The position numbers and the translations under genes were made by a program. The notes beneath the pieces were generated by a model. It had not been told where the DNA came from, did not search any database, and saw nothing but the letters and a program-made list of their open reading frames with translations. Shown here in pieces: positions 1-64,000 of a stretch of 64,000 nt of DNA. Position 1 is the stretch's first letter. Every line of letters begins with the position of its first letter. The stretch lies in NCBI RefSeq assembly GCF_001457475.1, contig NZ_LN831029.1, positions 2,480,001-2,544,000 on the forward strand. Direction: 5' to 3'. This stretch comes from Achromobacter xylosoxidans (GTDB lineage Bacteria; Pseudomonadota; Gammaproteobacteria; Burkholderiales; Burkholderiaceae_B).

Positions 1-1012
1 GCGACACGAACTTGGCGAACTCGTCGAACGTCATCGGCTTGGAGCCGCCCGCGTCGTTGGCGTTCTTGGCCGCCTTCTGCAGCGGATGGTCGGGCCGCAG
101 CCCGTAGCCGATATCGGTATTGCCCTCGCGGAACACCGTGTGCTTGTCGACGAACTCGCGGTTCACGCGCTTGGTCTGGATGATGTGGTTGGCGATGTAG
201 TTCAGGATCGCCAGGTCGGTCTGCGGCGTGAAGGTCAGCGTCAGGTCGGCCAGCTCGTAGGAGCGGTGCTCGAAGGTCGACAGCACCGCCACCTTGGTCT
301 TGGGCGCCGACAGCCGCCGGTCGGTGACGCGGGTCCACAGGATCGGATGCATCTCCGCCATGTTCGAGCCCCACAGGACGAACACGTCGGCGTTCTCGAT
401 ATCGTCATAACAGCCCATCGGCTCGTCGGCGCCGAAGGTCCGCATGAACCCCACCGCCGCCGACGCCATGCAGTGGCGCGCGTTCGGGTCCAGGTTGTTG
501 GAGCGGAACCCCGCCTTCATCAGCTTGAGCGCGGCATAGCCTTCCCACACCGTCCACTGGCCCGAGCCGAACATGCCGACGCCCTCCGGCCCCTTGTCCT
601 TGAGCACGCGCTTGAACTGCTCGGCCATCACGTCGAAGGCCTGGTCCCACGACACCGGCGCGAACTCGCCATCCTTGGCGTACTTGCCGTCCTTCATGCG
701 CAGCAGCGGCTGCGTCAGCCGGTCGTTGCCGTACATGATCTTGGACAGGAAATAGCCCTTGACGCAGTTCAGCCCCTTGTTGACCTCGGCATTGAAGTCG
801 CCATGCGTGGCCACCACCTGGTTGTCCTTGACCGCGACGTTCACGCCGCAACCGGTCCCGCAGAACCTACAGGGCGCCTTGGACCACTTGAGCTTGGCCG
901 CCTCCGACTCGGTCACGATGTTCTGCGTGTAGCCCACCACCGGAATCCCCGCCACCGTGGCGGCCGCGGCGGCGGCGGACTGCTTGATGAAATCCCTACG
1001 GGCCATTGCCAT
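1..1012 (-). CDS. napA: Periplasmic nitrate reductase catalytic subunit NapA (5' part; runs off the left edge)
   Basis: The first 337 codons of NapA, the molybdopterin and [4Fe-4S] subunit that reduces nitrate to nitrite in the periplasm. The N-terminus has a twin-arginine export signal (RRDFIK followed by an alanine-rich stretch). The 4Fe-4S ligand pattern C-x2-C-x3-C followed by a distant NCVKG is complete, and NARHCMASA carries the cysteine that coordinates molybdenum in this family. The start could be the ATG at 1012 or the in-frame ATG two codons later; both keep the Tat motif. It overlaps the end of napD by 17 bases, so the two are translationally coupled. The C-terminal part lies outside the window, probably followed by napB and napC. 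Confidence 0.97.
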
Positions 1013-1337
1013 CGTCGATCTCCTCGTTCATCGCGGCCAGCGTGTCGGCGTGCTGGTACACCAGCGCCGACGCCAGCACGCCATCCAGTCGCTGGATCTG
1101 CGAGATCCGCGCCATCATGTCGTCAGTGGAGGGGGCTTCCAGCGTCACCACCAGCTTGCCCGTCTCGGACGCGCCATGGATCTCGGCGCCCGCGATCGCG
1201 AGCACCGCAAGGCGCACCTCGTCCAGCCGCCGCGGCGTGGCATGCACGACCAGGCTGGCGATATGCAATTCGGGGGAAGCCGGCGCGGCGGCCGGGGAAG
1301 GATGCGCGGACATGGGGTCGGTTCCGTCGGTACGCAT
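996..1337 (-). CDS. napD: NapD, chaperone for NapA maturation and Tat export
   Basis: NapD binds the NapA twin-arginine signal and holds the enzyme back until its cofactors are inserted. The core ([17 protein letters not shown], then GKLVVTLEA, then [12 protein letters not shown]) fits the small ferredoxin-fold NapD family. From this start the protein is 113 residues. The ATG at 1337 overlaps the napE stop as TGATG, which favours coupled initiation there. The in-frame ATG at 1313 would give a 105-residue protein, nearer the usual family size, so the start is uncertain. The 3' end overlaps napA. Confidence 0.9.
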
Positions 1338-1495
1338 CAGCTGCCCGGCGGACCGGCAAACAACTGATAGAACCAAACCATGAAACCGTAGCCCGCGACG
1401 ATGATCACCGTAAGAACGGGGGCCATGACCGCCGTCAGGAACAGAAAACTTCGCAGTTCCTGCGGCTTAGTGTAGCCATCAGACTCGTTTGACAC
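1337..1495 (-). CDS. napE: NapE, small membrane protein of the nap operon (GTG start)
   Basis: A 52-residue protein. It has a short polar N-terminus, one hydrophobic helix (FLFLTAVMAPVLTVIIVAG) and the ending YGFMVWFYQLFAGPPG, which is the typical NapE layout. The GTG at 1495 is preceded by GAGGTGG at ribosome-binding distance, and no ATG lies in frame upstream. The stop overlaps the napD start. NapE is found at the head of nap operons in denitrifying proteobacteria, and its biochemical role is unsettled. The order napE-napD-napA matches those operons; no napF is seen upstream. Confidence 0.88.
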   Translation of the reverse strand: MSNESDGYTKPQELRSFLFLTAVMAPVLTVIIVAGYGFMVWFYQLFAGPPGS

Positions 1496-1805
1496 ACACC
1501 ACCTCACCAGACAGTCGGGGTATTGCGTTTAACGTGCGGATGTCGAAGTTTTTAGCAGATGCGTTTCAGACGCGTCAATGTTGCACCACAGCGCAATAAT
1601 TCGCGGTGGCATTATGTGCTGATATATATAACGAGAGGAACAGCGCACTCCCCACTCATCCCCACTCAATAAGCGACTGAACGCGAACCCAGCCCCCGGG
1701 ACCCGCGACCGCGAACGGATCGCGTATGTCCATGCAGGCCGCGCAGGGCGGCCCAAGCAAGATGTCCATGGCCAGCAATCAAATACAGGCCGTATCAATC
1801 AACCG
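1496..1805. promoter_or_regulatory. Intergenic region upstream of napEDA; probable nap promoter
   Basis: 310 bases without a convincing gene. It is AT-richer than its surroundings around 1540-1640. Reading toward nap, TTGACG (1573-1578) is followed after 17 bases by a weak -10-like CTAAAA. A perfect tandem repeat of the 10-mer TCCCCACTCA sits at 1649-1668. I found no clear FNR box (TTGAT-N4-ATCAA). The region must hold the nap promoter, but the exact element is inference. Confidence 0.45.
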
Positions 1806-2660
1806 CTAACCAATCGCCCCATAGATCCGCCGCGCCTCGGCGGCATCCGCCACCGGCCGCCCCAAAGCAATCGCCCCTTCCACCGCCTGCCGCACCAACT
1901 CGCCATTTCCCGAAGCCACCGAACCATCCCGCAGCTTCAGATTATTCTCGAACCCCACTCGCATATGCCCCCCGAACGCCGCTGCCGTCGTCACGCAGGC
2001 ATTCTCCTGCGCCCCGAACGCGCACACCGCCCACGGCAGCGAATGATCGTAGGCCGCCAGGAACGGCAGCAGGTCATAGGCCGACGACGTCTGTCCCACG
2101 CTGTAGCGCCCCAGCACGAACAGCACCGACCACGCGCCCGGCGGCACCAGCCCCCGCGCGCGCAGCGACAGCCAGCGCCGCACATCGCCCTCGTCGTACA
2201 GAATGATCTGCGTCATGATGCGCCGCTCTGCCACCCAGGCCAGGAACGCCGCCAGCTCGTCTTCCGGAATCTCCGGCACGGCGATCTCGCGCAGGCCGAT
2301 CGACACCGCTTCCGGCTGCAGCTCGCGCACCAGGGCCATCTGCTCGGCCGCCTTGTACACGCCGGCCGCCTCGCTCGTCACCTGCACCAGCAGCTCGTCG
2401 CCGACCGCGCGGCGCACCGCCGCCAGCGCATCGCGGTAGGCCTGCGCGTCCAGCAGATGGCTGCCGTCCGGCTTGCGCACGTGCATGTGCATCATTGCCG
2501 CGCCCGCGTCCAGGCAGGCGCGGGCTTCCTGGGCCAGGGCCTCGGCCGTCAGCGGCACCGCCGGATGGTCGGCGGCCTTCTTGTAGGCGCCGTTGGGCGC
2601 CACCGTCACGATGACGGGCGACTCGGCCAGGGCGGGGCGGGGGAACTGGACGGCGCTCAC
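1806..2660 (-). CDS. Beta-keto acid cleavage enzyme (BKACE, DUF849 family)
   Basis: A 284-residue TIM-barrel protein. The family condenses a beta-keto acid with acetyl-CoA, releasing acetoacetate and a new acyl-CoA; the founding member, Kce, acts on 3-keto-5-aminohexanoate in lysine fermentation. Visible family marks are APNGA near residue 21 and HMHVRKPDG at 58-66, holding the two zinc-binding histidines (H58, H60). Also present are the central EAVSIGLRE and the late GHMRVGFENN. The ATG overlaps the stop of the upstream dehydrogenase gene (ATGA), so the two enzymes probably act in series: oxidation of a 3-hydroxy acid, then cleavage of the 3-keto acid. The substrate cannot be read from the sequence; carnitine-like and sugar-acid substrates are both known for this enzyme pairing. 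Confidence 0.9.
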   Translation of the reverse strand: MSAVQFPRPALAESPVIVTVAPNGAYKKAADHPAVPLTAEALAQEARACLDAGAAMMHMHVRKPDGSHLLDAQAYRDALAAVRRAVGDELLVQVTSEAAGVYKAAEQMALVRELQPEAVSIGLREIAVPEIPEDELAAFLAWVAERRIMTQIILYDEGDVRRWLSLRARGLVPPGAWSVLFVLGRYSVGQTSSAYDLLPFLAAYDHSLPWAVCAFGAQENACVTTAAAFGGHMRVGFENNLKLRDGSVASGNGELVRQAVEGAIALGRPVADAAEARRIYGAIG

Positions 2661-3619
2661 GGCTGGATCTCCGGCAGTTCCGGCGCGATCAGGTCCAGGC
2701 CCGCGCGCAGCAGCCGGTCATAGCGCGCGCGCTCGGCGGCGATGGTCTCCGGCGTCCAGGCATAGAAACCTTCGCCCGCCTTCATGCCGTGGCGGCCGTC
2801 GGCGGCGCGCTCGGTCAGGCAGCGCGCCGGATGGTCGTCATTGCAGAACGTCGGGTACATGGTCGCGCCCGCCGCCGCGTGCACGTCGATGCCGGCGTGG
2901 TCGCGCTGCATCACCGGCCCGGCCGCCAGGAAGCGGAAACCGAAACCGAAGCGCACCGCCGCGTCCACGTCCTCGGGCGAGGCGATGCCGCGGTCGATCA
3001 GGTTGAAGGCCTCGCGCGACAGCGCGTGCTGCAGGCGGTTGGCCAGGAAACCCGGCAGGTCCTGCCGCACCTTCACCGGCACGCTGCCGCAGCGGCGCAT
3101 GAAGGCGATCAGCGCGTCGGCGCGGGCCTCGTCGCTGGTCTCGGCCATCACCACCTCGACCAGCGGCACCAGGTGCGCCGGCATGAAGAAGTGCAGGCCC
3201 AGCATGCGCTCGCGCGTGGCCAGCCCCTGGCCGATGGCGCTGATCGGGAAACTGGAACTGTTGCTCGCCAGGATGGCGTCGGGCCGCGCGCGGCGCACCA
3301 GCTCGGCGAACAGCGCCTGCTTGATGTCCAGCCGTTCCGGCACGCACTCGATCACCAGATCGACGCTGGCCCAGTCCACCTGGTCCAGGCTGGCGGCCGT
3401 GGCCAGTTGCGCCACCTGGGCCTCGCGGCCGATGGTCTTGAGATTGTCGGCCACCCGCGCCGGCAATGCGGCCGCGCGCGCCGCGTCCGGCTCGATCACC
3501 GTCGTGCGGCAGGCGGCGCGCGTCAGCACCACCGCCACGTCGGCGCCCATGGTGCCGCCGCCCACCACCACCGCATGCGCCGCGCCCGGATTGGGCAGGG
3601 CCTTCGCGTCCGTCTGCAT
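2657..3619 (-). CDS. 3-hydroxyacyl-CoA dehydrogenase-family NAD-dependent dehydrogenase
   Basis: A 320-residue enzyme with an N-terminal Rossmann domain (GGGTMG at about 20-25) and the C-terminal 3HCDH domain. HFFMPAHLVPLVEVV contains the expected catalytic histidine. The start at 3619 is chosen because AAGGAG lies 7 bases upstream. The length is that of single-domain members such as carnitine 3-dehydrogenase and L-gulonate 3-dehydrogenase, not of long bifunctional beta-oxidation proteins. Paired with the cleavage enzyme, it probably oxidises a free 3-hydroxy acid rather than a CoA ester; that is inference. Its promoter carries the operator module described at 3705-3771. Confidence 0.88.
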   Translation of the reverse strand: MQTDAKALPNPGAAHAVVVGGGTMGADVAVVLTRAACRTTVIEPDAARAAALPARVADNLKTIGREAQVAQLATAASLDQVDWASVDLVIECVPERLDIKQALFAELVRRARPDAILASNSSSFPISAIGQGLATRERMLGLHFFMPAHLVPLVEVVMAETSDEARADALIAFMRRCGSVPVKVRQDLPGFLANRLQHALSREAFNLIDRGIASPEDVDAAVRFGFGFRFLAAGPVMQRDHAGIDVHAAAGATMYPTFCNDDHPARCLTERAADGRHGMKAGEGFYAWTPETIAAERARYDRLLRAGLDLIAPELPEIQP

Positions 3620-3704
3620 GGTTTGCTCCTTGTTCTGAACCCGCTGTTGCATCTCTCGTCTGTGCCCGCGCTTGTGTCGGCGCGCATGACTGTATTGGGC
3701 GCCG

Positions 3705-3771
3705 AGTGTAGAGAAGCTTGTTTGATTGATGAATCAGATTTTTTGGATAGAATGATCGACAATTCGGATCA
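3705..3771 (-). promoter_or_regulatory. LysR-type operator plus promoter for the dehydrogenase/cleavage-enzyme operon
   Basis: Reading on the minus strand toward the dehydrogenase, the order is: TGATC-N9-GATCA (3753-3771), TCTGATTCATCAATCAA (3722-3738), -35 TTCATC (3728-3733), a 17-base spacer, and -10 TACACT (3705-3710). Both palindromes, their spacing and both promoter hexamers recur at 7291-7357 in front of the Bug receptor gene. TGATC-N9-GATCA contains the T-N11-A core typical of LysR recognition sites and ends one base before the LysR ATG. A recognition/activation site pair for the LysR protein encoded at 3772 is therefore likely. Confidence 0.75.
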
Positions 3772-4701
3772 ATGAGCCAGGCGCAGGACGGCATGCAAAT
3801 CAATCTTTCGATGCGCGACATCGACACCACCCTGGTGCTGGGCCGCACCCTCAACTTCCGCCAGGCGGCGGCGCAGTTGCACCTGTCGCAGTCGGCCCTG
3901 TCCACGCAGATCCAGCGCATCGAGGAGGCGCTGGGCGTGCGGCTGTTCGACCGCACCACCCGCACCGTGCGGCTGACGGCGGCGGGCGAGGTCTTCATGC
4001 AGCAGGCCGCCGCCCTGCAGGTAGCCTTCCGCGACGCCATTGCCGCGGTCAGCGGCATCGCCAGCGCCGAGCACGGCCAGGTGTCGGTGGCGGCGCTGCC
4101 GTCGCTGGCCGCGCGCCTGTTGCCGCGGGTGTTGATGGCCTACCGCCAGGCGCATCCGCAGGTGGCGCTGAAGGTGCGCGACACGCTGTCGGGGCCGGCC
4201 TTCGACCTGGTGCGCGCCGGCGACGTGGACTTCGCGCTGACCGCCGCCGATCCGCAGCACGCCGACCTGCATTACCAGCCGCTGATGTCCGACAGCTTCC
4301 TGCTGCTGATCCCCGAGGCGCATCCGCTGGCGCGATCCAGGGGGCCGCTGCGCTGGGCCGACACGGCCGGCGCGGCGCACGTGTCGATGGTGCATCCGAG
4401 CAGCGTGCGCCAGTACACCGAATGGGCCTTCCTGCAGAATCGCATCCGCTTCACGCCGGCCTTCGAGGCCGAACACCTGACCACCATCGTGGCGATGGTG
4501 GAGTGCGGTTTCGGGGTGGCGGCATTACCGGAAATCGCGGCCGGCGCGGTGGCGCAGAACGGCATCGTGCAGCGGCCGCTGATCGGCCCGGTGGCCGAAC
4601 GCTCGATCGGGCTGGTGACGGCGCGCAACCGCAGCCTGCCGCCGGCGGCCGCGGCGCTGGTGGCGATGCTGCGGCAGTATCTGGCTGAAGAGGCGCGGTG
4701 A
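3772..4701 (+). CDS. LysR-family transcriptional regulator (likely controls the 1.8-8.4 kb locus)
   Basis: A 309-residue LysR protein. It has a winged-helix DNA-binding domain at about 18-75 (FRQAAAQLHLSQSALSTQIQRIE, then LFDRTTRTVRLTAAG) and an effector-binding domain in the remainder. It is divergent from the dehydrogenase/cleavage-enzyme operon. The 50 bases immediately before the ATG hold an operator module that is repeated before the Bug receptor at 7.4 kb, so this is the best candidate for controlling both. The ATG at 3772 has no clear ribosome-binding site and abuts the operator; the ATG at 3793, just after an AGGAC stretch, is a reasonable alternative start. Confidence 0.92.
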   Translation: MSQAQDGMQINLSMRDIDTTLVLGRTLNFRQAAAQLHLSQSALSTQIQRIEEALGVRLFDRTTRTVRLTAAGEVFMQQAAALQVAFRDAIAAVSGIASAEHGQVSVAALPSLAARLLPRVLMAYRQAHPQVALKVRDTLSGPAFDLVRAGDVDFALTAADPQHADLHYQPLMSDSFLLLIPEAHPLARSRGPLRWADTAGAAHVSMVHPSSVRQYTEWAFLQNRIRFTPAFEAEHLTTIVAMVECGFGVAALPEIAAGAVAQNGIVQRPLIGPVAERSIGLVTARNRSLPPAAAALVAMLRQYLAEEAR

Positions 4702-4720
4702 GGTCGCGGCGGGTATGGTG

Positions 4721-5404
4721 TCAGGCGCCGCGGCGCGCCTGTTCCGACGCCAGGTAGGCGTCGCGCGAGGGCAGCAGGTGCTCGCGGCACAGCGTCATCA
4801 GCGCGGCGCGGTCGCCGTCGCGCAGGGCGTGGATCATGGCCCAGTGTTCCTGGCGGGCGCGTTCGCGGTAATTGGCGGCCGCCAGCGAACCGAAGCGGAT
4901 CGGATGGGTGCGGCGCGCGTATTCCTCGATGGCCTGGCCCAGCACCGCGTTGTCGAGCAGGCTGAACAACTCGCGGTGAAAACGCTGGTTGCTGCGGAAC
5001 ACGCGGCGCGCGTCGCCATCGGCCACGGCCGCGTCGTGCTCGCGCTGCACCGCGATCAACGCCGCCAGCCGCGCCGGCGGCACCGGCAGCGGCATCAGGC
5101 TGGCGGCATGCACTTCCAGCACTTCGCGCAGCGCGTACAGCTCCATCACCTCGCGCGCCGAGAAAGCCCGCACCACCGCGCCGACGTTGCGCTTGCGCTC
5201 GACCACGCCCAGCAGCTCCAGCTCCACCAGCACCTGGCGCACCGCGTGGCGCTTCATGTCGAAGCGCGCCATCAGCTCGTCCTCGGTCAGCCGCTCGCGC
5301 GGATGCAGCCGGCCGAAGACGATGTCTTCCTCCAGCGCGGCGACCGCCGCCGCCAGGGCGTCGGGCGCTTGGGGTTCGAGGGTGGCGGGGCTGATGGCGT
5401 TCAT
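4721..5404 (-). CDS. GntR-family regulator, FadR/FCD subfamily
   Basis: 227 residues: an N-terminal winged helix (RLTEDELMARFDMKRHAVRQVLVELELLGVVERKRNVGAVV) and an all-helical FCD ligand domain. The FCD domain shows the metal-binding pattern D/R-x3-H (FRSNQRFHREL) and later histidines (HWAMIHALR, then REHLLPSRD). FCD regulators usually repress genes for sugar acids or organic acids until the substrate binds. The gene follows the dehydratase by 18 bases on the same strand, so it is probably co-transcribed with it. The ATG at 5404 is preceded by a purine-rich GGGGGAAAGG only on the opposite strand, so the ribosome-binding site is poor. The inverted repeat at 7214-7227 is a candidate target. Confidence 0.9.
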   Translation of the reverse strand: MNAISPATLEPQAPDALAAAVAALEEDIVFGRLHPRERLTEDELMARFDMKRHAVRQVLVELELLGVVERKRNVGAVVRAFSAREVMELYALREVLEVHAASLMPLPVPPARLAALIAVQREHDAAVADGDARRVFRSNQRFHRELFSLLDNAVLGQAIEEYARRTHPIRFGSLAAANYRERARQEHWAMIHALRDGDRAALMTLCREHLLPSRDAYLASEQARRGA

Positions 5405-5422
5405 GGGCAAGGGGGAAAGGCG

Positions 5423-7198
5423 TTATTGCTTGGGCACGGTGTCGCGGGTGGCGCCGGCCCGCAGGAAGTCGAAGTCCACGCCCTGGTCGGCCTGCGTCAC
5501 GGTCTGCAGGAACAGCTTGCGGTAGCCGCGCTCGGCCGCCGGACGCTCGACCGGGCCGGCCGCCATGCGGCGCGCCAGCTCGGCATCCTCGACCAGCAGG
5601 GCGATTTCGCGCCGCGCCACCGACAGGCGGATCCGGTCGCCATTTTGCACGTAGGCGAGCGGTCCGCCAATCGCGGCCTCCGGGGTGACGTGCAGCACGA
5701 TGGTGCCGGCCGCCGTGCCGCTCATGCGGCCGTCGGAAATCCGCACCATGTCCTTGACGCCGGTGCGCGCCAGCTTCTTGGGGATCGGCATGTAGCCGGC
5801 CTCGGGCATGCCGGGCGCGCCGGTGGGGCCGATGCGCTTGAGCACCAGCACGTCGTCGGCGGTCACGTCCAGCGCCTCGTCGTCGATGCGGCGGGCCATG
5901 TCCTCGGCGTCCTCGAACACCACCGCGCGGCCTTCGTGCTCCATCAGCTTGGGATTGGCGGCCGACTGCTTGATGATGGCGCCGCCGGGCGCCAGGTTGC
6001 CGCGCAGCACGGCCAGGCCGCCCACCGGATAGATGGGCGCGGCGACGCTGCGGATCACGTCCTGCTTGAACGGCGCGGGGGCGTCGTCCAGTTCCTCGCC
6101 CAGGGTGCGGCCCGAGACGGTCAGCGCGTCCAGGTGCAGCAGCGGGCGCAGTTCGCGCAGCAGCGCCAGCATGCCGCCGGCGTGGTGGAAGTCTTCCATG
6201 TAGTGCTGGCCGGAGGGCTTGAGGTCCACCAGCACGGGCGTCTCGCGGCTCATGCGGTCGAGCCCGGCCAGGTCGATATTGATGCCCAGGCGGCCGGCGA
6301 TGGCGGTCAGGTGCACGATGCCGTTGGTCGAGCCGCCGATGGCCAGCAGCACGCGCAGCGCGTTCTCGATGGACTTGCCGGTGATGATGCGGTCGGGCGT
6401 CAGGCGCGCGGCCGCCATGGCGACGGCGGTGGCGCCGGTGCGCTCGGCCACGCGCACGCGGTCGGCGGTGACGGCCGGGGCGGACGCGCCGCCGGACACC
6501 ATCATGCCCATGGCCTCGGTCAGGCAGGCCATGGTGCTGGCGGTGCCCATCACCGAACAGGTGCCGACGCTGGCCACCAACTGGTTGTTGACGTCGGCGA
6601 TCTCGGGCGCGTCGATCTCCTCGGCGCGGTAGCGGCCCCAGTAGCGGCGGCAGTCGGTGCAGGCGCCGACGCGTTCGCCGCGGTGCGAGCCGGTCAGCAT
6701 CGAGCCGGTCACCAGCTGGATCGCGGGCACGCCGGCGGACGAGGCGCCCATCAACTGCGCCGGCACCGTCTTGTCGCAACCGCCGATCAGCACCACCGCG
6801 TCCATCGGCTGCGCGCGGATCATTTCCTCGGTGTCCATCGACATCAGGTTGCGCAGGTACATGCTGGTGGGCTGCGAGAAGCTCTCGTGCACCGAGATGG
6901 TGGGGAAGTCCATCGGCAGGCCGCCGGCCAGCATCACGCCGCGCTTGACCGCCTCGATCAGTTGCGGCGCGTTGCCGTGGCAGGGGTTGTAGCTGCTGCC
7001 GGTGTTGACGATGCCGATGATGGGACGCGCCAGCGCGTCGTCGGACAGGCCGGCGCCCTTGATGAAGGCCTTGCGCAGGAACAGCGAAAAGCCGGTGTCG
7101 CCGTAGTTGGTGAGCCCGCGCGCCACGCCGGTGCTGCGCGCGCCGTCGCTGTCGAAGGGGCCCTGGGCGGGCTTGCCGCCCTTGGTGTCGTCCGTCAT
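5423..7198 (-). CDS. IlvD/Edd-family dehydratase (probably a sugar-acid dehydratase)
   Basis: 591 residues, the usual size for dihydroxy-acid and aldonic-acid dehydratases. These iron-sulfur enzymes remove water from 2,3-dihydroxy acids to give 2-keto-3-deoxy acids. Cluster cysteines are visible in PCHGN, GGCDKTVPAQ and GTCSVMGTASTM, and the CTDCRRYWGRYR segment resembles pentonate/hexonate dehydratases more than IlvD of branched-chain synthesis. The conserved GRMSGTAAG and the C-terminal swivel domain are present. The start is the ATG at 7198, preceded by GGGAAGC. Standing beside a Bug receptor, FCD GntR and a keto-acid-cleaving pair, a catabolic role on a sugar acid is inferred; the exact substrate is unknown. 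Confidence 0.9.
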   Translation of the reverse strand: MTDDTKGGKPAQGPFDSDGARSTGVARGLTNYGDTGFSLFLRKAFIKGAGLSDDALARPIIGIVNTGSSYNPCHGNAPQLIEAVKRGVMLAGGLPMDFPTISVHESFSQPTSMYLRNLMSMDTEEMIRAQPMDAVVLIGGCDKTVPAQLMGASSAGVPAIQLVTGSMLTGSHRGERVGACTDCRRYWGRYRAEEIDAPEIADVNNQLVASVGTCSVMGTASTMACLTEAMGMMVSGGASAPAVTADRVRVAERTGATAVAMAAARLTPDRIITGKSIENALRVLLAIGGSTNGIVHLTAIAGRLGINIDLAGLDRMSRETPVLVDLKPSGQHYMEDFHHAGGMLALLRELRPLLHLDALTVSGRTLGEELDDAPAPFKQDVIRSVAAPIYPVGGLAVLRGNLAPGGAIIKQSAANPKLMEHEGRAVVFEDAEDMARRIDDEALDVTADDVLVLKRIGPTGAPGMPEAGYMPIPKKLARTGVKDMVRISDGRMSGTAAGTIVLHVTPEAAIGGPLAYVQNGDRIRLSVARREIALLVEDAELARRMAAGPVERPAAERGYRKLFLQTVTQADQGVDFDFLRAGATRDTVPKQ

Positions 7199-7213
7199 TT
7201 TGCTTCCCGATAA

Positions 7214-7227
7214 TATTATTGATAATA
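7214..7227. promoter_or_regulatory. Perfect inverted repeat just upstream of the dehydratase gene (candidate GntR operator)
   Basis: TATTAT-TG-ATAATA: six-base arms, two-base centre, 16 bases before the dehydratase ATG. Its position inside the leader or promoter suits a repressor, and the FCD GntR protein encoded downstream in the same operon is the natural candidate. A second perfect palindrome, ATAAATATTTAT, lies at 7279-7290. Confidence 0.5.
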
Positions 7228-7290
7228 CAGGGCGAAGATCATATACAGCCTGGGAAACGCCCGGCAAGCGCTTTTGCGATAAATATTTAT

Positions 7291-7357
7291 TGATCTCCAA
7301 ATAAGATCAGTCGATAGAAAAATTCTGATTCATCAATCAAGATTGGCCTCCTACACT
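7291..7357 (+). promoter_or_regulatory. Second copy of the LysR-type operator/promoter module, in front of the Bug receptor
   Basis: In the plus direction: TGATC-N9-GATCA (7291-7309), TCTGATTCATCAATCAA (7324-7340), -35 TTCATC (7329-7334), a 17-base spacer and -10 TACACT (7352-7357). The 17-mer is identical to the copy at 3722-3738 in opposite orientation, and the two palindrome centres are 32.5 bp apart in both places. The module points at the Bug gene here and at the dehydrogenase operon there, so both are probably activated by the same LysR protein. Confidence 0.75.
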
Positions 7358-7418
7358 GGCGCGGTTGACGAGCCGGGCGTCCGTTCCATTCCTATACCCA
7401 TCCCGGCAGGAGACCTAC

Positions 7419-8414
7419 ATGTCAGACCTGCGTCTGCGGCCCCGCCGCGCCTTGCTGCTTTCCCTGTTGGCCTTGTGTACCGGCGCCGCGGCGCCCGCCG
7501 TGGCCGCCGACGCCTATCCCGACAAGCCCATCCGCCTGATCGTGCCGTACCCGCCCGGGGGCGCCACCGACGTGATCGGCCGCGTGCTGGCGCAGGAACT
7601 GACCGGCGCGCTGGGCCAGTCGGTGATCGTCGAAAACCGCGCCGGCGCCGCCGGCAACATCGGCGCCGACCAGGTCGCCAAGGCCCAGCCCGACGGCTAT
7701 ACGCTACTGATGGGCGCGCTAACCAGCCATTCGATCAACGCGGCGCTGTACCGCGGCCGCGTCACCTACGACGTGGAAAAGAGCTTCGCGCCGGTGTCCA
7801 TCGTCGGCACCGTGCCGCTGGTGTTCGTGGTCAACCCCTCGGTGCAGGCCAATGACCTGAAGCAGTTGATCGCGCTGGCCAAGTCGCGCCCGGGCTACGT
7901 CACCATGGCGTCGGCCGGCAACGGTTCGCCGCAGCATCTGGCCGGCGAGATGTTCAAGCGCACCGCCGGCGTGGACATCCTGCATGTGCCCTACAAGGGC
8001 AGCGGCCCGGCCATGACCGACCTGATGGGCGGCCAGGTGCTCAGCATGATCGAGACCGTGCCGGCCTCGCAGGCCAGCATCAAGGCCGGCAAGCTGCGCG
8101 CGCTGGCGGTGACTTCGGCGCAACGCGTCGAGGCGCTGCCGGACGTGCCGACCGCGGCCGAAGCCGGCCTGCCGGGCTTCGAGGTCAGCTCCATGTTCGG
8201 CATCGTCGCGCCGGCCGGCACGCCGGCGCCGGTGATCGACCGCCTGAACGGCGAGCTCAAGAAGATCCTGGCCAAGCCGGCGGTCAAGGCTTCGCTGCTG
8301 AACCAGGGCGCCATTGCCGAATGGACCAGCCCGGCCGATGCCGGCGCGCGCGTGTCGGCCGAGGTGGCGCGCTGGACCAAGGTCATCGACGAGGCCGGGG
8401 TCAAGCCCGAGTAA
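7419..8414 (+). CDS. Bug/TctC-family periplasmic solute-binding receptor
   Basis: 331 residues with a signal peptide (RRALLLSLLALCTGAAAPAVAA, cut before DAYPDKP). The family motifs follow: IRLIVPYPPGGATD, IVENRAGAAGNIGAD and AKAQPDGYTLL. Such receptors capture carboxylates and related small acids in the periplasm and may feed a TctAB permease encoded elsewhere. The ATG at 7419 is chosen because AGGAGA sits 5 bases upstream. No permease gene is adjacent, which is common for this expanded family in Bordetella and Achromobacter. The shared operator ties it to the dehydrogenase/cleavage-enzyme operon, so it probably binds that pathway's substrate. Confidence 0.93.
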   Translation: MSDLRLRPRRALLLSLLALCTGAAAPAVAADAYPDKPIRLIVPYPPGGATDVIGRVLAQELTGALGQSVIVENRAGAAGNIGADQVAKAQPDGYTLLMGALTSHSINAALYRGRVTYDVEKSFAPVSIVGTVPLVFVVNPSVQANDLKQLIALAKSRPGYVTMASAGNGSPQHLAGEMFKRTAGVDILHVPYKGSGPAMTDLMGGQVLSMIETVPASQASIKAGKLRALAVTSAQRVEALPDVPTAAEAGLPGFEVSSMFGIVAPAGTPAPVIDRLNGELKKILAKPAVKASLLNQGAIAEWTSPADAGARVSAEVARWTKVIDEAGVKPE

Positions 8415-8428
8415 GGCCTTGCAGGCGG

Positions 8429-8454
8429 GGGACGCGGCGGCACCGGCGCGTCCC
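8429..8454 (+). terminator. GC-rich hairpin after the Bug receptor gene (weak terminator candidate)
   Basis: GGGACGCG (8429-8436) and CGCGTCCC (8447-8454) form a perfect 8-bp stem 15 bases after the stop codon. There is no run of T behind it, so it may only protect the 3' end or assist Rho. Confidence 0.35.
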
Positions 8455-8663
8455 TCGCGTTGCTTCATTTGCGCCACATGCGGGAAATGGTCACAAATTT
8501 CCGGCGTTATTGTTTGCATGGTGGATGCCGGGTTGCGCAACGGTCGTGAAGTTGGCTTTCCTCCCGTGAATCGTCCATAGCGCCAAGGGCGATGATGACG
8601 CTACAGTTGCCTGGGACGATGAAATAATCCGCAATACAGCCCAAACGCTGTTCGCACGGGTGG

Positions 8664-8692
8664 TTGACCCCGAACTGGCTAGGCCGTATGTT
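8664..8692 (+). promoter_or_regulatory. Putative sigma-70 promoter of rpfR, within the 8415-8727 gap
   Basis: TTGACC (8664-8669), a 17-base spacer, TATGTT (8687-8692). This would place the transcript start near 8699 and leave a leader of about 30 bases with GCGGGGGACACC before the ATG at 8728. Apart from this and the hairpin at 8429-8454, I see nothing recognisable in the 313-base gap. Confidence 0.5.
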
Positions 8693-8727
8693 TCTCGCAG
8701 GCCTTCCTAGGACGGCGGGGGACACCA

Positions 8728-10725
8728 ATGACTGAGACTCAGGACGAAAAATCGATCCTGTACCTGCATTTCGGTACGCCGAGCCCCTATTGGAGGCTGG
8801 CGGCGGACAGCGACGCGATCGAACTATCCGCGGTCAAGGGCGCCACCAACATCGCGATGGCGCTCAAGCCCGAGCAGGCGCAGGCCATCCGCGCCCTGAC
8901 CGGCATCACCGCCAGCCTGCGCATCGACATCGTCCTGTACGGCGATCCGATACAGCTGCGGCTGGTCGGCCGCAAGATCAATCCCAACGAATGGGCCGGC
9001 ACGGCCTCGGCGCACAGCGACACGGACTCGGTGGCGCGCGACCTGGTCGAAGGCCTGTCGTTCGCCGAGACGGTGGTGTCCGAGGCCAACTCGGTCATCG
9101 TCATCGTCGACCAGCACGGGCGCGTGCAGCGCTTCAACAAGGTCAGCGAGGAATACACCGGCAAGCGCGAGCAGGACATCGTCGGGCGCAGCGTGTTCGA
9201 CATGTTCATGACGCGCGAGGAGGCCGCCGCCTCGCGCCGCAACATCGCCGAGTTCTACAAGCGCGGGCAGTCCTATGAGGTCGAGCGCCTGATCAACACG
9301 GTCAAGGGCCCGCGCCTGTTCCTGTTCCGCAACAAGTTCGTCACCAGCGGCAGCGGCGAAAAGCGCGTCTACCTGATCTGCTCGGGCACCGACATCACCG
9401 AGGAACGCCAGGCGCAGGAGCGCTTGCGGGTGCTGGCCAACACCGACGTGCTGACCAACCTGCCCAACCGACACGCCATCACCACGCGCCTGAAGACGGC
9501 GCTGGCCGAAGGCGAGGGCGCGCGCGGCGGCGTGCTGTTCCTGGACCTGGACAACTTCAAGCGCATCAACGACCACTACGGCCACGGCTTCGGCGACCGC
9601 CTGCTCAAGTCGGTGTCGGTGGCCATTTCCAGCTGCCTGGCGCCCGGCCAGACGCTGGCGCGGCTGGGCGGCGACGAATTCCTGGTGCTGCAGGAACACG
9701 CCGAGGCGTGGCAGCTGGAGGCCACCGCCGGCCGCATCATCGAACGCCTGCGCGAGCCGTTCCGCCAGGAATTGATCGAGGTCTACACCAGCTGCTCCAT
9801 CGGCATCGCCATGTATCCCGAGCATGGCGACGACCTGGACAGCGTGGTGCGTAGCGCCGATATCGCCATGTACGTGGCCAAGGAGGCCGGGCGCCACACC
9901 TATCGGGTGTTCCAGCCCGAAATGGACCGCCGCAACGCCGACTACGTCTGGCTCGACACCAACCTGCGCAAGGCCCTGGCCGAAGGCCACCTGATGCTGT
10001 ACTACCAGCCCAAGCTGGCCGGGCGCGGCGGCGAGGTCGACGGGGTCGAGGCGCTGCTGCGCTGGCGTTCGCCCGAACGCGGCATGATCTGCCCCAGCGT
10101 CTTCATTCCCTACGCGGAAGAGTCCGGCCTGATCTCGCAGCTGGGCGTGTGGGTGATGCGCGAGGCCGCGCGCCAGGCCGCGGCATGGAAGCGCGACGGG
10201 CTGGACCTGCGTGTCGCGATCAACATGTCGGCGCGGCAGCTGGACGACAAGGGCGTGGTCAGTGAATTCATGCGGGCGGTCGGCGACGCCGGCCTGGCCC
10301 CCTGCCTGCTGGACATCGAGCTGACCGAGAGCTGCCTGATCGAGGACGAAGTCGCGGCGATCGAGCTGATGAAGCAGTTCCGCCAGCTGGGCGCGCGCGT
10401 CCACCTGGACGACTTCGGCACCGGCTATTCGTCGCTGTCGCAGCTGGCCCGCATTCCGCTGGACGCGATCAAGCTGGACGCCAGCTTCGTGCGCGGCGTC
10501 AACGAGAACCCGGTGTCGCAGGCGCTGGCGCGGGCCATCGTGGCGGTGGCCCGCACGCTCGAACTCCAGGTGATCGCCGAGGGCGTCGAGACCCAGGAGG
10601 AAACCGCCTTCCTGGACACGCTGGGGGTGGACGCCAAGCAGGGCTACCTGTACGCCAAGCCCATGCCGGCGGCCGAACTGACCACTTGGCTGGCGCAGCG
10701 GCGCCGGCTGCATCTGATCGCCTGA
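8728..10725 (+). CDS. rpfR: RpfR/PdeR-type PAS-GGDEF-EAL protein: BDSF receptor and c-di-GMP phosphodiesterase
   Basis: 665 residues, collinear with E. coli PdeR (Gmr/YciR) and Burkholderia RpfR from the N-terminal PYWRLAADSDAIEL onward. Order: RpfF-interaction domain (about 1-100), PAS ligand domain (about 110-225), GGDEF domain with RLGGDEF at 312-318, EAL domain from about 415. The EAL catalytic marks are intact: EALLRW (441-446), ELTES (531-535), DDFGTGYSS (561-569) and EGVET. In Burkholderia, binding of cis-2-dodecenoic acid to the PAS domain stimulates cyclic di-GMP breakdown. The convergent neighbour 22 bases away is the signal synthase rpfF, the same arrangement as BCAM0580/BCAM0581, which strongly supports this identity over a generic GGDEF-EAL protein. 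Confidence 0.92.
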   Translation: MTETQDEKSILYLHFGTPSPYWRLAADSDAIELSAVKGATNIAMALKPEQAQAIRALTGITASLRIDIVLYGDPIQLRLVGRKINPNEWAGTASAHSDTDSVARDLVEGLSFAETVVSEANSVIVIVDQHGRVQRFNKVSEEYTGKREQDIVGRSVFDMFMTREEAAASRRNIAEFYKRGQSYEVERLINTVKGPRLFLFRNKFVTSGSGEKRVYLICSGTDITEERQAQERLRVLANTDVLTNLPNRHAITTRLKTALAEGEGARGGVLFLDLDNFKRINDHYGHGFGDRLLKSVSVAISSCLAPGQTLARLGGDEFLVLQEHAEAWQLEATAGRIIERLREPFRQELIEVYTSCSIGIAMYPEHGDDLDSVVRSADIAMYVAKEAGRHTYRVFQPEMDRRNADYVWLDTNLRKALAEGHLMLYYQPKLAGRGGEVDGVEALLRWRSPERGMICPSVFIPYAEESGLISQLGVWVMREAARQAAAWKRDGLDLRVAINMSARQLDDKGVVSEFMRAVGDAGLAPCLLDIELTESCLIEDEVAAIELMKQFRQLGARVHLDDFGTGYSSLSQLARIPLDAIKLDASFVRGVNENPVSQALARAIVAVARTLELQVIAEGVETQEETAFLDTLGVDAKQGYLYAKPMPAAELTTWLAQRRRLHLIA

Positions 10726-10728
10726 CGC

Positions 10729-10746
10729 GGCCGGCGCGCGCCGGCC
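10729..10746. terminator. Perfect 18-bp palindrome between the convergent rpfR and rpfF genes
   Basis: GGCCGGCGC followed directly by GCGCCGGCC. It fills almost the whole space between the two stop codons. It could act as a bidirectional pause or 3'-end hairpin, but it lacks a T run and an open loop, so intrinsic termination is doubtful. Confidence 0.4.
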
Positions 10747-11631
10747 TCAATGCATGGTCGCGTCGATCAGGCCATCGGGACCCGCGGGCGAGCGCCGGTT
10801 CTGCGCCATCACCAGCCGTTCCATGTAGGCGCGGTCCTTCGGATCGATCGAGAAGGCGGCGTCGACCCAGTCCTCGGTGATATCCATCAGTTCCGAGCGC
10901 GTCAGCTGCAGCACCCGCTGGCGCGCCCGCAGCATGGCGCGCATGCCGTTCAGCTTGGGCCGCATCACGTCGATGAAGGTGCGGGTGGCCTTGTAGGCGT
11001 CGCCCGGCTCGAACAGCACGTCCACCAGGCCGCGCGCCTGGAACCATTCGGCGGTGTGCGATTCGCCGCTGCCGATCAATTCCTCGGCCAGCTTCATGCC
11101 CGAGCGCCGCGCCACCAGCGAATAGCCGCCCATGCCCGGGAACAGGTTGAAGGCCATTTCGGGAAAGCCCATGCGGGCGTTGTTCTGCGCCAGCACGAAG
11201 TGGTGCGCCAGCGCCGCCTCGAAGCCGCCGCCCAGCGCCGTGCCTTCGATCATGGCCAGCGACACCGCGCCGGTGTCGAAGCCGCGGGTGGCCGCATGCA
11301 CGCAATCGACGCAGGCGCGGGCGTAGGCGCGCAGCGCCTCGCGGCGGCCGGTGCGGATGGCTTCGGCGAAGAAGTTGAGGTCGCCGCCGACGTTGTAGAT
11401 CTGCGGCACCAGCGAGCCCGTGACCCAGAAGTCGATGGGCAGGCCGGAGTCCTTGGCGGCGCGCGCCAGGGTCATGATTTCGTCGATCAGTTCATGGTTA
11501 AAGCAGGGGCGCGGCTGGGCGCGCAGCATCATCCACATGACACGTCGTCCTTCCTCATAGAACGCGGAGACTTGCTTCAAATTGCCTGCGGCGGTAAAGG
11601 GATGGCAGTCCGGATGAATGAGTTGATTCAT
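10747..11631 (-). CDS. rpfF: RpfF, crotonase-family synthase of diffusible signal factor (DSF/BDSF)
   Basis: 294 residues. The sequence follows the RpfF pattern: YNVGGDLNFF, then GTALGGGFEAALAHH, then MGFPEMAFNLFPGMGGYS, and near the end MDITEDWVDAAF followed by ERLVMAQNRRS. The two glutamates that give RpfF its acyl-ACP thioesterase and dehydratase activity fall at E138 and E158, matching Xanthomonas E141/E161. The product would be a cis-2-unsaturated fatty acid released from acyl-ACP. GGACGAAAG precedes the ATG. Pairing with rpfR makes a complete signal/receptor set. An ordinary enoyl-CoA hydratase is the alternative, but the WVD...R-x-QSRRS-like C-terminus argues against it. Confidence 0.92.
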   Translation of the reverse strand: MNQLIHPDCHPFTAAGNLKQVSAFYEEGRRVMWMMLRAQPRPCFNHELIDEIMTLARAAKDSGLPIDFWVTGSLVPQIYNVGGDLNFFAEAIRTGRREALRAYARACVDCVHAATRGFDTGAVSLAMIEGTALGGGFEAALAHHFVLAQNNARMGFPEMAFNLFPGMGGYSLVARRSGMKLAEELIGSGESHTAEWFQARGLVDVLFEPGDAYKATRTFIDVMRPKLNGMRAMLRARQRVLQLTRSELMDITEDWVDAAFSIDPKDRAYMERLVMAQNRRSPAGPDGLIDATMH

Positions 11632-11982
11632 TTGCTTTCGTCCAATCGATCAAGGTGAGTCGGAGTACTGCCGGGCCAGCCTAATACAGGTGTCGCCCCG
11701 TCCCTCTCATGCAAACCTCGTCCGGCCGGCTAGAGTTTTCCGTAGTGCAAACATCGGAGTGATTGTTTGGAAAACATTGCGTCCGGGGCCGCGATGTCAT
11801 GCGGCTGGATGACCCGAGACTCGTCGGCATGGATGAGGACCGTCGCAGATTCGCGAGCGTTGCAAGGCGCGCGCACGACGCCGTCGGCTCATGCGAATGG
11901 AGGGCAGGGGATGGCGTGGCGCGACCGGCGAGGTGCTGGCGCGCGGGTGTCGTTGCGACACCGCAACAGCCAAAGCAAGGGT

Positions 11983-12012
11983 TTTGTAAATGATAAGATT
12001 CTCATTTACAAA
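11983..12012. promoter_or_regulatory. Perfect 11-bp inverted repeat with Fur-box character, in the 11632-12066 gap
   Basis: TTTGTAAATGA-N8-TCATTTACAAA, a perfect palindrome 54 bases before the TonB receptor ATG. Its centre resembles a Fur box (AATGATAAGATTCTCATT), as expected for an iron-repressed receptor. A smaller hairpin, GGTGTCG-TTG-CGACACC, lies at 11946-11962. The remainder of this 435-base gap also holds the rpfF promoter side; the short reading frames at 11763-12015 look spurious. Confidence 0.65.
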
Positions 12013-12066
12013 TAAGTTTCATTATCGATATGATCGCGGCTCGATGAATCTTACAGATAGCTTGCG

Positions 12067-14166
12067 ATGCCCGTTTTTCCTGTACCGCGCCGCCTCACGC
12101 TTGGGGCCGCGCTGGCCTTGATGGTCCCCGTTGCCACGCTCCACGCCGAACCCGCGCAGCTTCCCGCCATCAGTGTCGAAGGCGCCAACGCCGACGATCC
12201 GCGGGTGCCCGAAGTCACCACCGCCACCCGCACCCAGACCGCCGCGCGCTACGTGCCGCAGGCCATCGACAGCGTCAAGGTCGAGAACCTGCGGAACTAC
12301 GGCATCAATACGCTGGGCGAAGCCTTGTCCGGCATCCCCAACGTCAGCAACGCCTCCGACACCCGTTTCGATTCGCTGCGCATCCGCGGCTTCGACGCCA
12401 GCAACGATTTCTACCTGGACGGCATCCGCGACGACAGCCAGTACGTGCGCGACCTGCACAACATCGAGCGGATCGAGGTGCTCAAGGGCCCGGCGGCGGT
12501 GCTGTATGGCCGCGGCAGCCAGGGCGGCATCGTCAACCGCGTCAGCAAGGCGCCGCAGCCCGGGCGCGAATCGACGCTCGAGGCCGTGGCCGGCAGCTGG
12601 GACCTGCGCAGCTTCTACGGCGACCTGAGCGCCGACCCCGGCCAGGACGTCAGCGTGCGCCTGAACATCGGCCAGGAAGACAGCAACAGCTTCCGCCACA
12701 AGATCGGCGGCACTCGCCAACTGGTGGCGCCGTCGCTGAACTGGCGCATCACGCCCGACCTGGACTGGCTGGTGCAGTACGAGTACAGCCGCTACGACCG
12801 CACCCCAGACCGCGGCATCCCCAGCGTCAACGGCCGGCCGGCCGACGTCGGCCGCTCGATCGTCTACGGCGACCCCGACCGCGACTACATCGACGACCGC
12901 GCGCAATCGTTCCGCTCGCGGCTGGCCTACAGCGTGGCGCCGGGCTGGCAACTGCGCTACACGCTGGGCGTGTTCGCGCTGGACAGCAAGTTCGACAATA
13001 CCTACCTGACCGGCTACAGCGCCGCCACCGGCAAGGTCAGCCGCACCCGCTGGCAACAGGACCTGACCACGCGCAGCATCAACAACAACCTTGAAGCCGA
13101 GGGCCTGTTCCACACGGGAAGCGTCGAGCATCGGGTTTTGTTCGGCGTGGAAGTGGCGAACCAGGACCGCACGCCCGATCTCTACACCACGCTGGCGCGG
13201 GGACCGGGCGCGCAACCGGTGCCGGCGCTGGACCTGTACGATCCGGACCTGTCGCGGCAGCACGACGGCGCCATGACGCTCAGCAGTTCGGCCCGCCACA
13301 AGACCCGCAGCCAGGGCTACTACGTGCAGGACCAGATCAAGCTGGACGACGCCTGGCAGGTGTTGCTGGGCCTGCGCATGGACCGCTTCAGCGTCGATTC
13401 GACCAATCGCATGCTCGACCTCTCGGCCCGCCGCGACAGCCGTGGCGTGAGCCCGCGCGCCGGGGTGGTGTGGACGCCGCTGCGCGACCATTCCTTCTAC
13501 GCCTCGTACAGCAAGACCTTCTCGCCCGTGGGCGGCAGCCTGATCGGCATCACGCCGAACGCGCGCGGCAACACCAACGACGTCGACCCCGAACACACGC
13601 GCCAATACGAAGTGGGCGTCAAGAGCGATTGGCTCGACGGGCAGTTGAGCACCACGCTCGCGCTGTACCAGTTGGAACTCTACAACCGTCGCACCACCGA
13701 TCCGGTCGATCCGACCCTCGTGCTGCTGACCGGCAAGCAGCGCTCGCGCGGCATCGAGCTCACGGCCGCCGGACGGCTCGCGGGCAACTGGTACCTGCGC
13801 GGCGGCATCGGCCTGCAGAACGCCGCCATCGTTCAGGACAACAACGGCCTGGCCGGCAACCGCGTCAGCAACGTGGCGCGGCGCAACGGCAGCGTATTCC
13901 TGACCTACAAGCCGGCCGAGGGCCTGTACGGCGAAACCGGCCTGACCTTTGTCGGCCAGCGCTACGCCGACAACGCCAACACCGCGGTATTGCCCGGCTA
14001 CGCCACCTGGGACGCGCTGGTCGGCTACCGCGTCGGCCAGTGGGACTGGCGCCTGGCGGTGCGCAACATCACCGACAAGACCTACTACGTCTCGGCCACC
14101 AGCGCCGGCCAGATCCGCGTGGGCGAGCCGCGCACGGTGATCGCCACGGCGCAGTATCGGTTCTGA
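12067..14166 (+). CDS. TonB-dependent siderophore receptor
   Basis: 699 residues with a signal peptide (cut near LHAEPAQ). A plug domain with SLRIRGFDASNDFYLDGIRDD and ERIEVLKGPAAVLYGRGSQGG follows. The C-terminal beta-barrel ends in the terminal phenylalanine of TAQYRF, as usual for outer-membrane proteins. It is of the FhuA/FpvA/FhuE superfamily that imports ferric siderophores using TonB energy. There is no N-terminal signalling domain and no adjacent sigma/anti-sigma pair, so control is probably through Fur at 11983-12012. No siderophore biosynthesis gene is nearby, suggesting use of a foreign siderophore. The ATG has no obvious ribosome-binding site. Confidence 0.93.
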   Translation: MPVFPVPRRLTLGAALALMVPVATLHAEPAQLPAISVEGANADDPRVPEVTTATRTQTAARYVPQAIDSVKVENLRNYGINTLGEALSGIPNVSNASDTRFDSLRIRGFDASNDFYLDGIRDDSQYVRDLHNIERIEVLKGPAAVLYGRGSQGGIVNRVSKAPQPGRESTLEAVAGSWDLRSFYGDLSADPGQDVSVRLNIGQEDSNSFRHKIGGTRQLVAPSLNWRITPDLDWLVQYEYSRYDRTPDRGIPSVNGRPADVGRSIVYGDPDRDYIDDRAQSFRSRLAYSVAPGWQLRYTLGVFALDSKFDNTYLTGYSAATGKVSRTRWQQDLTTRSINNNLEAEGLFHTGSVEHRVLFGVEVANQDRTPDLYTTLARGPGAQPVPALDLYDPDLSRQHDGAMTLSSSARHKTRSQGYYVQDQIKLDDAWQVLLGLRMDRFSVDSTNRMLDLSARRDSRGVSPRAGVVWTPLRDHSFYASYSKTFSPVGGSLIGITPNARGNTNDVDPEHTRQYEVGVKSDWLDGQLSTTLALYQLELYNRRTTDPVDPTLVLLTGKQRSRGIELTAAGRLAGNWYLRGGIGLQNAAIVQDNNGLAGNRVSNVARRNGSVFLTYKPAEGLYGETGLTFVGQRYADNANTAVLPGYATWDALVGYRVGQWDWRLAVRNITDKTYYVSATSAGQIRVGEPRTVIATAQYRF

Positions 14167-14194
14167 CGGGTAGCCAACATCCCGGCAGGACGGA

Positions 14195-14219
14195 CGGGCG
14201 CTTTGGCGCCCGTTTTTTT
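14195..14219 (+). terminator. Rho-independent terminator of the TonB receptor gene
   Basis: CGGGCGC (14195-14201), loop TTTG, GCGCCCG (14206-14212), then seven T. This is a strong intrinsic terminator 29 bases after the stop codon. Confidence 0.93.
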
Positions 14220-14325
14220 GTTGCGAGAAGGCATGAGTGGGGGAGGAAAAGATCACGCACCGTCCAGCAGGAACCAGGGGAGTGTCCTATCTTGTTGGCG
14301 AACTGACTGCGCTGACTTGACTGAA

Positions 14326-14343
14326 ATTCGTCTATGGACGAAT
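14326..14343. promoter_or_regulatory. Perfect palindrome at the toxin-antitoxin start (probable autoregulatory operator)
   Basis: ATTCGTC-TATG-GACGAAT: seven-base arms around a four-base centre. It covers the first possible toxin ATG (14334), which suggests that the real start is the later ATG at 14349 and that the antitoxin or toxin-antitoxin complex binds here. Confidence 0.6.
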
Positions 14344-14693
14344 ATCGTATGTACCGAATCGAACACTACCTCACCCCTGGAAAACTCAAGGATTCCTATG
14401 CCACCTGGCTACGCGGCCTGCGCGGCATGCGCGACAAGGTGGCGGTCATCCGCCGTGTGGCGCGTCTGGCATCGGGGAATTTCGGCGATCACCGGTTCTG
14501 CCGCGAGGGCGTGTGGGAATTACGTATCGATACGGGGCCGGGCCTGCGTGTCTACTACGCGCTGTCCGGTGAACGGCTGGTGTTGTTGCTGGCCGGAGGC
14601 AGCAAGCGCAGGCAGGATGCCGACATCCACCGCGCGGTGGAATATTGGCATGACTGGCAACGGAGAACGGATGATGAGAAGCAAGCCCCATGA
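14334..14693 (+). CDS. HigB/RelE-family toxin (addiction-module killer protein)
   Basis: Up to 119 residues; probably 114 if translation starts at the ATG at 14349, whose MYRIEHYLTPGKLKDSYATWLRG fits the family N-terminus better. ARLASGNFGDHR, then VWELRIDTGPGLRVYYA, then LVLLLAGGSKRRQDADIHRA is the signature of the small RelE-fold killer proteins that cleave mRNA or block translation. The antitoxin gene overlaps its 3' end. This toxin-first order is typical of HigBA-like modules. Confidence 0.88.
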   Translation: MDEYRMYRIEHYLTPGKLKDSYATWLRGLRGMRDKVAVIRRVARLASGNFGDHRFCREGVWELRIDTGPGLRVYYALSGERLVLLLAGGSKRRQDADIHRAVEYWHDWQRRTDDEKQAP

Positions 14694-14994
14694 TGAAGCA
14701 ATGGTCGAGGTCTATCGCAGCGACCCCGCCCTTGCGCTGGAGACGATCAACAGCATCCTGGCCGATGGCGACCAGGGCGAATTGCTGGTGGTGCTGCGCC
14801 AGATGACCCAGGCGTTCGGCGGCATGCAGGCCGTGGCGGAGCAGGCGCGGCTGAATCCGACGCAGCTCTACCGCACGCTGTCGCCCAAGGGCAACCCATC
14901 GCTGGCCAGCCTGCTGGCGATTCTCAAGGCGATGGGCCTGCGGCTGGCCGTGATGCCGCTGGCCAACGCGGCGGCCCCGGTCCGGATGGGCTGA
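14671..14994 (+). CDS. HigA-like antitoxin with XRE-type helix-turn-helix (addiction-module antidote)
   Basis: 107 residues from the ATG at 14671, which follows GGAGA by 4 bases; GTG or ATG starts further in are also possible. ALETINSILADGDQGELLVVLRQMTQAFGG followed by the helix-turn-helix AVAEQARLNPTQLYRTLSPKGNPSLASLLAILKAMG matches the antidote family paired with the preceding killer. It overlaps the toxin gene by 23 bases, giving coupled translation. It probably neutralises the toxin and represses its own promoter at 14326-14343. Confidence 0.88.
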   Translation: MMRSKPHDEAMVEVYRSDPALALETINSILADGDQGELLVVLRQMTQAFGGMQAVAEQARLNPTQLYRTLSPKGNPSLASLLAILKAMGLRLAVMPLANAAAPVRMG

Positions 14995-15011
14995 GGCCGC
15001 GTCCGGCGCGT

Positions 15012-15995
15012 TTATTGCGGTTCGATCTTCGCGTCGATCGCGCGCTGGGTCCAGATCTGGCGTTGCGATTGCGCGAAGGCGCGGTGTTCGGCCAGCGTGT
15101 TGGGCGCGACCTGCATGCCCAGCGTCTCGAACTTGGCGATGCTGTCGGGCTCGCTCAGGATGCGCGTGATTTCGCGGTTCAGGCGCTCGACCACCGGAGC
15201 CGGCGTGTCCTTGGGCGCGGCCACGCCCACCCACACCACCAGGTCGAAATTCCGGTAGCCCAGTTCTGCCAGCGTCGGCACGTCGGGGAAGTCCTTGGAA
15301 CGCGCCTGGCCGGTGAAGGCGATGCCCTTGAGCTTGCCGCTGTGCATGAACGAGGTCACCACCGACAGGTCGGCGAACAGGTAATCGACGTGGCCGCCCA
15401 ATAGGTCGGTGACGGCGGGCGGCTGGCTCTTGTAGGGCACGGCGTTGGCGGCGGCGCCGGCGACGCTGTTGAAGGTGGCCCCGGCGATCTGGCTGGTGGG
15501 CGAGCCGTAGGCATAGTTCAGCGGCTTGGCGCGGGTGGCCTGCACCAGCTGCGACACCGAGCCGTAGGGGGAATCGGCGCGCACCACCAGCATCATGGGA
15601 ATGGTGGCGATGCGGATGACGTGGATGAAGTCGCCGGTAGGGTCGTAGGGCAGCTTGCGGAACAGGGCGGGCGTGGCCGAGTGCGTCGAGCTGCTGGTCA
15701 GGATCAGGGTGTAGCCGTCGGGCGCGGCGCGCGCGGCGGTGGACGAACCGATGGTGCCGGACGCGCCGGGCTTGTTCTCGATCACGATCGGCACGCCCAG
15801 GCGCGGGCCGAGCTTTTCCGTGAGGATGCGGGCGCTGGTGTCGGTGGCGCTGCCGGGCGAGAACGGCACCACGATGGTGATGGGCTTGCCGGGGTAGGCG
15901 TCGTCGGCCTGGACGGCGCTGGCTGCTGTGCCCAGGGCCAGGGCGCAGCAGGCGGCGAACCGGCGCATGCGGCTGCGTTGCGGGGATCGGGTCAT
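15012..15995 (-). CDS. Bug/TctC-family periplasmic solute-binding receptor
   Basis: 327 residues. It has a signal peptide (RRFAACCALALGTAASAVQA, cut before DDAYPGKP) and the family motifs ITIVVPFSPGSATD, VIENKPGASGTIGSS and ARAAPDGYTL. The ATG at 15995 follows AGGAGA. It lies downstream of a LysR gene and the CaiB/enoyl-CoA hydratase pair on the same strand, so it may bind the carboxylate handled by those enzymes. No permease genes are adjacent. The ligand cannot be predicted from sequence. Confidence 0.92.
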   Translation of the reverse strand: MTRSPQRSRMRRFAACCALALGTAASAVQADDAYPGKPITIVVPFSPGSATDTSARILTEKLGPRLGVPIVIENKPGASGTIGSSTAARAAPDGYTLILTSSSTHSATPALFRKLPYDPTGDFIHVIRIATIPMMLVVRADSPYGSVSQLVQATRAKPLNYAYGSPTSQIAGATFNSVAGAAANAVPYKSQPPAVTDLLGGHVDYLFADLSVVTSFMHSGKLKGIAFTGQARSKDFPDVPTLAELGYRNFDLVVWVGVAAPKDTPAPVVERLNREITRILSEPDSIAKFETLGMQVAPNTLAEHRAFAQSQRQIWTQRAIDAKIEPQ

Positions 15996-16142
15996 GAAAG
16001 TCTCCTGTGTTCTTCTGCGGCCGCGATGGCGTGCAACGGCCGCGATTTCCGTCATGATGCGGCCGCGCGGCTTATCGCAACAAGGGACTAATTTTCATAG
16101 ACCTATTCCGTATCCGGATAAGTGCCGCGCCGTGCGCATCGG

Positions 16143-16193
16143 CCCGGCGCCGCCTCACGCCCGGCGCCGCCTCACGCCCGGCGCCGCCTCACG
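16143..16193. repeat. Three tandem copies of a 17-bp unit at the 3' end of the LysR gene
   Basis: CCCGGCGCCGCCTCACG repeated three times without mismatch (16143-16159, 16160-16176, 16177-16193). The third copy covers the stop codon of the LysR gene at 16189. Each unit contains GGCGCC, so the RNA could fold. A length-variable tandem repeat is likely. Confidence 0.85.
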
Positions 16194-17133
16194 GTTCGGC
16201 GGCGTCCTCGTCGTAGCGGGTCGGGTCGGGCGCGGCCTCGCGCGCGCGCAGCGTCTTTTCCAGGTCCGCCAGGAAGGCGTCCGCCGCCAATGACAGGCGC
16301 GCGCTGTGGCGCTGGATCAGCCACAGCGCATGGCCGCGCTGGCCGGCGCCGCCGATGGGCGCGGTGACCAGGCCCAGCTGGCGCGCGAAGGCGCAGACGT
16401 AGCCGGGCACCACGGTGATGCCCAGGCCGGCCCGCGCCAGGTTCAGCACCGAGGTCAGCATGCCGGCCTCGATGCCGGACTGGAATTGCAGGTCGAGTTC
16501 GCCGCTGATGCGGTCGACGGCGCGCCGCACGCTGTAGACGTTGCGCAGCGTGATGTGCTCGTGCGCGGCCAGGTCGGCCCAGCGCAGCTGTTCGCGGCGC
16601 GCCAGCGGATGGCCGGGCGCGTAGGCGGCATGCATGGTGTCGCGGTAGATTACGCGCGCGGCCAGCTCGTCGCCGTCGATGTCGGTGGAGACGATGCCGA
16701 AGTCGGCGCGCCCGTGGCGCACGTGCTCGATGGTCTCGTCGGTGTTCAGTTCGAAGAGGTCCAGCTTCACGCCCGGATGGCGGCGGTGGTAGCGCGCGAT
16801 CACCCCGCCCAGCAGGCCGACCATCATCATCGGCGAGCAGGCCACGCCGACCACGCCGCGCTCCAGCGAGCGCAGCCCGGACATGCTGCGTTCGGCGGCG
16901 CGCACCGTGCCCAGGATCTCCTGGGCATAGGCATAGAAGTCGGCCGCGCCCTCGCAGGGCGTGACGCTGCGGGTCGAGCGCTCGAACAGCGGCTGGCCGA
17001 CTTCGGCCTCGAGTTCGGCGCACAGCTTGCTGACGGCCGATTGCGTGACGAAGGCGGCGCGGGCGGCGGCGGTGAAGCTGCGCAACTCGTAGAGCGCGCA
17101 GAACACGCGCAACTGCTTCAGGGTGATGTTCAT
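16189..17133 (-). CDS. LysR-family transcriptional regulator
   Basis: 314 residues starting MNITLKQLRVFCALYELRSF. A typical LysR winged helix (AARAAFVTQSAVSKLCAELEAEVGQPLFERSTRSV) comes first, followed by the co-inducer domain. Unlike most LysR regulators it is not divergent: it lies 76 bases downstream of the CaiB gene and upstream of a Bug receptor gene, all on the minus strand. It probably regulates these neighbours. The ATG at 17133 has no clear ribosome-binding site. Confidence 0.9.
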   Translation of the reverse strand: MNITLKQLRVFCALYELRSFTAAARAAFVTQSAVSKLCAELEAEVGQPLFERSTRSVTPCEGAADFYAYAQEILGTVRAAERSMSGLRSLERGVVGVACSPMMMVGLLGGVIARYHRRHPGVKLDLFELNTDETIEHVRHGRADFGIVSTDIDGDELAARVIYRDTMHAAYAPGHPLARREQLRWADLAAHEHITLRNVYSVRRAVDRISGELDLQFQSGIEAGMLTSVLNLARAGLGITVVPGYVCAFARQLGLVTAPIGGAGQRGHALWLIQRHSARLSLAADAFLADLEKTLRAREAAPDPTRYDEDAAEP

Positions 17134-17209
17134 GGTCGCGACGGAATGGGGGCGGGCGCCCCGGGAGGGCCCGGGACGCGCAAGCACGCGCCCGCCGCGT
17201 CCCGGGGAA

Positions 17210-18361
17210 TCAATCCGGATCGAGCATATCGCGATCCGCGTCCTGGCGCGGCGCCAGGCGGCGGATCGACCCGGGCGTGCGCGAGAAGCGCACCGGGATC
17301 GCGGTGGCCGTGAGCGTGCCTTCGGTGGGATGCTCGACCCGCTGGAAAAAGCCGGTGGCGGCCAGGTGCGGGTCGTCGAACAGTGCCTCGGGCGGGTTGA
17401 CGCGCGAGTGCGGAATGTCGGCGTTGGCCAGCAGCGCCAGCCAGTCTTCGGTGCTGCGCAACGCGACGATGTCCGCCAGGTCGCGGTAGAGCGCGTCGAA
17501 GTTGCCGGCGCGCGTCCGGGCGCTGGCGTAGCGTGGATCGGCGGCCAGGTCGGCGCGTTCGGCCAGGGTGAAGAAGCGCCGCCATTGGGCATCGGTATAC
17601 GGCAGCAGCGCCAGGAAGCCGTCGCGGGTGCGGTAGGGCCGGCGCTCGGGCGACAGCACGCGGCTGTAGCCCATGCCGCCGCGCGGCGGTTCGAAGGTGC
17701 GCCCGCCCAGATGCTCGATCAACGTGAAGGACACCAGCGTCTCGAACATGGGCACCTCGATCGCCTGGCCCAGGCCGGATTTCTCGCGCTCGTACAGCGC
17801 CATCGGGATGGCGTAGGCCAGTGTCAGCCCGGCCACCTTGTCGGCCATGATGGTGTTGATGTAGGCCGGCGCGCCGCTGTTGCGGCCCTGCAGGTCGGCC
17901 AGGCCGCTCATGGCCTGGATGATGTCGTCGAAGGCCGGCTGGGCGGCGTAGGGACCGTCCTGGCCGAATCCCACCGCCGAGCAATAGACCAGGCGCGGGT
18001 TGCGCGCGCGCAGGCTGGCGGCGTCCAGGCCGATCCGCGCCAGCGCGCGCGGGCGCACGTTGGAGATGAAGACGTCGGCATCGTCGACCAGCCGCAGCAG
18101 GCGGCGCAGGTCGTCCGGGTCCTTGGCGTTCAGGGTGACGCTGCGTTTGTTGCGGTTCAGGTTCAGGTAGACGGCGCCCATGCCGGGCGAGGCGGCCGGC
18201 GCCGAGGCGCGGAACACGTCGCCCTCGGGCGCTTCGATCTTGATGATCTCGGCGCCCATGTCGCCCAGGATCTGGGTGGCGTAGGGGCCCATGCCGACCG
18301 AGGTCATGTCGATCACGCGCACGCCGGCCAGTGGGCCGGCGGCCGGGACAGCCGCCGTCAT
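17210..18361 (-). CDS. CaiB/BaiF-family (class III) CoA-transferase
   Basis: 383 residues. Family features: RVIDMTSVGMGPYATQILGDMGAEIIKIE at the N-terminus, RNKRSVTLN, and FDDIIQAMSGL with the catalytic aspartate. It moves CoA between carboxylates, for example from succinyl-CoA to an imported acid. The ATG at 18361 overlaps the stop of the enoyl-CoA hydratase gene (ATGA), so the two are co-translated. Together they could activate an acid and then hydrate its enoyl-CoA. The substrate is unknown. Confidence 0.93.
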   Translation of the reverse strand: MTAAVPAAGPLAGVRVIDMTSVGMGPYATQILGDMGAEIIKIEAPEGDVFRASAPAASPGMGAVYLNLNRNKRSVTLNAKDPDDLRRLLRLVDDADVFISNVRPRALARIGLDAASLRARNPRLVYCSAVGFGQDGPYAAQPAFDDIIQAMSGLADLQGRNSGAPAYINTIMADKVAGLTLAYAIPMALYEREKSGLGQAIEVPMFETLVSFTLIEHLGGRTFEPPRGGMGYSRVLSPERRPYRTRDGFLALLPYTDAQWRRFFTLAERADLAADPRYASARTRAGNFDALYRDLADIVALRSTEDWLALLANADIPHSRVNPPEALFDDPHLAATGFFQRVEHPTEGTLTATAIPVRFSRTPGSIRRLAPRQDADRDMLDPD

Positions 18362-19152
18362 TGCGCCTCCCGCGCGCGCTTGCGGGCCAGGAACGGCGCC
18401 ATGTGCCGGCGCGGCTCGTCGGTGGCGAAGGCCGCGCCGAAGGCGTCGACGCTGCGGTCCAGGCCGGCCTCGACCGTGGACGTTTCCCAATAGCGCAGCA
18501 GCGCCTTCTGTGAGCGCACGGCCAGCGGTCCGCTGGCCGCGATGGGCGCGACGGTGCGCTCGACCAGCGCGTCCAGCTCGCCGGCCTCGCACAGGAATTG
18601 CAGGAAGCCCCAGCGCAGCGCCTGCTCGGCATCGACCGTGGCGCCGGTCAGCAGCAGCCAGTTGGTGGCCCCCGGGCCGATCAGGGACGGCAGCAGCACG
18701 GCGTGGATCACCGACGGAATGCCGACCTGCACCTCCGGCATGCCGAAGACGCCGTCGCGCGAACCCAGGCGGATGTCGCAGGCCGCCGCCAGTTCCATGC
18801 CGGCGCCCAGGCAGAAGCCGGGCAGGCGGGCGATGGTCGGCACCGGCACCGCGCGCACCGCTTCGCATAGGTCGCGCAGGCGGGTGATGAAGGCGCGGCC
18901 GCCGTCCGGATCGAGTTCGGCCATCTCATAGATGTTGGCGCCGCCGACGAAGGCCTTGTCGCCGCTGCCGCGCAGCACCAGCGCGCGGGCGTCGGCCTGC
19001 GCGGCGATCCAGCGCACGGCTTCGGTCAGGCCCAGCGTGACCGGCGAGGCCAGGATGTTCAGGCTCTTGGCGTCGTCGATCCGCAGCGTGTAGACGCCGC
19101 GCGCGTCGCGCTCGATGTGGCTGTGGGGGAAGGCGGGAATCGGGGCGCTCAT
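18358..19152 (-). CDS. Enoyl-CoA hydratase/isomerase family protein
   Basis: 264 residues of crotonase fold. The oxyanion-hole segments FVGGANIYEMAELD and LPGFCLGAGMELAAACDIRLGS are visible, as is FGMPEVQVGIPSVIHAVLLPSLIG with the usual catalytic-glutamate position. The start at 19152 is chosen by family length and a GGAG upstream at a rather long spacing. First gene of the CaiB operon. A hydratase or a related dehydratase/hydrolase activity is possible; the sequence alone does not decide. Confidence 0.9.
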   Translation of the reverse strand: MSAPIPAFPHSHIERDARGVYTLRIDDAKSLNILASPVTLGLTEAVRWIAAQADARALVLRGSGDKAFVGGANIYEMAELDPDGGRAFITRLRDLCEAVRAVPVPTIARLPGFCLGAGMELAAACDIRLGSRDGVFGMPEVQVGIPSVIHAVLLPSLIGPGATNWLLLTGATVDAEQALRWGFLQFLCEAGELDALVERTVAPIAASGPLAVRSQKALLRYWETSTVEAGLDRSVDAFGAAFATDEPRRHMAPFLARKRAREAQ

Positions 19153-19315
19153 GGCGGGCTTGTCTCCGTGAAGTCGGGGGATGCCACTCATGCTAGGCCC
19201 CGCGGTTGATCACGACAAACAAGTAATTTTCATGGAATGAGTCCCGGTTGGAATAAATCTGCCCATGAACGGGACGGCCCGCGCGAGCGCCACGACGTCG
19301 ACGCCGGCCACGCGC

Positions 19316-20002
19316 CTAGCGGTCCGCGACCGTGGTCAAGAGCGGCGAGTCGTACATCGCGGCGGGCGAGATGATGGGCTCGTCCCAGGGAATGTCCTTG
19401 CCGTAGCGCTCGCGCATCTTGGCCTGGACGGCGGGCGGACTCAGGTCGAAGCTCTTCAAGGGTTGCAGCGCGCCGATCCGCACGCCCAGCGCGCGCTGGT
19501 AGATCTTCCAGACCAGTTCGGAGCAGTAGATCCGTTCGTCCGACCAGCCGAACACCAGGTCGTAGGGTTTGCCGACATAGTCCGTGCCCACGCGAGCCAG
19601 CTGTTCGCGCGCCTCGGGCGTGAGCCGCGCCGTGTCGCGCAGGCGCTTGACGACATAGGCGCCGCGTTCGCCTTGCGCCGCCCAGGCCGCCAGCGGCGTG
19701 TAGCTGACCGTGGCGGCGGCTTCCAGCACGTAGGGCGCGCCCTGGCGCATCACGATCATGCCCATGTGGCTGTAGGGCGAGCGGGTGGCCTGCTGGATGG
19801 CCAGGCTCTGCGCGGAACGGGATTGCTGGAAGACCAGGTCGCCGGTCTGCACCGGCGGCGTGGCCCAGGCGGCGGGCGAGACCAGCGGGGCCAGGCATAG
19901 CGCCGCGGCCGCCACGGCGCTGGCCCGCAGGCCGGCCGCGCGGCGCCGGGCGTTTTCTGGATGAGGAGCGCGGATTGCGCGGGGCGTTGTCATCGGGTCC
20001 AT
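19316..20002 (-). CDS. YiiX/YebB-like permuted papain-fold amidase, exported
   Basis: About 228 residues with a hydrophobic export signal (ASAVAAAALCLAPLVSPAAWA). The mature part begins with GDLVFQQSRSAQSLAIQQAT, has YSHMGMIV with the expected catalytic histidine, and YCSELVWKIYQRALG with the nucleophilic cysteine. This is the order of permuted NlpC/P60-like (C92) hydrolases. These act on cell-wall peptides or lipid amides, and the natural substrate is not established. The start could be 20002 (AGGA 8 bases upstream) or 19993. It appears to be a single-gene unit. Confidence 0.85.
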   Translation of the reverse strand: MDPMTTPRAIRAPHPENARRRAAGLRASAVAAAALCLAPLVSPAAWATPPVQTGDLVFQQSRSAQSLAIQQATRSPYSHMGMIVMRQGAPYVLEAAATVSYTPLAAWAAQGERGAYVVKRLRDTARLTPEAREQLARVGTDYVGKPYDLVFGWSDERIYCSELVWKIYQRALGVRIGALQPLKSFDLSPPAVQAKMRERYGKDIPWDEPIISPAAMYDSPLLTTVADR

Positions 20003-20055
20003 TGCGTCGATTCCTGGCATGGGCGCAACAGTAGCATCCGCGCCGGATCGGCGCG

Positions 20056-20799
20056 TCAGGCGATGCCGCCGTTGGCGCGCAACACCTGGCCGTTGATCCA
20101 GCCGCCGTCGGCGCCGGCCAGGAACGACACAATGCCGGCGATGTCCTCGGGTTCGCCCAGGCGTTCCAGCGGCGGCATCTTGGCGTAGTGCTCGATCAGT
20201 TCCGCGCTCTTGCCCTGCTTGAACAGGTCGGTGGCGACCGGGCCCGGCGCCACGGCGTTGACCGTGATGCGGCGGCCGCGCAGTTCCTTGGCGAACACGC
20301 GGGTAAAGCCTTCCACGGCCGCCTTGCTGGCGATATAGAGGCCGTAGGTGGGCAGGTTCAGCGCCAGCGTGGTGCTGGAGACGTTGACGATGCTGCCGCC
20401 GTCGGCCAGCCGCGTGCCGGCCTCGCGCAGGGTGTTGAAGGTGCCGCGGGTGTTGATGTCGAAGGTCTGGTCGTAGACCTCGTCGGTGGCCTCGGCCAGC
20501 GCCTGCAGCTTCAGCACGCCGGCGCTGTTGACCAGCACGTCGATGCGTCCCAGGCCGGCCTCGACCTGGTCGAACATGGCGCGCACCTCGGCGGCTTTGG
20601 ACACGTCGGCGCGCACCGCCAGCGCCCGGCCGCCCGCGGCGCGGATCTCGCCGGCCAGGGCGTCGGCTTCGGCCGCGCTGGCGGCGTAGTTGATGGCGAC
20701 GGCGAAACCGTCGGCGGCCAGGCGGCGGGCGATCGCGGCGCCGATGCCGCGCGAGGCGCCGGTGACCAGGGCGACGCGTTGGGAGACTTGGGAATTCAT
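20056..20799 (-). CDS. Short-chain dehydrogenase/reductase (SDR)
   Basis: 247 residues with the classical SDR marks: TGASRGIG cofactor loop, NSAG, catalytic serine in NVSSTT, YGLYIASK with catalytic Y-x3-K, and the FabG-like end GGWINGQVLRANGGIA. The cofactor is probably NADP(H) (arginine in the glycine loop). The ATG at 20799 follows AGGAG. It is divergent from a LysR gene, which likely regulates it. The substrate is unknown. Confidence 0.92.
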   Translation of the reverse strand: MNSQVSQRVALVTGASRGIGAAIARRLAADGFAVAINYAASAAEADALAGEIRAAGGRALAVRADVSKAAEVRAMFDQVEAGLGRIDVLVNSAGVLKLQALAEATDEVYDQTFDINTRGTFNTLREAGTRLADGGSIVNVSSTTLALNLPTYGLYIASKAAVEGFTRVFAKELRGRRITVNAVAPGPVATDLFKQGKSAELIEHYAKMPPLERLGEPEDIAGIVSFLAGADGGWINGQVLRANGGIA

Positions 20800-20925
20800 G
20801 GTGACTCCTGGGTGGAATGTAGGACGAATCATGCGGTGGAACGAATCATGGACTATTCCAAAACAAAGATAATTAGGCCAGTTTTGCTAACATAATTTCA
20901 TCTGTATTAATAATAGAGCCCGCGC

Positions 20926-21846
20926 ATGGACCGTTTCCAGGAAATGCAGGTGTTCGTCCGGATCGCCGAGCGGCGCAGTTTCTCCAAGGCGGCCGAGGAT
21001 CTGCGGATTCCGCGGGCCACCGTCACCAATCTGATCAAGCGCATGGAAAAGCGCCTGGGCGCGCGCCTGCTGGAACGCACCACGCGCCAGGTGCGGCTGA
21101 CCCATGACGGCGAGGCCTATTACCGGCGCTGCGTGCGCCTGCTGGCCGACCTGGAGGAAGCGGACGGCGCCTTCCTGAACACCGCGCCCAAGGGCCTGTT
21201 GCGGGTCAACATGCAGGGCACCCTGGCGCGGGTGTTCGTGATGCCGGCGTTGCCGGGCTTCCTGGAGCGTTATCCCGACCTGGTGCTGCACCTGGGCGAA
21301 GACGACCGTCTGGTGGACCTGGTGCGCGAGGGCGTGGACTGCGTGCTGCGCGCCGGCACGCTGCAGGACTCATCGCTGGTGGGGCGCCAGATCGCCCTGA
21401 TGCCGCAGGTCACCGTCGCCAGTCCGGCCTACCTGGCGCGCTACGGCGAACCGGCCACGCTGGATGATCTGGAAGGGCACCGGGCGGTGGACTATGTGTC
21501 CTCGTCCAGCGGCCGCAGCCTGCCGCTGGATTTCACGGTGGACGGGCGCAACGTGCTGGTGCGGCCGGGCTCGGTCATCAGCGTCAGCGGCGCCGAGCTC
21601 TACGCCAGCGCGGCGCTGGCCGGGCTGGGGTTGGTCCAGGTGCCTCGCTACCGCGTGGCCGAGGACCTGGCCGCCGGCCGGCTCAAGCTGGTGCTGCCCG
21701 GCGCGCCGCCGGCGCCGATGCCGGTGTCGGTGCTGTATCCGCAGAACCGCCAGGTGTCGGCGCGGGTACGGGTGTTCAGCCAGTGGCTGGCCGGCATCTT
21801 TGGCCGCGCCTTCGGCCAGGACGATCAGACGATGCCGGTCAGGTAG
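20926..21846 (+). CDS. LysR-family transcriptional regulator
   Basis: 306 residues. The helix-turn-helix FSKAAEDLRIPRATVTNLIKRMEKRLGARLLERTTRQVRLT is of the AaeR/DmlR-like LysR branch, with a substrate domain containing LREGVDCVLRAG. It is divergent from the SDR gene over a 126-base AT-rich spacer and probably controls it. Its 3' end overlaps the convergent GntP gene by 22 bases. Confidence 0.92.
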   Translation: MDRFQEMQVFVRIAERRSFSKAAEDLRIPRATVTNLIKRMEKRLGARLLERTTRQVRLTHDGEAYYRRCVRLLADLEEADGAFLNTAPKGLLRVNMQGTLARVFVMPALPGFLERYPDLVLHLGEDDRLVDLVREGVDCVLRAGTLQDSSLVGRQIALMPQVTVASPAYLARYGEPATLDDLEGHRAVDYVSSSSGRSLPLDFTVDGRNVLVRPGSVISVSGAELYASAALAGLGLVQVPRYRVAEDLAAGRLKLVLPGAPPAPMPVSVLYPQNRQVSARVRVFSQWLAGIFGRAFGQDDQTMPVR

Positions 21847-23219
21847 TACACCGCGATCACCAGGAACACCGACAGCGTCGAGATCAGGGTGATGGCGAAG
21901 ATGTCGCCGTAGGACTGGCGGTGCGTCAGGCCGGTGACGGCCAGCAGCGTGATGACGGCGCCGTTGTGCGGCAGCGTGTCCATGCCGCCCGAGGCCATGG
22001 CGGCGATGCGGTGCAGCACCTCCATGGGGATGCCGGCCGCCTGGGCGCTGTCGATGAAGGTCTGCGCCATGGCCGCCAGGGCGATGCTCATGCCGCCCGA
22101 GGCCGAACCGGTGATGCCGGCCAGCGAGGTCACCGCCACCGCCTCGCCCACCAGCGGGTCGGGAATCGCCTTGAGCGCGCTGGCCACCATCAGGAAGCCG
22201 GGCAGCGCCGCGATCACGCCGCCAAAGCCATATTCCGCCGCCGTATTCATCGACGCCAGCAGCGCGCCCGAGACCGCGCTCTTGCTGCCTTCGGCGAAAT
22301 GCGCCTTGATGTGCGAGAACGAGAACAGCAGGATGGTGGCGATGCCGGCGATCAGCGCGCCCATCACCGCCCACAGCGCCACCTGGTCATGCGCGTTGAC
22401 CGGCAGGGGCTGCGGCAGGCCGGGCAGTTCGACCTGCGAGCCGGCCGGGTACCAGCCGGGAATCCAGCGCGTCAGCAGGAAGTTGGCCACGCCCACCACC
22501 ACCAGCGGCAGCAGCGCGACCAGCGGGTGATGCTCGCGTCCGCCGGCGGGCGTGTCCGGTTCGTTGCGCAGTTCGGTGCCGTAGCCTTCGCCCGCCAGCG
22601 CGGCGCGCTTGCGGCGCCATTCCAGGTAGGCCACCCCGACGGTCAGCGTGAAGGCCGCGCCGATCAGCCCCAGCCAGGGCGCGGCCCAGGTGGTGGTTTC
22701 AAAGAAGGTGGTGGGGATGATGTTCTGGATCTGCGGCGTGCCGGGCAGCGCCGTCATGGTGAAGGTGAACGCGCCCAGCGCGATCGCGCCCGGCATCAGC
22801 CGCTTGGGAATGCCGCCCTGGCGGAACATCTCGGCCGCGAACGGGTAGACCGCGAATACCACCACGAACAGCGACACGCCGCCGTAGGTCAGCACCGCGC
22901 ACACCAGCACGATCGCGATGATGGCGCGCTCGGCGCCGATCAGCCGCAGCACCGCCTGCACGATGGCGCGCGAGAAGCCGGACAGCTCGATCAGCTTGCC
23001 GAACACCGCGCCCAGCAGGAACACCGGGAAATAGAGCTTGGCGAAGCCCGCCATGCGCTCCATGAAAATGCCCGAGAACACCGGCGCCAGCGCCGACGGG
23101 TCGGTCAGCAGCACCGCGCCCATGGCCGCGATGGGCGCGCAAAGGATGACGCTGTAGCCTCGATACGCCGCCAGCATCAGGAATGCCAGCGCCGCCACCA
23201 CGATAAACAATCCGGTCAT
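21825..23219 (-). CDS. GntP-family proton/organic acid symporter
   Basis: 464 residues, about 12 hydrophobic segments. MTGLFIVVAALAFLMLAAYRG opens the protein, and TYGGVSLFVVVFAVYPFA and GSASGGMSIALAAMAQTFID are typical of GntP. Members carry gluconate, 3-hydroxybutyrate or related hydroxy acids. GGAGTAACGA precedes the ATG. It is convergent with the LysR gene and overlaps it by 22 bases. The gene pair SDR + GntP recalls 3-hydroxybutyrate-type utilisation, but this is only suggestive. Confidence 0.9.
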   Translation of the reverse strand: MTGLFIVVAALAFLMLAAYRGYSVILCAPIAAMGAVLLTDPSALAPVFSGIFMERMAGFAKLYFPVFLLGAVFGKLIELSGFSRAIVQAVLRLIGAERAIIAIVLVCAVLTYGGVSLFVVVFAVYPFAAEMFRQGGIPKRLMPGAIALGAFTFTMTALPGTPQIQNIIPTTFFETTTWAAPWLGLIGAAFTLTVGVAYLEWRRKRAALAGEGYGTELRNEPDTPAGGREHHPLVALLPLVVVGVANFLLTRWIPGWYPAGSQVELPGLPQPLPVNAHDQVALWAVMGALIAGIATILLFSFSHIKAHFAEGSKSAVSGALLASMNTAAEYGFGGVIAALPGFLMVASALKAIPDPLVGEAVAVTSLAGITGSASGGMSIALAAMAQTFIDSAQAAGIPMEVLHRIAAMASGGMDTLPHNGAVITLLAVTGLTHRQSYGDIFAITLISTLSVFLVIAVYYLTGIV

Positions 23220-23338
23220 TCGTTACTCCAGGAATGAAGGGTCAAGGGGTGTGGGGCTACACCTTAACCGATCGTTCCCGGCGGCTGTCTGACAGGGCGG
23301 GATGCCGGCCCGTTGTCGGACCGGACCCCATGCGCGCG

Positions 23339-25498
23339 TCAGTAGGTGGCGCGCAGCGTCAGCATCACGTTGCGCGGTTCGCCGTAGATGCCGTAGAAGT
23401 TGGACGGCACGCGGGCGTAGTAGTGGCGATCGAAGACGTTGTTCAGCGTCAGCGAGGCGTCCAGGTTGCGGTTCACCTTGTAGCCGACCTGCGCGTCGAC
23501 CACCGTGTAGCCGCCTTGCCACGAAACGTTGTTGCGGCTGGTGCGGCTCTGCGCGCGCACGCCGCCGCCCACGCGCCAGCCCGGCAGCACGTCGGGCGTG
23601 AAGCGATAGGTGGTCCAGACCTTGAACAGGTGCTTGGGCGTTTCCGGGTTGACGATCTGGCCTTCCTGCGTCGGGTCGGACAGGTAGCGGGTCTGCAGGT
23701 AGGTGTAGCCGGCGTACAGGTCCCAGTTGGGCAGCAGGCGGCCGCTGATCTCGGCCTCGACGCCCTGGCTCTGGGCCTCGCCCTGCGCCAGGTAGCGGCC
23801 CGGGTTGGCGTCGTCGGCCACCGCGCGGTCCTTGTCGCGGATGCGGAACAGCGCCAGCGAGGCATTGGCCGCGCCGTCCAGGAACTGGCCCTTCAGGCCG
23901 ATCTCGTACTGCTTGCCGGTGCGCGGCTTGAGCGGCTTGCCGTCGGCCGTCATCTGCCAGGCTTCCGAGAAGGCGTAGATGTCCGAATAGCTGGCGTAGG
24001 CCGACAGCCACGAATTCAACTGCGCTACCGCGCCGTAGTAGGGCACGAACTTGCGCACCTCGGGATCGCGCTGGGTGTCGCCCGCCACCGGCAGGATGGC
24101 CTGGGTGGCGTTGCGGTACCAGCTCTGGCGTCCGCCCACGATCAGCGTCAGCGGGTCGGCCACGTTCAAGCTCAGCTGGCCGTAGACGCCCATCTGGCTG
24201 GACTTGGAGTCGTCGCCCGAGGTGTAGGGCAGGTCCGGATCGGGCACGTCGATGTCGTGGATCGACACGTTGCTGATGTTCATGCCGCCGGAGCGGCTGT
24301 CCTGGCGCCGCTCGGCGTAGTTGGCGCCGATCATGGCCTGGTGGGTGCGGCCCAGCAGGCTGAAGGGGCCGGAGGCATGCGTATCGAAGCCGATCCAGCG
24401 GATCTGGTCCTTCTGCGTCTGCAGGCGGTAGCCGGCGCGGTCGTTGGCGGGATTGACCGGGCCGTTGACGTAGCCGTAGCGGCTGTCCATGTCGGTCGAG
24501 CGGTAGTTCATCGACACCTGGCCGGTCCAGCCATTGGCGAAGCGGTGGCTCAGTTCCGAATAGATTTCCGACAGGGTGGTGTCGCCGCGCGACCAGTCGG
24601 TGCCGTAGAAGCCTTTGCGCGGCGAGTCGATGATGTGGCCGTTCGAGTAGATCGACAGGCCGTAGTCGAACGGCGCCTCGCGCTGGCGTTGGTAGGCCGC
24701 CGACAGCGTCAGGGTGGTGTTGGCGGTCAGATCGAATTCGAGCGAGCCGTAGGCCAGGCCCTGGCGATTGTGGGCCTTGTCGAAGAAGAAGTCGCGGTCC
24801 TGCGCGGCCAGGCCGGCGCGGGCGCGCACCCGGCCGTCGGCCGTGATCGGGCCGGTCGCGTCCAGTTCGGTGCGGTAGTTGTTCCACGAGCCGGCCATCA
24901 CCGCGCCGGTCAGGCTGAAGGCGTCCTGTGGCCGCTTGCGCACCAGGTTGACGGTGCCGGCGGGGCTGCCGAAGCCCTGCAGCAGGCCGGCCGGGCCGCG
25001 CAGCACCTCGACGCGGTCGTACAGCGCCAGGTCGAACTGGGGCAGGTACTGCAGCGCGCCGTTGGCCGGCACGCCGTCGAACTGCACGTCGGTCTCGTAG
25101 CCGCGCGCGGTGAAGTAGGCGGTGCCGTCGCCGTAGGTCATGGCGCTGACGCCGGTGGTCTGGCGCAGCGCGTCCTCCACTGTGACCATGTTCTGGTCGT
25201 CCATGCGCTGGCGCGTCACCACCGACACCGAGTTGGGGATGTCGCGCACGTTGGCGCCGGTCTTGCCGATGGTGACGGTATTGGCGGTGTAGGACTGCGA
25301 ACCCTCGGTCTGGCCGGGGTCCGACAGCTTTTCGGCGGCACCGGTGACTCGCACGGGACTCAGTTGCGGCACCTCGTCGGCGGCGCGGGCCAGGACGGGC
25401 AGGCCGGCCTGGGCCAGCAGGGCGGCGGCGAGGGTCAGGCGGAAGGCGGGGAGGCGGCGTGGGACAAATGCGACAGGGGGAAGTGCGACGGGCGTCAT
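23339..25498 (-). CDS. TonB-dependent siderophore receptor (FhuE/FpvA-like)
   Basis: 719 residues from the ATG at 25498, with a signal peptide ending near LARAADEV. The plug contains VEDALRQTTGVSAMTYGDGTAYFTARGYETDVQFDGV and YDRVEVLRGPAGLLQGFGSPAGTVNLVRK. The barrel closes with NVMLTLRATY, carrying the aromatic C-terminal residue. It imports a ferric siderophore. The divergent AraC regulator and the Fur-like sequence between them suggest dual control: siderophore-dependent activation plus iron repression. Confidence 0.93.
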   Translation of the reverse strand: MTPVALPPVAFVPRRLPAFRLTLAAALLAQAGLPVLARAADEVPQLSPVRVTGAAEKLSDPGQTEGSQSYTANTVTIGKTGANVRDIPNSVSVVTRQRMDDQNMVTVEDALRQTTGVSAMTYGDGTAYFTARGYETDVQFDGVPANGALQYLPQFDLALYDRVEVLRGPAGLLQGFGSPAGTVNLVRKRPQDAFSLTGAVMAGSWNNYRTELDATGPITADGRVRARAGLAAQDRDFFFDKAHNRQGLAYGSLEFDLTANTTLTLSAAYQRQREAPFDYGLSIYSNGHIIDSPRKGFYGTDWSRGDTTLSEIYSELSHRFANGWTGQVSMNYRSTDMDSRYGYVNGPVNPANDRAGYRLQTQKDQIRWIGFDTHASGPFSLLGRTHQAMIGANYAERRQDSRSGGMNISNVSIHDIDVPDPDLPYTSGDDSKSSQMGVYGQLSLNVADPLTLIVGGRQSWYRNATQAILPVAGDTQRDPEVRKFVPYYGAVAQLNSWLSAYASYSDIYAFSEAWQMTADGKPLKPRTGKQYEIGLKGQFLDGAANASLALFRIRDKDRAVADDANPGRYLAQGEAQSQGVEAEISGRLLPNWDLYAGYTYLQTRYLSDPTQEGQIVNPETPKHLFKVWTTYRFTPDVLPGWRVGGGVRAQSRTSRNNVSWQGGYTVVDAQVGYKVNRNLDASLTLNNVFDRHYYARVPSNFYGIYGEPRNVMLTLRATY

Positions 25499-25513
25499 TT
25501 TCTTTTGAAAACA

Positions 25514-25539
25514 ATGGGAATCATTTGCATTAATGATAA
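25514..25539. promoter_or_regulatory. Fur-box-like sequence between the TonB receptor and AraC genes
   Basis: An AT-rich stretch, GGGAATCATTTGCATTAATG plus flanking bases, resembles overlapping Fur boxes (GATAATGAT-type half sites in both directions). It sits 16-41 bases upstream of the receptor start. Confidence 0.55.
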
Positions 25540-25636
25540 AAAGCAAGTTCCCTGTTTGCTGGACAGAAAATGTCGAAAAACAGACATAACTGGCTGGATT
25601 GGGGGCCGATCAACCCTTGCTATCGAAATCCCGCCA

Positions 25637-26395
25637 ATGCGTGAGTTTCCCGTCGATGCGCCGCCCGTGGTGGCGCGCTCGTTCCACTACGAAGATGGCC
25701 AGCGGCAAGAGCCGCATTCGCACGAGCGCATCCAGCTGATGTATTCGCCCACCGGCATCATGCGCGTCATGACCGAGGACGGCGCCTGGCTGCTGGCGCC
25801 GATGCGCGCGCTGTGGATTCCGCCCGGCGTGGCGCACGAGGTGCGCATGGTCGGCCAGGTGACGATGCGCTCGGCCTTCATCGCGCCGGACGCCGCGCCC
25901 TGGCTGTGGAAAGATACCTGCGCGCTGGACGTGGCGCCGCTGATGCGCGAACTGATCCTGGCGCTGAACCAGCCGGCGGCGCGCCACGGGCCCGTGCAGC
26001 GCCTGAGCGCCGAGCTGTTGCTGAACCTGCTGGCCGGCACCGAGCGGCAGCATCGCCAGTTGCCGCTGCCGTTCGACCGGCGCCTGCGCAAGGTCTGCGC
26101 CGCCGTGCTGCAATCGCCCGGCAACGACGACACGCTGGAGCAGTGGGGCGAACGGATGGGCGCCAGCGCGCGCACGCTGGCGCGGCGCATGAAGGACGAG
26201 ACCGGCATGAGCTTTCACAACTGGCGGCTGCAGGTACGCATCGACGAGGGCATCTGCCGGTTGTTGCAGGGGCAGTCGGTGGTGAACGTGGCGCGGGCGC
26301 TGGGGTATGCCAGCGCGAGCGCCTTCGTCTATATGTTCCGCAATGTGATGGGGGTGTCGCCGACGCGGTATCTGGAGCAGATCGCCGGCGGTTGA
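25637..26395 (+). CDS. AraC-family regulator with N-terminal cupin
   Basis: 252 residues. The N-terminal cupin-like part has EPHSHERIQLMYSPTG and ALWIPPGVAHEVRM. The C-terminal AraC domain shows TLEQWGERMGASARTLARRM and VVNVARALGYASASAFVYMFRNVMGVSPTRYL. It is divergent from the siderophore receptor; by analogy with AlcR/RhuI-type arrangements it probably activates that gene when the cognate siderophore is present. The ATG at 25637 has no strong ribosome-binding site. Confidence 0.88.
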   Translation: MREFPVDAPPVVARSFHYEDGQRQEPHSHERIQLMYSPTGIMRVMTEDGAWLLAPMRALWIPPGVAHEVRMVGQVTMRSAFIAPDAAPWLWKDTCALDVAPLMRELILALNQPAARHGPVQRLSAELLLNLLAGTERQHRQLPLPFDRRLRKVCAAVLQSPGNDDTLEQWGERMGASARTLARRMKDETGMSFHNWRLQVRIDEGICRLLQGQSVVNVARALGYASASAFVYMFRNVMGVSPTRYLEQIAGG

Positions 26396-26411
26396 GGCGG
26401 GGACGCCGGTT

Positions 26412-27221
26412 CTAGCGGTCCAGTAACGCCAGCGCCTGCCTGGCGATCTCCAGGTCGATCGCCGCATCGTCTCCATCGCCCATGAACCAGGCCGCCGACA
26501 GCCCGCACCAGGCCACCACCCATTGCAGCAGCCGGCGGCGCTCCAGTCCGGATTCCTCCAGCACGATGCCGAGGCGGCGCTCGAAGCGGCCCGGCGCGAT
26601 GGCCACCGGGGGCTCCGGATCGGACAGGTCGGGGTTGCAGAAGATATTGGCGTAATCGAAGGCCCGTTCGCCGTACAGGCGCTTGGGGTCGATCACCAGC
26701 CAGCCGCGTTCGCCGAAGTCCAGGACATTGTCGTGGTGCGCGTCGCCGTGCAGCACCACCTGGTCGCGCGGGTCGTCCAGCAGCGCGCGGGCGAAGCGGG
26801 CGCTGTGCGCCAGGATGCCGCCGCGCGCCCGCGCCATCGGCCACAGCTCGACGAACCATTCTTCCAGCGACCGCAGCGGCGGCAGCGGCCTGGCGCGCGG
26901 CGCGTGCAGCTCGCGCAGCACGCCGCACAGGATGCGGGTGGCTTCGTCGTCGCGGCCGTTGCGGGCATAGCCGGCCAGCGAGCGCGTGCCGGTGGCGCGT
27001 TCGAGCAGGATGGCGTCGCCGTCGTGCGCCAGGACCCGCGCGGCGCCGTGGCCGTCCCACCAGGTCATCAGCACGCCGCCTTGCCGTTCGTCTTCCTCGA
27101 CCGCGACCTTCAGCATCGCCGGCACGCCGGCCTGGCGCACCGGCAGCAGGCGCGCGGCATGGGTCGTGATGGGGGCGCCATCGGGCACGAGGTTCCAGCG
27201 GGACAGGTAGGTGTCGAACAT
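26412..27221 (-). CDS. Aminoglycoside/hydroxyurea-resistance-type kinase (APH(6)/Hur family)
   Basis: 269 residues with a kinase-like fold. LHGDAHHDNVLDF is the catalytic loop (HGD...N), WLVIDPKRLYGERAFDYAN carries the metal-binding aspartate, and the N-lobe has AMLKVAVEEDERQGG. Family members phosphorylate streptomycin or hydroxyurea. Chromosomal copies are often not expressed as resistance genes, so resistance should not be assumed. Convergent with the AraC gene. Confidence 0.85.
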   Translation of the reverse strand: MFDTYLSRWNLVPDGAPITTHAARLLPVRQAGVPAMLKVAVEEDERQGGVLMTWWDGHGAARVLAHDGDAILLERATGTRSLAGYARNGRDDEATRILCGVLRELHAPRARPLPPLRSLEEWFVELWPMARARGGILAHSARFARALLDDPRDQVVLHGDAHHDNVLDFGERGWLVIDPKRLYGERAFDYANIFCNPDLSDPEPPVAIAPGRFERRLGIVLEESGLERRRLLQWVVAWCGLSAAWFMGDGDDAAIDLEIARQALALLDR

Positions 27222-27268
27222 GGGCGGGCGGGTAGGGCGCCGGGTCGGCGGCGGGCAGGGCTACGGTA

Positions 27269-27715
27269 TCAGAGAATGCCGGCCGCCGCCGCCAGCGCCG
27301 CCGCCTTGCGCGCGATGGCCGCCACGCCGAAGCTGGTGGCCAGCGCCTGGCCGTCCAGTTCGGCCAGGGACACCCAGCGGGCGTCCAGCGCATCGTCGCC
27401 GGCCACCGGTTCGCCCGACTGCCAGCGGCACAGTACCGCGACCAGGATGTAATGGCGGCGCAGCGCGCCGCTGTCGTCGTGGTCGAACACGTCGACGGCG
27501 TCGAACACCTGCAGCGCCTGCGCGCGCACGCCGCATTCTTCGAACAGCTCGCGCGCGGTCGCGTCTTCGAGGCGCTCGCCGGCCTCGATCTTGCCGCCGG
27601 GAAAGGCCCAGCGGCCCTGGTCCGGCGGGTTGGCGCGGCGCACCAGCAGCACGTGGCCGTCGCGCAGCACGGCGGCGATGGTGGCGGGGATGGGGCGGGA
27701 AGGCTGGGCGGTCAT
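27269..27715 (-). CDS. Nudix hydrolase, MutT/CTP-pyrophosphorylase-like
   Basis: 148 residues. The Nudix box GGKIEAGERLEDATARELFEECGV is complete (G-x5-E-x7-REL-x-EE-x-GV). VLLVRRANPPDQGRWAFPGG precedes it. It probably hydrolyses a nucleoside diphosphate derivative. Its ATG at 27715 overlaps the TetR stop (ATGA), so it is translated with the repressor gene. Confidence 0.92.
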   Translation of the reverse strand: MTAQPSRPIPATIAAVLRDGHVLLVRRANPPDQGRWAFPGGKIEAGERLEDATARELFEECGVRAQALQVFDAVDVFDHDDSGALRRHYILVAVLCRWQSGEPVAGDDALDARWVSLAELDGQALATSFGVAAIARKAAALAAAAGIL

Positions 27716-28311
27716 GGCAGGTCGGGCGAGAGGCCGTCGAGCATCATCGCCAATCCATATTCGAAGGTCGCGTCCGGTCCCTGCCGGTCCAGCGCCTTCA
27801 TGGTGCGTGCCAGGGCGGGCGGGGGCGCGGGCGGCGCGACGCGCTCGGGCGCGGCGGCCTCGCCGGCCTGCTGTTCCATCACCGAGCCGACCACGTAGTG
27901 GCTGATGGCCACCAGCGCATTGGCGGCCCGCAGCGGCGTGAAGCCGGCGTCGCACAGCAGCTTGATCTGCGCCTGGACGCGATCGTATTGCGGTTCGGCG
28001 GGGCGGGTGCCGGCGTGGATGCGGGCGCCGTCGCGATAGGCCAGCAGCGCGCGGCGGAAGCTGCGCGCGTTGGCGTACAGGAATTCCTTCCAGGGGCCGC
28101 CCGGAGACGGCAGGGTATGCATGTGCTCGCGCATCATGGCGTCCGACAGCGCGTCCAGCAGCGCCTGCTTGCTCTTGAAATGCCAGTACAGCGCCGGTTG
28201 CTGCACGCCCAGGCGTTCGGCCAGCTTGCGCGTGGTCAGGCCGTCCACGCCCACCTCGTTCAGCAAGTCCAGCGCGGCGGCGATGACGGCGTCGCGTTGC
28301 AGTTTGGCCAT
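27712..28311 (-). CDS. TetR-class repressor with tetracycline-repressor-like C-domain
   Basis: 199 residues. Helix-turn-helix near the N-terminus (VDGLTTRKLAERLGVQQPALYWHFKSKQALLDAL) closely follows TetR of Tn10-type systems, and the C-terminal helices (LLAYRDGARIHAGTRP, then GFTPLRAANALVAISHYVVGSVMEQQ) match the TetR_C ligand domain. AAGGAG precedes the ATG at 28311. It is divergent from a drug-efflux gene across two tetO-like sites, which is the classical TetR/TetA plan. Confidence 0.92.
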   Translation of the reverse strand: MAKLQRDAVIAAALDLLNEVGVDGLTTRKLAERLGVQQPALYWHFKSKQALLDALSDAMMREHMHTLPSPGGPWKEFLYANARSFRRALLAYRDGARIHAGTRPAEPQYDRVQAQIKLLCDAGFTPLRAANALVAISHYVVGSVMEQQAGEAAAPERVAPPAPPPALARTMKALDRQGPDATFEYGLAMMLDGLSPDLP

Positions 28312-28329
28312 AGGGACTCCTTGTTGGGC

Positions 28330-28380
28330 TTGATAATTTATCACTGATCAATTTATGATGCACGAACTTATCACCGATAA
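28330..28380 (+). promoter_or_regulatory. Efflux-gene promoter with two tetO-like operators
   Basis: Operator 1 TTATC-ACT-GATCA (28338-28350) and operator 2 TTATC-ACC-GATAA (28368-28380); their centres are exactly 30 bp apart, as in tetO1/tetO2. A promoter TTGATA (28330-28335), 18-base spacer, TATGAT (28354-28359) runs toward the efflux gene and is overlapped by operator 1. Confidence 0.8.
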
Positions 28381-28392
28381 ATTATTGCCTCG

Positions 28393-29589
28393 ATGCCGGA
28401 CCGCGCCATTGCCTTGCTGTTGTTCATCGTCACCCTGGATGCCGCGGGCGCCGGGTTGATCATGCCGGTGCTGCCGGGCCTGCTCGACCAGCTTGGCGAT
28501 GCCGCGGCCACGCCGGCCCATTACGGGGTGCTGCTGTCCCTGTATGCGCTGGCGCAGTGCCTGGCCGCGCCCGTGCTGGGCGCGCTGTCGGATCGCTACG
28601 GAAGGCGGCCGGTGCTGCTGGTGTCGCTGGCGGGCGCCGCCGTCGACTATCTGGTGATGGCGGCCGCGCCGGCATTGTGGGTGCTGTACGCGGGACGCAT
28701 CCTGGCGGGCATTACGGGCGCCACCGGCGCGGTGGCCGGCGCCTGCATCGCCGACGCCGGCGATCCGTCGCGGCGCGCGCGGCGCTTCGGCCAGTTGTCG
28801 GCCTGTTTCGGGCTGGGCATGATCCTCGGGCCGGCGCTGGGCGGCCTGGCGGGGCTGGCCGGCGCCCGTATGCCGTTCGTGGCGGCCGCGGCGGCCAATG
28901 GCGTGGCCTTCCTGACGGCCCTGGCGTGGCTGCCGGAATCGCGCCGGGGCGCTCGCGCGCCGTGGTCGTGGCGCGCGCTGGATCCGATTGGCGGTCTGCG
29001 CCAGGCACTGGGCGGCAAGAACCTGGCCGGCCTGCTGTGGGTGTTCCTGGTGATGCAGATGGCGGGGCAGGTGCCGGGATCCCTATGGGTGCTGTACGGA
29101 CAGGACCGCTTTCAGTGGGACGCGGCGGCGGTGGGCCTGTCGCTGGCCGGGTTTGGCGCCTTGCACGCCGTGGCGCAGGCGACGCTGCCGGGCCCGTTGA
29201 GCGCGCGCTTGGGCGAGCGCGGCGCGCTGGTGGTGGGCATGGCGGCGGACGCGGCGGGGTATGTCCTGCTGGCGTGCGCCACGCAGGGCTGGATGGCGGC
29301 GCCGCTGATGCTGCTGCTGGCCGCCGGCGGCGTGGGCGCGCCGGCGTTGCAGGCGCTGCTGTCGGCGCGGGCGGGCGCGGGCAGCCAGGGGCAGTTGCAG
29401 GGCGCCATGAACAGCCTGGCCAGTGCCGCCGCGATCGCCGGCCCGCTGGCCTTCACTACGTTGTACGCGGCCAGCGTCGGCGGCTGGACCGGCTGGCCCT
29501 GGGTGGCGGGCGCGGCGCTCTACCTGCTGTGCGCGCCGACGCTGGCGCGGCTGGGCGCGCCTGGCGACGCGGCGCCGCGGGCCCGCTAG
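28393..29589 (+). CDS. Major facilitator drug efflux pump, TetA-like
   Basis: 398 residues, 12 transmembrane helices. LDAAGAGLIMPVLPGLL in helix 1, GALSDRYGRRPVLL in loop 2-3 (motif A) and LAGITGATGAVAGACIADAGD in helix 4-5 (motif C region) are features of the TetA group of proton antiporters. With the TetR partner, export of tetracycline-like compounds is plausible but not proven; intrinsic Achromobacter pumps of this kind may have other substrates. The ATG follows operator 2 by 12 bases and has no recognisable ribosome-binding site. Confidence 0.88.
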   Translation: MPDRAIALLLFIVTLDAAGAGLIMPVLPGLLDQLGDAAATPAHYGVLLSLYALAQCLAAPVLGALSDRYGRRPVLLVSLAGAAVDYLVMAAAPALWVLYAGRILAGITGATGAVAGACIADAGDPSRRARRFGQLSACFGLGMILGPALGGLAGLAGARMPFVAAAAANGVAFLTALAWLPESRRGARAPWSWRALDPIGGLRQALGGKNLAGLLWVFLVMQMAGQVPGSLWVLYGQDRFQWDAAAVGLSLAGFGALHAVAQATLPGPLSARLGERGALVVGMAADAAGYVLLACATQGWMAAPLMLLLAAGGVGAPALQALLSARAGAGSQGQLQGAMNSLASAAAIAGPLAFTTLYAASVGGWTGWPWVAGAALYLLCAPTLARLGAPGDAAPRAR

Positions 29590-29731
29590 CAGATCGCCCG
29601 TCCGGGCCGCGGCGGCCTAGCGCAAATCCCGGTAGTGGCGGCCCGCCCCTTGGTGCACACTGTCAGGCGCGCCGCCATGAGCGCGTTGGATAACGACAGG
29701 GCCTGCGCTCGGGCTCGCGGGGGGAAGCAGC

Positions 29732-30607
29732 ATGGACACGCCGGACCGGCAATTGCGCTATTTCGTGCGGATCGCGGAATTGAAATCGCTGTCGCGGGCC
29801 GCCGAGGACCTGGACCAGACCCAGTCCGGCCTGAGCCGCCAGCTGGCGGCGCTGGAAGCCCACGTGGGCAAGCCGCTGTTCGTGCGCACCGGCCGCGGCG
29901 TCGAACTGACCGAGGCGGGCGCGCGGCTGCTCGATGGCATCCTGCCGGCCTATCGCAGCATCGACCAGACGCTGGAGGCGGTGCGCCAGCGCGAAGGCGT
30001 GACGCAGGGCTCGGTGCGGTTGGCTACGGTGCATACGCTCAGCTACTACTTCATGGCCGAGGTGGTGGCGCAATTCGTCAGCAGCCGCGAGCACGTCAAT
30101 CTGTCGGTCATGGGCCGCAGTTCGCCGGAGGTGGTGGCGCTGGTGGAAAGCGGCAAGGCCGACATCGGCTTCGTCTATGACGCCGCGGTGGCCTCTGACG
30201 CGCTGGCCTCGACGCCGCTGTTCGACGACGACATGTGCCTGATCGTGCGGCATGGGGTCGCGGTCGAGGATGGCGCCGACCTGGCCGCCATGACGCTGCG
30301 GCTGGTGGGTTTTCCGCCGCATTACGCGTTGCGCAAGATGATCCACAGCGCCGGCCTGCAGCCCGAGTTCGTGGCCGAGGCCGAAACCATCGACGCCATG
30401 CTCAAGCTGGTTTCCTCGGGGGTGGGCGCCTGTATCCTGCCCTCGCGCATCCCCGACAAGCTGCTGGCCGACTACGGCCTGCGCAAGGTCGTCATCCGCC
30501 AGCCGGTGCTGCGCCGGCGGGTGGTGGCCATCACGCTGGCGCAGCGGCCGCCGCTGCCGCTGGTGCGCGAGCTGCTGGACTGCGCCCGCCGCATCGCGCG
30601 GGATTGA
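29732..30607 (+). CDS. LysR-family transcriptional regulator
   Basis: 291 residues. Winged helix: LSRAAEDLDQTQSGLSRQLAALEAHVGKPLFVRTGRGVELTEAG. The ligand domain includes GSVRLATVHTLSYYFMAEVVAQF. GGGGGAAGCAGC precedes the ATG. It lies just upstream of, and on the same strand as, the class II aldolase and MHS transporter genes and probably regulates them. Confidence 0.92.
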   Translation: MDTPDRQLRYFVRIAELKSLSRAAEDLDQTQSGLSRQLAALEAHVGKPLFVRTGRGVELTEAGARLLDGILPAYRSIDQTLEAVRQREGVTQGSVRLATVHTLSYYFMAEVVAQFVSSREHVNLSVMGRSSPEVVALVESGKADIGFVYDAAVASDALASTPLFDDDMCLIVRHGVAVEDGADLAAMTLRLVGFPPHYALRKMIHSAGLQPEFVAEAETIDAMLKLVSSGVGACILPSRIPDKLLADYGLRKVVIRQPVLRRRVVAITLAQRPPLPLVRELLDCARRIARD

Positions 30608-30769
30608 GTCGGCGTTTACCCGTACCGCTCCGCCGGCGCCCCTGGGGAGCGCCGCGCCGAATAGCTGCTATGAGCGCCGCTGCATGGCTCGCCGGCGGGG
30701 CGCTTTCCATACTGTCCGCCAAGGCGCGCCCTCCGTGCGCGCCACCCGACCGCATCAGGAGGCGGCAGC

Positions 30770-31555
30770 ATGGACAACACCCTGCGCGAAAAAGCGTACT
30801 TCGACACCCGCGCCACCCAGGAAATGGCGCAGCACCTGCGCGCCGTGCCGCGCACCATCCAGGAGACCATGGCCTATGCCTGCCGCATCCTGGCAATGAC
30901 CGAGCAGGAAGCCGGCCTGGCCGGCCAGATCAGTGTGCGTTCAGAGCGCCCCGGCGCCTACTGGACGCTGCGCTTCGGCCTGGGTTTCGACGAAGCCACG
31001 CCGGCCGACTTCATCGAGGTCGACCGTGACCTGCACACGCTCACGGGCGAGGGCATGGCCAATCCGGCGACGCGTTTCCACCTGTGGGTCTACGAGGCGC
31101 GACCCGACGTGCAATCCATCATCCACACCCATTCGCCGTGGGCCTCGGCGCTGGCGGCGGCGCGCCAGCCGCTGGTGATCGCGCAGATGGACATGACGCC
31201 GCTGCACGACGACTGCGCCTTCCTGGGCGAATGGCCCGGGGTGCCGATCGCCGACCAGGAGGGCGTCATCATCTCGGGCGCGCTGGGCGCCAAGCGCGCC
31301 ATCATCCTGGCGCACCATGGCTACCTGACGGCCGGCGCTTCCTGTGAGGAGGCGACCTACCTGTCGGTCTACCTGGAACGGGCGGCGCGCATGCAGATCC
31401 GCGCGCAGGCCTTCGGGCCGCTGACGCCGGTGGACGACGCGCTGGCGCGCGAGGCCCACGACTACCTGCTCAAGCCGTCGATCGTGCGCGCCACCTTCGA
31501 CTACTGGTGCCGCCAGACGCATGGCGTCGCGCCGCTGCCGCGGCCCGCCCGTTGA
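30770..31555 (+). CDS. Class II aldolase/adducin-family protein
   Basis: 261 residues. The family metal site is visible: HTHSPW with two zinc histidines and LAHHGYL with a third, after NPATRFHLWVYEARPDVQSIIHTH. Members cleave sugar phosphates (fuculose-1-P, ribulose-5-P) or decarboxylate hydroxy acids; this longer type without a sugar-kinase neighbour could act on a free acid. AGGAGG lies at good spacing before the ATG. It is followed 43 bases later by an MHS transporter gene, so import and breakdown are probably linked. Confidence 0.88.
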   Translation: MDNTLREKAYFDTRATQEMAQHLRAVPRTIQETMAYACRILAMTEQEAGLAGQISVRSERPGAYWTLRFGLGFDEATPADFIEVDRDLHTLTGEGMANPATRFHLWVYEARPDVQSIIHTHSPWASALAAARQPLVIAQMDMTPLHDDCAFLGEWPGVPIADQEGVIISGALGAKRAIILAHHGYLTAGASCEEATYLSVYLERAARMQIRAQAFGPLTPVDDALAREAHDYLLKPSIVRATFDYWCRQTHGVAPLPRPAR

Positions 31556-31598
31556 TTCGACGCCGCTCACATACCTATATCTCCAAGGGGAAGTCACG

Positions 31599-32927
31599 AT
31601 GATGACGACCAAGACAGCGCCCGCGCGTTCGCGCCGGGACTACGTAACGGCCGGCCTGGCCAGCATGATGGGCACCACCATCGAGTGGTACGACTTTTTC
31701 CTGTACGGCACGGCCGCCGCGCTGATCTTCAACAAGATATTCTTTCCGTCGTTCGATCCGCTGACCGGCACGCTGGCCGCGTTCGCTACCTATTCGGTGG
31801 GCTTTTTCGCGCGGCCGCTGGGCGGCGTGATCTTCGGCCACTACGGCGACAGGATCGGCCGCAAGTCCATGCTGCTGATCACCTTGCTGCTGATGGGCGT
31901 GCCCACCATCCTGATCGGCCTGATCCCGTCGTATGAGCAGATCGGCTACTGGGCCGCGGTGCTGCTGGTGCTGATGCGTTTTCTGCAGGGCATCGCGGTG
32001 GGCGGCGAGTGGGGCGGCGCCGTGCTGATGGCGGTCGAGCACGCGCCGCAGGGCAAGAAGGGCTTTTTCGGCAGCCTGCCGCAGGCCGGGGTGGCGCCGG
32101 GCCTGATCCTGTCGTCGCTGGCGATGGGCGCGGTGGCCGGGCTGCCGGAGCAGGACATGCTGTCGTGGGGCTGGCGCCTGCCGTTCCTGGCCAGCGTGGT
32201 GCTGCTGGCGGTGGGTTGGTTCATCCGCGTCAAGGTGGCCGAATCGCCCGACTTCGAGCAGATGCGCGACAAGGGCGCCAAGGTCGAGGTGCCGGTGGCG
32301 GCCGTGCTGCGCCATCACCGGCGCGCGCTGTGGACGGTGGTGGGCGCGCGGCTGGCCGAGGTCACCTGGTTCTACACGGTGGTCACGTTTTCGCTGGCCT
32401 ACGCCACCGGGACGCTGGGCATTCCCCGTGCGGTGATGCTGGACGCCACCATCTGGGGCGCGGCATTGGCGTTGTTCACCATGCCGCTGTTCGGCATGCT
32501 GGGCGACCGCATTGGCCACAAGTGGGTGTTCATGGCCGGCGCGGTCGGCATCCTGGCGTGCGCGCCGCTGTTTTTCCAGTTGCTGGCCACCGGACAGACC
32601 GGCTGGATCATCGTCGCGGTATGCCTGGCGGTGGGATTGGTCTACGCTTGCCTGTACGGTCCCGAGGGCACGCTGTTCTCCAGCCAGTTCCCGGCCGAGG
32701 TGCGCTACACCGGCATCTCGCTGGCGGTGCAGGTATCCGGCGCGATCGGCGGCGGCCTGGCGCCGATCGTCGCGACCTGGCTGCTGGCGCGCGCCGGCGG
32801 CGATCCGAAATACGTGGTGTGGTACCTGAGCGCGCTGGGCGTGGTGGCGGTGTTCAGCGCCTGGCGCATGCGCGGCGATACGCCGGCGCAGGCCGCGCTG
32901 GGCGTGCCGGCCGGCGCCCGGACCTGA
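31599..32927 (+). CDS. MHS-family (metabolite:H+ symporter) MFS transporter
   Basis: 442 residues, about 12 helices. GTTIEWYDFFLYGTAAALIFNKIFFP is the diagnostic MHS start, GDRIGRKSMLL is motif A, and LQGIAVGGEWGGAVLMAVEHAP is also typical. Family members bring in dicarboxylates, shikimate or proline. AAGGGGAAG precedes the ATG at 31599. Between the aldolase gene and the isomerase-like gene, it likely imports their substrate. Confidence 0.92.
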   Translation: MMTTKTAPARSRRDYVTAGLASMMGTTIEWYDFFLYGTAAALIFNKIFFPSFDPLTGTLAAFATYSVGFFARPLGGVIFGHYGDRIGRKSMLLITLLLMGVPTILIGLIPSYEQIGYWAAVLLVLMRFLQGIAVGGEWGGAVLMAVEHAPQGKKGFFGSLPQAGVAPGLILSSLAMGAVAGLPEQDMLSWGWRLPFLASVVLLAVGWFIRVKVAESPDFEQMRDKGAKVEVPVAAVLRHHRRALWTVVGARLAEVTWFYTVVTFSLAYATGTLGIPRAVMLDATIWGAALALFTMPLFGMLGDRIGHKWVFMAGAVGILACAPLFFQLLATGQTGWIIVAVCLAVGLVYACLYGPEGTLFSSQFPAEVRYTGISLAVQVSGAIGGGLAPIVATWLLARAGGDPKYVVWYLSALGVVAVFSAWRMRGDTPAQAALGVPAGART

Positions 32928-32934
32928 GGACGAC

Positions 32935-33534
32935 ATGAAGACCATCGACTATTACTTCTGGCTGAACTCCGACTGGGCCTACCTGGGGGCCGACCGGCTG
33001 GAGGCGCTGGCGGCGCGCCAGCAGGCGCGCATCCGCTACCTGCCGGTGGACCTGCCCGAGGTCTATGCGCGCACCGGCGGCGTGCTGCTGGGCCAGCGCG
33101 CGCCCGAGCGCCAGGCCTACCGGGTGACCGAGCTGGCGCGCTGGTGCCGCAAGCTCGGTATCCACGTCAATGCCACGCCGGCCCACATGTGCCCGGACGC
33201 CGGGCTGGCCTCGCGCCTCGTGATCGCCGCCGATGCCGCCGGCCTGCCGGTGGCGGCCCTGTACAAGGCCATCCTGGCCGCCGAGTGGTGCGAGGAGCGG
33301 GACATCTCGTCGCCGGACACGCTGCGCGCCATCGCGCGGGAGCAGGGGTTGGATGCCGGCGCGCTGATGGCCGCCGCCGAGCAGCCGGCGACGCGGCGGG
33401 CCTACCGCGACAACACCGACGCGGCGGTGGCGGCCGGGGTGTTCGGCTCGCCGTCGTACGTGTATCGCGGCGAGCTGTTCTGGGGCCAGGACCGGCTGGA
33501 GATGCTGGAAGAGGCGGTCGCCGCCTCGCGCTGA
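32935..33534 (+). CDS. 2-hydroxychromene-2-carboxylate isomerase-like protein (DsbA/GST-kappa fold)
   Basis: 199 residues. It starts MKTIDYYFWLNSDWAYLGADRLEALAAR, where members of the family have Y-F-S-P-x-S-Y. The late GVFGSPSYVYRGELFWGQDRLEMLEEAV is the characteristic C-terminal motif. Known members isomerise glutathione conjugates of aromatic intermediates. The SPxSY catalytic serine appears replaced (LNSDWAY), so activity may differ. The start is 7 bases after the transporter stop, in the same operon. Confidence 0.86.
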   Translation: MKTIDYYFWLNSDWAYLGADRLEALAARQQARIRYLPVDLPEVYARTGGVLLGQRAPERQAYRVTELARWCRKLGIHVNATPAHMCPDAGLASRLVIAADAAGLPVAALYKAILAAEWCEERDISSPDTLRAIAREQGLDAGALMAAAEQPATRRAYRDNTDAAVAAGVFGSPSYVYRGELFWGQDRLEMLEEAVAASR

Positions 33535-33664
33535 ACGCAGGCGGGCGCCGCGAGCCCGGGGCGCTTTCGTGGCTCGTGGCGCCATTGTCGTTCGGCCCCG
33601 GGCGATGAGGCCGTGGCGGCGCCGTCGCCAGGGCCAGCCAGCGCCGGCGGACCGGCCCGCCGGT

Positions 33665-34951
33665 CTACTTCGCCGCCGCCTTCACCAGCGGGCAGGTCGA
33701 CTTGGACAGCGGCATGAAGGCCTCGTCGCCCGGCAGCGTCGCCACCAGCTTGTAGTAGTCCCAGGGCCGCTTGGATTCGGCTGGCGTCTTCACCTCGAAC
33801 AGGTACATGTCGTGGACCATGCGGCCGTCCTCGCGGATGCGGCCGTTGGTGGCGAAGAAGTCATTGATCGGCATGGCCTTCATCTGCTTCATCACCGCGT
33901 CGGGCGCATCGGTGCCTGCGGCCTGCACCGCCTTCAGGTAGTGCATCACCGAGGAATAGGTGCCGGCCTGGCTCATGTTGGGCATTTTCTTGAGCTTGTC
34001 GTAGTAGCGCTGCGACCAGGCGCGGGTCTGGTCATTCATGTCCCAGTAGAAGGCCTCGGTCAGCATCAGGCCGGCCGCCGCATCCAGGCCGATGGCGTGG
34101 ATGTCGTTGATGTACAGCAGCAGGCCGGCCATCTTCTGGCCGCTTTGCGTCAGGCCGAATTCGCGCGCCGCCTTGATGGCGTTGACCGTGTCGCCGCCGG
34201 CGTTGGCCAGGCCGACGATCTGGGCGCGGCTGGCCTGCGCCTGCAGCAGGTACGAGGCGAAATCGCTGGTGCCGATGGGATGGCGCGCGGCGCCCAGCAC
34301 GGTGCCGCCGCGGGCTTTCACCACCTCGGTGGCCGAGGCCTGCAGGGTGTGGCCGAAGGCGTAGTCGGCGGTCAGGAAGTACCAGCTCTTGCCGCCGCGG
34401 TCGACGGTGGCGCGGGCGGTGGTGTTGGCCAGCGACCAGGTGTCGTAGGTGTAGTGCACCGAATACGGCGAGCACAGGTCGTTGGTGATGCGCTCGGTGC
34501 CCGGGCCGCTGAACACCACGATCTTCTTTTTCTCGCGCGCCACCTCCAGCACCGCCAGGGCTGGCGCCGAGCCGGCCACGTCCAGGATGGCGTCGACCTT
34601 CTGCGTGTCGTACCACTCGCGGGCGCGGGCGGCGGCGATGTCGGCCTTGTTCTGGTGGTCGACCACCATCAGGTCGATTTTCCTGCCCAGCACCTTGCCG
34701 CCGAAGTCGTCGATGGCCATCTGGGCGGCCGTGGCGCTGCCCTTGCCGGTCACGTCGGCATAGATGCCGCTCATGTCCAGGATCAGGCCGAGGCGGACGA
34801 TATCGTCGGAAATGGCGGCGGGGGTGGTCTGCGCCATGCTGGCGGCGCCGACGAACAGGCTGGCGCCGCAGGCCGCGGCCATGGCTGCGGCGCGCGGGAA
34901 GCGGCGGGGAGGGGGGCTGCGATGCTGCGAAATCCGGGGCATGGGGGTCAT
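33665..34951 (-). CDS. ABC transporter substrate-binding protein, LivK-like
   Basis: 428 residues with an export signal (FPRAAAMAAACGASLFVGAASMAQ). It belongs to the periplasmic-binding group for branched-chain amino acids and related compounds: VRLGLILDMSGIYADVTGKGS, then RKIDLMVVDHQNKADIAAARAREW, then YDTWSLANTTARATVDRGGKSWYF. The ATG at 34951 is preceded by GGAGA; an in-frame ATG lies 4 codons upstream. No LivHMGF permease genes are next to it. It sits downstream of the GntR/ligase/cyclase genes on the same strand. The ligand is probably an aromatic or short-chain acid, judging by neighbours. Confidence 0.9.
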   Translation of the reverse strand: MTPMPRISQHRSPPPRRFPRAAAMAAACGASLFVGAASMAQTTPAAISDDIVRLGLILDMSGIYADVTGKGSATAAQMAIDDFGGKVLGRKIDLMVVDHQNKADIAAARAREWYDTQKVDAILDVAGSAPALAVLEVAREKKKIVVFSGPGTERITNDLCSPYSVHYTYDTWSLANTTARATVDRGGKSWYFLTADYAFGHTLQASATEVVKARGGTVLGAARHPIGTSDFASYLLQAQASRAQIVGLANAGGDTVNAIKAAREFGLTQSGQKMAGLLLYINDIHAIGLDAAAGLMLTEAFYWDMNDQTRAWSQRYYDKLKKMPNMSQAGTYSSVMHYLKAVQAAGTDAPDAVMKQMKAMPINDFFATNGRIREDGRMVHDMYLFEVKTPAESKRPWDYYKLVATLPGDEAFMPLSKSTCPLVKAAAK

Positions 34952-35117
34952 GGTTGTCTCCATTTATGGTTATGCCGGATGCTTGCGGGCACTGCGGGCG
35001 CTTTGGCCGGATGGCCGCGCTTTTGTGATGGGTCGGGAACAGCGGGCGAACGCGGGTTGGCGCGTGCGCCGCCGGCCGCGCGTCGGCCGGCGAAGTCTCC
35101 TGGGAAGGTCGGTGGCG

Positions 35118-35861
35118 CTAGCGCTGGCTCAACAGGTCGAACTCCATGCGCACCTTGCGGAACGGAAATTCCAGCCGCGCGAAATACACCACGCGGCCGT
35201 CGATGCAGGCGTAGCGGCGCAGTTCGGCCACTGGCGAGGACACCGGGATGCGCAGCGATTCGGCCGACTCCTGGCCGGCCTCGATCACATTGAGCACCTG
35301 GCGCGCCTCGCTGATGCGGGCGCCGTAGAACTGGTCCAGCACCGGCGCCACCGTGCTTTTCTGGATGCGGGCGCGATGCTTGCGGAACAGGCTGCTTTCC
35401 AGAAATACCTCGCTATAGCAGAACGGCCCGGCCTCGGTGGTGTGCACCCGCCGCAGGTACTGGAAACTGCCGCCGCGCTGCGCCGCGCACGGCATGCCCA
35501 GCGTGTCGGGCAGCGGCGAATCGGCGCTCGACTCCACCAGCGACACCGTGCCCAGCTGGTTGCTCAGTTCGACCGTCTCGGCCCAGGTCTTGGGAATCAG
35601 CAGCGTCGGCGTCTCCGGCAGGTCGGCGTTGACGAAGGTGCCGGACCCGCGCGAACGCCGGATCAGGCCGTCCTGTTCCAGCTGGCCGAGGGCCTGGCGG
35701 ATGGTGGCGCGCGAGATGCCATAGGTTTCCATCAGCGCTTCCAGCGGCGGGATCTGCTGGCCCGGCCGCCAGGTGCGGTTCTGGATATGGCTGCGAAACA
35801 GCGCCGCCGCCTGCAGGTAGAGCGGTTGAGGGCTGTGCGAGAAAAGCGGGCGCGCGGGCAT
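35118..35861 (-). CDS. GntR-family regulator, HutC/UTRA subfamily
   Basis: 247 residues. Winged helix RPGQQIPPLEALMETYGISRATIRQALGQLEQDGLIRRSRGSGTFV and a UTRA ligand domain ending ELRRYACIDGRVVYFARLEFPFRKVRMEFDLL. It follows the CoA-ligase gene by 11 bases, so it is part of the cyclase-ligase operon. HutC-type proteins bind palindromes; the perfect one at 38556-38579 in front of this operon is the likely site. Confidence 0.92.
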   Translation of the reverse strand: MPARPLFSHSPQPLYLQAAALFRSHIQNRTWRPGQQIPPLEALMETYGISRATIRQALGQLEQDGLIRRSRGSGTFVNADLPETPTLLIPKTWAETVELSNQLGTVSLVESSADSPLPDTLGMPCAAQRGGSFQYLRRVHTTEAGPFCYSEVFLESSLFRKHRARIQKSTVAPVLDQFYGARISEARQVLNVIEAGQESAESLRIPVSSPVAELRRYACIDGRVVYFARLEFPFRKVRMEFDLLSQR

Positions 35862-35872
35862 GGTCGGATCGG

Positions 35873-37480
35873 TCAGGAGGTAGCGGGGGCGGCGAGCAGG
35901 GCGTCGGCCATCTCGCGCAGCCGGTGTTTCTGGATTTTGACCGAATTGGCGCTTTCCACGGACGGAAACGCATCCAGCACCGTGAAGCCGGCGGGAACCT
36001 TGAAGCCGGCCATGGCCTGCTTGCAGGCCGCCGTCCAGCCGGTCGCGTCGGCGCTGGCGCCTTCCCGCAGCAGCACGAAGGCGTAGGGCACGGTCTTGCC
36101 GTCGCGGGTGGCGCCGACCACCTGGCAGGCGCGCACGCCGGGCAGCGTTTCCACCATCTGTTCGATCTCGACCGGATTCACCAGGAAGCCGGACAGGCGC
36201 AACGAGTCGCCCATGCGGGTCTGGAACACGAACTGGCGCGGGTTCAGGGTGTAGCCCAGGTCGCCGGTCCGGAAGTAGCCGTCGTCGGTGCAGGCGCGGG
36301 CGGTGGCCTCGGGGTTGTCGAGGTAGCCGCGCATGAGGCTGGGCGACAGGATTTCCAGCTCGCCCGATTCGCCGTGCGGCAGGATTGCGCCGCTGGCCGG
36401 GTCGCGCGCCCGCACCCGCGCCTCGGGATAGATCAGCGTGCCGCCTGGCTGGTGGCGCGCGGCCACGTCGCCCTCGGCGGGGTCGCGCGGCTGGCCGGCC
36501 ACCAGCGCGATCAGTTCGCTGGACCCATACAGCCCCGTCAGCGGCACGCCGGCCGCGCGCGCCAGGTCCAGCATGTGGTCGAGCGCCGGCGTGAAGCTGG
36601 CGAAGCCGAACAGGCGCGCCGAGGCGAATGCGCCGGGCGCGGCCGCGCGCATCATGGCGACCAGCGCCTCGTTGTTGGCGTAGGTGTGGCTGACCCGGTG
36701 GCGCTGGATCGCGGCGGCCGATTCGGCCGCGTCGAACACCGGCGCGCACACCACCGGCACGCCCCGCGCCAGCCCGCCCGCCAGCGTGGCGAAGCCGAAC
36801 GCGCCGCAGAACGGCGCGCTGGCCAGCACGCGGCTGTCGTCGTCGTAGCCGAACGCTTGCGCCACCGCGGCGCCGTGGCGCAGCAGGGTGCCCTGGTCAT
36901 GCAGCACGAACTTCGGCTGTGAGGTGGTGCCGGACGTGGTGAAGCACAGCACGCCGGCGTCGGGCTGGGGCGGCGGGGGCGTGTCGGCGCAGGCGCGCAG
37001 GTCGGCGTAGCGGTGCACCGGCTTGCCTCGCAGCGACGCGGCGGCGGGTTCGTCCGCTTCGGACACGGCGACGATGCCTCGCAGCCGCGCCAGGTGTTCG
37101 GGCGCGACGCCGTCCAGGATGCCCTGGAAGTCGATACCCTTGAAGCCGGGCCAGAACACCAGCCAGTCGGCGCCGCCACGGCCGAGGATGTCGGCCAGTT
37201 CGAGGGAGCGAAAGCGCGTGTTGACGGCCAGCGCCAGCGCGCCCAGGTGGGCGCAGGCCAGGAAGGTCTCGACCCAGGCGGCGCAATTGGGCAGCCATAC
37301 GGCCACGCGCTGGCCGGGCCGCACGCCGATGCGCGCCAGGCCGGCGGCCAGGGCGCGGCTGCGCGCGCGCAGTTCGGCGTGGCTGATGGCCCGGTCGCGG
37401 TCGATCAGGGCGGGGCGCCCGGGGTGGCGCGCCGCCAGGGCGTCGAGGTGTTGCGAAAAGAGGAGGGAGGATTGCGTCAT
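35873..37480 (-). CDS. AMP-forming acyl-CoA synthetase
   Basis: 535 residues of the ANL superfamily. The P-loop-like TSGTTSQPK, TGLYGSSELIALVAG, YFRTGDLGY and the C-terminal lysine region SANSVKIQKHRLREMA are present. It activates a carboxylate to its CoA ester through an acyl-adenylate. It begins 4 bases after the cyclase-family gene, suggesting that the acid released by that hydrolase is the substrate. Confidence 0.92.
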   Translation of the reverse strand: MTQSSLLFSQHLDALAARHPGRPALIDRDRAISHAELRARSRALAAGLARIGVRPGQRVAVWLPNCAAWVETFLACAHLGALALAVNTRFRSLELADILGRGGADWLVFWPGFKGIDFQGILDGVAPEHLARLRGIVAVSEADEPAAASLRGKPVHRYADLRACADTPPPPQPDAGVLCFTTSGTTSQPKFVLHDQGTLLRHGAAVAQAFGYDDDSRVLASAPFCGAFGFATLAGGLARGVPVVCAPVFDAAESAAAIQRHRVSHTYANNEALVAMMRAAAPGAFASARLFGFASFTPALDHMLDLARAAGVPLTGLYGSSELIALVAGQPRDPAEGDVAARHQPGGTLIYPEARVRARDPASGAILPHGESGELEILSPSLMRGYLDNPEATARACTDDGYFRTGDLGYTLNPRQFVFQTRMGDSLRLSGFLVNPVEIEQMVETLPGVRACQVVGATRDGKTVPYAFVLLREGASADATGWTAACKQAMAGFKVPAGFTVLDAFPSVESANSVKIQKHRLREMADALLAAPATS

Positions 37481-37484
37481 GGCG

Positions 37485-38519
37485 TCACACCGTGGCGATC
37501 GGCGTCACGGGCGACCCCACCGCGCCCGGCAGGCGCAGCGGCGGCGCGGTCAACAGGAAGCGGTTGCGGCCCTGTGCGTGCAGCCAGTCGGCCAGCGCCT
37601 TCAGGTACCACAGCTCGGCCAGCGGCACGCCCAGCTTGAACAGGCAGTGATGATGCAGCGGCAGGATCGAATGGCCGGGGCCGGTGGTGCGCGCCGGATA
37701 GGCCTCGACCGCGTAGTTGTCGGCGCAGATCGCTGCGATGCCGCTGTCGGTGATCCAGTCCAGCAGCGCCGGGTCGGCGCCGTCCAGCACCGCGCCGGTC
37801 TGCTCCAGCTGGTGCGGATCGGGCTGGCCGGCCATTTCTACCAGCGTTTCGGCGAAACCGGTGCGCAGCACCAGCATGTCGCCCGGCTCGACCACCACGC
37901 GCTGCTCGCGCAGCGCCGCCTGCAGCTGGGTATGGCCCACCAGCGTGCGGCCGGGGCCGAAGGCGCGCGCCAGGTCCACCAGCACGCCGCGGCCCTGCAT
38001 GCCTTTTTCGGCATAGCGGTCGATGCCCAGCCTGCGCGCATACGAGCCGCCCGGCGGGCAGCAGGCGTCGGGGCCGGCGTCCTCGCCGCCGAACACGTCG
38101 ACGCCGGCGGCATAGCCGTTGTAGTAGACGCGGCGGGCCTGGCCGTCGCCCTGGATGTCGAACTGGGCGCCCACGTGGCACAGGCCGTCCCATTGGGTCG
38201 AGTACTGCAGGCTGAGCGTGACCTGGTCGTCCGACAGCACGTCGACGGCGTCGGGCTGCAGGCGCGCCATGGCGAAGTTCAGGTAGGGCGTGCCGTCGCG
38301 GAAGGTGGGCTTGAGTTGCGGCGGGTGGCGGCGCGGGTTGAGCACGTTGCCGCCGGGCAGGTCCAGCGGCAGCGACAGGCAGAAGACCTTGCCGGTCCGC
38401 ACCTCGCGCACCGCCTGCAGCACTTTTTCCTCGGTCAGCAGGTTCAGGCGGCCGATCTCGTCGTCAGGCCCGAAATCGCCCCAGGTCGATCCCTCGGGAC
38501 GGCGCGTCCAGCGTTTCAT
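37485..38519 (-). CDS. Cyclase-family metal-dependent hydrolase (kynurenine formamidase-like fold)
   Basis: 344 residues. Metal-binding and catalytic marks of the cyclase family are present: WDGLCHVGAQFD (aspartate and histidine), GRGVLVDLAR and the late HHHCLFKLGVPLAELW. Such enzymes hydrolyse amides or lactones (kynurenine formamidase, isatin hydrolase). GGAGACAAACC precedes the ATG. First gene of a cyclase-ligase-GntR operon, divergent from a Bug receptor across a perfect palindrome. The substrate is not known. Confidence 0.88.
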   Translation of the reverse strand: MKRWTRRPEGSTWGDFGPDDEIGRLNLLTEEKVLQAVREVRTGKVFCLSLPLDLPGGNVLNPRRHPPQLKPTFRDGTPYLNFAMARLQPDAVDVLSDDQVTLSLQYSTQWDGLCHVGAQFDIQGDGQARRVYYNGYAAGVDVFGGEDAGPDACCPPGGSYARRLGIDRYAEKGMQGRGVLVDLARAFGPGRTLVGHTQLQAALREQRVVVEPGDMLVLRTGFAETLVEMAGQPDPHQLEQTGAVLDGADPALLDWITDSGIAAICADNYAVEAYPARTTGPGHSILPLHHHCLFKLGVPLAELWYLKALADWLHAQGRNRFLLTAPPLRLPGAVGSPVTPIATV

Positions 38520-38548
38520 GGTTTGTCTCCGGTATGTTTTTCGCGTTC

Positions 38549-38579
38549 TTGTGAATATAGTACGTATTTACGTACTATA
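38549..38579. promoter_or_regulatory. 24-bp perfect palindrome with overlapping promoter: probable HutC-type GntR operator
   Basis: TATAGTACGTA-TT-TACGTACTATA (38556-38579), eleven-base arms. Reading plus, a promoter TTGTGA (38549-38554), 18-base spacer, TACTAT (38573-38578) is fully covered by it, and TATATT just outside serves as a possible -10 in the other direction. Binding would block both divergent operons. Confidence 0.75.
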
Positions 38580-38677
38580 GGAAGTGTCCGCATTCCGCGG
38601 GCGCCCATCGACAGCATCCGCCCCGAGGCGGAGCCAGAAGAAATCCGCGCCAAGCGGATTCGCGAGGAGACAGATCC

Positions 38678-39682
38678 ATGACGCATTCCCTGCACAGGCG
38701 CGCCGGGCGGCGCGCGCTGGCCACGGCGGCGCTGGCCGTGCTGGCCGCGGCCCCGATTTATGCGGTCCAGGCGGCCGGCTATCCGGAGCATCCCGTCACC
38801 GTGGTCGTGCCGTATCCGCCGGGTGGCGGCGCCGACATCTTCGGCCGCGCCATCGCCAACGCGCTGCAGCCGGGCCTGAAGCAGACCGTGCTGGTCGAGA
38901 ACAAGCCGGGCGCGGGCGGCAACATCGGCATGGCCTACGTGGCGCGCGCCAAGGCCGACGGCTACACGCTGGGCCTGGGCACCATCGGCACGCAGACCAT
39001 CAACCAGTTCCTGTACAACAACATGGCGTTCGACCCCGAGCGCGACCTGGTGCCGATCGCGCTGGTGTCGACCACGCCCAACGTCATCGCCGTCAGCGCC
39101 AAGTCGCCCTACAGGACGGTGGCCGACGTGATCCAGGCGGCGCGCCAGAACAAGGAAAAGAAACTGACCTATGCGTCGCCCGGCATCGGTTCGTCGGTGC
39201 ACCTGACCGGGGCCTACTTCGAGGCCATGGCCGGCGTGACCATGCTGCACGTACCGTTCAAGGGCACCTCGGCGTCGCTGCCGGCGGTGGCGGGCGGCCA
39301 GGTCGACCTGCTGTTCGACAACCTGCCCGGCGCGCTGGCGCAGATCAAGGACGGCAACCTGGTGCGGGGCGTGGCGGTGACGTCGGCGGCGCGCGATGCC
39401 TCGCTGCCCGACCTGCCTACCGTGGCCGAGTCCGGCCTGCCGGGCTTTGACGTGACGGCCTGGTTCGCCCTGTACGCGCCGCGCGGCACGCCGGAGCCGG
39501 TGGTGCGCCAGCTGATCGAGGCGGCGCGCAGCGGCCTGGGCTCGCAGGCCATTGCCACCAATTTCGCCACCATGGGCGCGCGGCCCGGCACGCTGTTCGG
39601 CGCCGACCTGGCCGCGTTCGAAAGGCAGGAACGCGCCAAATGGGGCGGCCTCATCAAGGACAAGGGAATCACGGCGCAATGA
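38678..39682 (+). CDS. Bug/TctC-family periplasmic solute-binding receptor
   Basis: 334 residues with a signal peptide (RRALATAALAVLAAAPIYAVQA, cut before AGYPEHP). Motifs VTVVVPYPPGGGADIFG, VENKPGAGGNIGMAYVARAKADGYTL are present. GAGGAGACAGATCC precedes the ATG. Its stop overlaps the start of the SDR gene, and it shares a regulatory palindrome with the cyclase-ligase operon, so it probably captures that pathway's substrate. Confidence 0.93.
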   Translation: MTHSLHRRAGRRALATAALAVLAAAPIYAVQAAGYPEHPVTVVVPYPPGGGADIFGRAIANALQPGLKQTVLVENKPGAGGNIGMAYVARAKADGYTLGLGTIGTQTINQFLYNNMAFDPERDLVPIALVSTTPNVIAVSAKSPYRTVADVIQAARQNKEKKLTYASPGIGSSVHLTGAYFEAMAGVTMLHVPFKGTSASLPAVAGGQVDLLFDNLPGALAQIKDGNLVRGVAVTSAARDASLPDLPTVAESGLPGFDVTAWFALYAPRGTPEPVVRQLIEAARSGLGSQAIATNFATMGARPGTLFGADLAAFERQERAKWGGLIKDKGITAQ

Positions 39683-40401
39683 CAACCCCCATCGCATTGG
39701 TCACCGGCGGCAGCCGGGGCATCGGCCGCGCCATCGTCGCGCGCTTGTTGCAGGACGGCTTCGAGGTCGTCAACTTCAGCCGTCGGCCGCCGGACGCGGC
39801 GCTGCCGGGCGAAACCTTCCAGTCCGTGGACCTGGGCGATGCCGCCGCCACGGCCGCGGCGGCCGCCGCGCTGGCGGCGGCGCGGCCGGTGCTGCACCTG
39901 GTCAACAACGCCGGCGTGATCCAGGTCGCCGACATCGAGGCGGTGACACAGGATGAACTGGCGCGCATGGTGGCGGTGAACCTGACCGCGCCGTTGCTGT
40001 TGATGCAGGCGCTGCTGCCCGGCATGCGCCGGGCCGGCTATGGCCGGGTCGTCAACATCGGCAGCCGCGCCGGCCTGGGCAAGCCGGGCCGCACGGTCTA
40101 CGGCGCCACCAAGTCCGGCCTGGTGGGCATGACGCGCACCTGGGCGCTGGAACTGGGCAAGGCCGGCATCACGATCAACACCGTGGCGCCCGGGCCGATC
40201 GCCACCGAGTTGTTCGACCAGTCCAACCCGCCGGGCGACCCCAGGACGGTGGCGCTGGAGGCCGCCATCCCGGTGGGGCGCATCGGCCGGCCCGAGGACG
40301 TGGCGCATGCGGTGTCGTCGTTCCTGGACCGGCGCGCCGGCTTCATGACCGGGCAGGTGCTGTACGTCTGCGGCGGCATGTCGGTCGGTCTGGCCGGGTA
40401 G
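39679..40401 (+). CDS. Short-chain dehydrogenase/reductase, FabG-like
   Basis: 240 residues: TGGSRGIGRAIV cofactor loop, NNAGV, NIGSRAG with the catalytic serine, VYGATKSG with Y-x3-K, and the end FMTGQVLYVCGGMSVG. The start is the ATG at 39679 that overlaps the Bug stop as ATGA. It probably oxidises or reduces a hydroxy/keto intermediate of the pathway transported by the Bug receptor. Confidence 0.92.
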   Translation: MTTPIALVTGGSRGIGRAIVARLLQDGFEVVNFSRRPPDAALPGETFQSVDLGDAAATAAAAAALAAARPVLHLVNNAGVIQVADIEAVTQDELARMVAVNLTAPLLLMQALLPGMRRAGYGRVVNIGSRAGLGKPGRTVYGATKSGLVGMTRTWALELGKAGITINTVAPGPIATELFDQSNPPGDPRTVALEAAIPVGRIGRPEDVAHAVSSFLDRRAGFMTGQVLYVCGGMSVGLAG

Positions 40402-40449
40402 GCGTTCACACGGCAAGGCGCCTCGCGCGGGCCGCGGGGCGCCGCCGCG

Positions 40450-40836
40450 TCAGTCGCGGCGCTCCAGCGGCCAGCGAAGTGGCGGCGTGATCCCCACCTG
40501 CAACCCGGCGCCGGCCAGCACGCCGTGCAGCCGGATGGCCTCGAGCGCCAGGACGTTCTCGGCCACCGGCAGGTCCTGCGCGATGAGGTCGCGCGCCCGC
40601 TTGACGCCGATGCCCAGCGCCACCGCCAGGCGGGCGACGGCGCTGGCCGTGGGCAGGTCGCCGGCCCGCACCCGCAGCGTGTAGGGCGTGCGGTCCATGA
40701 TCGGGTGGTGCGGATTGGTGGTCGCCACCATCCAGCCACAGCCGCCGCAGCGCGCGATCAGGCTCAGCCCCTGTTCGGTGACGGTCTGGGGCTGGCCGCA
40801 TTCCGGGCAGGGGGAGGACGGGGCGGATTCGCTCAT
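40450..40836 (-). CDS. Unrecognised zinc-ribbon protein
   Basis: 128 residues. CPECGQPQTV and ARCGGCGWMVATTNPHH give two CxxC knuckles of a zinc ribbon at about residues 9-36. The remainder (LRVRAGDLPTASAVARLAVALGIGVKRARDLIAQDLPVAENVLALEA) looks helical and recalls small ribosomal-protein-L7/L12-like C-terminal domains in bacterial hypothetical proteins. I do not recognise a function. The start at 40836 is chosen because upstream codons look non-coding; it has no clear ribosome-binding site. Confidence 0.7.
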   Translation of the reverse strand: MSESAPSSPCPECGQPQTVTEQGLSLIARCGGCGWMVATTNPHHPIMDRTPYTLRVRAGDLPTASAVARLAVALGIGVKRARDLIAQDLPVAENVLALEAIRLHGVLAGAGLQVGITPPLRWPLERRD

Positions 40837-40927
40837 GGCGTATGGGAAACGGGCCTGGACGGGATGATAGGGGCAGTCCGCGCGCCGCGGCAACGCCGGC
40901 GCAAGGTTTGTCTTGGCGCGACAGGCC

Positions 40928-41899
40928 CTACGGCCGGCCCGCTGCCCCGAGAGCATGGCGCACGGCCTTGTCCGAGGCCCTGCCGGCCGCGCGCAGGGCG
41001 CCTTCGCGCTCGCGCCGCAACTGGCGCAGGACCTCGGCCGGCGTCACGCCGAAATGCGCCGCGAACTTGCGCTGGAAGGTGCGGCGCGACATATGGCAGG
41101 CGTCGGCCATGTCGTCGACCGACCAGCGCGCCGACAGGCTGGCCTCGATCTTCTCCACCAGGTCGCGGAACGGCGCCGCCAGGCGGTCCTGCAGGCGCAT
41201 CGACTGGCTGTACTGGCGCTGGTCGCCGTCGCGCCGCATGAAGACCACCAGGCGGCGCGCCACGTCCTGCGACACCCGCGCGCCCACGTCGCGCTCGATC
41301 AGCGCCAGCGCCAGGTCGATGCCGGCGGTCACGCCCGCCGAGGTCCATACGGCGCCGCTTTCGATGTAGATGCGGTCGTCTTCCACCTTCAGGCCGGGAT
41401 GCAGCTGGCGCAGGCGGTCGGCCGAGCGCCAGTGGGTGGTGACGCGGCGGCCATCGAGCAGGCCGGCAGCGGCCAGCAGGAAGGCGCCGGTGCACACGCT
41501 GCAGGTGCGGCGTGCCTGCGGGCTGCGGCGGCGCAGCCAGGCCAGGGTTTCGCCATGGGCGGCGGCCTGGTCGATGCCGGGGCCGCCCGGCACGAACAGC
41601 ATGTCGATCGGCGCGTCGTCGTCGGTGGCGAAGGTGGCGTTGACCTGCATGCGCAGGCCCTGGTCCCAGGTGCCGACCACCGGCGTGGCCGCCACGGTGC
41701 TCAACTGGTAGCCGGCGCCGCCTTCGTCGTTGGCGCCGCTGAATGCCTGCCAGGGCCCGGCCAGGTCGAGCGGCTGGAAGCCGTCGTACAGCAGGAAGAC
41801 AATGCGTTTTGGCGCGATCGTGCCGCCATTTGGCGCACGCGCGCCGGCCTGTCGGTCTACGCTGGCGGTTCCATTCTGCGAAGGAGCATCGTCGTGCAT
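40928..41899 (-). CDS. GlxA-type regulator: DJ-1/PfpI-like domain plus AraC DNA-binding domain
   Basis: 323 residues. The N-terminal DJ-1-like half has IVFLLYDGFQPLDLAGPWQAF and CSVCTGAFLLAAAGLLDGRRVTTHW. The C-terminal AraC half has SVDDMADACHMSRRTFQRKFAAHFGVTPAEVLRQLR. Its ATG (41899) lies inside the first codons of the divergent isonitrile-hydratase-like gene, whose start is at 41894: the two coding regions overlap head-to-head by 6 bases. The promoter of each must lie within the other gene. It probably regulates that neighbour, as InhR does for InhA in Pseudomonas. Confidence 0.88.
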   Translation of the reverse strand: MHDDAPSQNGTASVDRQAGARAPNGGTIAPKRIVFLLYDGFQPLDLAGPWQAFSGANDEGGAGYQLSTVAATPVVGTWDQGLRMQVNATFATDDDAPIDMLFVPGGPGIDQAAAHGETLAWLRRRSPQARRTCSVCTGAFLLAAAGLLDGRRVTTHWRSADRLRQLHPGLKVEDDRIYIESGAVWTSAGVTAGIDLALALIERDVGARVSQDVARRLVVFMRRDGDQRQYSQSMRLQDRLAAPFRDLVEKIEASLSARWSVDDMADACHMSRRTFQRKFAAHFGVTPAEVLRQLRREREGALRAAGRASDKAVRHALGAAGRP

Positions 41900-42598
41900 G
41901 TCAATATTCTCTTGTTCGAAGGGCTGACCCAGCTCGATATGACCGGGCCTTACGAGGTGCTCGCCGCCGCGCCCGGGTTCAGCGTCGATTTTGTCGCAAA
42001 ATCGCCCGATCCGGTACGCAGCGATCGCGGCCTGTGTTTCGTGCCGACCCAGACGCTGGCGTCGGCGCCGCCCTGCGATCTGCTGGTGGTGCCGGGCGGG
42101 CCGGGCACGGATGATGCCATCCTCGACCCGGACTGGGTAGCCTTCACGCGCAGGCAGGCGTTGGGCGCGCGCTACGTCTTCGGCATCTGCACCGGTTCGC
42201 TGCTGCTGGGCGCGGCCGGCCTGCTGCGCGGCAAGCGCGCCTCCAGCCATTGGCGCGCGCGCGAACTGCTGGCGCATTTCGGCGCCGTGCCGACCGACGC
42301 GCGGCTGTGCGTGGACGGCAACGTCTTCACCGCCGGCGGCGTCACGTCGGGCATCGACATGGCCCTGAAGGTGGTGGCCACGCTGTGCGGCGATGAGGTC
42401 GCCAAGCTGATCCAGCTGCAGATCGAATACGACCCCGAGCCGCCGTTTCCCGGCGGCACGCCCAGGACCTCGGAACCGGACATCGTGCGGCAGTACCTGG
42501 CGCAGTCGCAGGCGCGCTTCGAGCGGCGCAGCGCCAAGGTGCGCCAGGCCGCGCTCAATGCCCCAGGTGGTCCAGCGGCAGCGGACTCTGCGGCTTGA
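41894..42598 (+). CDS. DJ-1/PfpI-family protein, isonitrile-hydratase (InhA)-like (GTG start)
   Basis: 234 residues starting at GTG 41894 with AAGGAG 8 bases upstream. VNILLFEGLTQLDMTGPYEVLAAAPG, then VFGICTGSLLLGAAGLLRGKRASSHWRARELLAHFGA closely follows Pseudomonas isocyanide hydratase, with the nucleophilic cysteine at position 99 (InhA C101). The later GNVFTAGGVTSGIDMALKV and LIQLQIEYDPEPPF also agree. It would hydrate isonitriles to N-substituted formamides. Its 3' end overlaps the convergent Lrp gene by 44 bases. Another DJ-1-like activity is possible. Confidence 0.85.
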   Translation: MHVNILLFEGLTQLDMTGPYEVLAAAPGFSVDFVAKSPDPVRSDRGLCFVPTQTLASAPPCDLLVVPGGPGTDDAILDPDWVAFTRRQALGARYVFGICTGSLLLGAAGLLRGKRASSHWRARELLAHFGAVPTDARLCVDGNVFTAGGVTSGIDMALKVVATLCGDEVAKLIQLQIEYDPEPPFPGGTPRTSEPDIVRQYLAQSQARFERRSAKVRQAALNAPGGPAAADSAA

Positions 42599-43037
42599 CG
42601 GTCTGGATGGCGAAGTTGCTGCGGATGTCCTTCACCCCTGGCAGCTTGAGCAGCGTGGTCAGCAGGAAGCGTTCGTAGGCGCGCAGGTCGGGCAGCACCA
42701 CCTGCAGCAGGAAGTCCGATTCGCCCGACACCAGGTGCGCCGCCACCACTTCCGGCAGGGCGCAGACTTCCTTGCGGAACTGCTCGGCGTCGCGTTCGTG
42801 GTGGCGCTCGACCTTGACGCCGACGAAGACGGTCAGGCCCAGCCCGACTTCGTCCGGCGCCAGCCGGGCTTCGTAGCCCTGGATCACGCCGGCTTCCTCC
42901 ATCAGCCGCACCCGCCGCAGGCAGGGCGAGGGCGACAGGCCGATCTGCTCGGCCAGCTCGACGTTGGTCAGGCGGCCGTTCTGCTGCAGGGCCTCGAGAA
43001 TGCGCCGGTCATAGGCGTCCAATTGGCGTTTTGGCAT
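42555..43037 (-). CDS. Lrp/AsnC-family transcriptional regulator
   Basis: 160 residues. The helix-turn-helix LDAYDRRILEALQQNGRLTNVELAEQIGLSPSPCLRRVRLMEEAGVIQGYEA is typical, followed by the RAM ligand domain (VERHHERDAEQFRKEVCALPEVVAAHLVSGESDFLLQVV). It is divergent from a LysE exporter over two inverted repeats, the usual amino-acid-responsive pair. ATG at 43037 without a strong ribosome-binding site. Confidence 0.93.
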   Translation of the reverse strand: MPKRQLDAYDRRILEALQQNGRLTNVELAEQIGLSPSPCLRRVRLMEEAGVIQGYEARLAPDEVGLGLTVFVGVKVERHHERDAEQFRKEVCALPEVVAAHLVSGESDFLLQVVLPDLRAYERFLLTTLLKLPGVKDIRSNFAIQTVKPQSPLPLDHLGH

Positions 43038-43058
43038 GGAATGAAATTTTGGAGGGCT

Positions 43059-43104
43059 TGATTGGTCCAAGATGCCAATCATGTTATTCCTGTTGGCAGG
43101 AATA
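43059..43104. promoter_or_regulatory. Two inverted repeats between the Lrp regulator and LysE exporter genes
   Basis: TGATTGG-N9-CCAATCA (43059-43081) and TATTCCTG-TTGG-CAGGAATA (43085-43104). The second is a perfect 8-bp-arm palindrome. A -10-like TAGAAT lies at 43131-43136 toward lysE. These are the likely Lrp binding sites. Confidence 0.6.
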
Positions 43105-43169
43105 GCAAGCACATGCCGATGCCTTTTCCCTAGAATGATCGCCATTTCCTGCTGCACGGAGCGTGGCTC

Positions 43170-43799
43170 ATGGCCGATATGGCGTTGTTTCTCGGGGCAT
43201 TGTTGATTGTCTATGTGGTGCCGGGGCCGGACATGATCCTGCTGCTTGAAACCGGGGCGCTGCGCGGGCGCGGCCAGGCGCTGGCGGTGGCCGTGGGCCT
43301 GGCCCTGGCGCGCGCCGCCCACGTGACACTGGCGGCGCTGGGGCTGGCGGCGCTGTTCAAGACGCATCCGTGGGCCTTCGACGCGGCGCGCACCGTGGGC
43401 GGCGGCTACCTGATCTGGCTGGGCTTGCGGTTGCTGCGCGCCGGTCCCATGTCGTACGGCGTGGCGCACGAGGCGCAGGCGGCCGCGCGCGGCAAAGGGC
43501 TTGGCGCGGCGTTGCTCAGCGGGGTGCTGACCAACGTGCTCAACCCCAAGGCGTTGTTGTTCTGCTCGGTGCTGCTGCCGCAGTTCGTGTCGCCCGCGCA
43601 GGGGCCGATCGGCCGGCAGTTCGCGTTGCTGGGCGTGATCCTGGTGAGCCTGGGGCTGACCTTCGACGTGTTGTGCGCCCTGGCTGGCGGCGCGCTGGGG
43701 CGCTGGATGGCGGCGCATCCGCGGGTGCAGAAATGGGAGGGCGCCGTGTTCGGCGGCGCCCTGATCGCCTTCGGCCTGCGGCTGACGCTGAATCGTTGA
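43170..43799 (+). CDS. LysE/RhtB-family amino-acid exporter
   Basis: 209 residues, six predicted membrane helices. LFLGALLIVYVVPGPDMILLLETGALRGRGQALAVAVG is the diagnostic RhtB/LysE N-terminus, and LLSGVLTNVLNPKALLFCSVLLPQFV carries the conserved NPK motif. It exports amino acids or analogues, presumably under the divergent Lrp regulator. Confidence 0.93.
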   Translation: MADMALFLGALLIVYVVPGPDMILLLETGALRGRGQALAVAVGLALARAAHVTLAALGLAALFKTHPWAFDAARTVGGGYLIWLGLRLLRAGPMSYGVAHEAQAAARGKGLGAALLSGVLTNVLNPKALLFCSVLLPQFVSPAQGPIGRQFALLGVILVSLGLTFDVLCALAGGALGRWMAAHPRVQKWEGAVFGGALIAFGLRLTLNR

Positions 43800-43854
43800 G
43801 GCGGCGCAGGACGGGGGCCGCGCGGGCGGCGCATGCGGGACGCGCCGGCGGCAA

Positions 43855-43889
43855 AGAAAAAAAGGCCTGACTTGCGTCAGGCCTTTTGC
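43855..43889. terminator. Bidirectional rho-independent terminator between lysE-type and ABC exporter genes
   Basis: Stem AAAGGCCTGAC (43861-43871), loop TTGC, GTCAGGCCTTT (43876-43886), with a run of A on the left and TTTT on the right. It serves the convergent genes on both sides: 43799 on the plus strand and 43890 on the minus strand. Confidence 0.93.
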
Positions 43890-45800
43890 CTACTTGCCGA
43901 AGGCGAAGGACGCTTCGTCCTGGTCCTGGCCTTGGTCCTGGTCTTCGCCATCGGCGCGCGCCGGCACGGGGCGGGCGCCGTCGGCCAGCATCTCCGCCTG
44001 CGTCAGGCCCTTGGTCAGCTCCAGGGCCTGGCGCTCGAACAGGCGCCGGTACAGGCCGCCTTTCAAGCGGATCAACTGGTCGTGGCTGCCTTCCTCGATG
44101 ATGCGGCCGCGGTCCATCACCAGCAGGCGGTCCAGCGCGCGCACCGTCGACAGGCGGTGCGCCACCACCAGCGTGCTGCGGCCGACCATCAGGCGTTCCA
44201 TGGCCTGCTGGATCAGCACCTCGCTTTCGCTGTCCAGGCTCGACGTGGCTTCGTCCAGGATCAGGATCGGCGCGTCCGCCAGGAAGGCCCGGGCGATCGC
44301 CACCCGCTGGCGTTCGCCGCCCGACAGCTTGACGCCGCGCTCGCCCACCAGCGTCTCGTAGCCCTTGGGCAGGGCCATGATGAAGTCATGCGCGCTGGCC
44401 AGCCGCGCCGCCTGCTCGATCTCGGCCTGCGTCGCGCCGGGGCGGGCATAGGCGATGTTCTCGGCCAGCGTGCGGTGAAACAGCACCGGCTCCTGCTGCA
44501 CGATGGCGATCTGGCTGCGCAGCGACGCCTGCTTGACCTGGGCGATGTCCTGCCCGTCGATGGTGATGCGGCCGCCGTTGACGTCATACAGGCGCTGGAT
44601 CAGCTTGATGAACGTGGTCTTGCCCGAACCCGAATGCCCGACCAGGCCGACCCGCTCGCCCGGCGCGATGCGCGCCGAGAAGCGGTCGTACAGCGCCACG
44701 TCGTGCCGGCCATAGCGGAAGGTCACGTCCTCGAAGCGGATCTCGCCGGCCGTGACGCGGATCTCGCCCGCGCCGGCGCGGTCGTCCACGCCCAGCGGCT
44801 GCTTCTCCAGCGCCACCAGTTCCTCCATGTCGTTGACCGAGCGCTGCAGGTTGCGGATGTGCATGCCCACGTCGCGCAGGTGGCCCTGCAGCATGAAGAA
44901 CATCGTCAGCGCGAAGGTGATGTCGCCGACGCTGGCCTGGTTGCGCGACCACAGCAGCAGCGACGCGCCCAGGATGCCGGCCTGCATCGCCACCAGCATC
45001 GCGCCCTGGATGCCGCCGTTGATCGTGGCGCGGATCCAGGTGCGGCGCGTGCGGCGGCGCCACTTGTCGACCACGCGGTCCAGGCGCGCTTCCTCGCGGG
45101 TCTCGGCGCCGAAGGCCTTGACGACCGGGTTACAGCTGACCGCGTCGGCCAGCGCGCCACCCATACGCGTGTCCCAGGCATTGCCCAGGCGCGCCGCCGG
45201 CGCCACGTAGCCCAGCGACAGCGCCGCCGTGACCGCGATGTACAGCACCGACCCCAGGCCGACCACCAGGCCCATCACCGGCCAGTGGATGCCCAGCAGC
45301 ACGGTGGCGCCGACCAGCATGATGACCGACGGCAGCAGCGCCACCAGCAGCGTGTCGTTCAGCACGTCCACCGCCCACATGCCGCGCGTGATCTTGCGCA
45401 CGGTCGAGCCGGCGAAGCTGTTGGCATGCCAGTCGGTGGAAAAGCGCTGCACGCGGTAGAAGGCGTTGGACACCATGCCGTTCATCATCTTCAGGGTGAA
45501 GACGATGATGTTCTGGAACACGCCCTGGCGCAGCAGCGTGCCGCCGATGCCCAGCGCGATCAGCAGCCAGAACGCGGTGACGGCCGCGCCCCAGACCTGC
45601 GCGTCGGACGAGGCGCCGGAGGCCACGGCGTCGACCAGCCGGCCCGCGTACAGCGGGGTCAGCACATCGGCCACGGCCGACAACAGGGCCAGCGCGACGA
45701 TGAGGGTGGTGCGCCAGGGCTGGGCGCGCCAATAGCGGAAGGTAAAGCCGAGGACGTCCTTGAAGGCTTGTCCTCGCAGATCGATTTTTGTTCGATTCAT
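43890..45800 (-). CDS. ABC exporter, fused permease and ATPase
   Basis: 636 residues from the ATG at 45800. An N-terminal six-helix membrane domain (about 20-310) precedes the ATPase: Walker A GHSGSGKTT, Q-loop IVQQEP, signature KLSGGERQR, Walker B ILILDEATSSLDS and the H-loop VVAHRLS. It forms homodimers or pairs with another half-exporter; the substrate class (lipid, peptide, drug) cannot be told. The extreme C-terminus is acidic and glutamine-rich (DGEDQDQGQDQDE). There is no ribosome-binding site at 45800 or at the in-frame ATG 45869, while a 16-codon ORF with a strong site lies in the leader. Confidence 0.9.
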   Translation of the reverse strand: MNRTKIDLRGQAFKDVLGFTFRYWRAQPWRTTLIVALALLSAVADVLTPLYAGRLVDAVASGASSDAQVWGAAVTAFWLLIALGIGGTLLRQGVFQNIIVFTLKMMNGMVSNAFYRVQRFSTDWHANSFAGSTVRKITRGMWAVDVLNDTLLVALLPSVIMLVGATVLLGIHWPVMGLVVGLGSVLYIAVTAALSLGYVAPAARLGNAWDTRMGGALADAVSCNPVVKAFGAETREEARLDRVVDKWRRRTRRTWIRATINGGIQGAMLVAMQAGILGASLLLWSRNQASVGDITFALTMFFMLQGHLRDVGMHIRNLQRSVNDMEELVALEKQPLGVDDRAGAGEIRVTAGEIRFEDVTFRYGRHDVALYDRFSARIAPGERVGLVGHSGSGKTTFIKLIQRLYDVNGGRITIDGQDIAQVKQASLRSQIAIVQQEPVLFHRTLAENIAYARPGATQAEIEQAARLASAHDFIMALPKGYETLVGERGVKLSGGERQRVAIARAFLADAPILILDEATSSLDSESEVLIQQAMERLMVGRSTLVVAHRLSTVRALDRLLVMDRGRIIEEGSHDQLIRLKGGLYRRLFERQALELTKGLTQAEMLADGARPVPARADGEDQDQGQDQDEASFAFGK

Positions 45801-45956
45801 TGCGATCGCCCGGCAACGCGAAGGCGCCGGTTTCCTTTTGGGAAGAAGGTGATACGACCTGCGCCTCATGGCGCGGGCATTGCGTTCAGGGGTTTGGGGC
45901 GGGCACGGCGGACCAGTCGCCAGGTAGTCTGGCGATGGGGCCGCGCGAGCGACGAC

Positions 45957-46007
45957 TTAATGGCGTCGCGGAGATACGCGCGGGATGGCGGTATGCGGAT
46001 TCATCAT
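45957..46007 (-). CDS. Candidate 16-residue leader peptide upstream of the ABC exporter gene
   Basis: MMNPHTAIPRVSPRRH, from ATG 46007 to TAA 45957. GGGAGG lies exactly 6 bases before the ATG, the best ribosome-binding site in this stretch, and a sigma-70 promoter (46067-46095) starts the transcript about 50 bases upstream. After the stop come a hairpin TCGCCAG-ACTAC-CTGGCGA and a second GCGCC-ATGA-GGCGC before the exporter start at 45800. Proline- and arginine-rich short leaders can stall ribosomes and control a downstream transporter; that role is inference. It is also the main content of the 45801-46196 gap. Confidence 0.5.
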   Translation of the reverse strand: MMNPHTAIPRVSPRRH

Positions 46008-46066
46008 CTTGCGCCTCCCAGGTGTAGGTGAAGGGAAAAAAGAATGGGCACAGGCCCGAATTGAAG

Positions 46067-46095
46067 ATTCTATAGAAGTGGTGTAGGCGGATCAA
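46067..46095 (-). promoter_or_regulatory. Sigma-70 promoter for the leader peptide/ABC exporter transcript
   Basis: Reading minus: TTGATC (46090-46095), 17-base spacer, TAGAAT (46067-46072). Each hexamer differs from consensus at two positions or fewer. The start of transcription would be near 46059. Confidence 0.6.
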
Positions 46096-46196
46096 CCGCG
46101 CGAGCGGTGGGGGAATGCTCGCGTGTGGGTTTTTCCCCACGGCGGTAGGTGCGCCGGCGCGCCGCGCCACGTGGGCGCGGCCGCCGGCCAGGCGCC

Positions 46197-48089
46197 TTAC
46201 TTCAGGAACCCCGTCGAGATCCACGGCACCGCGGCAATGACCACGATGCCGACCGCCATCGAACCCAGGTAGCCCAGGATGGGGCGGATGCCGGCTTCGG
46301 GCGCGACCCGGCCAATGGCGCAGGCGGCGTAGTAGCCCACCCCGAACGGCGGCGCGAACAGGCCCAGGCCCATCGCCAGGATCACCACCATGGCGTAGTG
46401 CACCTCGTGGATGCCCATCTGGTGCGCGATGGGGAACAGCAACGGACCGAACAGCACGATGGCGGGGATGCCCTCCAGCACGCTGCCCAGGATGACGAAC
46501 GCCACGATCGACACCGCCATGAAGGTGGCCGCGCCGCCGGGCAGGCCCGCCATGGCCTGCGCCAGCTGGGTCGAGAAGCCCGATTGCGTCAGCGCCCAGG
46601 CCATGGCGGTGGCGGTGCCGATGATCAGCAGGATCGATCCGGACAGGCAGGCGGTGTCCACCAGCATGGGCTTGAGCCGCTTGGCGTCGAAGCAGCGGTA
46701 GACCAGCAGCCCGATCAGCGTGGCATAGACGATGCCGATGGTGGACACCTCGGTGGCGGTGGCCACGCCCTCGACCACGGCCGCGCGGATCACGAAGGGC
46801 AGCGCCAGCGCCGGCAGCGCCACCAGCAGGGCGCGGCCGATCTGGCGGCCGCTGGCCTTGCGCACCGCGCTCAGGTCTTCGCGGCGGTTGCGCCACCAGA
46901 CCACCAGGCACAGCATCACGCCCAGCACCAGCCCGGGCAGCAGGCCGCCGGTGAACAGCGCCGTGATCGACACGCCGGTGACCGAGCCGATGGTGATCAG
47001 CACCAGGCTGGGCGGCACGGTCTCGGTCTGCGCGCCGGTGGCCGACAGCAGCGCCACCAGGTCGCCCTCGTCGGCGCCGCGCTCGCGCATCTCCGGGAAC
47101 AGCACCGGCGCCACCGCGGCCATGTCGGCCGCCTTGGCGCCCGAAATGCCCGAGACCACGTACATGGCGCCGATCAGCACGTACGACAGGCCGCCGCGCA
47201 CGTGCCCCAGCAGGCTGGCCAGGAAGGCCACCATGCGCTTGGCCATGCCGGTCATCTCGATCAGCACGCCCAGGAACACGAACAGCGGCACCGCCAGCAG
47301 GATCAGGTGCGACATGCCTTCGTCCATGCGCCCGACCACCACCATCATCGGCACGTCGGTGGTCAGCGACAGGTAGCCGAAGGTGGCCAGCCCGAACGAG
47401 AAGGCGATCGGCACGCCCGCGAACACCGTGGCCGCCACCACGCCGACGAAGAAGATCAGCAGGTTCAGGTTGCCCAGTCCCGCCAGCACCGGCTGCAGCG
47501 CCGTCATGGCGGCCACCACGCCGCCGACCAGCAGCAGCGCCAGGCCGGTGACGCGCCACTGCGCGCGTTCGACCAGCCGCAGCAGCGCGATCAGCAGCAT
47601 CAGCGCGGTGCCGACCGGCAGGGCCGCGGCGCGCCAGATGTTGGGGATCTCCAGCGCGGCGGTGGTGACGTACCGTTCCTCCGAAGCGTATTCGTAGCCG
47701 GGCGCCTGCAGCAGCAGCAGGAACGCCAGCGCCGCCGCCACCGCCACCATGTCCAGCAGCGCGCGGGTGGCGGGCGAGGCGCGATTGACCAGCGCGCCCA
47801 TGCGCATGTGCTCGCCGCGGCGGAAGGCGATCACCGCGCCCAGCATGGCCAGCCACAGGAACAGGATCGAGGCCAGCTCGTCGGACCACACCAGCGGCGT
47901 GTGCAGCACGTAGCGCGCCACGATGCCCGAGAACAGGATGACGATTTCCGCGACCACCAGGATGGCCGCGGGAATCTCCACCAGGTGGCCCAGGGCATTG
48001 TCGGCGGCGATGGCCCAGGGCCGCCGGCTGCCCGGGGCGGCACCGGCCGTGGGCAGCACTTCCGCCGGATGCGTGAGCGCAGCCCTCAT
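46197..48089 (-). CDS. TRAP transporter permease with DctQ and DctM fused
   Basis: 630 residues. The first ~200 form the small DctQ subunit (LVWSDELASILFLWLAMLGAVIAFRRGEHMRMGAL); the rest is the large DctM subunit (GVPIAFSFGLATFGYLSL, PLFVFLGVLIEMTGMAKRMV, and the late GLFAPPFGVGYYAAC). Together they move a carboxylate through the membrane with a sodium or proton gradient. The ATG at 48089 overlaps the stop of the receptor gene (ATGA). Only the fused form is present; no separate dctQ exists. Confidence 0.93.
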   Translation of the reverse strand: MRAALTHPAEVLPTAGAAPGSRRPWAIAADNALGHLVEIPAAILVVAEIVILFSGIVARYVLHTPLVWSDELASILFLWLAMLGAVIAFRRGEHMRMGALVNRASPATRALLDMVAVAAALAFLLLLQAPGYEYASEERYVTTAALEIPNIWRAAALPVGTALMLLIALLRLVERAQWRVTGLALLLVGGVVAAMTALQPVLAGLGNLNLLIFFVGVVAATVFAGVPIAFSFGLATFGYLSLTTDVPMMVVVGRMDEGMSHLILLAVPLFVFLGVLIEMTGMAKRMVAFLASLLGHVRGGLSYVLIGAMYVVSGISGAKAADMAAVAPVLFPEMRERGADEGDLVALLSATGAQTETVPPSLVLITIGSVTGVSITALFTGGLLPGLVLGVMLCLVVWWRNRREDLSAVRKASGRQIGRALLVALPALALPFVIRAAVVEGVATATEVSTIGIVYATLIGLLVYRCFDAKRLKPMLVDTACLSGSILLIIGTATAMAWALTQSGFSTQLAQAMAGLPGGAATFMAVSIVAFVILGSVLEGIPAIVLFGPLLFPIAHQMGIHEVHYAMVVILAMGLGLFAPPFGVGYYAACAIGRVAPEAGIRPILGYLGSMAVGIVVIAAVPWISTGFLK

Positions 48090-49099
48090 GACAGGCTCCC
48101 GGCGGCCTGCTCCAGCAGGCCCCAGGCCTTGCCGCCGTATTTTTCCTTCCAGCTGGCGTAGAAGCCGGCGCGGCGCAGCGCGTCGCGGATGGGCGCGGGG
48201 TCGGGGGTGTTGAAGGCCAGGCCCTGCTCGGCCAGCTTGGCCTGCAGCTGATTGTTGAGCGCCAGCACGTCGGCGCGCTCGGCCATGCCGGCGGCGTTGA
48301 TGTGTTTGGCGACGACCTCGCGGATGTCGGCCGGCAGCTTCTCCCAGGCGCGGCGGTTGCCCAGGAACCAGAAGCCGTCCCACATGTGGTTGGTCATCGA
48401 GCAGTACTTCTGCACTTCGTACAGCTTGGCGGTCTGGATGATGGCCAGCGGGTTTTCCTGCGCGTCCACCACGCGGGTCTGCAGCGCCGAATAGGTTTCG
48501 TTGAAGTTGATGCTGGCCGGCGACGAGCCGAGGGCCTTGAACATCGAGGTCCACAGCGGGCTGACCGGCACGCGGATCTTCAGGTCGCGGAAATCGTCCG
48601 GGCCGGTAATGGCGCGCGAGCTGGTGGTGACCTGGCGAAAGCCGTTGTCCCAGATGCGATCCATGACGAACAGGCCCTTGCCATTGATGTCGGCGCGGAT
48701 GTGGGCGCCCAGGTCGCCGTCCATGGCCTTCCAGACCGAAGCGTAATCGGGGAAGGCGAAGCCCACGCCGCTGATCGACGCGCTGGGCACCAGGGTCGAC
48801 AGGATCAGGCCCGACAGGGTGAAGAACTCGACGGCGCCGGCGCGCAGCTGGCTCAGGGTGTCGGTGTCGGAGCCCAGCTGGCTGCTGGGGAACACCGCCA
48901 GTTCGAAGCGGCCGCCGGTGTCCTTGAGGATGTTCTGCGCGGCCTCGTTGGCGCGCAGGTTCATCGGATGCGAGGGCGGCAGGTTGTTGGCGTACTTGTA
49001 ACGGAACTGGGGCGCCGCCAGCGTGCGCTGGAACGGCGCCAGGGCGAGCAGCGCGCCGCCTCCCGCGGCGCGCATGAGGTTGCGTCGAGTCGTGTTCAT
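48086..49099 (-). CDS. TRAP transporter substrate-binding protein, DctP family
   Basis: 337 residues with an export signal of twin-arginine appearance (TTRRNLMRAAGGGALLALAPF). The DctP family core is recognisable: YKYANNLPPSHPMNLRANEAAQ, then FELAVFPSSQLGSD, and RDLKIRVPVSPLW with the conserved arginine that binds the ligand carboxylate. AAGGAGACAGC precedes the ATG. First gene of the TRAP operon, divergent from an IclR regulator. The ligand is probably the acid metabolised by the thiolase/CoA-ligase genes on the other side. Confidence 0.92.
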   Translation of the reverse strand: MNTTRRNLMRAAGGGALLALAPFQRTLAAPQFRYKYANNLPPSHPMNLRANEAAQNILKDTGGRFELAVFPSSQLGSDTDTLSQLRAGAVEFFTLSGLILSTLVPSASISGVGFAFPDYASVWKAMDGDLGAHIRADINGKGLFVMDRIWDNGFRQVTTSSRAITGPDDFRDLKIRVPVSPLWTSMFKALGSSPASINFNETYSALQTRVVDAQENPLAIIQTAKLYEVQKYCSMTNHMWDGFWFLGNRRAWEKLPADIREVVAKHINAAGMAERADVLALNNQLQAKLAEQGLAFNTPDPAPIRDALRRAGFYASWKEKYGGKAWGLLEQAAGSLS

Positions 49100-49185
49100 G
49101 CTGTCTCCTTGGTTATGAGATCCGGCCGCCGTCGAGGACGGCCGGATAAAGCGCCTTGCCAGGCTTGTTGCTTTATCTTTGCATG

Positions 49186-49204
49186 AGGTCCATTATATGG
49201 ACCT
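49186..49204 (-). promoter_or_regulatory. IclR-type operator 1 overlapping the TRAP promoter -10
   Basis: AGGTCCAT-TAT-ATGGACCT, perfect eight-base arms. Read on the minus strand it contains TATAAT (49192-49197), a consensus -10 for the TRAP operon, with a weak -35 TTTAAG (49215-49220). A sister site lies at 49296-49312. Confidence 0.7.
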
Positions 49205-49271
49205 GCTTACTACCCTTAAATTCATTAAATCATATTGATTCGCTAGCGTAAATCTATAAAACTGGTGCAGA

Positions 49272-50162
49272 ATGAAAAAACAAAATCACATTGACGGTCC
49301 ACAAAATGGACCTGATGAAAAAACAGGCGGAGACGTGACGGAGACCTCATCCCAGGTCGGTGGCGCCCAGGCGATATCCCGCGCAATGCTGGTGCTGCGC
49401 GCGGTGTCGCGCACCCGCGGCGAAGGCGCGGGCCTGCTGGCGTTGACGCGCGACACGGGCATGAGCAAGCCCACCGTGCACCGCATCCTGGCCGCGCTGG
49501 CCGCCGAAGGCATGGTCGAGCAGGACCTCGCCAGCCGCCGTTACTTTCTCGGGCCCGAATGCCACGTGCTGGGCAACATCGCCAGCGAGCGCTTCGGCAT
49601 CAACCGGCTGGCCGCGCCGGTGGTAGCGCGGCTGGCCCACGAATGCGGTGATTCCGCCTTCTTTTCGCTGCGCCGCGACGTGTTCGCGGTCTGCGTGCTG
49701 CGCGAGGACGGCGACTACCCGCTCAAGACCCACGTGCTGTTGCCCGGCGATCGCCATCCGCTGGGCATCGGCGCCGGCAGCCTGGCCATCCTGGCGGCGC
49801 TGCCCGACGACGAGGTCGACGCCTGCCTGCAGGCCAATGCCGGCCTGATAGAACGGCGCTATCCGCATTACTCCGTGCCGCTGATCCGCACGCTGGTCGA
49901 TGAGGTGCGAGAACAGGGCTATGCCGTGAACCGCGGCTTGGTGGTGCCGGGTTCGTGGGGCATCGGCATGCCGCTGCGCGACGAGCAGGGCCATGTGCTG
50001 GGCGCGCTCAGCATCGCCGCGGTCGAATCGCGCATGGACGAAGAAAGGCAGTTCCAGCTGGCCAAGCTGTTGTCACGCGAGGCCAAACGCCTGCTTGCGC
50101 AGGCCAACCCGGCAGGCCGCGAGGCGCGGGCGCGCCCGCCGGCCGCCAAGCCCAAGCCCTGA
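49272..50162 (+). CDS. IclR-family transcriptional regulator
   Basis: Up to 296 residues. The winged helix (GLLALTRDTGMSKPTVHRILAALAAEGMVEQDLASRRYFLG) and the IclR ligand domain (HECGDSAFFSLRRDVFAVCVL, then HPLGIGAGSLAILAALP) are clear. The start is uncertain: ATG 49272 puts the operator at 49296-49312 inside the gene, while GTG 49335, in frame 21 codons later and preceded by GGCGGAG, leaves both operators upstream and gives a normal-length protein of 275 residues. It probably controls both the TRAP operon and the thiolase operon that follows 44 bases downstream. Confidence 0.92.
   Translation: MKKQNHIDGPQNGPDEKTGGDVTETSSQVGGAQAISRAMLVLRAVSRTRGEGAGLLALTRDTGMSKPTVHRILAALAAEGMVEQDLASRRYFLGPECHVLGNIASERFGINRLAAPVVARLAHECGDSAFFSLRRDVFAVCVLREDGDYPLKTHVLLPGDRHPLGIGAGSLAILAALPDDEVDACLQANAGLIERRYPHYSVPLIRTLVDEVREQGYAVNRGLVVPGSWGIGMPLRDEQGHVLGALSIAAVESRMDEERQFQLAKLLSREAKRLLAQANPAGREARARPPAAKPKP
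49296..49312 (+). promoter_or_regulatory. IclR-type operator 2
   Basis: GGTCCA-CAAAA-TGGACC, 17 bp, same outer bases and length as GGTCCATTATATGGACC at 49187-49203. The centres are 109 bp apart, about ten helical turns, compatible with looping by an IclR tetramer. Confidence 0.65.
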
Positions 50163-50206
50163 TCCGCCATGCCGGCGGGGCGGGGCTGCCAACAGAGGAG
50201 ACAGCA

Positions 50207-51379
50207 ATGAGCAAGCGTGCCGTCATCGTGGGGTGGTCGCACATCCCATTCGGCAAACTCGACGACCCCGACACCGAAAGCCTGATGGCGCGGGTATCCG
50301 GCGCCGCGCTGGAGCACGCGGGCGTGAGTCCGCAGGCCGTGGACGGCATCTATGCCGGCGTCATGAACAGCGGTTTCCAGAAGCAGGATTTCCAGGCCGC
50401 GCTGGTGGCCCTGGCCGATCCGGCATTGGCCCATGTGCCGGCAACCAGGCTGGAGAACGCCTGCGCCACGGGGTCGGCCGCGCTGTACGCGGCCATGGAT
50501 TTCATCGAGGCCGGGCGCGGCCGCGTGGCGCTGGTGGTGGGCGCCGAGAAAATGACCGCCCGCTCCACCGAGGACACCGGCGATATCCTGCTCAATGCCA
50601 GCTACCGCAAGGAAGAAGCCACGCTGCCGGGCGGCTTTGCCGGCGTGTTCAGCCGTATCGCCACGGCCTATTTCGAGCGCCATGGCGACCACGGCGAGGC
50701 GCTGGCCCGCATCGCCGCCAAGAACCACGCCAACGCGCTGGACAATCCCTATGCGCAGATCCGCAAGGACCTGGGCTTCGAGTTCTGCAATACCGTTTCC
50801 GAAAAAAATCCCTATGTGGCGGCGCCGCTGCGGCGCACCGATTGCTCGCCCATTTCCGACGGCGCGGCGGCGCTGGTGCTGGCCGACGCGGAAACGGCGG
50901 CGGACCTGCGCCGCGCCATCGGCTTTCGCGCGCGGCGCCACGTCAATGACTTCCTGCCGCTGAGCCGGCGCGATCCCATCGCCTTCGAGGGCGCGGCGCG
51001 GGCCTGGCGCGAGGCCTTGGCCGAGGCCGGCGCGACCCTGGACGATTTGAGCCTGGTGGAGACGCACGACTGCTTCACCATCGCCGAATTGATCGAGTAC
51101 GAGGCCATGGGCCTGGCGCCGCGCGGCCATGGCGTGCGGGCATTGCGCGAAGGCTGGGTGCAGAAGGGCGGGCGCCTGCCCGTCAACCCGTCGGGCGGAC
51201 TCAAGGCCAAGGGCCATCCGGTGGGCGCCACCGGCGTGTCGCAGCACGTCATGGCGTGCCTGCAACTGGCCGGCGAGGCGGGCGCCATGCAGGTGCCGGA
51301 CGCGACGCTGGCCGGCGTCTTCAACATGGGCGGCGCGGCCGTGGCCAACTACGTCAGCATCCTGGAGCGCGTCAAATGA
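50207..51379 (+). CDS. Thiolase-superfamily acyltransferase (acetyl-CoA acetyltransferase/SCP-x-like)
   Basis: 390 residues. The nucleophilic cysteine is in RLENACATGSAALYAAMDF, and ETHDCFTIAELIEYEAMG and GGLKAKGHPVGATG carry the expected histidines and second-cysteine region. It resembles the long SCP-x/lipid-transfer-type thiolases more than FadA. It may cleave a beta-keto acyl-CoA or act as a condensing enzyme. GAGGAGACAGCA precedes the ATG. It shares an ATGA overlap with the CoA ligase gene. Confidence 0.9.
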   Translation: MSKRAVIVGWSHIPFGKLDDPDTESLMARVSGAALEHAGVSPQAVDGIYAGVMNSGFQKQDFQAALVALADPALAHVPATRLENACATGSAALYAAMDFIEAGRGRVALVVGAEKMTARSTEDTGDILLNASYRKEEATLPGGFAGVFSRIATAYFERHGDHGEALARIAAKNHANALDNPYAQIRKDLGFEFCNTVSEKNPYVAAPLRRTDCSPISDGAAALVLADAETAADLRRAIGFRARRHVNDFLPLSRRDPIAFEGAARAWREALAEAGATLDDLSLVETHDCFTIAELIEYEAMGLAPRGHGVRALREGWVQKGGRLPVNPSGGLKAKGHPVGATGVSQHVMACLQLAGEAGAMQVPDATLAGVFNMGGAAVANYVSILERVK

Positions 51380-53007
51380 GCGGCCCGTTGCAGCAGGTCG
51401 CGGCGCCGCCCGGCGGCGTGGCGCCGGTATCGCGGCGGGTGATGAACCTGGCGCATTTCCTGGTGCAGGCGGCGCGCCGCCATCCGGCGCGCGCCGCGCT
51501 GGTCTGCGGCCAGGCGCGCCTGAGCTGGCGCGAGCTGGACGCGCGCACCGCCGCGCTGGCGCGGGCGCTGGCCGAGCACGGGGTGGGCAAGGGCGACCGG
51601 GTGCTGGTCCACGCGCGCAACAGCTTCGCGTTCGCCGAAACTCTGTTTGCCGTGTTGCGGCTGGGCGCGGTCTGGGTGCCGACCAACTGCCGCATTTCAC
51701 CGGACGAGGCCGTCTACCTGGCGCGGGCGGCCGGGGTCAAGGCCTTCCTGTGCGAGGGCCAGTCGCCGGCGCACGCCGCGGCGGTGGCGCAGGCCATGCC
51801 GGACCTGGCCCTGCTGGCGCGACTGGGCCCGGGCGAGTTCGGCGCGGCCGACACCGCCTCCCTGATCGATGCGCGCCTGCAGGACGCGCCGGCGGCCTGC
51901 GTCGACGTGGACTACGACGACCCCTGCTGGTTCTTCTTCACTTCCGGCACCACCGGCCATCCGAAGGCGGCGGTGCTGACGCATGGCCAGATGGCCTTCG
52001 TGCTGACCAATCACCTGTGCGACCTGATGCCGGGCACCACCGAACACGACGTCAGCCTGGTGGTGGCGCCCTTGTCGCATGGCGCGGGCATCCATTTCCT
52101 GACCCAGGTGGCGCGCGCGGCCGCCACCGTGCTGCCGGAGGGCGAGCGCTTCGACCCGGAAGAGGCCTGGCGCCTGGTGCAGGCGCACCGGGTGACCAAC
52201 ATGTTCACCGTGCCGACCATCGTCAAGCTGCTGGTCGAGCATCCGGCGGTGGACGCCTTCGACCACACCAGCCTGCGCTATGTGATCTACGCCGGCGCGC
52301 CGATGTACCGCGAAGACCAGAAGCGCGCGCTGGCCAAGCTGGGCCGTGTGCTGGTGCAGTACTTCGGGCTGGGCGAGGTCACCGGCAACATCACCGTGCT
52401 GCCGCCGGCGCAGCACCATGACGGCGACGGCCCCGAGGCGCGCGTGGGGACCTGCGGCTACGAGCGCATCGGCATGCAGGTCAGCATCCAGGACGAGGCC
52501 GGCAACCCGCTGCCGGCGGGCCGGACCGGGGAGATCTGCGTCTGCGGGCCGGCGGTGTTCGCCGGCTACTACGACAACCCGGCCGCCAACGCCAAGGCCT
52601 TCCGCAACGGCTGGTTCCGCACCGGCGACCTGGGCTACCAGGACGACGCGGGGTATCTCTACATCACTGGCCGCGAATCCGATATGTACATCTCGGGCGG
52701 CTCCAATATCTATCCGCGCGAGGTCGAGGAAAAGGTGCTGGCGCATCCGGCGATCGCGGAGGCGGCCGTGCTGGGGGTGCCGGACCCGGTGTGGGGCGAG
52801 GTGGGGGTGATGGTGTGCGTGCTGCGACCCGGCGAGACACTGGAAGAGGAGGCCCTGCTGGCCTGGCTCGGATCGCGCATGGCGCGCTACAAGCTGCCGC
52901 GCCAGGTGTTCTTCTGGGATGCGCTGCCGCGGTCGGGCTACGGCAAGATCACCAAGAAGCTGGTGCGCGAGGCCCTGCGCGAGCGGGGCTGCCTGGCGCC
53001 TGCCTAG
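51376..53007 (+). CDS. AMP-forming acyl-CoA synthetase, long/medium-chain type
   Basis: 543 residues of the ANL superfamily: FFTSGTTGHPKAAVLTHGQM, YFGLGEVTGNITVLPP, GWFRTGDLGYQDDAGYLYITGRESDMYISGGSNIYPREVE and the catalytic lysine in RSGYGKITKKLVRE are all intact. It activates an imported acid to its CoA ester for the thiolase. The ATG at 51376 overlaps the thiolase stop. Confidence 0.93.
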   Translation: MSGPLQQVAAPPGGVAPVSRRVMNLAHFLVQAARRHPARAALVCGQARLSWRELDARTAALARALAEHGVGKGDRVLVHARNSFAFAETLFAVLRLGAVWVPTNCRISPDEAVYLARAAGVKAFLCEGQSPAHAAAVAQAMPDLALLARLGPGEFGAADTASLIDARLQDAPAACVDVDYDDPCWFFFTSGTTGHPKAAVLTHGQMAFVLTNHLCDLMPGTTEHDVSLVVAPLSHGAGIHFLTQVARAAATVLPEGERFDPEEAWRLVQAHRVTNMFTVPTIVKLLVEHPAVDAFDHTSLRYVIYAGAPMYREDQKRALAKLGRVLVQYFGLGEVTGNITVLPPAQHHDGDGPEARVGTCGYERIGMQVSIQDEAGNPLPAGRTGEICVCGPAVFAGYYDNPAANAKAFRNGWFRTGDLGYQDDAGYLYITGRESDMYISGGSNIYPREVEEKVLAHPAIAEAAVLGVPDPVWGEVGVMVCVLRPGETLEEEALLAWLGSRMARYKLPRQVFFWDALPRSGYGKITKKLVREALRERGCLAPA

Positions 53008-53091
53008 GAAACGGGGCCGCCGCGCGGCGGCCGCGCAAGAGGGTGCGGACATCGCGAACACATCGCGAGCACACAACGAGGAGACCGAGTC

Positions 53092-53856
53092 ATGGATGGA
53101 GCGCAGGAAGCGGTGCTGGTCACGGGAGGCGCGTCGGGCATTGGCCTGGCCGTCGCGCGTGGCCTGCTGGGCGCGGGACGCCGGGTGCTGGTGGCCGACG
53201 TGTCGCAGGAACGACTGGACGAGGTGCGAGGCCTGGCGCCGGCGGATCGGCTGGGCTGCGTGCGGATGGATGTGTCCGACGAGGCGCAGGTGAGCGAGGC
53301 GATCGCGAGGCTGGAGTCCGACTTCGGGCCGATCGCCGGGCTGGTCAATTCGGCGGGTATCGGCCGCGACGTGCCGTTCCTGGAGACCGACGCGGCGTTG
53401 CTGCGGCGGATCCTGGAAGTGAACCTGGTGGGGTCGTTCGTGGTGGCGCGCGAGGCGGCCCGGCGCATGCGCGATCGCGGCCGCGGGTCGATCGTGAACA
53501 TCGCGTCCGTGTCGGGCATCCGCGGCAACGCGGGCCGGGCGGCGTACGGGGCTTCCAAGGGAGGCGTGGTGACGCTGACCCGGGTGATGGCGGTGGAGCT
53601 GGCCGCCTACGGCATCCGCGTGAACGCGGTCGCGCCCGGGCCGATCGAGACGCCGCTGGTGAGCCAGATGCACACGGATGAGGCGCGCGCGGCCTGGCGT
53701 CGGGTGGTGCCGCAGCATCGCTACGCGGCGCCGGAGGAACTGAACGGCACCATCGGCTGGCTGCTGGACGAGTCGCAGTCCAGCTACGTGACCGGGCAGG
53801 TGATCTGTGTGGACGGCGGCTTCACCGCGGCGGGCATGCTGCCGGCGGTGCATTGA
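53092..53856 (+). CDS. Short-chain dehydrogenase/reductase, 3-hydroxyacyl type
   Basis: 254 residues: TGGASGIGLAVARGLL, NSAGIGRDVPF, NIASVSGIRGNAGRAAYGASKGG with serine and Y-x3-K, and SSYVTGQVICVDGGFTAAG. GAGGAGACC lies before the ATG. It sits 84 bases after the ligase gene and probably belongs to the same operon, supplying a keto/hydroxy interconversion. Confidence 0.92.
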   Translation: MDGAQEAVLVTGGASGIGLAVARGLLGAGRRVLVADVSQERLDEVRGLAPADRLGCVRMDVSDEAQVSEAIARLESDFGPIAGLVNSAGIGRDVPFLETDAALLRRILEVNLVGSFVVAREAARRMRDRGRGSIVNIASVSGIRGNAGRAAYGASKGGVVTLTRVMAVELAAYGIRVNAVAPGPIETPLVSQMHTDEARAAWRRVVPQHRYAAPEELNGTIGWLLDESQSSYVTGQVICVDGGFTAAGMLPAVH

Positions 53857-53914
53857 CGCCCGCGTTTTCAGCTTTCATTCCCATCTTGCGCCACAAGCGC
53901 ACGGAGTGCACATC

Positions 53915-54478
53915 ATGCGAACCACCACCGTGGATCGTTCGTTGCGGGGATCACCGGTATTGCCCCGCCCCAGGACGCTGATACACCCGGGAGCCTTCAA
54001 CCCGGTCCGGATACACAGCCGCTGCGCGCGGCGCGGCCGCCATGTCCGGCTGGCGCTGCAGCCCGGCGCCAGCCTGTTCGAGGCGCTGGTCAATGGCCTG
54101 GCGCCGCTGGGCGTGGAGAACGCCTCGATGACGCTGCTGAGCGGCGAATTCAGCCATCTCGACTACTGCACCGCGCCGCCGGACCCGGCGCATCTGCGGG
54201 TGGTGGCGTACACCGCGCCGATCGCGGCGGGCGCGGCCACGCTGATCTTCGGCAACGCCACGCTGGGCAAGGGCGACAACGGCGAGCCGCTGGTGCACTG
54301 TCACGCGGCGTTTTGCGATCAGGGCGGGGCGCTGCTGGGCGGGCACCTGATCCCGCAGACCACGATCGTGGGCGCGGCGCCGGTGACGGTGCTGGTGACG
54401 GCGCTGGAAGGCTTCGAACTGCGCGCCACTTATGACGCCGAAACCAATTTGCGGCTACTGCAGCCGCGGGAGATCTGA
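53915..54478 (+). CDS. PPC-domain (DUF296) protein, longer paralogue
   Basis: 187 residues. The N-terminus is polar and arginine-rich (RTTTVDRSLRGSPVLPRPRTLIHPGAFNPVRI). The core shows the PPC/PCC fold marks: LQPGASLFEALVNGLAPLGVENASMTLLSGEFS, then GEPLVHCHAAFCDQGGALLGGHLIP, where histidines and cysteines could hold a metal. Bacterial PPC proteins lack the AT-hook of plants; their role is unknown. A second PPC gene starts 2 bases after its stop. Placement after acyl-CoA enzymes suggests a metabolic, not DNA-binding, role, which is inference. Confidence 0.78.
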   Translation: MRTTTVDRSLRGSPVLPRPRTLIHPGAFNPVRIHSRCARRGRHVRLALQPGASLFEALVNGLAPLGVENASMTLLSGEFSHLDYCTAPPDPAHLRVVAYTAPIAAGAATLIFGNATLGKGDNGEPLVHCHAAFCDQGGALLGGHLIPQTTIVGAAPVTVLVTALEGFELRATYDAETNLRLLQPREI

Positions 54479-54480
54479 CG

Positions 54481-54873
54481 ATGATGCCGGCCGAGGTCGA
54501 AAGCGGAAGCATGGGGCGGGTGGCGTATGCGCGCATCGGGCCCAACGAGGATCTGGTGCAGGGGGTGGAGAAGCTGTGCCTGGCGGAGGGGTTTCGCAAC
54601 GCCTTCGTGCGCGGCGCGCTTGGGAGCCTGGTGGATGCCTGCCTGTATGCGCGCGGCGGGGAGGTGCGGCAGCTGGAGGGGCCGGCGGTGGAGATCGTGA
54701 GCCTGGCGGGAGAGGTGCGCGCGCAGGCGGACGGGTCGGTGGTGGCCTCGCTGTCGGGGGTGGTGGCGGACCCGGCGGGGCGGGTGCACGGCGGGGTGTT
54801 CGTCCCGGGGGCGAACCCTGTCTGCATGACGTTCGAGGTGACGTTGGAGGAGTGGCTGCCGGACGGCGGCTGA
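54481..54873 (+). CDS. PPC-domain (DUF296) protein, shorter paralogue
   Basis: 130 residues. MGRVAYARIGPNEDLVQGVEKLCLAEGFRNAFVRGALGSLVDACLYA matches the N-terminal half of PPC domains, and GRVHGGVFVPGANPVCMTFEVTLEEWLP the C-terminal half with GG-x-F-x-PG. It follows the longer paralogue by 2 bases with GGGAGATC as ribosome-binding site, so the two are translated together and may form mixed trimers. The histidine/cysteine motif HCHAAFC of the first copy is replaced by a lone histidine in GRVHGG here. Confidence 0.8.
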   Translation: MMPAEVESGSMGRVAYARIGPNEDLVQGVEKLCLAEGFRNAFVRGALGSLVDACLYARGGEVRQLEGPAVEIVSLAGEVRAQADGSVVASLSGVVADPAGRVHGGVFVPGANPVCMTFEVTLEEWLPDGG

Positions 54874-54947
54874 GGCGCGGGCGGGTGAGGCGCGATGCGG
54901 CGGCCGGGACGGATACACTTGGCCACCCATGCGCCAAGGAAAATGAC

Positions 54948-55292
54948 ATGAAACGCACCCTGTCGGCCGGCATCAGACTGGCCCTTGCGGCCTGCCTGAT
55001 CTTCGCCGCGCTGTTTGTCGTCATCGGCGGCTGGACCACGGGCTATTCGTTGGAAAGCGTGATCTGGCTCGCGCTGACCGGCGCCATCTTCGGCGCGATC
55101 GGGGCGCCGGCCATCGAGCCGAAAGCGTTCCGCTATCCGGCGCTGTGGCAGGTCGGCTGCGCCGTGGCGGGATGCCTGCTGGTCGCGGCCCTGCTCGGCG
55201 CCGGCATCGACGGCTACCTGCTGGCCGTCGCGCTGGGCGTCCTGCTCGGCTATCTCGCGCCGTACTGGATCACGCGCGTCACGGGCCCTTGA
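54948..55292 (+). CDS. Small membrane protein of unknown function
   Basis: 114 residues with about four hydrophobic segments: LALAACLIFAALFVVIGGW, VIWLALTGAIFGAIGAPAI, ALWQVGCAVAGCLLVAALLGAGI and LLAVALGVLLGYLAPYWI. CAAGGAAAATGAC gives a good ribosome-binding site before ATG 54948. I do not recognise a family. It ends by overlapping the convergent LysR gene by 14 bases. Confidence 0.75.
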   Translation: MKRTLSAGIRLALAACLIFAALFVVIGGWTTGYSLESVIWLALTGAIFGAIGAPAIEPKAFRYPALWQVGCAVAGCLLVAALLGAGIDGYLLAVALGVLLGYLAPYWITRVTGP

Positions 55293-56241
55293 CCGGCCCT
55301 GGCCGCGGCCGCGCCGCCGGCTGCTTCGCGCGAAATCCGGCAAAGCCGCTCCAGCACTGCTGCGTGTAGCTGTAGAGCGCGTCCTGCGCCTTCAGCGGGC
55401 TGCGGCCGGCCAGCCGCGCGAGGACGTAGTGGCCCTGGCGCTGGGGATCGGGCGGCAGCGGTACTTCCACGAGCTGGCCGGCCTGCTGTTCCTGGCGGGT
55501 GACGCAGATGACGCCCAGCAGCAGGGTGTCGGTGGCGAGGGCCAGGCGGACCAGCGGGTCGAGATTCTCGCAGCGCACGCTGACCATCTGTTCGGGCGCG
55601 CCGGCGGCGCCCAGGGTTTCGGCCAGGCGCAGCGCGACCTCGGGACTGAGGGTACTGGAGGCGACCGGGTATTGGCGGATGTGCTCGATGGCGGGGCGGC
55701 GGTGGGCCAGGATGGGATGACCCTTGCGGCAGACCATGCCGGCGCGCAGGGGGGCGAGGGGGCGGGTTTCGATGTCGGCGGCGCCATGGAGCATGCGGGC
55801 GTCGCAAACCATGGCGTCGATGCGTTCGGCGCGCAGCAGGTCGACCAGGGCGGCCGTGGTGCCCAGTTCGGCGGCCACGCGCACCTGTGGGTAATGGGTG
55901 GCCATGTGGGCCAGGAAGGGCGTGAGCAGCAGCGAGGCGGGCGTGGGACTCAGCCCGATCGAAAGCGCGCCGGATTCGCCGCCGGCCAGGGTCTTGAGTT
56001 CGCGGCGCAGTTCGGCTTCCTCGTAGCGCATGCGGCGGGCGCGTTCGGCGACGCAGGCGCCGTAGGGCGTCAGGCGCACCTGGCGGGTGCCGCGGTCCAG
56101 CAACGGCAGGCCAAGCTCGGCCTCCAGCGCCTGGATGCTGCGGCTGAGCGCGGGCTGCGACAGGTTGACCTTGTCGGCGGCGCGCGAAAAGGTGCCGTGT
56201 TCGACCACGGCGAGCAGGTGCTTGAGTTTCTGGAAGTCCAT
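55279..56241 (-). CDS. LysR-family transcriptional regulator, divergent from the penicillin acylase gene
   Basis: 320 residues. Winged helix: FSRAADKVNLSQPALSRSIQALEAELGLPLLDRGTRQVRLTPYG. The ligand domain includes LSIGLSPTPASLLLTPFLAHMATHYPQVRVAAELGTTAALVDLL. The C-terminal tail is unusually basic and proline-rich (RAKQPAARPRPGPVKGP). It is divergent from pac over 150 AT-rich bases and is its likely regulator, which would be unlike E. coli pac, where no such adjacent LysR gene is known to me. Confidence 0.9.
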   Translation of the reverse strand: MDFQKLKHLLAVVEHGTFSRAADKVNLSQPALSRSIQALEAELGLPLLDRGTRQVRLTPYGACVAERARRMRYEEAELRRELKTLAGGESGALSIGLSPTPASLLLTPFLAHMATHYPQVRVAAELGTTAALVDLLRAERIDAMVCDARMLHGAADIETRPLAPLRAGMVCRKGHPILAHRRPAIEHIRQYPVASSTLSPEVALRLAETLGAAGAPEQMVSVRCENLDPLVRLALATDTLLLGVICVTRQEQQAGQLVEVPLPPDPQRQGHYVLARLAGRSPLKAQDALYSYTQQCWSGFAGFRAKQPAARPRPGPVKGP

Positions 56242-56252
56242 GTTCCAACCGC

Positions 56253-56277
56253 ATGAATTGTATGAATTAAATGCATT
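56253..56277. promoter_or_regulatory. 9-bp-spaced direct repeats in the LysR/pac intergenic region
   Basis: ATGAATT at 56253 and 56262 and the variant ATGCATT at 56271, exactly 9 bases apart. They lie 12-36 bases upstream of the LysR start and in the promoter region shared with the acylase gene; a TATAGAT element follows at about 56284. Probably a regulator binding array or AT-rich promoter. Confidence 0.45.
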
Positions 56278-56391
56278 GGAATTATAGATAGCGGCTCCGT
56301 ATCATGGTCCGCGGACGGCGCCCGGCAGAGGCGCCGCCATCGCCCGCGGCAGGCTCGCGGCGCGGTCCCATTCGATACGGAGACAGATTCA

Positions 56392-58980
56392 ATGAAGCAG
56401 CATGTGTTGTCGGCCGCCCTGGTGGCGGCCTGTTCCTGCCTGCCCGCGATGGCGCAACCCGTGGCGCAAGCCGCGGGCCAGGAGTCCGCAGCCGTCGCGG
56501 CCCCGGCGCAAGGCGTCAACGGCAAGGTCACGATCCGGCGCGACGCCCATGGCATGCCGCACGTCTACGCCGACACGGTGTACGGCATTTTCTACGGCTA
56601 CGGTTACGCGGTGGCGCAGGACCGGCTGTTCCAGATGGAGATGGCGCGGCGCAGCACCCAGGGCCGGGTGGCCGAAGTGCTCGGCGCGTCGATGGTGGCG
56701 TTCGACAAATCCATCCGCGGCAATTTTTCGCCCGAACGCATCCAGCGCCAGCTGGCGGCGCTGCCGGCCGCCGACCGCCAGGTGCTGGACGGCTACGCGG
56801 CCGGCATGAACGCCTGGCTGGCGCGGATCCGCGCGCAGCCGGGGCAGTTGATGCCCAAGGAATTCAACGACCTGGGCTTCGCGCCGGCCGACTGGACCGC
56901 CTACGACGTGGCGATGATCTTCATCGGCACCATGGCGAACCGCTTCTCTGACGCCAACAGCGAGATCGACAACCTGGCGCTGCTGACGGCGCTCAAGGAC
57001 AGGCACGGCGAGGCCGAGGCCATGCGCATCTTCAACCAGCTGCGCTGGCTGACGGACAGCCGCGCGCCGACCACGGTGCCGCCCCAGGAGGGCAGCTACC
57101 AGCCGGCCGTGTTCCAGCCGGAAGGCGCGGACCAGCTGGCCTACGCGCTGCCGCGCTACGACGGCACGCCGCCGATGCTCGAACGCGTGGTGCGCGATCC
57201 GGCCACGCGCGGCGTGGTCGATGGCGCGCCCGCCACGCTGCGGGCTCGACTGGCCGAGCAATACGCGCAATCGGGCCAGCCGGGCATCGCAGGCTTCCCG
57301 ACCACCAGCAACATGTGGATCGTGGGCCGTGACCATGCCAAGGATGCCCGTTCGATCCTGCTGAACGGCCCGCAGTTCGGCTGGTGGAATCCGGCCTACA
57401 CCTACGGCATCGGCCTGCACGGCGCCGGCTTCGACGTGGTCGGCAACACGCCGTTCGCCTATCCCTCCATCCTGTTCGGCCACAATGCGCACGTGGCCTG
57501 GGGCTCGACCGCGGGCTTCGGCGACGATGTCGACATCTACGCCGAGAAGCTCGATCCGGCCGACCGCAACCGTTATTTCCACGACGGCCAATGGAAGACG
57601 CTGGAAAAGCGCACTGACCTGATCCTGGTGAAGGACGCGGCGCCGGTGACGCTGGATGTGTACCGCAGCGTGCATGGCCTGATCGTCAAGTTCGACGACG
57701 CGCAGCACGTGGCCTATGCCAAGGCGCGCGCCTGGGAGGGCTTTGAACTGCAATCGCTGATGGCCTGGACCCGCAAGACGCAGTCGGCCAACTGGGAACA
57801 ATGGAAGGCGCAGGCGGCGCGCCACGCGCTGACCATCAATTGGTACTACGCCGACGACCGCGGCAACATCGGCTACGCGCACACGGGCTTCTATCCCAGG
57901 CGCCGGCCGGGCCACGATCCGCGCCTGCCGGTGCCGGGCACCGGCGAAATGGACTGGCTGGGCCTGTTGCCGTTCTCGACCAATCCGCAGGTCTACAACC
58001 CGGGCCAGGGGTTCATCGCCAACTGGAACAACCAGCCGATGCGCGGCTATCCCTCCACCGACCTGTTCGCCATCGTCTGGGGGCAGGCCGACCGCTATGC
58101 CGAGATCGAGACGCGCCTGAAGGCCATGACCGCCAACGGCGGCAAGGTCAGCCCGCAACAGATGTGGGACCTGATCCGCACCACCAGCTATGCCGACGTC
58201 AACCGCCGCCATTTCCTGCCGTTCCTGCAACGAGCGGTGCAGGGGCTGCCGGCCGACGATCCGCGCGTGCGGCTGGTGGCGGGGCTGGGGGGCTGGGACG
58301 GCATGATGACCAGCGAGCGCGAGCCGGGCTACTACGACAACGCCGGCCCGGCGGTGATGGACGCCTGGCTGCGCGCGATGCTCAAGCGCACCCTGGCCGA
58401 CGAGATGCCGGCCGACTTCTTCAAGTGGTACAGCGCCACCGGGTATCCGACGCCGCAGGCGCCTGCCACTGGTTCGCTCAACCTGACCACCGGCGTGAAG
58501 GTGTTGTTCAACGCCTTGGCGGGTCCGGCTGCCGGGGTGCCGCAGCGGTATGACTTCTTCAATGGCGCGCGCGCCGACGATGTCATCCTGGCGGCGCTGG
58601 ACGACGCGCTGGCGGCCTTGCGCCAGGCTTATGGCAAGGATCCGGCCGCGTGGAAGATCCCGGCGCCGCCGATGGTGTTCGCGCCCAAGAACTTCCTGGG
58701 CGTGCCGCAGGCCGACGCCAAGGCGGTGTTGAGCTATCCGGCCACGCAGAACCGCGGCACCGAGAACAACATGACGGTGTTCGACGGCAGGTCGGTGCGC
58801 GCGGTGGACGTGGTGGCGCCGGGGCAGAGCGGCTTCGTCGCCCCGGACGGCACGCCGTCGCCGCACACCCGCGACCAGTTCGACCTGTACAACAGCTTTG
58901 GCAGCAAGCGGGTGTGGTTCACGGCGGACGAGGTGCGGCGCAACGCTACGTCGGAAGAGACGTTGCGCTACCGGCGGTAA
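56392..58980 (+). CDS. pac: Penicillin G acylase precursor (Ntn hydrolase)
   Basis: 862 residues, collinear with the E. coli PGA precursor. It has a signal peptide (MKQHVLSAALVAACSCLPAMA), alpha chain, spacer, then the autocatalytic cut before serine 306 in FPTTSNMWIVG. The beta chain would then be 557 residues, the E. coli length. NGPQFGWWNPAYTYGIGLHGAGFDVVGNTPFAYPSILFGHN, LTINWYYADDRGNIGYAHTG and FIANWNNQP (oxyanion-hole asparagine) follow that enzyme closely. It removes phenylacetyl-type acyl groups from beta-lactams; the natural substrate is probably a phenylacetylated compound. Its 3' end overlaps the convergent ABC gene by 35 bases. Confidence 0.95.
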   Translation: MKQHVLSAALVAACSCLPAMAQPVAQAAGQESAAVAAPAQGVNGKVTIRRDAHGMPHVYADTVYGIFYGYGYAVAQDRLFQMEMARRSTQGRVAEVLGASMVAFDKSIRGNFSPERIQRQLAALPAADRQVLDGYAAGMNAWLARIRAQPGQLMPKEFNDLGFAPADWTAYDVAMIFIGTMANRFSDANSEIDNLALLTALKDRHGEAEAMRIFNQLRWLTDSRAPTTVPPQEGSYQPAVFQPEGADQLAYALPRYDGTPPMLERVVRDPATRGVVDGAPATLRARLAEQYAQSGQPGIAGFPTTSNMWIVGRDHAKDARSILLNGPQFGWWNPAYTYGIGLHGAGFDVVGNTPFAYPSILFGHNAHVAWGSTAGFGDDVDIYAEKLDPADRNRYFHDGQWKTLEKRTDLILVKDAAPVTLDVYRSVHGLIVKFDDAQHVAYAKARAWEGFELQSLMAWTRKTQSANWEQWKAQAARHALTINWYYADDRGNIGYAHTGFYPRRRPGHDPRLPVPGTGEMDWLGLLPFSTNPQVYNPGQGFIANWNNQPMRGYPSTDLFAIVWGQADRYAEIETRLKAMTANGGKVSPQQMWDLIRTTSYADVNRRHFLPFLQRAVQGLPADDPRVRLVAGLGGWDGMMTSEREPGYYDNAGPAVMDAWLRAMLKRTLADEMPADFFKWYSATGYPTPQAPATGSLNLTTGVKVLFNALAGPAAGVPQRYDFFNGARADDVILAALDDALAALRQAYGKDPAAWKIPAPPMVFAPKNFLGVPQADAKAVLSYPATQNRGTENNMTVFDGRSVRAVDVVAPGQSGFVAPDGTPSPHTRDQFDLYNSFGSKRVWFTADEVRRNATSEETLRYRR

Positions 58981-61900
58981 GGTCGCGCGCCCCCTGGTGG
59001 CTGGCAAGCCGGGCGTACGCGCCTTGCTTGCGCAGCAACTGGTCATGGGTGCCGGCCTCGGCCAGGGCGCCGTTGTCCAGCACCAGGATCAGGTCGGCGT
59101 CGCGGATGGTGGCCAGGCGGTGCGCGATCACCAGCGTGGTCCGGTGCCGCATCAGCACATCCAGCGCGCCACGCACCTGCATCTCGGACAGGGTGTCCAG
59201 GTGCGAGGTGGCTTCGTCCAGGATCAGCACCGGCGCGTTCTTCAGGAAGGCGCGGGCGATCGAGATGCGCTGGCGCTGGCCGCCGGACAGCTGCATGCCG
59301 CGTTCGCCCACGCGCGTGGCCAGGCCCTCGGGCAGGCTGCGCACGAAATCGCCGAGCGCGGCCTGTTCCAACGCCCGCGCCAGTTCCTCGCGGCTGGCGT
59401 CGGGACGCGCCAGGCGGATGTTGCCCTCCAGCGTGTCGTTGAACAGATAGGTGTCCTGCGTCACCAGCGCCACGCGTTCGCGCAGGCCGTCCAGCCGCAG
59501 CTGGCGCACGTCCACGCCGTCGAGCTTGACCGCCCCCTGGCGCGGATCCCAGAAGCGCAGCAGCAGGCTGGCCACGGTGCTCTTGCCCGCGCCCGAGGCG
59601 CCGACCACGGCCACGGTGGCGCCGGCCGGCACGGTGAAGCTCAGGTCGCGCAGCGTGTCCTGGCTCTTGCCGGGATAGGTGAAATACACGTGGTCGAACG
59701 CCAGCGACAGGCCGTGCGGCGCCACCGGCGGCGGCAGCGGGCCGTCGGTGACCGGCTCGGGCTCGTTGTTGACCACGTGCAGGCGGCGGGTGGCGGCGAT
59801 GGTGTCGGCCAGCTGGCGGCTGACCTGGGAGATCTCCGACACCGGCAGGAAGGTGGCCAGCGCGATCAGCACCAGCAGCGGCAGCATGCTGGCGGACAGG
59901 GCGCCGGCCGACACCTGCAGCGCGCCGACCACGGCCACGGCCAGGCCGCCCAGGCCCATGGCGGTCTCGAACCAGGCGGTCTGGCGCGACAGGTCGCGCA
60001 GGATATCCAGGCGGCGCACGCGGTACTGGTCGGCGACCTTGAGGAATTCCTGGCGGCGGCGGCCGGTGGCCTGGAACGCGGTCAGGTCGGCCAGGCCCTG
60101 GATGGTGTCGGTGGTGTGCGCGCTCATTTCGCCCAGCGCCTGGCGGGCGTGGTCGCCCAGCGCGTCGACCTTGCGGCGTCCGCGCACCGGCGACACCAGC
60201 GCATAGGCCAGGAACGGCAGCAGCGCCAGCGCCACGGGCCAGCTGTAGAAGGCCAGGAAGCCCAGCACCGACAGCGGCACCAGCACCGAGACGATGGCCG
60301 GCGCGATGGTGTGGGCGTAGAAGTACTCGACCATTTCGACGTCCTGCGTCGCCAGCGCCACCAGGTCGCCGGAGCGGCGTTGCAGCAGGTAGGCGGGCGC
60401 CAGCCGCTCCAGCTTGTCGTAGAGCTTGACGCGCATGTCGGCCAGCAGTTGGTAGGCCATGGCGTGCGCCAGCCACGATTCGAGCCAGTGGAACAGCGCG
60501 GCCAGCGGCGCGGCGATCAGCAGGCCGACGATCAGCGCGGAGGTGTCGCGGCCGTCGCGGATGGCGGCCACCACCAGCGCGCTCAGCACGCCGACGCCGA
60601 TGAAGGCCGCCACCCGCGCCACGCCAAGAAGGATGGTGGCGATCAGGGTGCCGCGCCAGGGTTGCACCACCGACAGCAGGGTCGCCAGCGTGGCGCGCCA
60701 GCCGACCTGTTCGGCATCGGCATCCAGCGAGCGCAGCGCCGGGCCCTGGCCGCCGGCGTCATCGTCATTGCCGTGGGCGGCGGGCGTGGCCGCGCGCGCC
60801 ATCGCGGCCTGCGCGGGCGCGGCCGGCGCGGCCAGCGCCAGGGCCTGTTCATGCATCAGGCGGTAATACAGGCCGCGCTGGCGCATCAGCGCATCGTGCG
60901 GGCCCTGCTCGACCACGCGGCCCTGGTCCAGCACCAGGCAGCGGTCGGCGCCGATCACGCTGGCCAGGCGGTGCGCCAGGATCAGCGTGGTGCGGCCGGC
61001 CATCAGGCGGTCCAGGGCCTGCTGGATCAGCGCTTCGTTCTCGGTGTCGACCGACGACAGCGCCTCGTCCAGGATCAGGATGGGCGCGTCGCGCAGCAGG
61101 GCGCGGGCGATCGCCACGCGCTGGCGCTGGCCGCCCGACAGTTGCAGGCCGCGCTCGCCGATGCGGGTGGCGTAGCCTTGCGGCAGCGCCATGATGAAGT
61201 CGTCGATGTTGGCGGCGCGGGCGGCGGCGCGCACCTCGTCATGGCTGGCGTCGGGCCGGCCCAGCCGCAGGTTCTCGTCGATGGTGCCGTGGAACAGCGT
61301 GATGTCCTGGCTGACCAGCGCCATCTGGCCCAGCAGTGTCTGCGTGTCGAGCCGGTTGACGTCGTGGCCGCCGACGCGGATGGCGCCGGCCTGCGGCACG
61401 CACTCGCGCAACAGCAGGCGCACGATGGTGGACTTGCCGGCGCCGCTGGGGCCGACGATGCCGACGCGTTCGCCGGCGGCGACGCGGAACGACAGGCCCT
61501 GGTGCGCCGGGCGCTGCGGCGAATACGAGAACGCCACCGCGTCGAATTCAATAGTGGGGTCGAGCCGCGCGGGGGCGGCGCCCGCCTGCACGGCGGGGGC
61601 GGCGGTCAGCGGCTGCGCGTCCATCAGCGCGTGGATGCTGGCGGCGGCCGATTGGCCCAGCATGCCCCGGTGCAGCACCGAGCGCAGGTCGCGCAGCGGG
61701 CGGAAGATCTCGGTGCCGGCCATCAGCACGATCAGCAGCGCTTCCACGCTCATGTCGCCGGCGGCCACGCGCCAGGCGCCCACGGTCAGCGCCAGCGCGG
61801 CGCCCAGCGCCACGCCCAGGTCGCTGATGCCGCGCGTCAGCAGGCTCACCGACAGCACCCAGAAGGTGTTGTCCGACAGGGCCCGGGCGCGGGCGGCCAG

Positions 61901-62560
61901 GCGCTCGCCCCAGGCCTTGCCCTGGCCGTACGATTTCAGTGTCGGCAGGCCCTGGACGGCGTCCAGGAATTCCTCGCCGAATTCGTTCAGCGAGCGGGTG
62001 CGCGCCAGGCTGGCGCGGCGGTCGAGCATGTGCACGGCCATCGGCCCGAACAACGCGAACAACGCCGCGACCAGGAACACCAGCGCGGTCGGCACGTCCC
62101 AGAAAGCGATGACGGCGAAGATCGCGAACGGCGCGGCCGCGGCGATGGCGACCTGCGGCAGGTACTGGCCGAAGAAGGTCTGCAATTGCTCCACGCCGTC
62201 CACCACCGTCAGCATCACGCCGCCGGTGCGCTGGTTGGCGAACCAGGCCGGCCCCAGCGCCACGATGCGGTCGTAGAGCCGCGCGCGCAGCGTCTGCTGC
62301 ACCTGCGCCGAGCAGCGGTTGGCCTGCACCGTGCGCAGGTGGTCGAGCAGGGCGCGCAGCAGCACCATGGCGCCGGCGTACAGGGCCGGCGCGAGCCAGT
62401 CCTGCCAGGGCGCGCCGTCGAACATGCGCGCCAGCAGCTGGCCCAGGAAAACGTAGCGGGCGATGCCCGCGGCCAGCGCCAGCAGGCCGAGGAAAATGCC
62501 GCCCGCCATGCCGGCGCGCAGCCCCGCGGTCAGTTGCCAAAGCCTCGAATCGAAATACAT
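58946..62560 (-). CDS. Double ABC exporter: two permease-ATPase halves in one chain
   Basis: 1204 residues from ATG 62560, which follows AAGGAG by 8 bases. Half 1: membrane domain (about 10-330), Walker A GPSGAGKST (~370), signature LSGGQRQR, Walker B ILILDEALSSVD. A linker rich in alanine follows (~580-640). Half 2: membrane domain, Walker A GASGAGKST (~987), LSGGQRQR, VLILDEATSHLD. Both ATP sites look functional, though half 1 has DEAL in place of DEAT. Halves are usually separate genes, as in CydDC and heterodimeric exporters; here they are fused. The substrate is not known; no cytochrome bd genes are in view to support a CydDC role. Confidence 0.9.
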   Translation of the reverse strand: MYFDSRLWQLTAGLRAGMAGGIFLGLLALAAGIARYVFLGQLLARMFDGAPWQDWLAPALYAGAMVLLRALLDHLRTVQANRCSAQVQQTLRARLYDRIVALGPAWFANQRTGGVMLTVVDGVEQLQTFFGQYLPQVAIAAAAPFAIFAVIAFWDVPTALVFLVAALFALFGPMAVHMLDRRASLARTRSLNEFGEEFLDAVQGLPTLKSYGQGKAWGERLAARARALSDNTFWVLSVSLLTRGISDLGVALGAALALTVGAWRVAAGDMSVEALLIVLMAGTEIFRPLRDLRSVLHRGMLGQSAAASIHALMDAQPLTAAPAVQAGAAPARLDPTIEFDAVAFSYSPQRPAHQGLSFRVAAGERVGIVGPSGAGKSTIVRLLLRECVPQAGAIRVGGHDVNRLDTQTLLGQMALVSQDITLFHGTIDENLRLGRPDASHDEVRAAARAANIDDFIMALPQGYATRIGERGLQLSGGQRQRVAIARALLRDAPILILDEALSSVDTENEALIQQALDRLMAGRTTLILAHRLASVIGADRCLVLDQGRVVEQGPHDALMRQRGLYYRLMHEQALALAAPAAPAQAAMARAATPAAHGNDDDAGGQGPALRSLDADAEQVGWRATLATLLSVVQPWRGTLIATILLGVARVAAFIGVGVLSALVVAAIRDGRDTSALIVGLLIAAPLAALFHWLESWLAHAMAYQLLADMRVKLYDKLERLAPAYLLQRRSGDLVALATQDVEMVEYFYAHTIAPAIVSVLVPLSVLGFLAFYSWPVALALLPFLAYALVSPVRGRRKVDALGDHARQALGEMSAHTTDTIQGLADLTAFQATGRRRQEFLKVADQYRVRRLDILRDLSRQTAWFETAMGLGGLAVAVVGALQVSAGALSASMLPLLVLIALATFLPVSEISQVSRQLADTIAATRRLHVVNNEPEPVTDGPLPPPVAPHGLSLAFDHVYFTYPGKSQDTLRDLSFTVPAGATVAVVGASGAGKSTVASLLLRFWDPRQGAVKLDGVDVRQLRLDGLRERVALVTQDTYLFNDTLEGNIRLARPDASREELARALEQAALGDFVRSLPEGLATRVGERGMQLSGGQRQRISIARAFLKNAPVLILDEATSHLDTLSEMQVRGALDVLMRHRTTLVIAHRLATIRDADLILVLDNGALAEAGTHDQLLRKQGAYARLASHQGARDLTAGSATSLPT

Positions 62561-62630
62561 ATCAATGCTCCTTGCAGAGCCTGCATGGTCACGCATCCGG
62601 CCCTTGCGCGATAGCGATAGTTATTCAATC

Positions 62631-62655
62631 ATGGGTTGAGATAAACTCAACCCAT
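62631..62655. promoter_or_regulatory. 25-bp palindrome at the LysR start: autoregulatory operator
   Basis: ATGGGTTGAG-ATAAA-CTCAACCCAT, ten-base perfect arms. It contains T-N11-A (TGAGATAAACTCA), the core of LysR sites, and its last two bases are the first two of the LysR ATG at 62654. It also lies in the promoter region of the divergent double ABC exporter. Confidence 0.7.
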
Positions 62656-63619
62656 GCCGACCCTGCCCACCCATATGCCGCCCTTGGCCGCGCTGCGCGC
62701 CTTCGAGGCCGTCGCCCGCCTGGGCAGCCTCAGCCGCGCCGCGGCCGAGCTCAACGTCACCAAGAGCGCCGTCAGCCATCAGCTGCGCGCGCTGGAGGCC
62801 GACCTGGGCGTGAGCCTGCTGCGCCGGGGCGGCACGGTGCGCCGGGCGGAAACCACCGAGGCCGGCGCCGCGCTGCTGGTGTCGGTACAACAGGCCTTGA
62901 CCCTGCTGGAGACCGCCTGCCGCCATGCCCGCAGCAGCGCGCGCGGCAAGCGGCGCTACAACCTGAACGTGTCGGCCAACCCCTCGCTGGCCGCGCTTTG
63001 GCTGGCGCCGCGCATCGGCCGCTTCATCGAACTGCACCCGGACATCGACATCCAGGTGTTCCTGCACGCCAGCCAGGACCCTGCCTGGAAAGCGCAGGAC
63101 ATCGACCTGGCCTTCCTGCACGTGCGCGCCCTCGGCCCGCACCTGGCGGCGCCGGGCGATATCCCGCTGATGACGGAAACCGTGGTGCCGGTGTGCAGCC
63201 CGGCGCTGGTCGCGCCCGACGAACGCGACGACCCCGCGGTCTTCACGCGCCACCGCTGGCTGGAGGAAAAGCACATCGACAGTCCCGAAACCGATTGGCG
63301 CACCTGGCGTCCGCGCCTGGGCCTGCCGGAAAGCGCCGGCCAGGATCCGCTGGTGCTGAGCGGCCTGAGCACGGTGGTGGCGGCGGCGGCCGCCGGCGTC
63401 GGCATCGCGCTGGGGCGAGCGCCATTGATCGACGAGGAACTGGCCAGCGGCCGGCTGGTGACGCTGGCGCCGGGGCTGCGCATGCCGGGCTCGTGGGGAT
63501 ACGTGATGCGCATCCACGCCAACCGGCCGATGGACGCCTCGTTGCCGGCGCTGGTGGAGTTCCTGGCCGAGGAGGGGCGCGGCGCGACGATGTCGTGGCG
63601 TCAGCCGGGCGCGGCCTAG
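62654..63619 (+). CDS. LysR-family regulator, GcvA-like
   Basis: 321 residues. MPPLAALRAFEAVARLGSLSRAAAELNVTKSAVSHQLRALEADLGVSLLRRGG is of the GcvA branch. Because that branch normally begins at MPPL, the real start may be the ATG at 62675, seven codons on, leaving the palindrome wholly upstream. No clear ribosome-binding site at either. It is divergent from the double ABC exporter, which it may regulate together with itself. Confidence 0.9.
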   Translation: MPTLPTHMPPLAALRAFEAVARLGSLSRAAAELNVTKSAVSHQLRALEADLGVSLLRRGGTVRRAETTEAGAALLVSVQQALTLLETACRHARSSARGKRRYNLNVSANPSLAALWLAPRIGRFIELHPDIDIQVFLHASQDPAWKAQDIDLAFLHVRALGPHLAAPGDIPLMTETVVPVCSPALVAPDERDDPAVFTRHRWLEEKHIDSPETDWRTWRPRLGLPESAGQDPLVLSGLSTVVAAAAAGVGIALGRAPLIDEELASGRLVTLAPGLRMPGSWGYVMRIHANRPMDASLPALVEFLAEEGRGATMSWRQPGAA

Positions 63620-63668
63620 TGTGCTGTCCCCTGGATTTCGTGCGGGCGTGTCCACGGGACAGCACACT
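63618..63668. repeat. Long inverted repeat immediately after the LysR stop
   Basis: AGTGTGCTGTCCC (63618-63630) and its exact complement GGGACAGCACACT (63656-63668), with a 25-base loop in which TGGA/TCCA can extend the stem. The left arm begins inside the stop codon. There is no T run, so it is not a normal terminator; it looks like a REP-type or transcript-end hairpin. Confidence 0.7.
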
Positions 63669-63844
63669 GGCCGTCGCGCAGCCGCTGGCGCCTGGCCTGG
63701 ACGCTGGCGGGCCGGCTGCCATGACGCCGTTTTCCTTCCATCGTTGCCCATCGGTCGCTTCTACTCAATATTCGCCGCGCTGATATAGCGGGCGCCGGCC
63801 GCGGCCCGCGTCACACTGCCGCCATTGCTTTCTGGAGCGTGGCC

Positions 63845-64000
63845 ATGAAGAGTTATGACGTGATCGTGATCGGCGCTGGCGTGGTCGGCGCCTCGGTCGC
63901 CTTCCACCTGGCGGCCCTGGGCGCCCGCAACGTGCTGGTGCTGGACCGCGGCGCCATCGGCGCTGGCACCACCGCGCAATCGTCGGGCATCCTGCGCACC
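63845..64000 (+). CDS. FAD-dependent oxidoreductase, DAO family (5' end only)
   Basis: First 52 codons. MKSYDVIVIGAGVVGASVAFHLAALGARNVLVLD is the dinucleotide-binding fold (G-x-G-x2-G) of D-amino-acid/sarcosine/glycerol-3-phosphate oxidase-like enzymes, followed by GAIGAGTTAQSSGILR, typical of the sarcosine oxidase beta/dimethylglycine dehydrogenase group. TGGAG precedes the ATG. The remainder is outside the window, so the substrate cannot be assigned. Confidence 0.85.
   Translation, partial: MKSYDVIVIGAGVVGASVAFHLAALGARNVLVLDRGAIGAGTTAQSSGILRT

Follow-up and report, generated by a model that had tools for sequence, protein, structure and literature searches.

Two copies of a compound promoter module in Achromobacter xylosoxidans very probably make up one small regulon of complete LysR-type target promoters, with the product of the lysR gene at 3793-4701 as its putative regulator. 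The constant members of this regulon are a dehydrogenase gene and the gene of a Bug receptor. The analysis started from a reading of the window (the whole analysed stretch of 64,000 nucleotides) that was made from the letters alone and is called the sequence-only reading below. The features that the argument needs are the following, where RBS denotes the recognition site and ABS the activation site.

1806-2660, minus: beta-keto acid cleavage enzyme (BKACE, PF05853), second gene of the dehydrogenase unit
2657-3619, minus: 3-hydroxyacyl-CoA dehydrogenase-like gene (3HCDH), first gene of the controlled unit
3705-3710, minus: putative -10 TACACT of the dehydrogenase(-BKACE) promoter
3722-3738, minus: ABS of the dehydrogenase promoter, TCTGATTCATCAATCAA, half-sites TGATT-N4-AATCA, overlapping the putative -35 TTCATC
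3726-3753, plus: putative divergent lysR promoter, TTGATG (3726-3731), 16 bases, TAGAAT (3748-3753)
3739-3752, minus: RBS-ABS linker of the dehydrogenase promoter, 14 bases, fixed in length, partly conserved TTCTATCCAAAAAA
3753-3771, minus: RBS of the dehydrogenase promoter, TGATC-N9-GATCA, an ATC-N9-GAT / T-N11-A LysR box
3793-4701, plus: lysR gene (PF00126 and PF03466), likely start 3793 rather than 3772
4721-5404, minus: gntR/FCD gene, after ilvD and between the two modules
5423-7198, minus: ilvD/edd-type dehydratase gene, divergent from bug
7210-7226, no strand assigned: operator-like element ATAATATTATTGATAAT, between ilvD and its putative promoter, outside the LysR module
7291-7309, plus: RBS of the Bug promoter, TGATC-N9-GATCA
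7310-7323, plus: linker of the Bug promoter, 14 bases, GTCGATAGAAAAAT; TC-N-AT and an A-tract conserved, without the lysR -10
7324-7340, plus: ABS of the Bug promoter, the same 17-mer here, among relatives roughly CTGATTNWTYWATCAR
7352-7357, plus: putative -10 TACACT of the Bug promoter
7419-8414, plus: Bug/TctC-type periplasmic solute receptor (PF03401), second controlled unit

Along the promoter direction the order of parts is the same in both copies: RBS, 14 bases, 17-mer, 11 bases, TACACT. The 17-mer is identical at 3722-3738 (minus) and 7324-7340 (plus), correct to the base as first reported, and these are its only matches in the window at up to three mismatches; shuffled sequence gave a mean of 0.02 matches, and two matches in none of 100 shuffles. 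An exact TGATC-N9-GATCA precedes each 17-mer, at 3753-3771 and at 7291-7309, with a gap of 14 bases in both copies, which places the centres 32.5 bp apart, exactly as had been claimed. This motif by itself is unremarkable, because four matches turn up in the window once one mismatch is allowed, a number also attained in 4 of 100 shuffles. The common -35 TTCATC, 17-base spacer and -10 TACACT also lie at the offsets given by the sequence-only reading (3733-3728 and 3710-3705 on the minus strand, 7329-7334 and 7352-7357 on the plus strand), the promoter hexamers having been assigned by eye. On the dehydrogenase side the conservation of the RBS reaches further, to ATTGATC-N9-GATCANT (3751-3773).

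With the transcript start taken seven bases after the -10, the RBS is centred at about -64 and the ABS at about -31. The T-N11-A box near -65 that marks a classical LysR promoter is contained in the conserved TGATC-N9-GATCA. A second site, the conserved TGATT-N4-AATCA, lies at the -35, with a fixed spacing to the RBS and a nearly fixed one to the -10. An RBS near -65 and an ABS at -35/-10 are what parts of PMC8407307 and PMC11602165 describe for LysR promoters.

On this architecture, a LysR tetramer would be anchored at TGATC-N9-GATCA and would place its second dimer over the -35, on TGATT-N4-AATCA. When an inducer, presumably a metabolite of the substrate, is bound, the second dimer would reposition and recruit RNA polymerase to the weak -35/TACACT promoters. 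The result would be that the Bug receptor, for uptake, and the 3HCDH dehydrogenase are switched on, together with BKACE where it is present. Binding by LysR, activation, autorepression, the inducer and the substrate are all predictions from the sequence, and the direction of control is deduced from promoter geometry.

Control in the opposite direction, with LysR binding both modules mainly as a repressor that is relieved by inducer, seems unlikely to us. The 17-mer does overlap the putative -35, so that bound protein could block the polymerase, but TTCATC is far from the -35 consensus TTGACA and is kept so, which suits an activator-dependent promoter. LysR-type proteins can also repress from the recognition site, according to the parts of PMC8407307 used here; against this, a recognition site at about -64 combined with an activation site at about -31 is the usual activator layout in the corresponding parts of PMC8407307 and PMC11602165.

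The activator reading also assigns a role to the opposite strand of the first module. The lysR gene is divergent from the dehydrogenase gene, and its product matches PF00126 with 70.8 bits and PF03466 with 157.1 bits, both above the gathering scores for a LysR-type regulator. Among the best 25 of 53 NCBIfam hits, none reaches the cut-off of a named LysR subfamily, the top one being PsrA with 174 against 540 bits. The earlier placement of a LysR gene at 3772 holds for the gene itself, but the start is most likely 3793, because in tblastn 38 of 45 orthologues first align at residue 5-8 and the longest open reading frame in L017, L023 and L033 starts at the methionine that corresponds to 3793.

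Within the first module, the strand facing lysR carries TTGATG-N16-TAGAAT, and five of the six bases of this candidate -10 lie in the linker. TAGAAT or TAAAAT and TTGATG or TAGATG are found in all 30 compared loci, so that the candidate -10 and -35 of a divergent regulator promoter overlapping the target promoter are conserved throughout. Unlike the first module, the Bug module has TCGACT at the coordinates of the TTGATG in 20/30 loci, and TTGATG in 10/30. The first module is therefore likely to contain the lysR promoter, so that LysR bound there would occlude the lysR -10 and start and could cause autorepression. Extra constraint in the dehydrogenase module over the lysR promoter was not significant (5/11 positions inside against 5/24 outside, Fisher p = 0.14).

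We now consider the whole genome and its relatives. In the genome of 6,813,182 bases, the full module at up to three mismatches occurs at these two places only. The 17-mer alone has four looser matches elsewhere (2-3 mismatches), none of them inside a module at up to three mismatches. A third module was found neither in this genome (at up to three mismatches) nor in the genomes of the genus or of the family sample, which rules out a broad regulon. Reversed-pattern controls gave zero matches, both in the scan of the own genome and in the module searches of the wider genome sets.

A conservation scan of relatives had been named beforehand as the test that could refute the sequence-only reading, and it did not refute it: in Achromobacter, Bordetella and Cupriavidus loci the module lies upstream of the dehydrogenase and the Bug orthologues alike. 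Scanning genome contigs with the LysR protein gave 46 loci, from which L052, a partial match of 24% identity in a Zetaproteobacteria MAG, was dropped; the remaining 45 belong to Achromobacter, Bordetella, Cupriavidus and 'Burkholderiaceae bacterium 16'. All 45 have the module ahead of the dehydrogenase, at 0-3 mismatches among the 27 bases scored. The module precedes Bug in 30/30 loci, with 0-5 mismatches; these counts use the 30 loci with a Bug gene in the fetched stretch, which the other 15 of the 45 do not hold. TA[CA]ACT starts 11 bases past the 17-mer in 45/45 loci on the dehydrogenase side and in 27/30 on the Bug side, where it starts 12 bases past it in the other three. Offsets -2 to 4, 14-18, 20, 23-24 and 27-30 and the 17-mer are kept to at least 77% in both promoter classes, with the exception of offsets 33, 41 and 44, which are at 60-63% on the Bug side; the positions of the N9 and the spacer are mostly variable in both classes. 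In addition, a 3HCDH or Bug orthologue lies downstream in all 62 fetched module loci (L072-L129 and L132-L135), which are a subset of the module places in the genus and family samples and of which some repeat one place.

The number of copies is as constant as their position. Exactly two modules are present in 41 of 43 genomes of the genus, the own genome included, and the two misses are 57% and 78% complete. Where both copies are on one contig and away from its ends, they are 3.6 kb to 54 kb apart. In a sample of 200 genomes of the family, the module occurs in 23 genomes, with two copies in each (23/23), a pattern that fits a single regulon of two units. The six genomes reached via five Cupriavidus loci and one 'Burkholderiaceae bacterium 16' locus likewise have two modules each. 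In the order sample it is found in 3 of 399 genomes, all three of the genus, and in 0 of the 396 others.

The same 23 family genomes are those with the LysR protein at 81-100% identity (E <= 1e-80). Among the other 177, both module and LysR are absent from 175, and in the remaining two (g43) the pattern search finds no module, and the LysR homologue is at just 52%. Within g15 (6/9) and g36 (6/10), no genome has the module without LysR or LysR without the module. It is important to note that the sampled genomes are related to one another, and these co-occurrence counts are therefore not independent.

The sequence-only reading had expected the module always to flank orthologues of these genes. 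This is borne out at the 45 and 30 loci above but not across the family, in which dehydrogenase homologues (E <= 1e-80) are present in 70/200 genomes, 47 of them without the module. Bug homologues (E <= 1e-90) are present in 95/200, and many of the family homologues of both proteins are at 45-70% identity. The target-gene homologues are thus widespread beyond the module holders, which means that the module follows this LysR and not the gene families.

The pairing with LysR also bears on the idea that the modules belong to another regulator, either the neighboring GntR/FCD protein or an unlinked factor, which we regard as very improbable. The gntR gene does lie between the two modules in the window, and a GntR relative is present somewhere in 11/11 genomes checked; in eight checked genomes without gntR at the locus, the relative (60-65%) lies elsewhere. 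However, seven loci with IlvD, Bug and the module (L033, L035, L037, L039, L045, L047 and L048) have no local gntR match and retain the modules, which makes GntR the poorer candidate. Conversely, the module is absent from the whole genomes of L140-L146, seven loci in three other genera that have the order IlvD-GntR-dehydrogenase, with Bug divergent, and no LysR or BKACE match in the fetched 7 kb. Moreover, the module tracks LysR in 23/23 genomes, and ilvD is preceded by a separate conserved element, ATAATATTATTGATAAT.

This element probably is the operator of the GntR protein. Of 14 aligned ilvD-bug regions (picked from 31 available, the window included), 12 have it exactly and the other two nearly so, and it occurs once in the genome at up to two mismatches. 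It is flanked on one side by ilvD and on the other by a conserved TTGC with a TATGAT that is mostly kept.

A recent duplication of the intergenic stretch, or chance without any shared regulator, has a negligible probability: the copies are identical over 17 bases in the own genome, but when the two modules of one genome are compared in 30 genomes, the RBS arms agree at 95%, the 17-mer at 87% and CTACACT at 90%, as against 58% for the linker, 29% for the N9, 19% for the 10-base spacer, 40% for the upstream flank and 24% for the downstream flank, and the dehydrogenase and Bug classes each retain their own signature across the Achromobacter, Bordetella and Cupriavidus loci. High agreement of the parts next to low agreement in N9, spacer and flanks looks like selection on the parts, not like copying of the stretch. 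The two earlier statements, that the spacers differ and that the region was not recently duplicated, are thereby confirmed.

Diverged lineages give further information on the LysR regulon. In L130 and L131, where LysR is 51-52% identical, the dehydrogenase promoter retains GATCAnTnTATCnAAAA and has TAGACT at the exact -10 offset (61-66). GATCA is kept and the linker is nTnTATCnAAAA; the left arm (TTATC) and the activation site are worn. One proposal for g43 (L130/L131 and L137/L138) was that the orthologous receptor had been joined into one operon. It is weakened by the identity of that receptor, only 51%, and by a relative of 67-68% elsewhere. In L147 and L149-L151 (47-48% LysR), the upstream sequence is different and no fit to the module was found.

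Absence of the modules beside target genes of similar identity is seen in one genome, G103 of g15, which shares its genus with other module holders; G156 is cut there by contig ends. In G103 neither the module nor a LysR at E <= 1e-80 is found, and the genome keeps the dehydrogenase at 82-83%, IlvD at 88% and Bug at 73%. Its dehydrogenase follows IlvD on the same strand, with no BKACE match in 7 kb, and ATAATATTATTGATAAT still stands exact before IlvD. The AT-rich element of L140-L146 differs from it at 1-4 of 17 bases; these loci are among 20 stretches (L139-L158) that were hand-picked, not drawn at random, from the lists of dehydrogenase and Bug homologues.

We tentatively consider a natural regulator swap, a reading that we find plausible without favoring it, by which one gene set (receptor, sugar-acid-type dehydratase and dehydrogenase) would be wired in two ways within a single family, by ilvD-gntR or by LysR with two 50-bp compound promoters. 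In the first wiring, that of the seven loci in three genera, the dehydrogenase would lie behind ilvD-gntR with an AT-rich GntR-type element, and no LysR there. In the other, LysR with its two compound promoters would have taken over both the dehydrogenase and the receptor.

As regards the target genes, the earlier claim was that LysR controls a dehydrogenase/cleavage-enzyme operon and the Bug receptor. The pairing of module and LysR at both promoters supports this, with the qualification that BKACE belongs to 41 of the 45 loci and has no match in the other four (L039, L045, L047 and L048). The assignment to the BKACE family is based on a PF05853 score of 242 bits; none of the four NCBIfam models that the protein matches reaches its cut-off. 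In these families, the dehydrogenase oxidizes a 3-hydroxy acid and BKACE cleaves a 3-keto acid with acetyl-CoA. By analogy, the gene content suggests 3-hydroxy acid oxidation, followed by 3-keto acid cleavage where BKACE is present.

The NCBIfam models NF005471 and NF005716, for L-carnitine-type dehydrogenase/BKACE pathways, are also matched. The likeness lies in the combination of a 3HCDH-fold dehydrogenase with BKACE, suited to the oxidation of a 3-hydroxy acid and the cleavage of a 3-keto acid, but the scores are far below the cut-offs (109 vs 414 and 115 vs 592 bits). The IlvD relative is above the cut-off of the NCBIfam subfamily NF004784 and points to hydroxylated or sugar acids. Searches of solved structures found family relatives and indicated no substrate. 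In L017, L023 and L036, the genes between the two units have no module of their own; judged from their translations, they look unrelated.

The regulon can also be compared with known systems. It resembles classical divergent LysR promoters, as far as the cited papers describe them in part, in the regulator divergent from its target, the T-N11-A near -64, the second site over the -35, and the regulator's own divergent promoter overlapped by a site. It differs in that a second complete copy serves a separate and sometimes distant receptor gene, and in copy number, which is exactly two in those genomes of the genus and family samples that bear the module. The nod box of NodD has the core ATC-N9-GAT in the relevant part of PMC5596368, and the recognition site here contains this core exactly; the elements as a whole are also of about equal length (50 vs 47 bp). 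The targets and the second site, TGATT-N4-AATCA, are different; the likeness is limited to the core, and descent from NodD is not claimed. PMC6449761 describes regulons of aromatic catabolism in Betaproteobacteria, of CatM/BenM type and others, that were predicted by comparative genomics. They are small, local and catabolic like the present one, and one of them includes a BKACE-family (COG3246) gene, but they have other target genes, and a term search of the main text of that paper finds TGATC 0 times and Achromobacter 0 times. A literature search at the level of titles and abstract openings returned none that describes this two-promoter LysR regulon.

It is thus well supported that the finding is real and was correctly read, as a further example of a classical LysR regulon. 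It stands out slightly by the strict two-copy rule and by the lineages in which the regulator and both modules are missing together. An impression from sequence becomes a precise, testable regulon of one regulator and three promoters, with operator models at base level, for which the natural module-less genomes can serve as controls. The predicted co-regulation ties the Bug receptor to the dehydrogenase/cleavage pathway and so narrows the search for its ligand. If the regulator swap is true, a complete two-site activator promoter would have appeared or disappeared in concert at two separate places. The lineages with and without LysR offer a usable case for studying the origin or decay of compound activator promoters.

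The start of the lysR gene is likely at 3793 rather than at 3772, where the longest-ORF rule seems to have mis-set it. The first seven residues of the ORF from 3772 mostly lack conservation, and the stretch encoding them fills the gap that separates the operator from the probable start codon.

An AT-rich element, near-invariant among the compared loci, precedes the dehydratase gene ilvD:

7210-7226, AT-rich element ATAATATTATTGATAAT, before ilvD

It occurs only once in the genome, with up to two mismatches allowed, and is retained at loci without an adjoining gntR and also in G103, a family genome lacking this LysR. It is a probable operator of the GntR/FCD protein.

At three loci (L147, L149 and L151), the Bug gene is adjoined by a LysR relative of 47-48% identity, and the dehydrogenase promoter carries a different common stretch, TTAATC(A/G)ACAATTATTTTTRATTTYACARATA, possibly the operator of that relative itself.

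In four Bordetella loci (L039, L045, L047 and L048), the module precedes the dehydrogenase gene with no BKACE match nearby, and BKACE thus seems dispensable to the regulon there. At eight loci in family genomes without this LysR, a homologue of the same dehydrogenase gene is placed after ilvD (L139) or after ilvD-gntR (L140-L146), which suggests that the gene may have been rewired between GntR and LysR control within the family.
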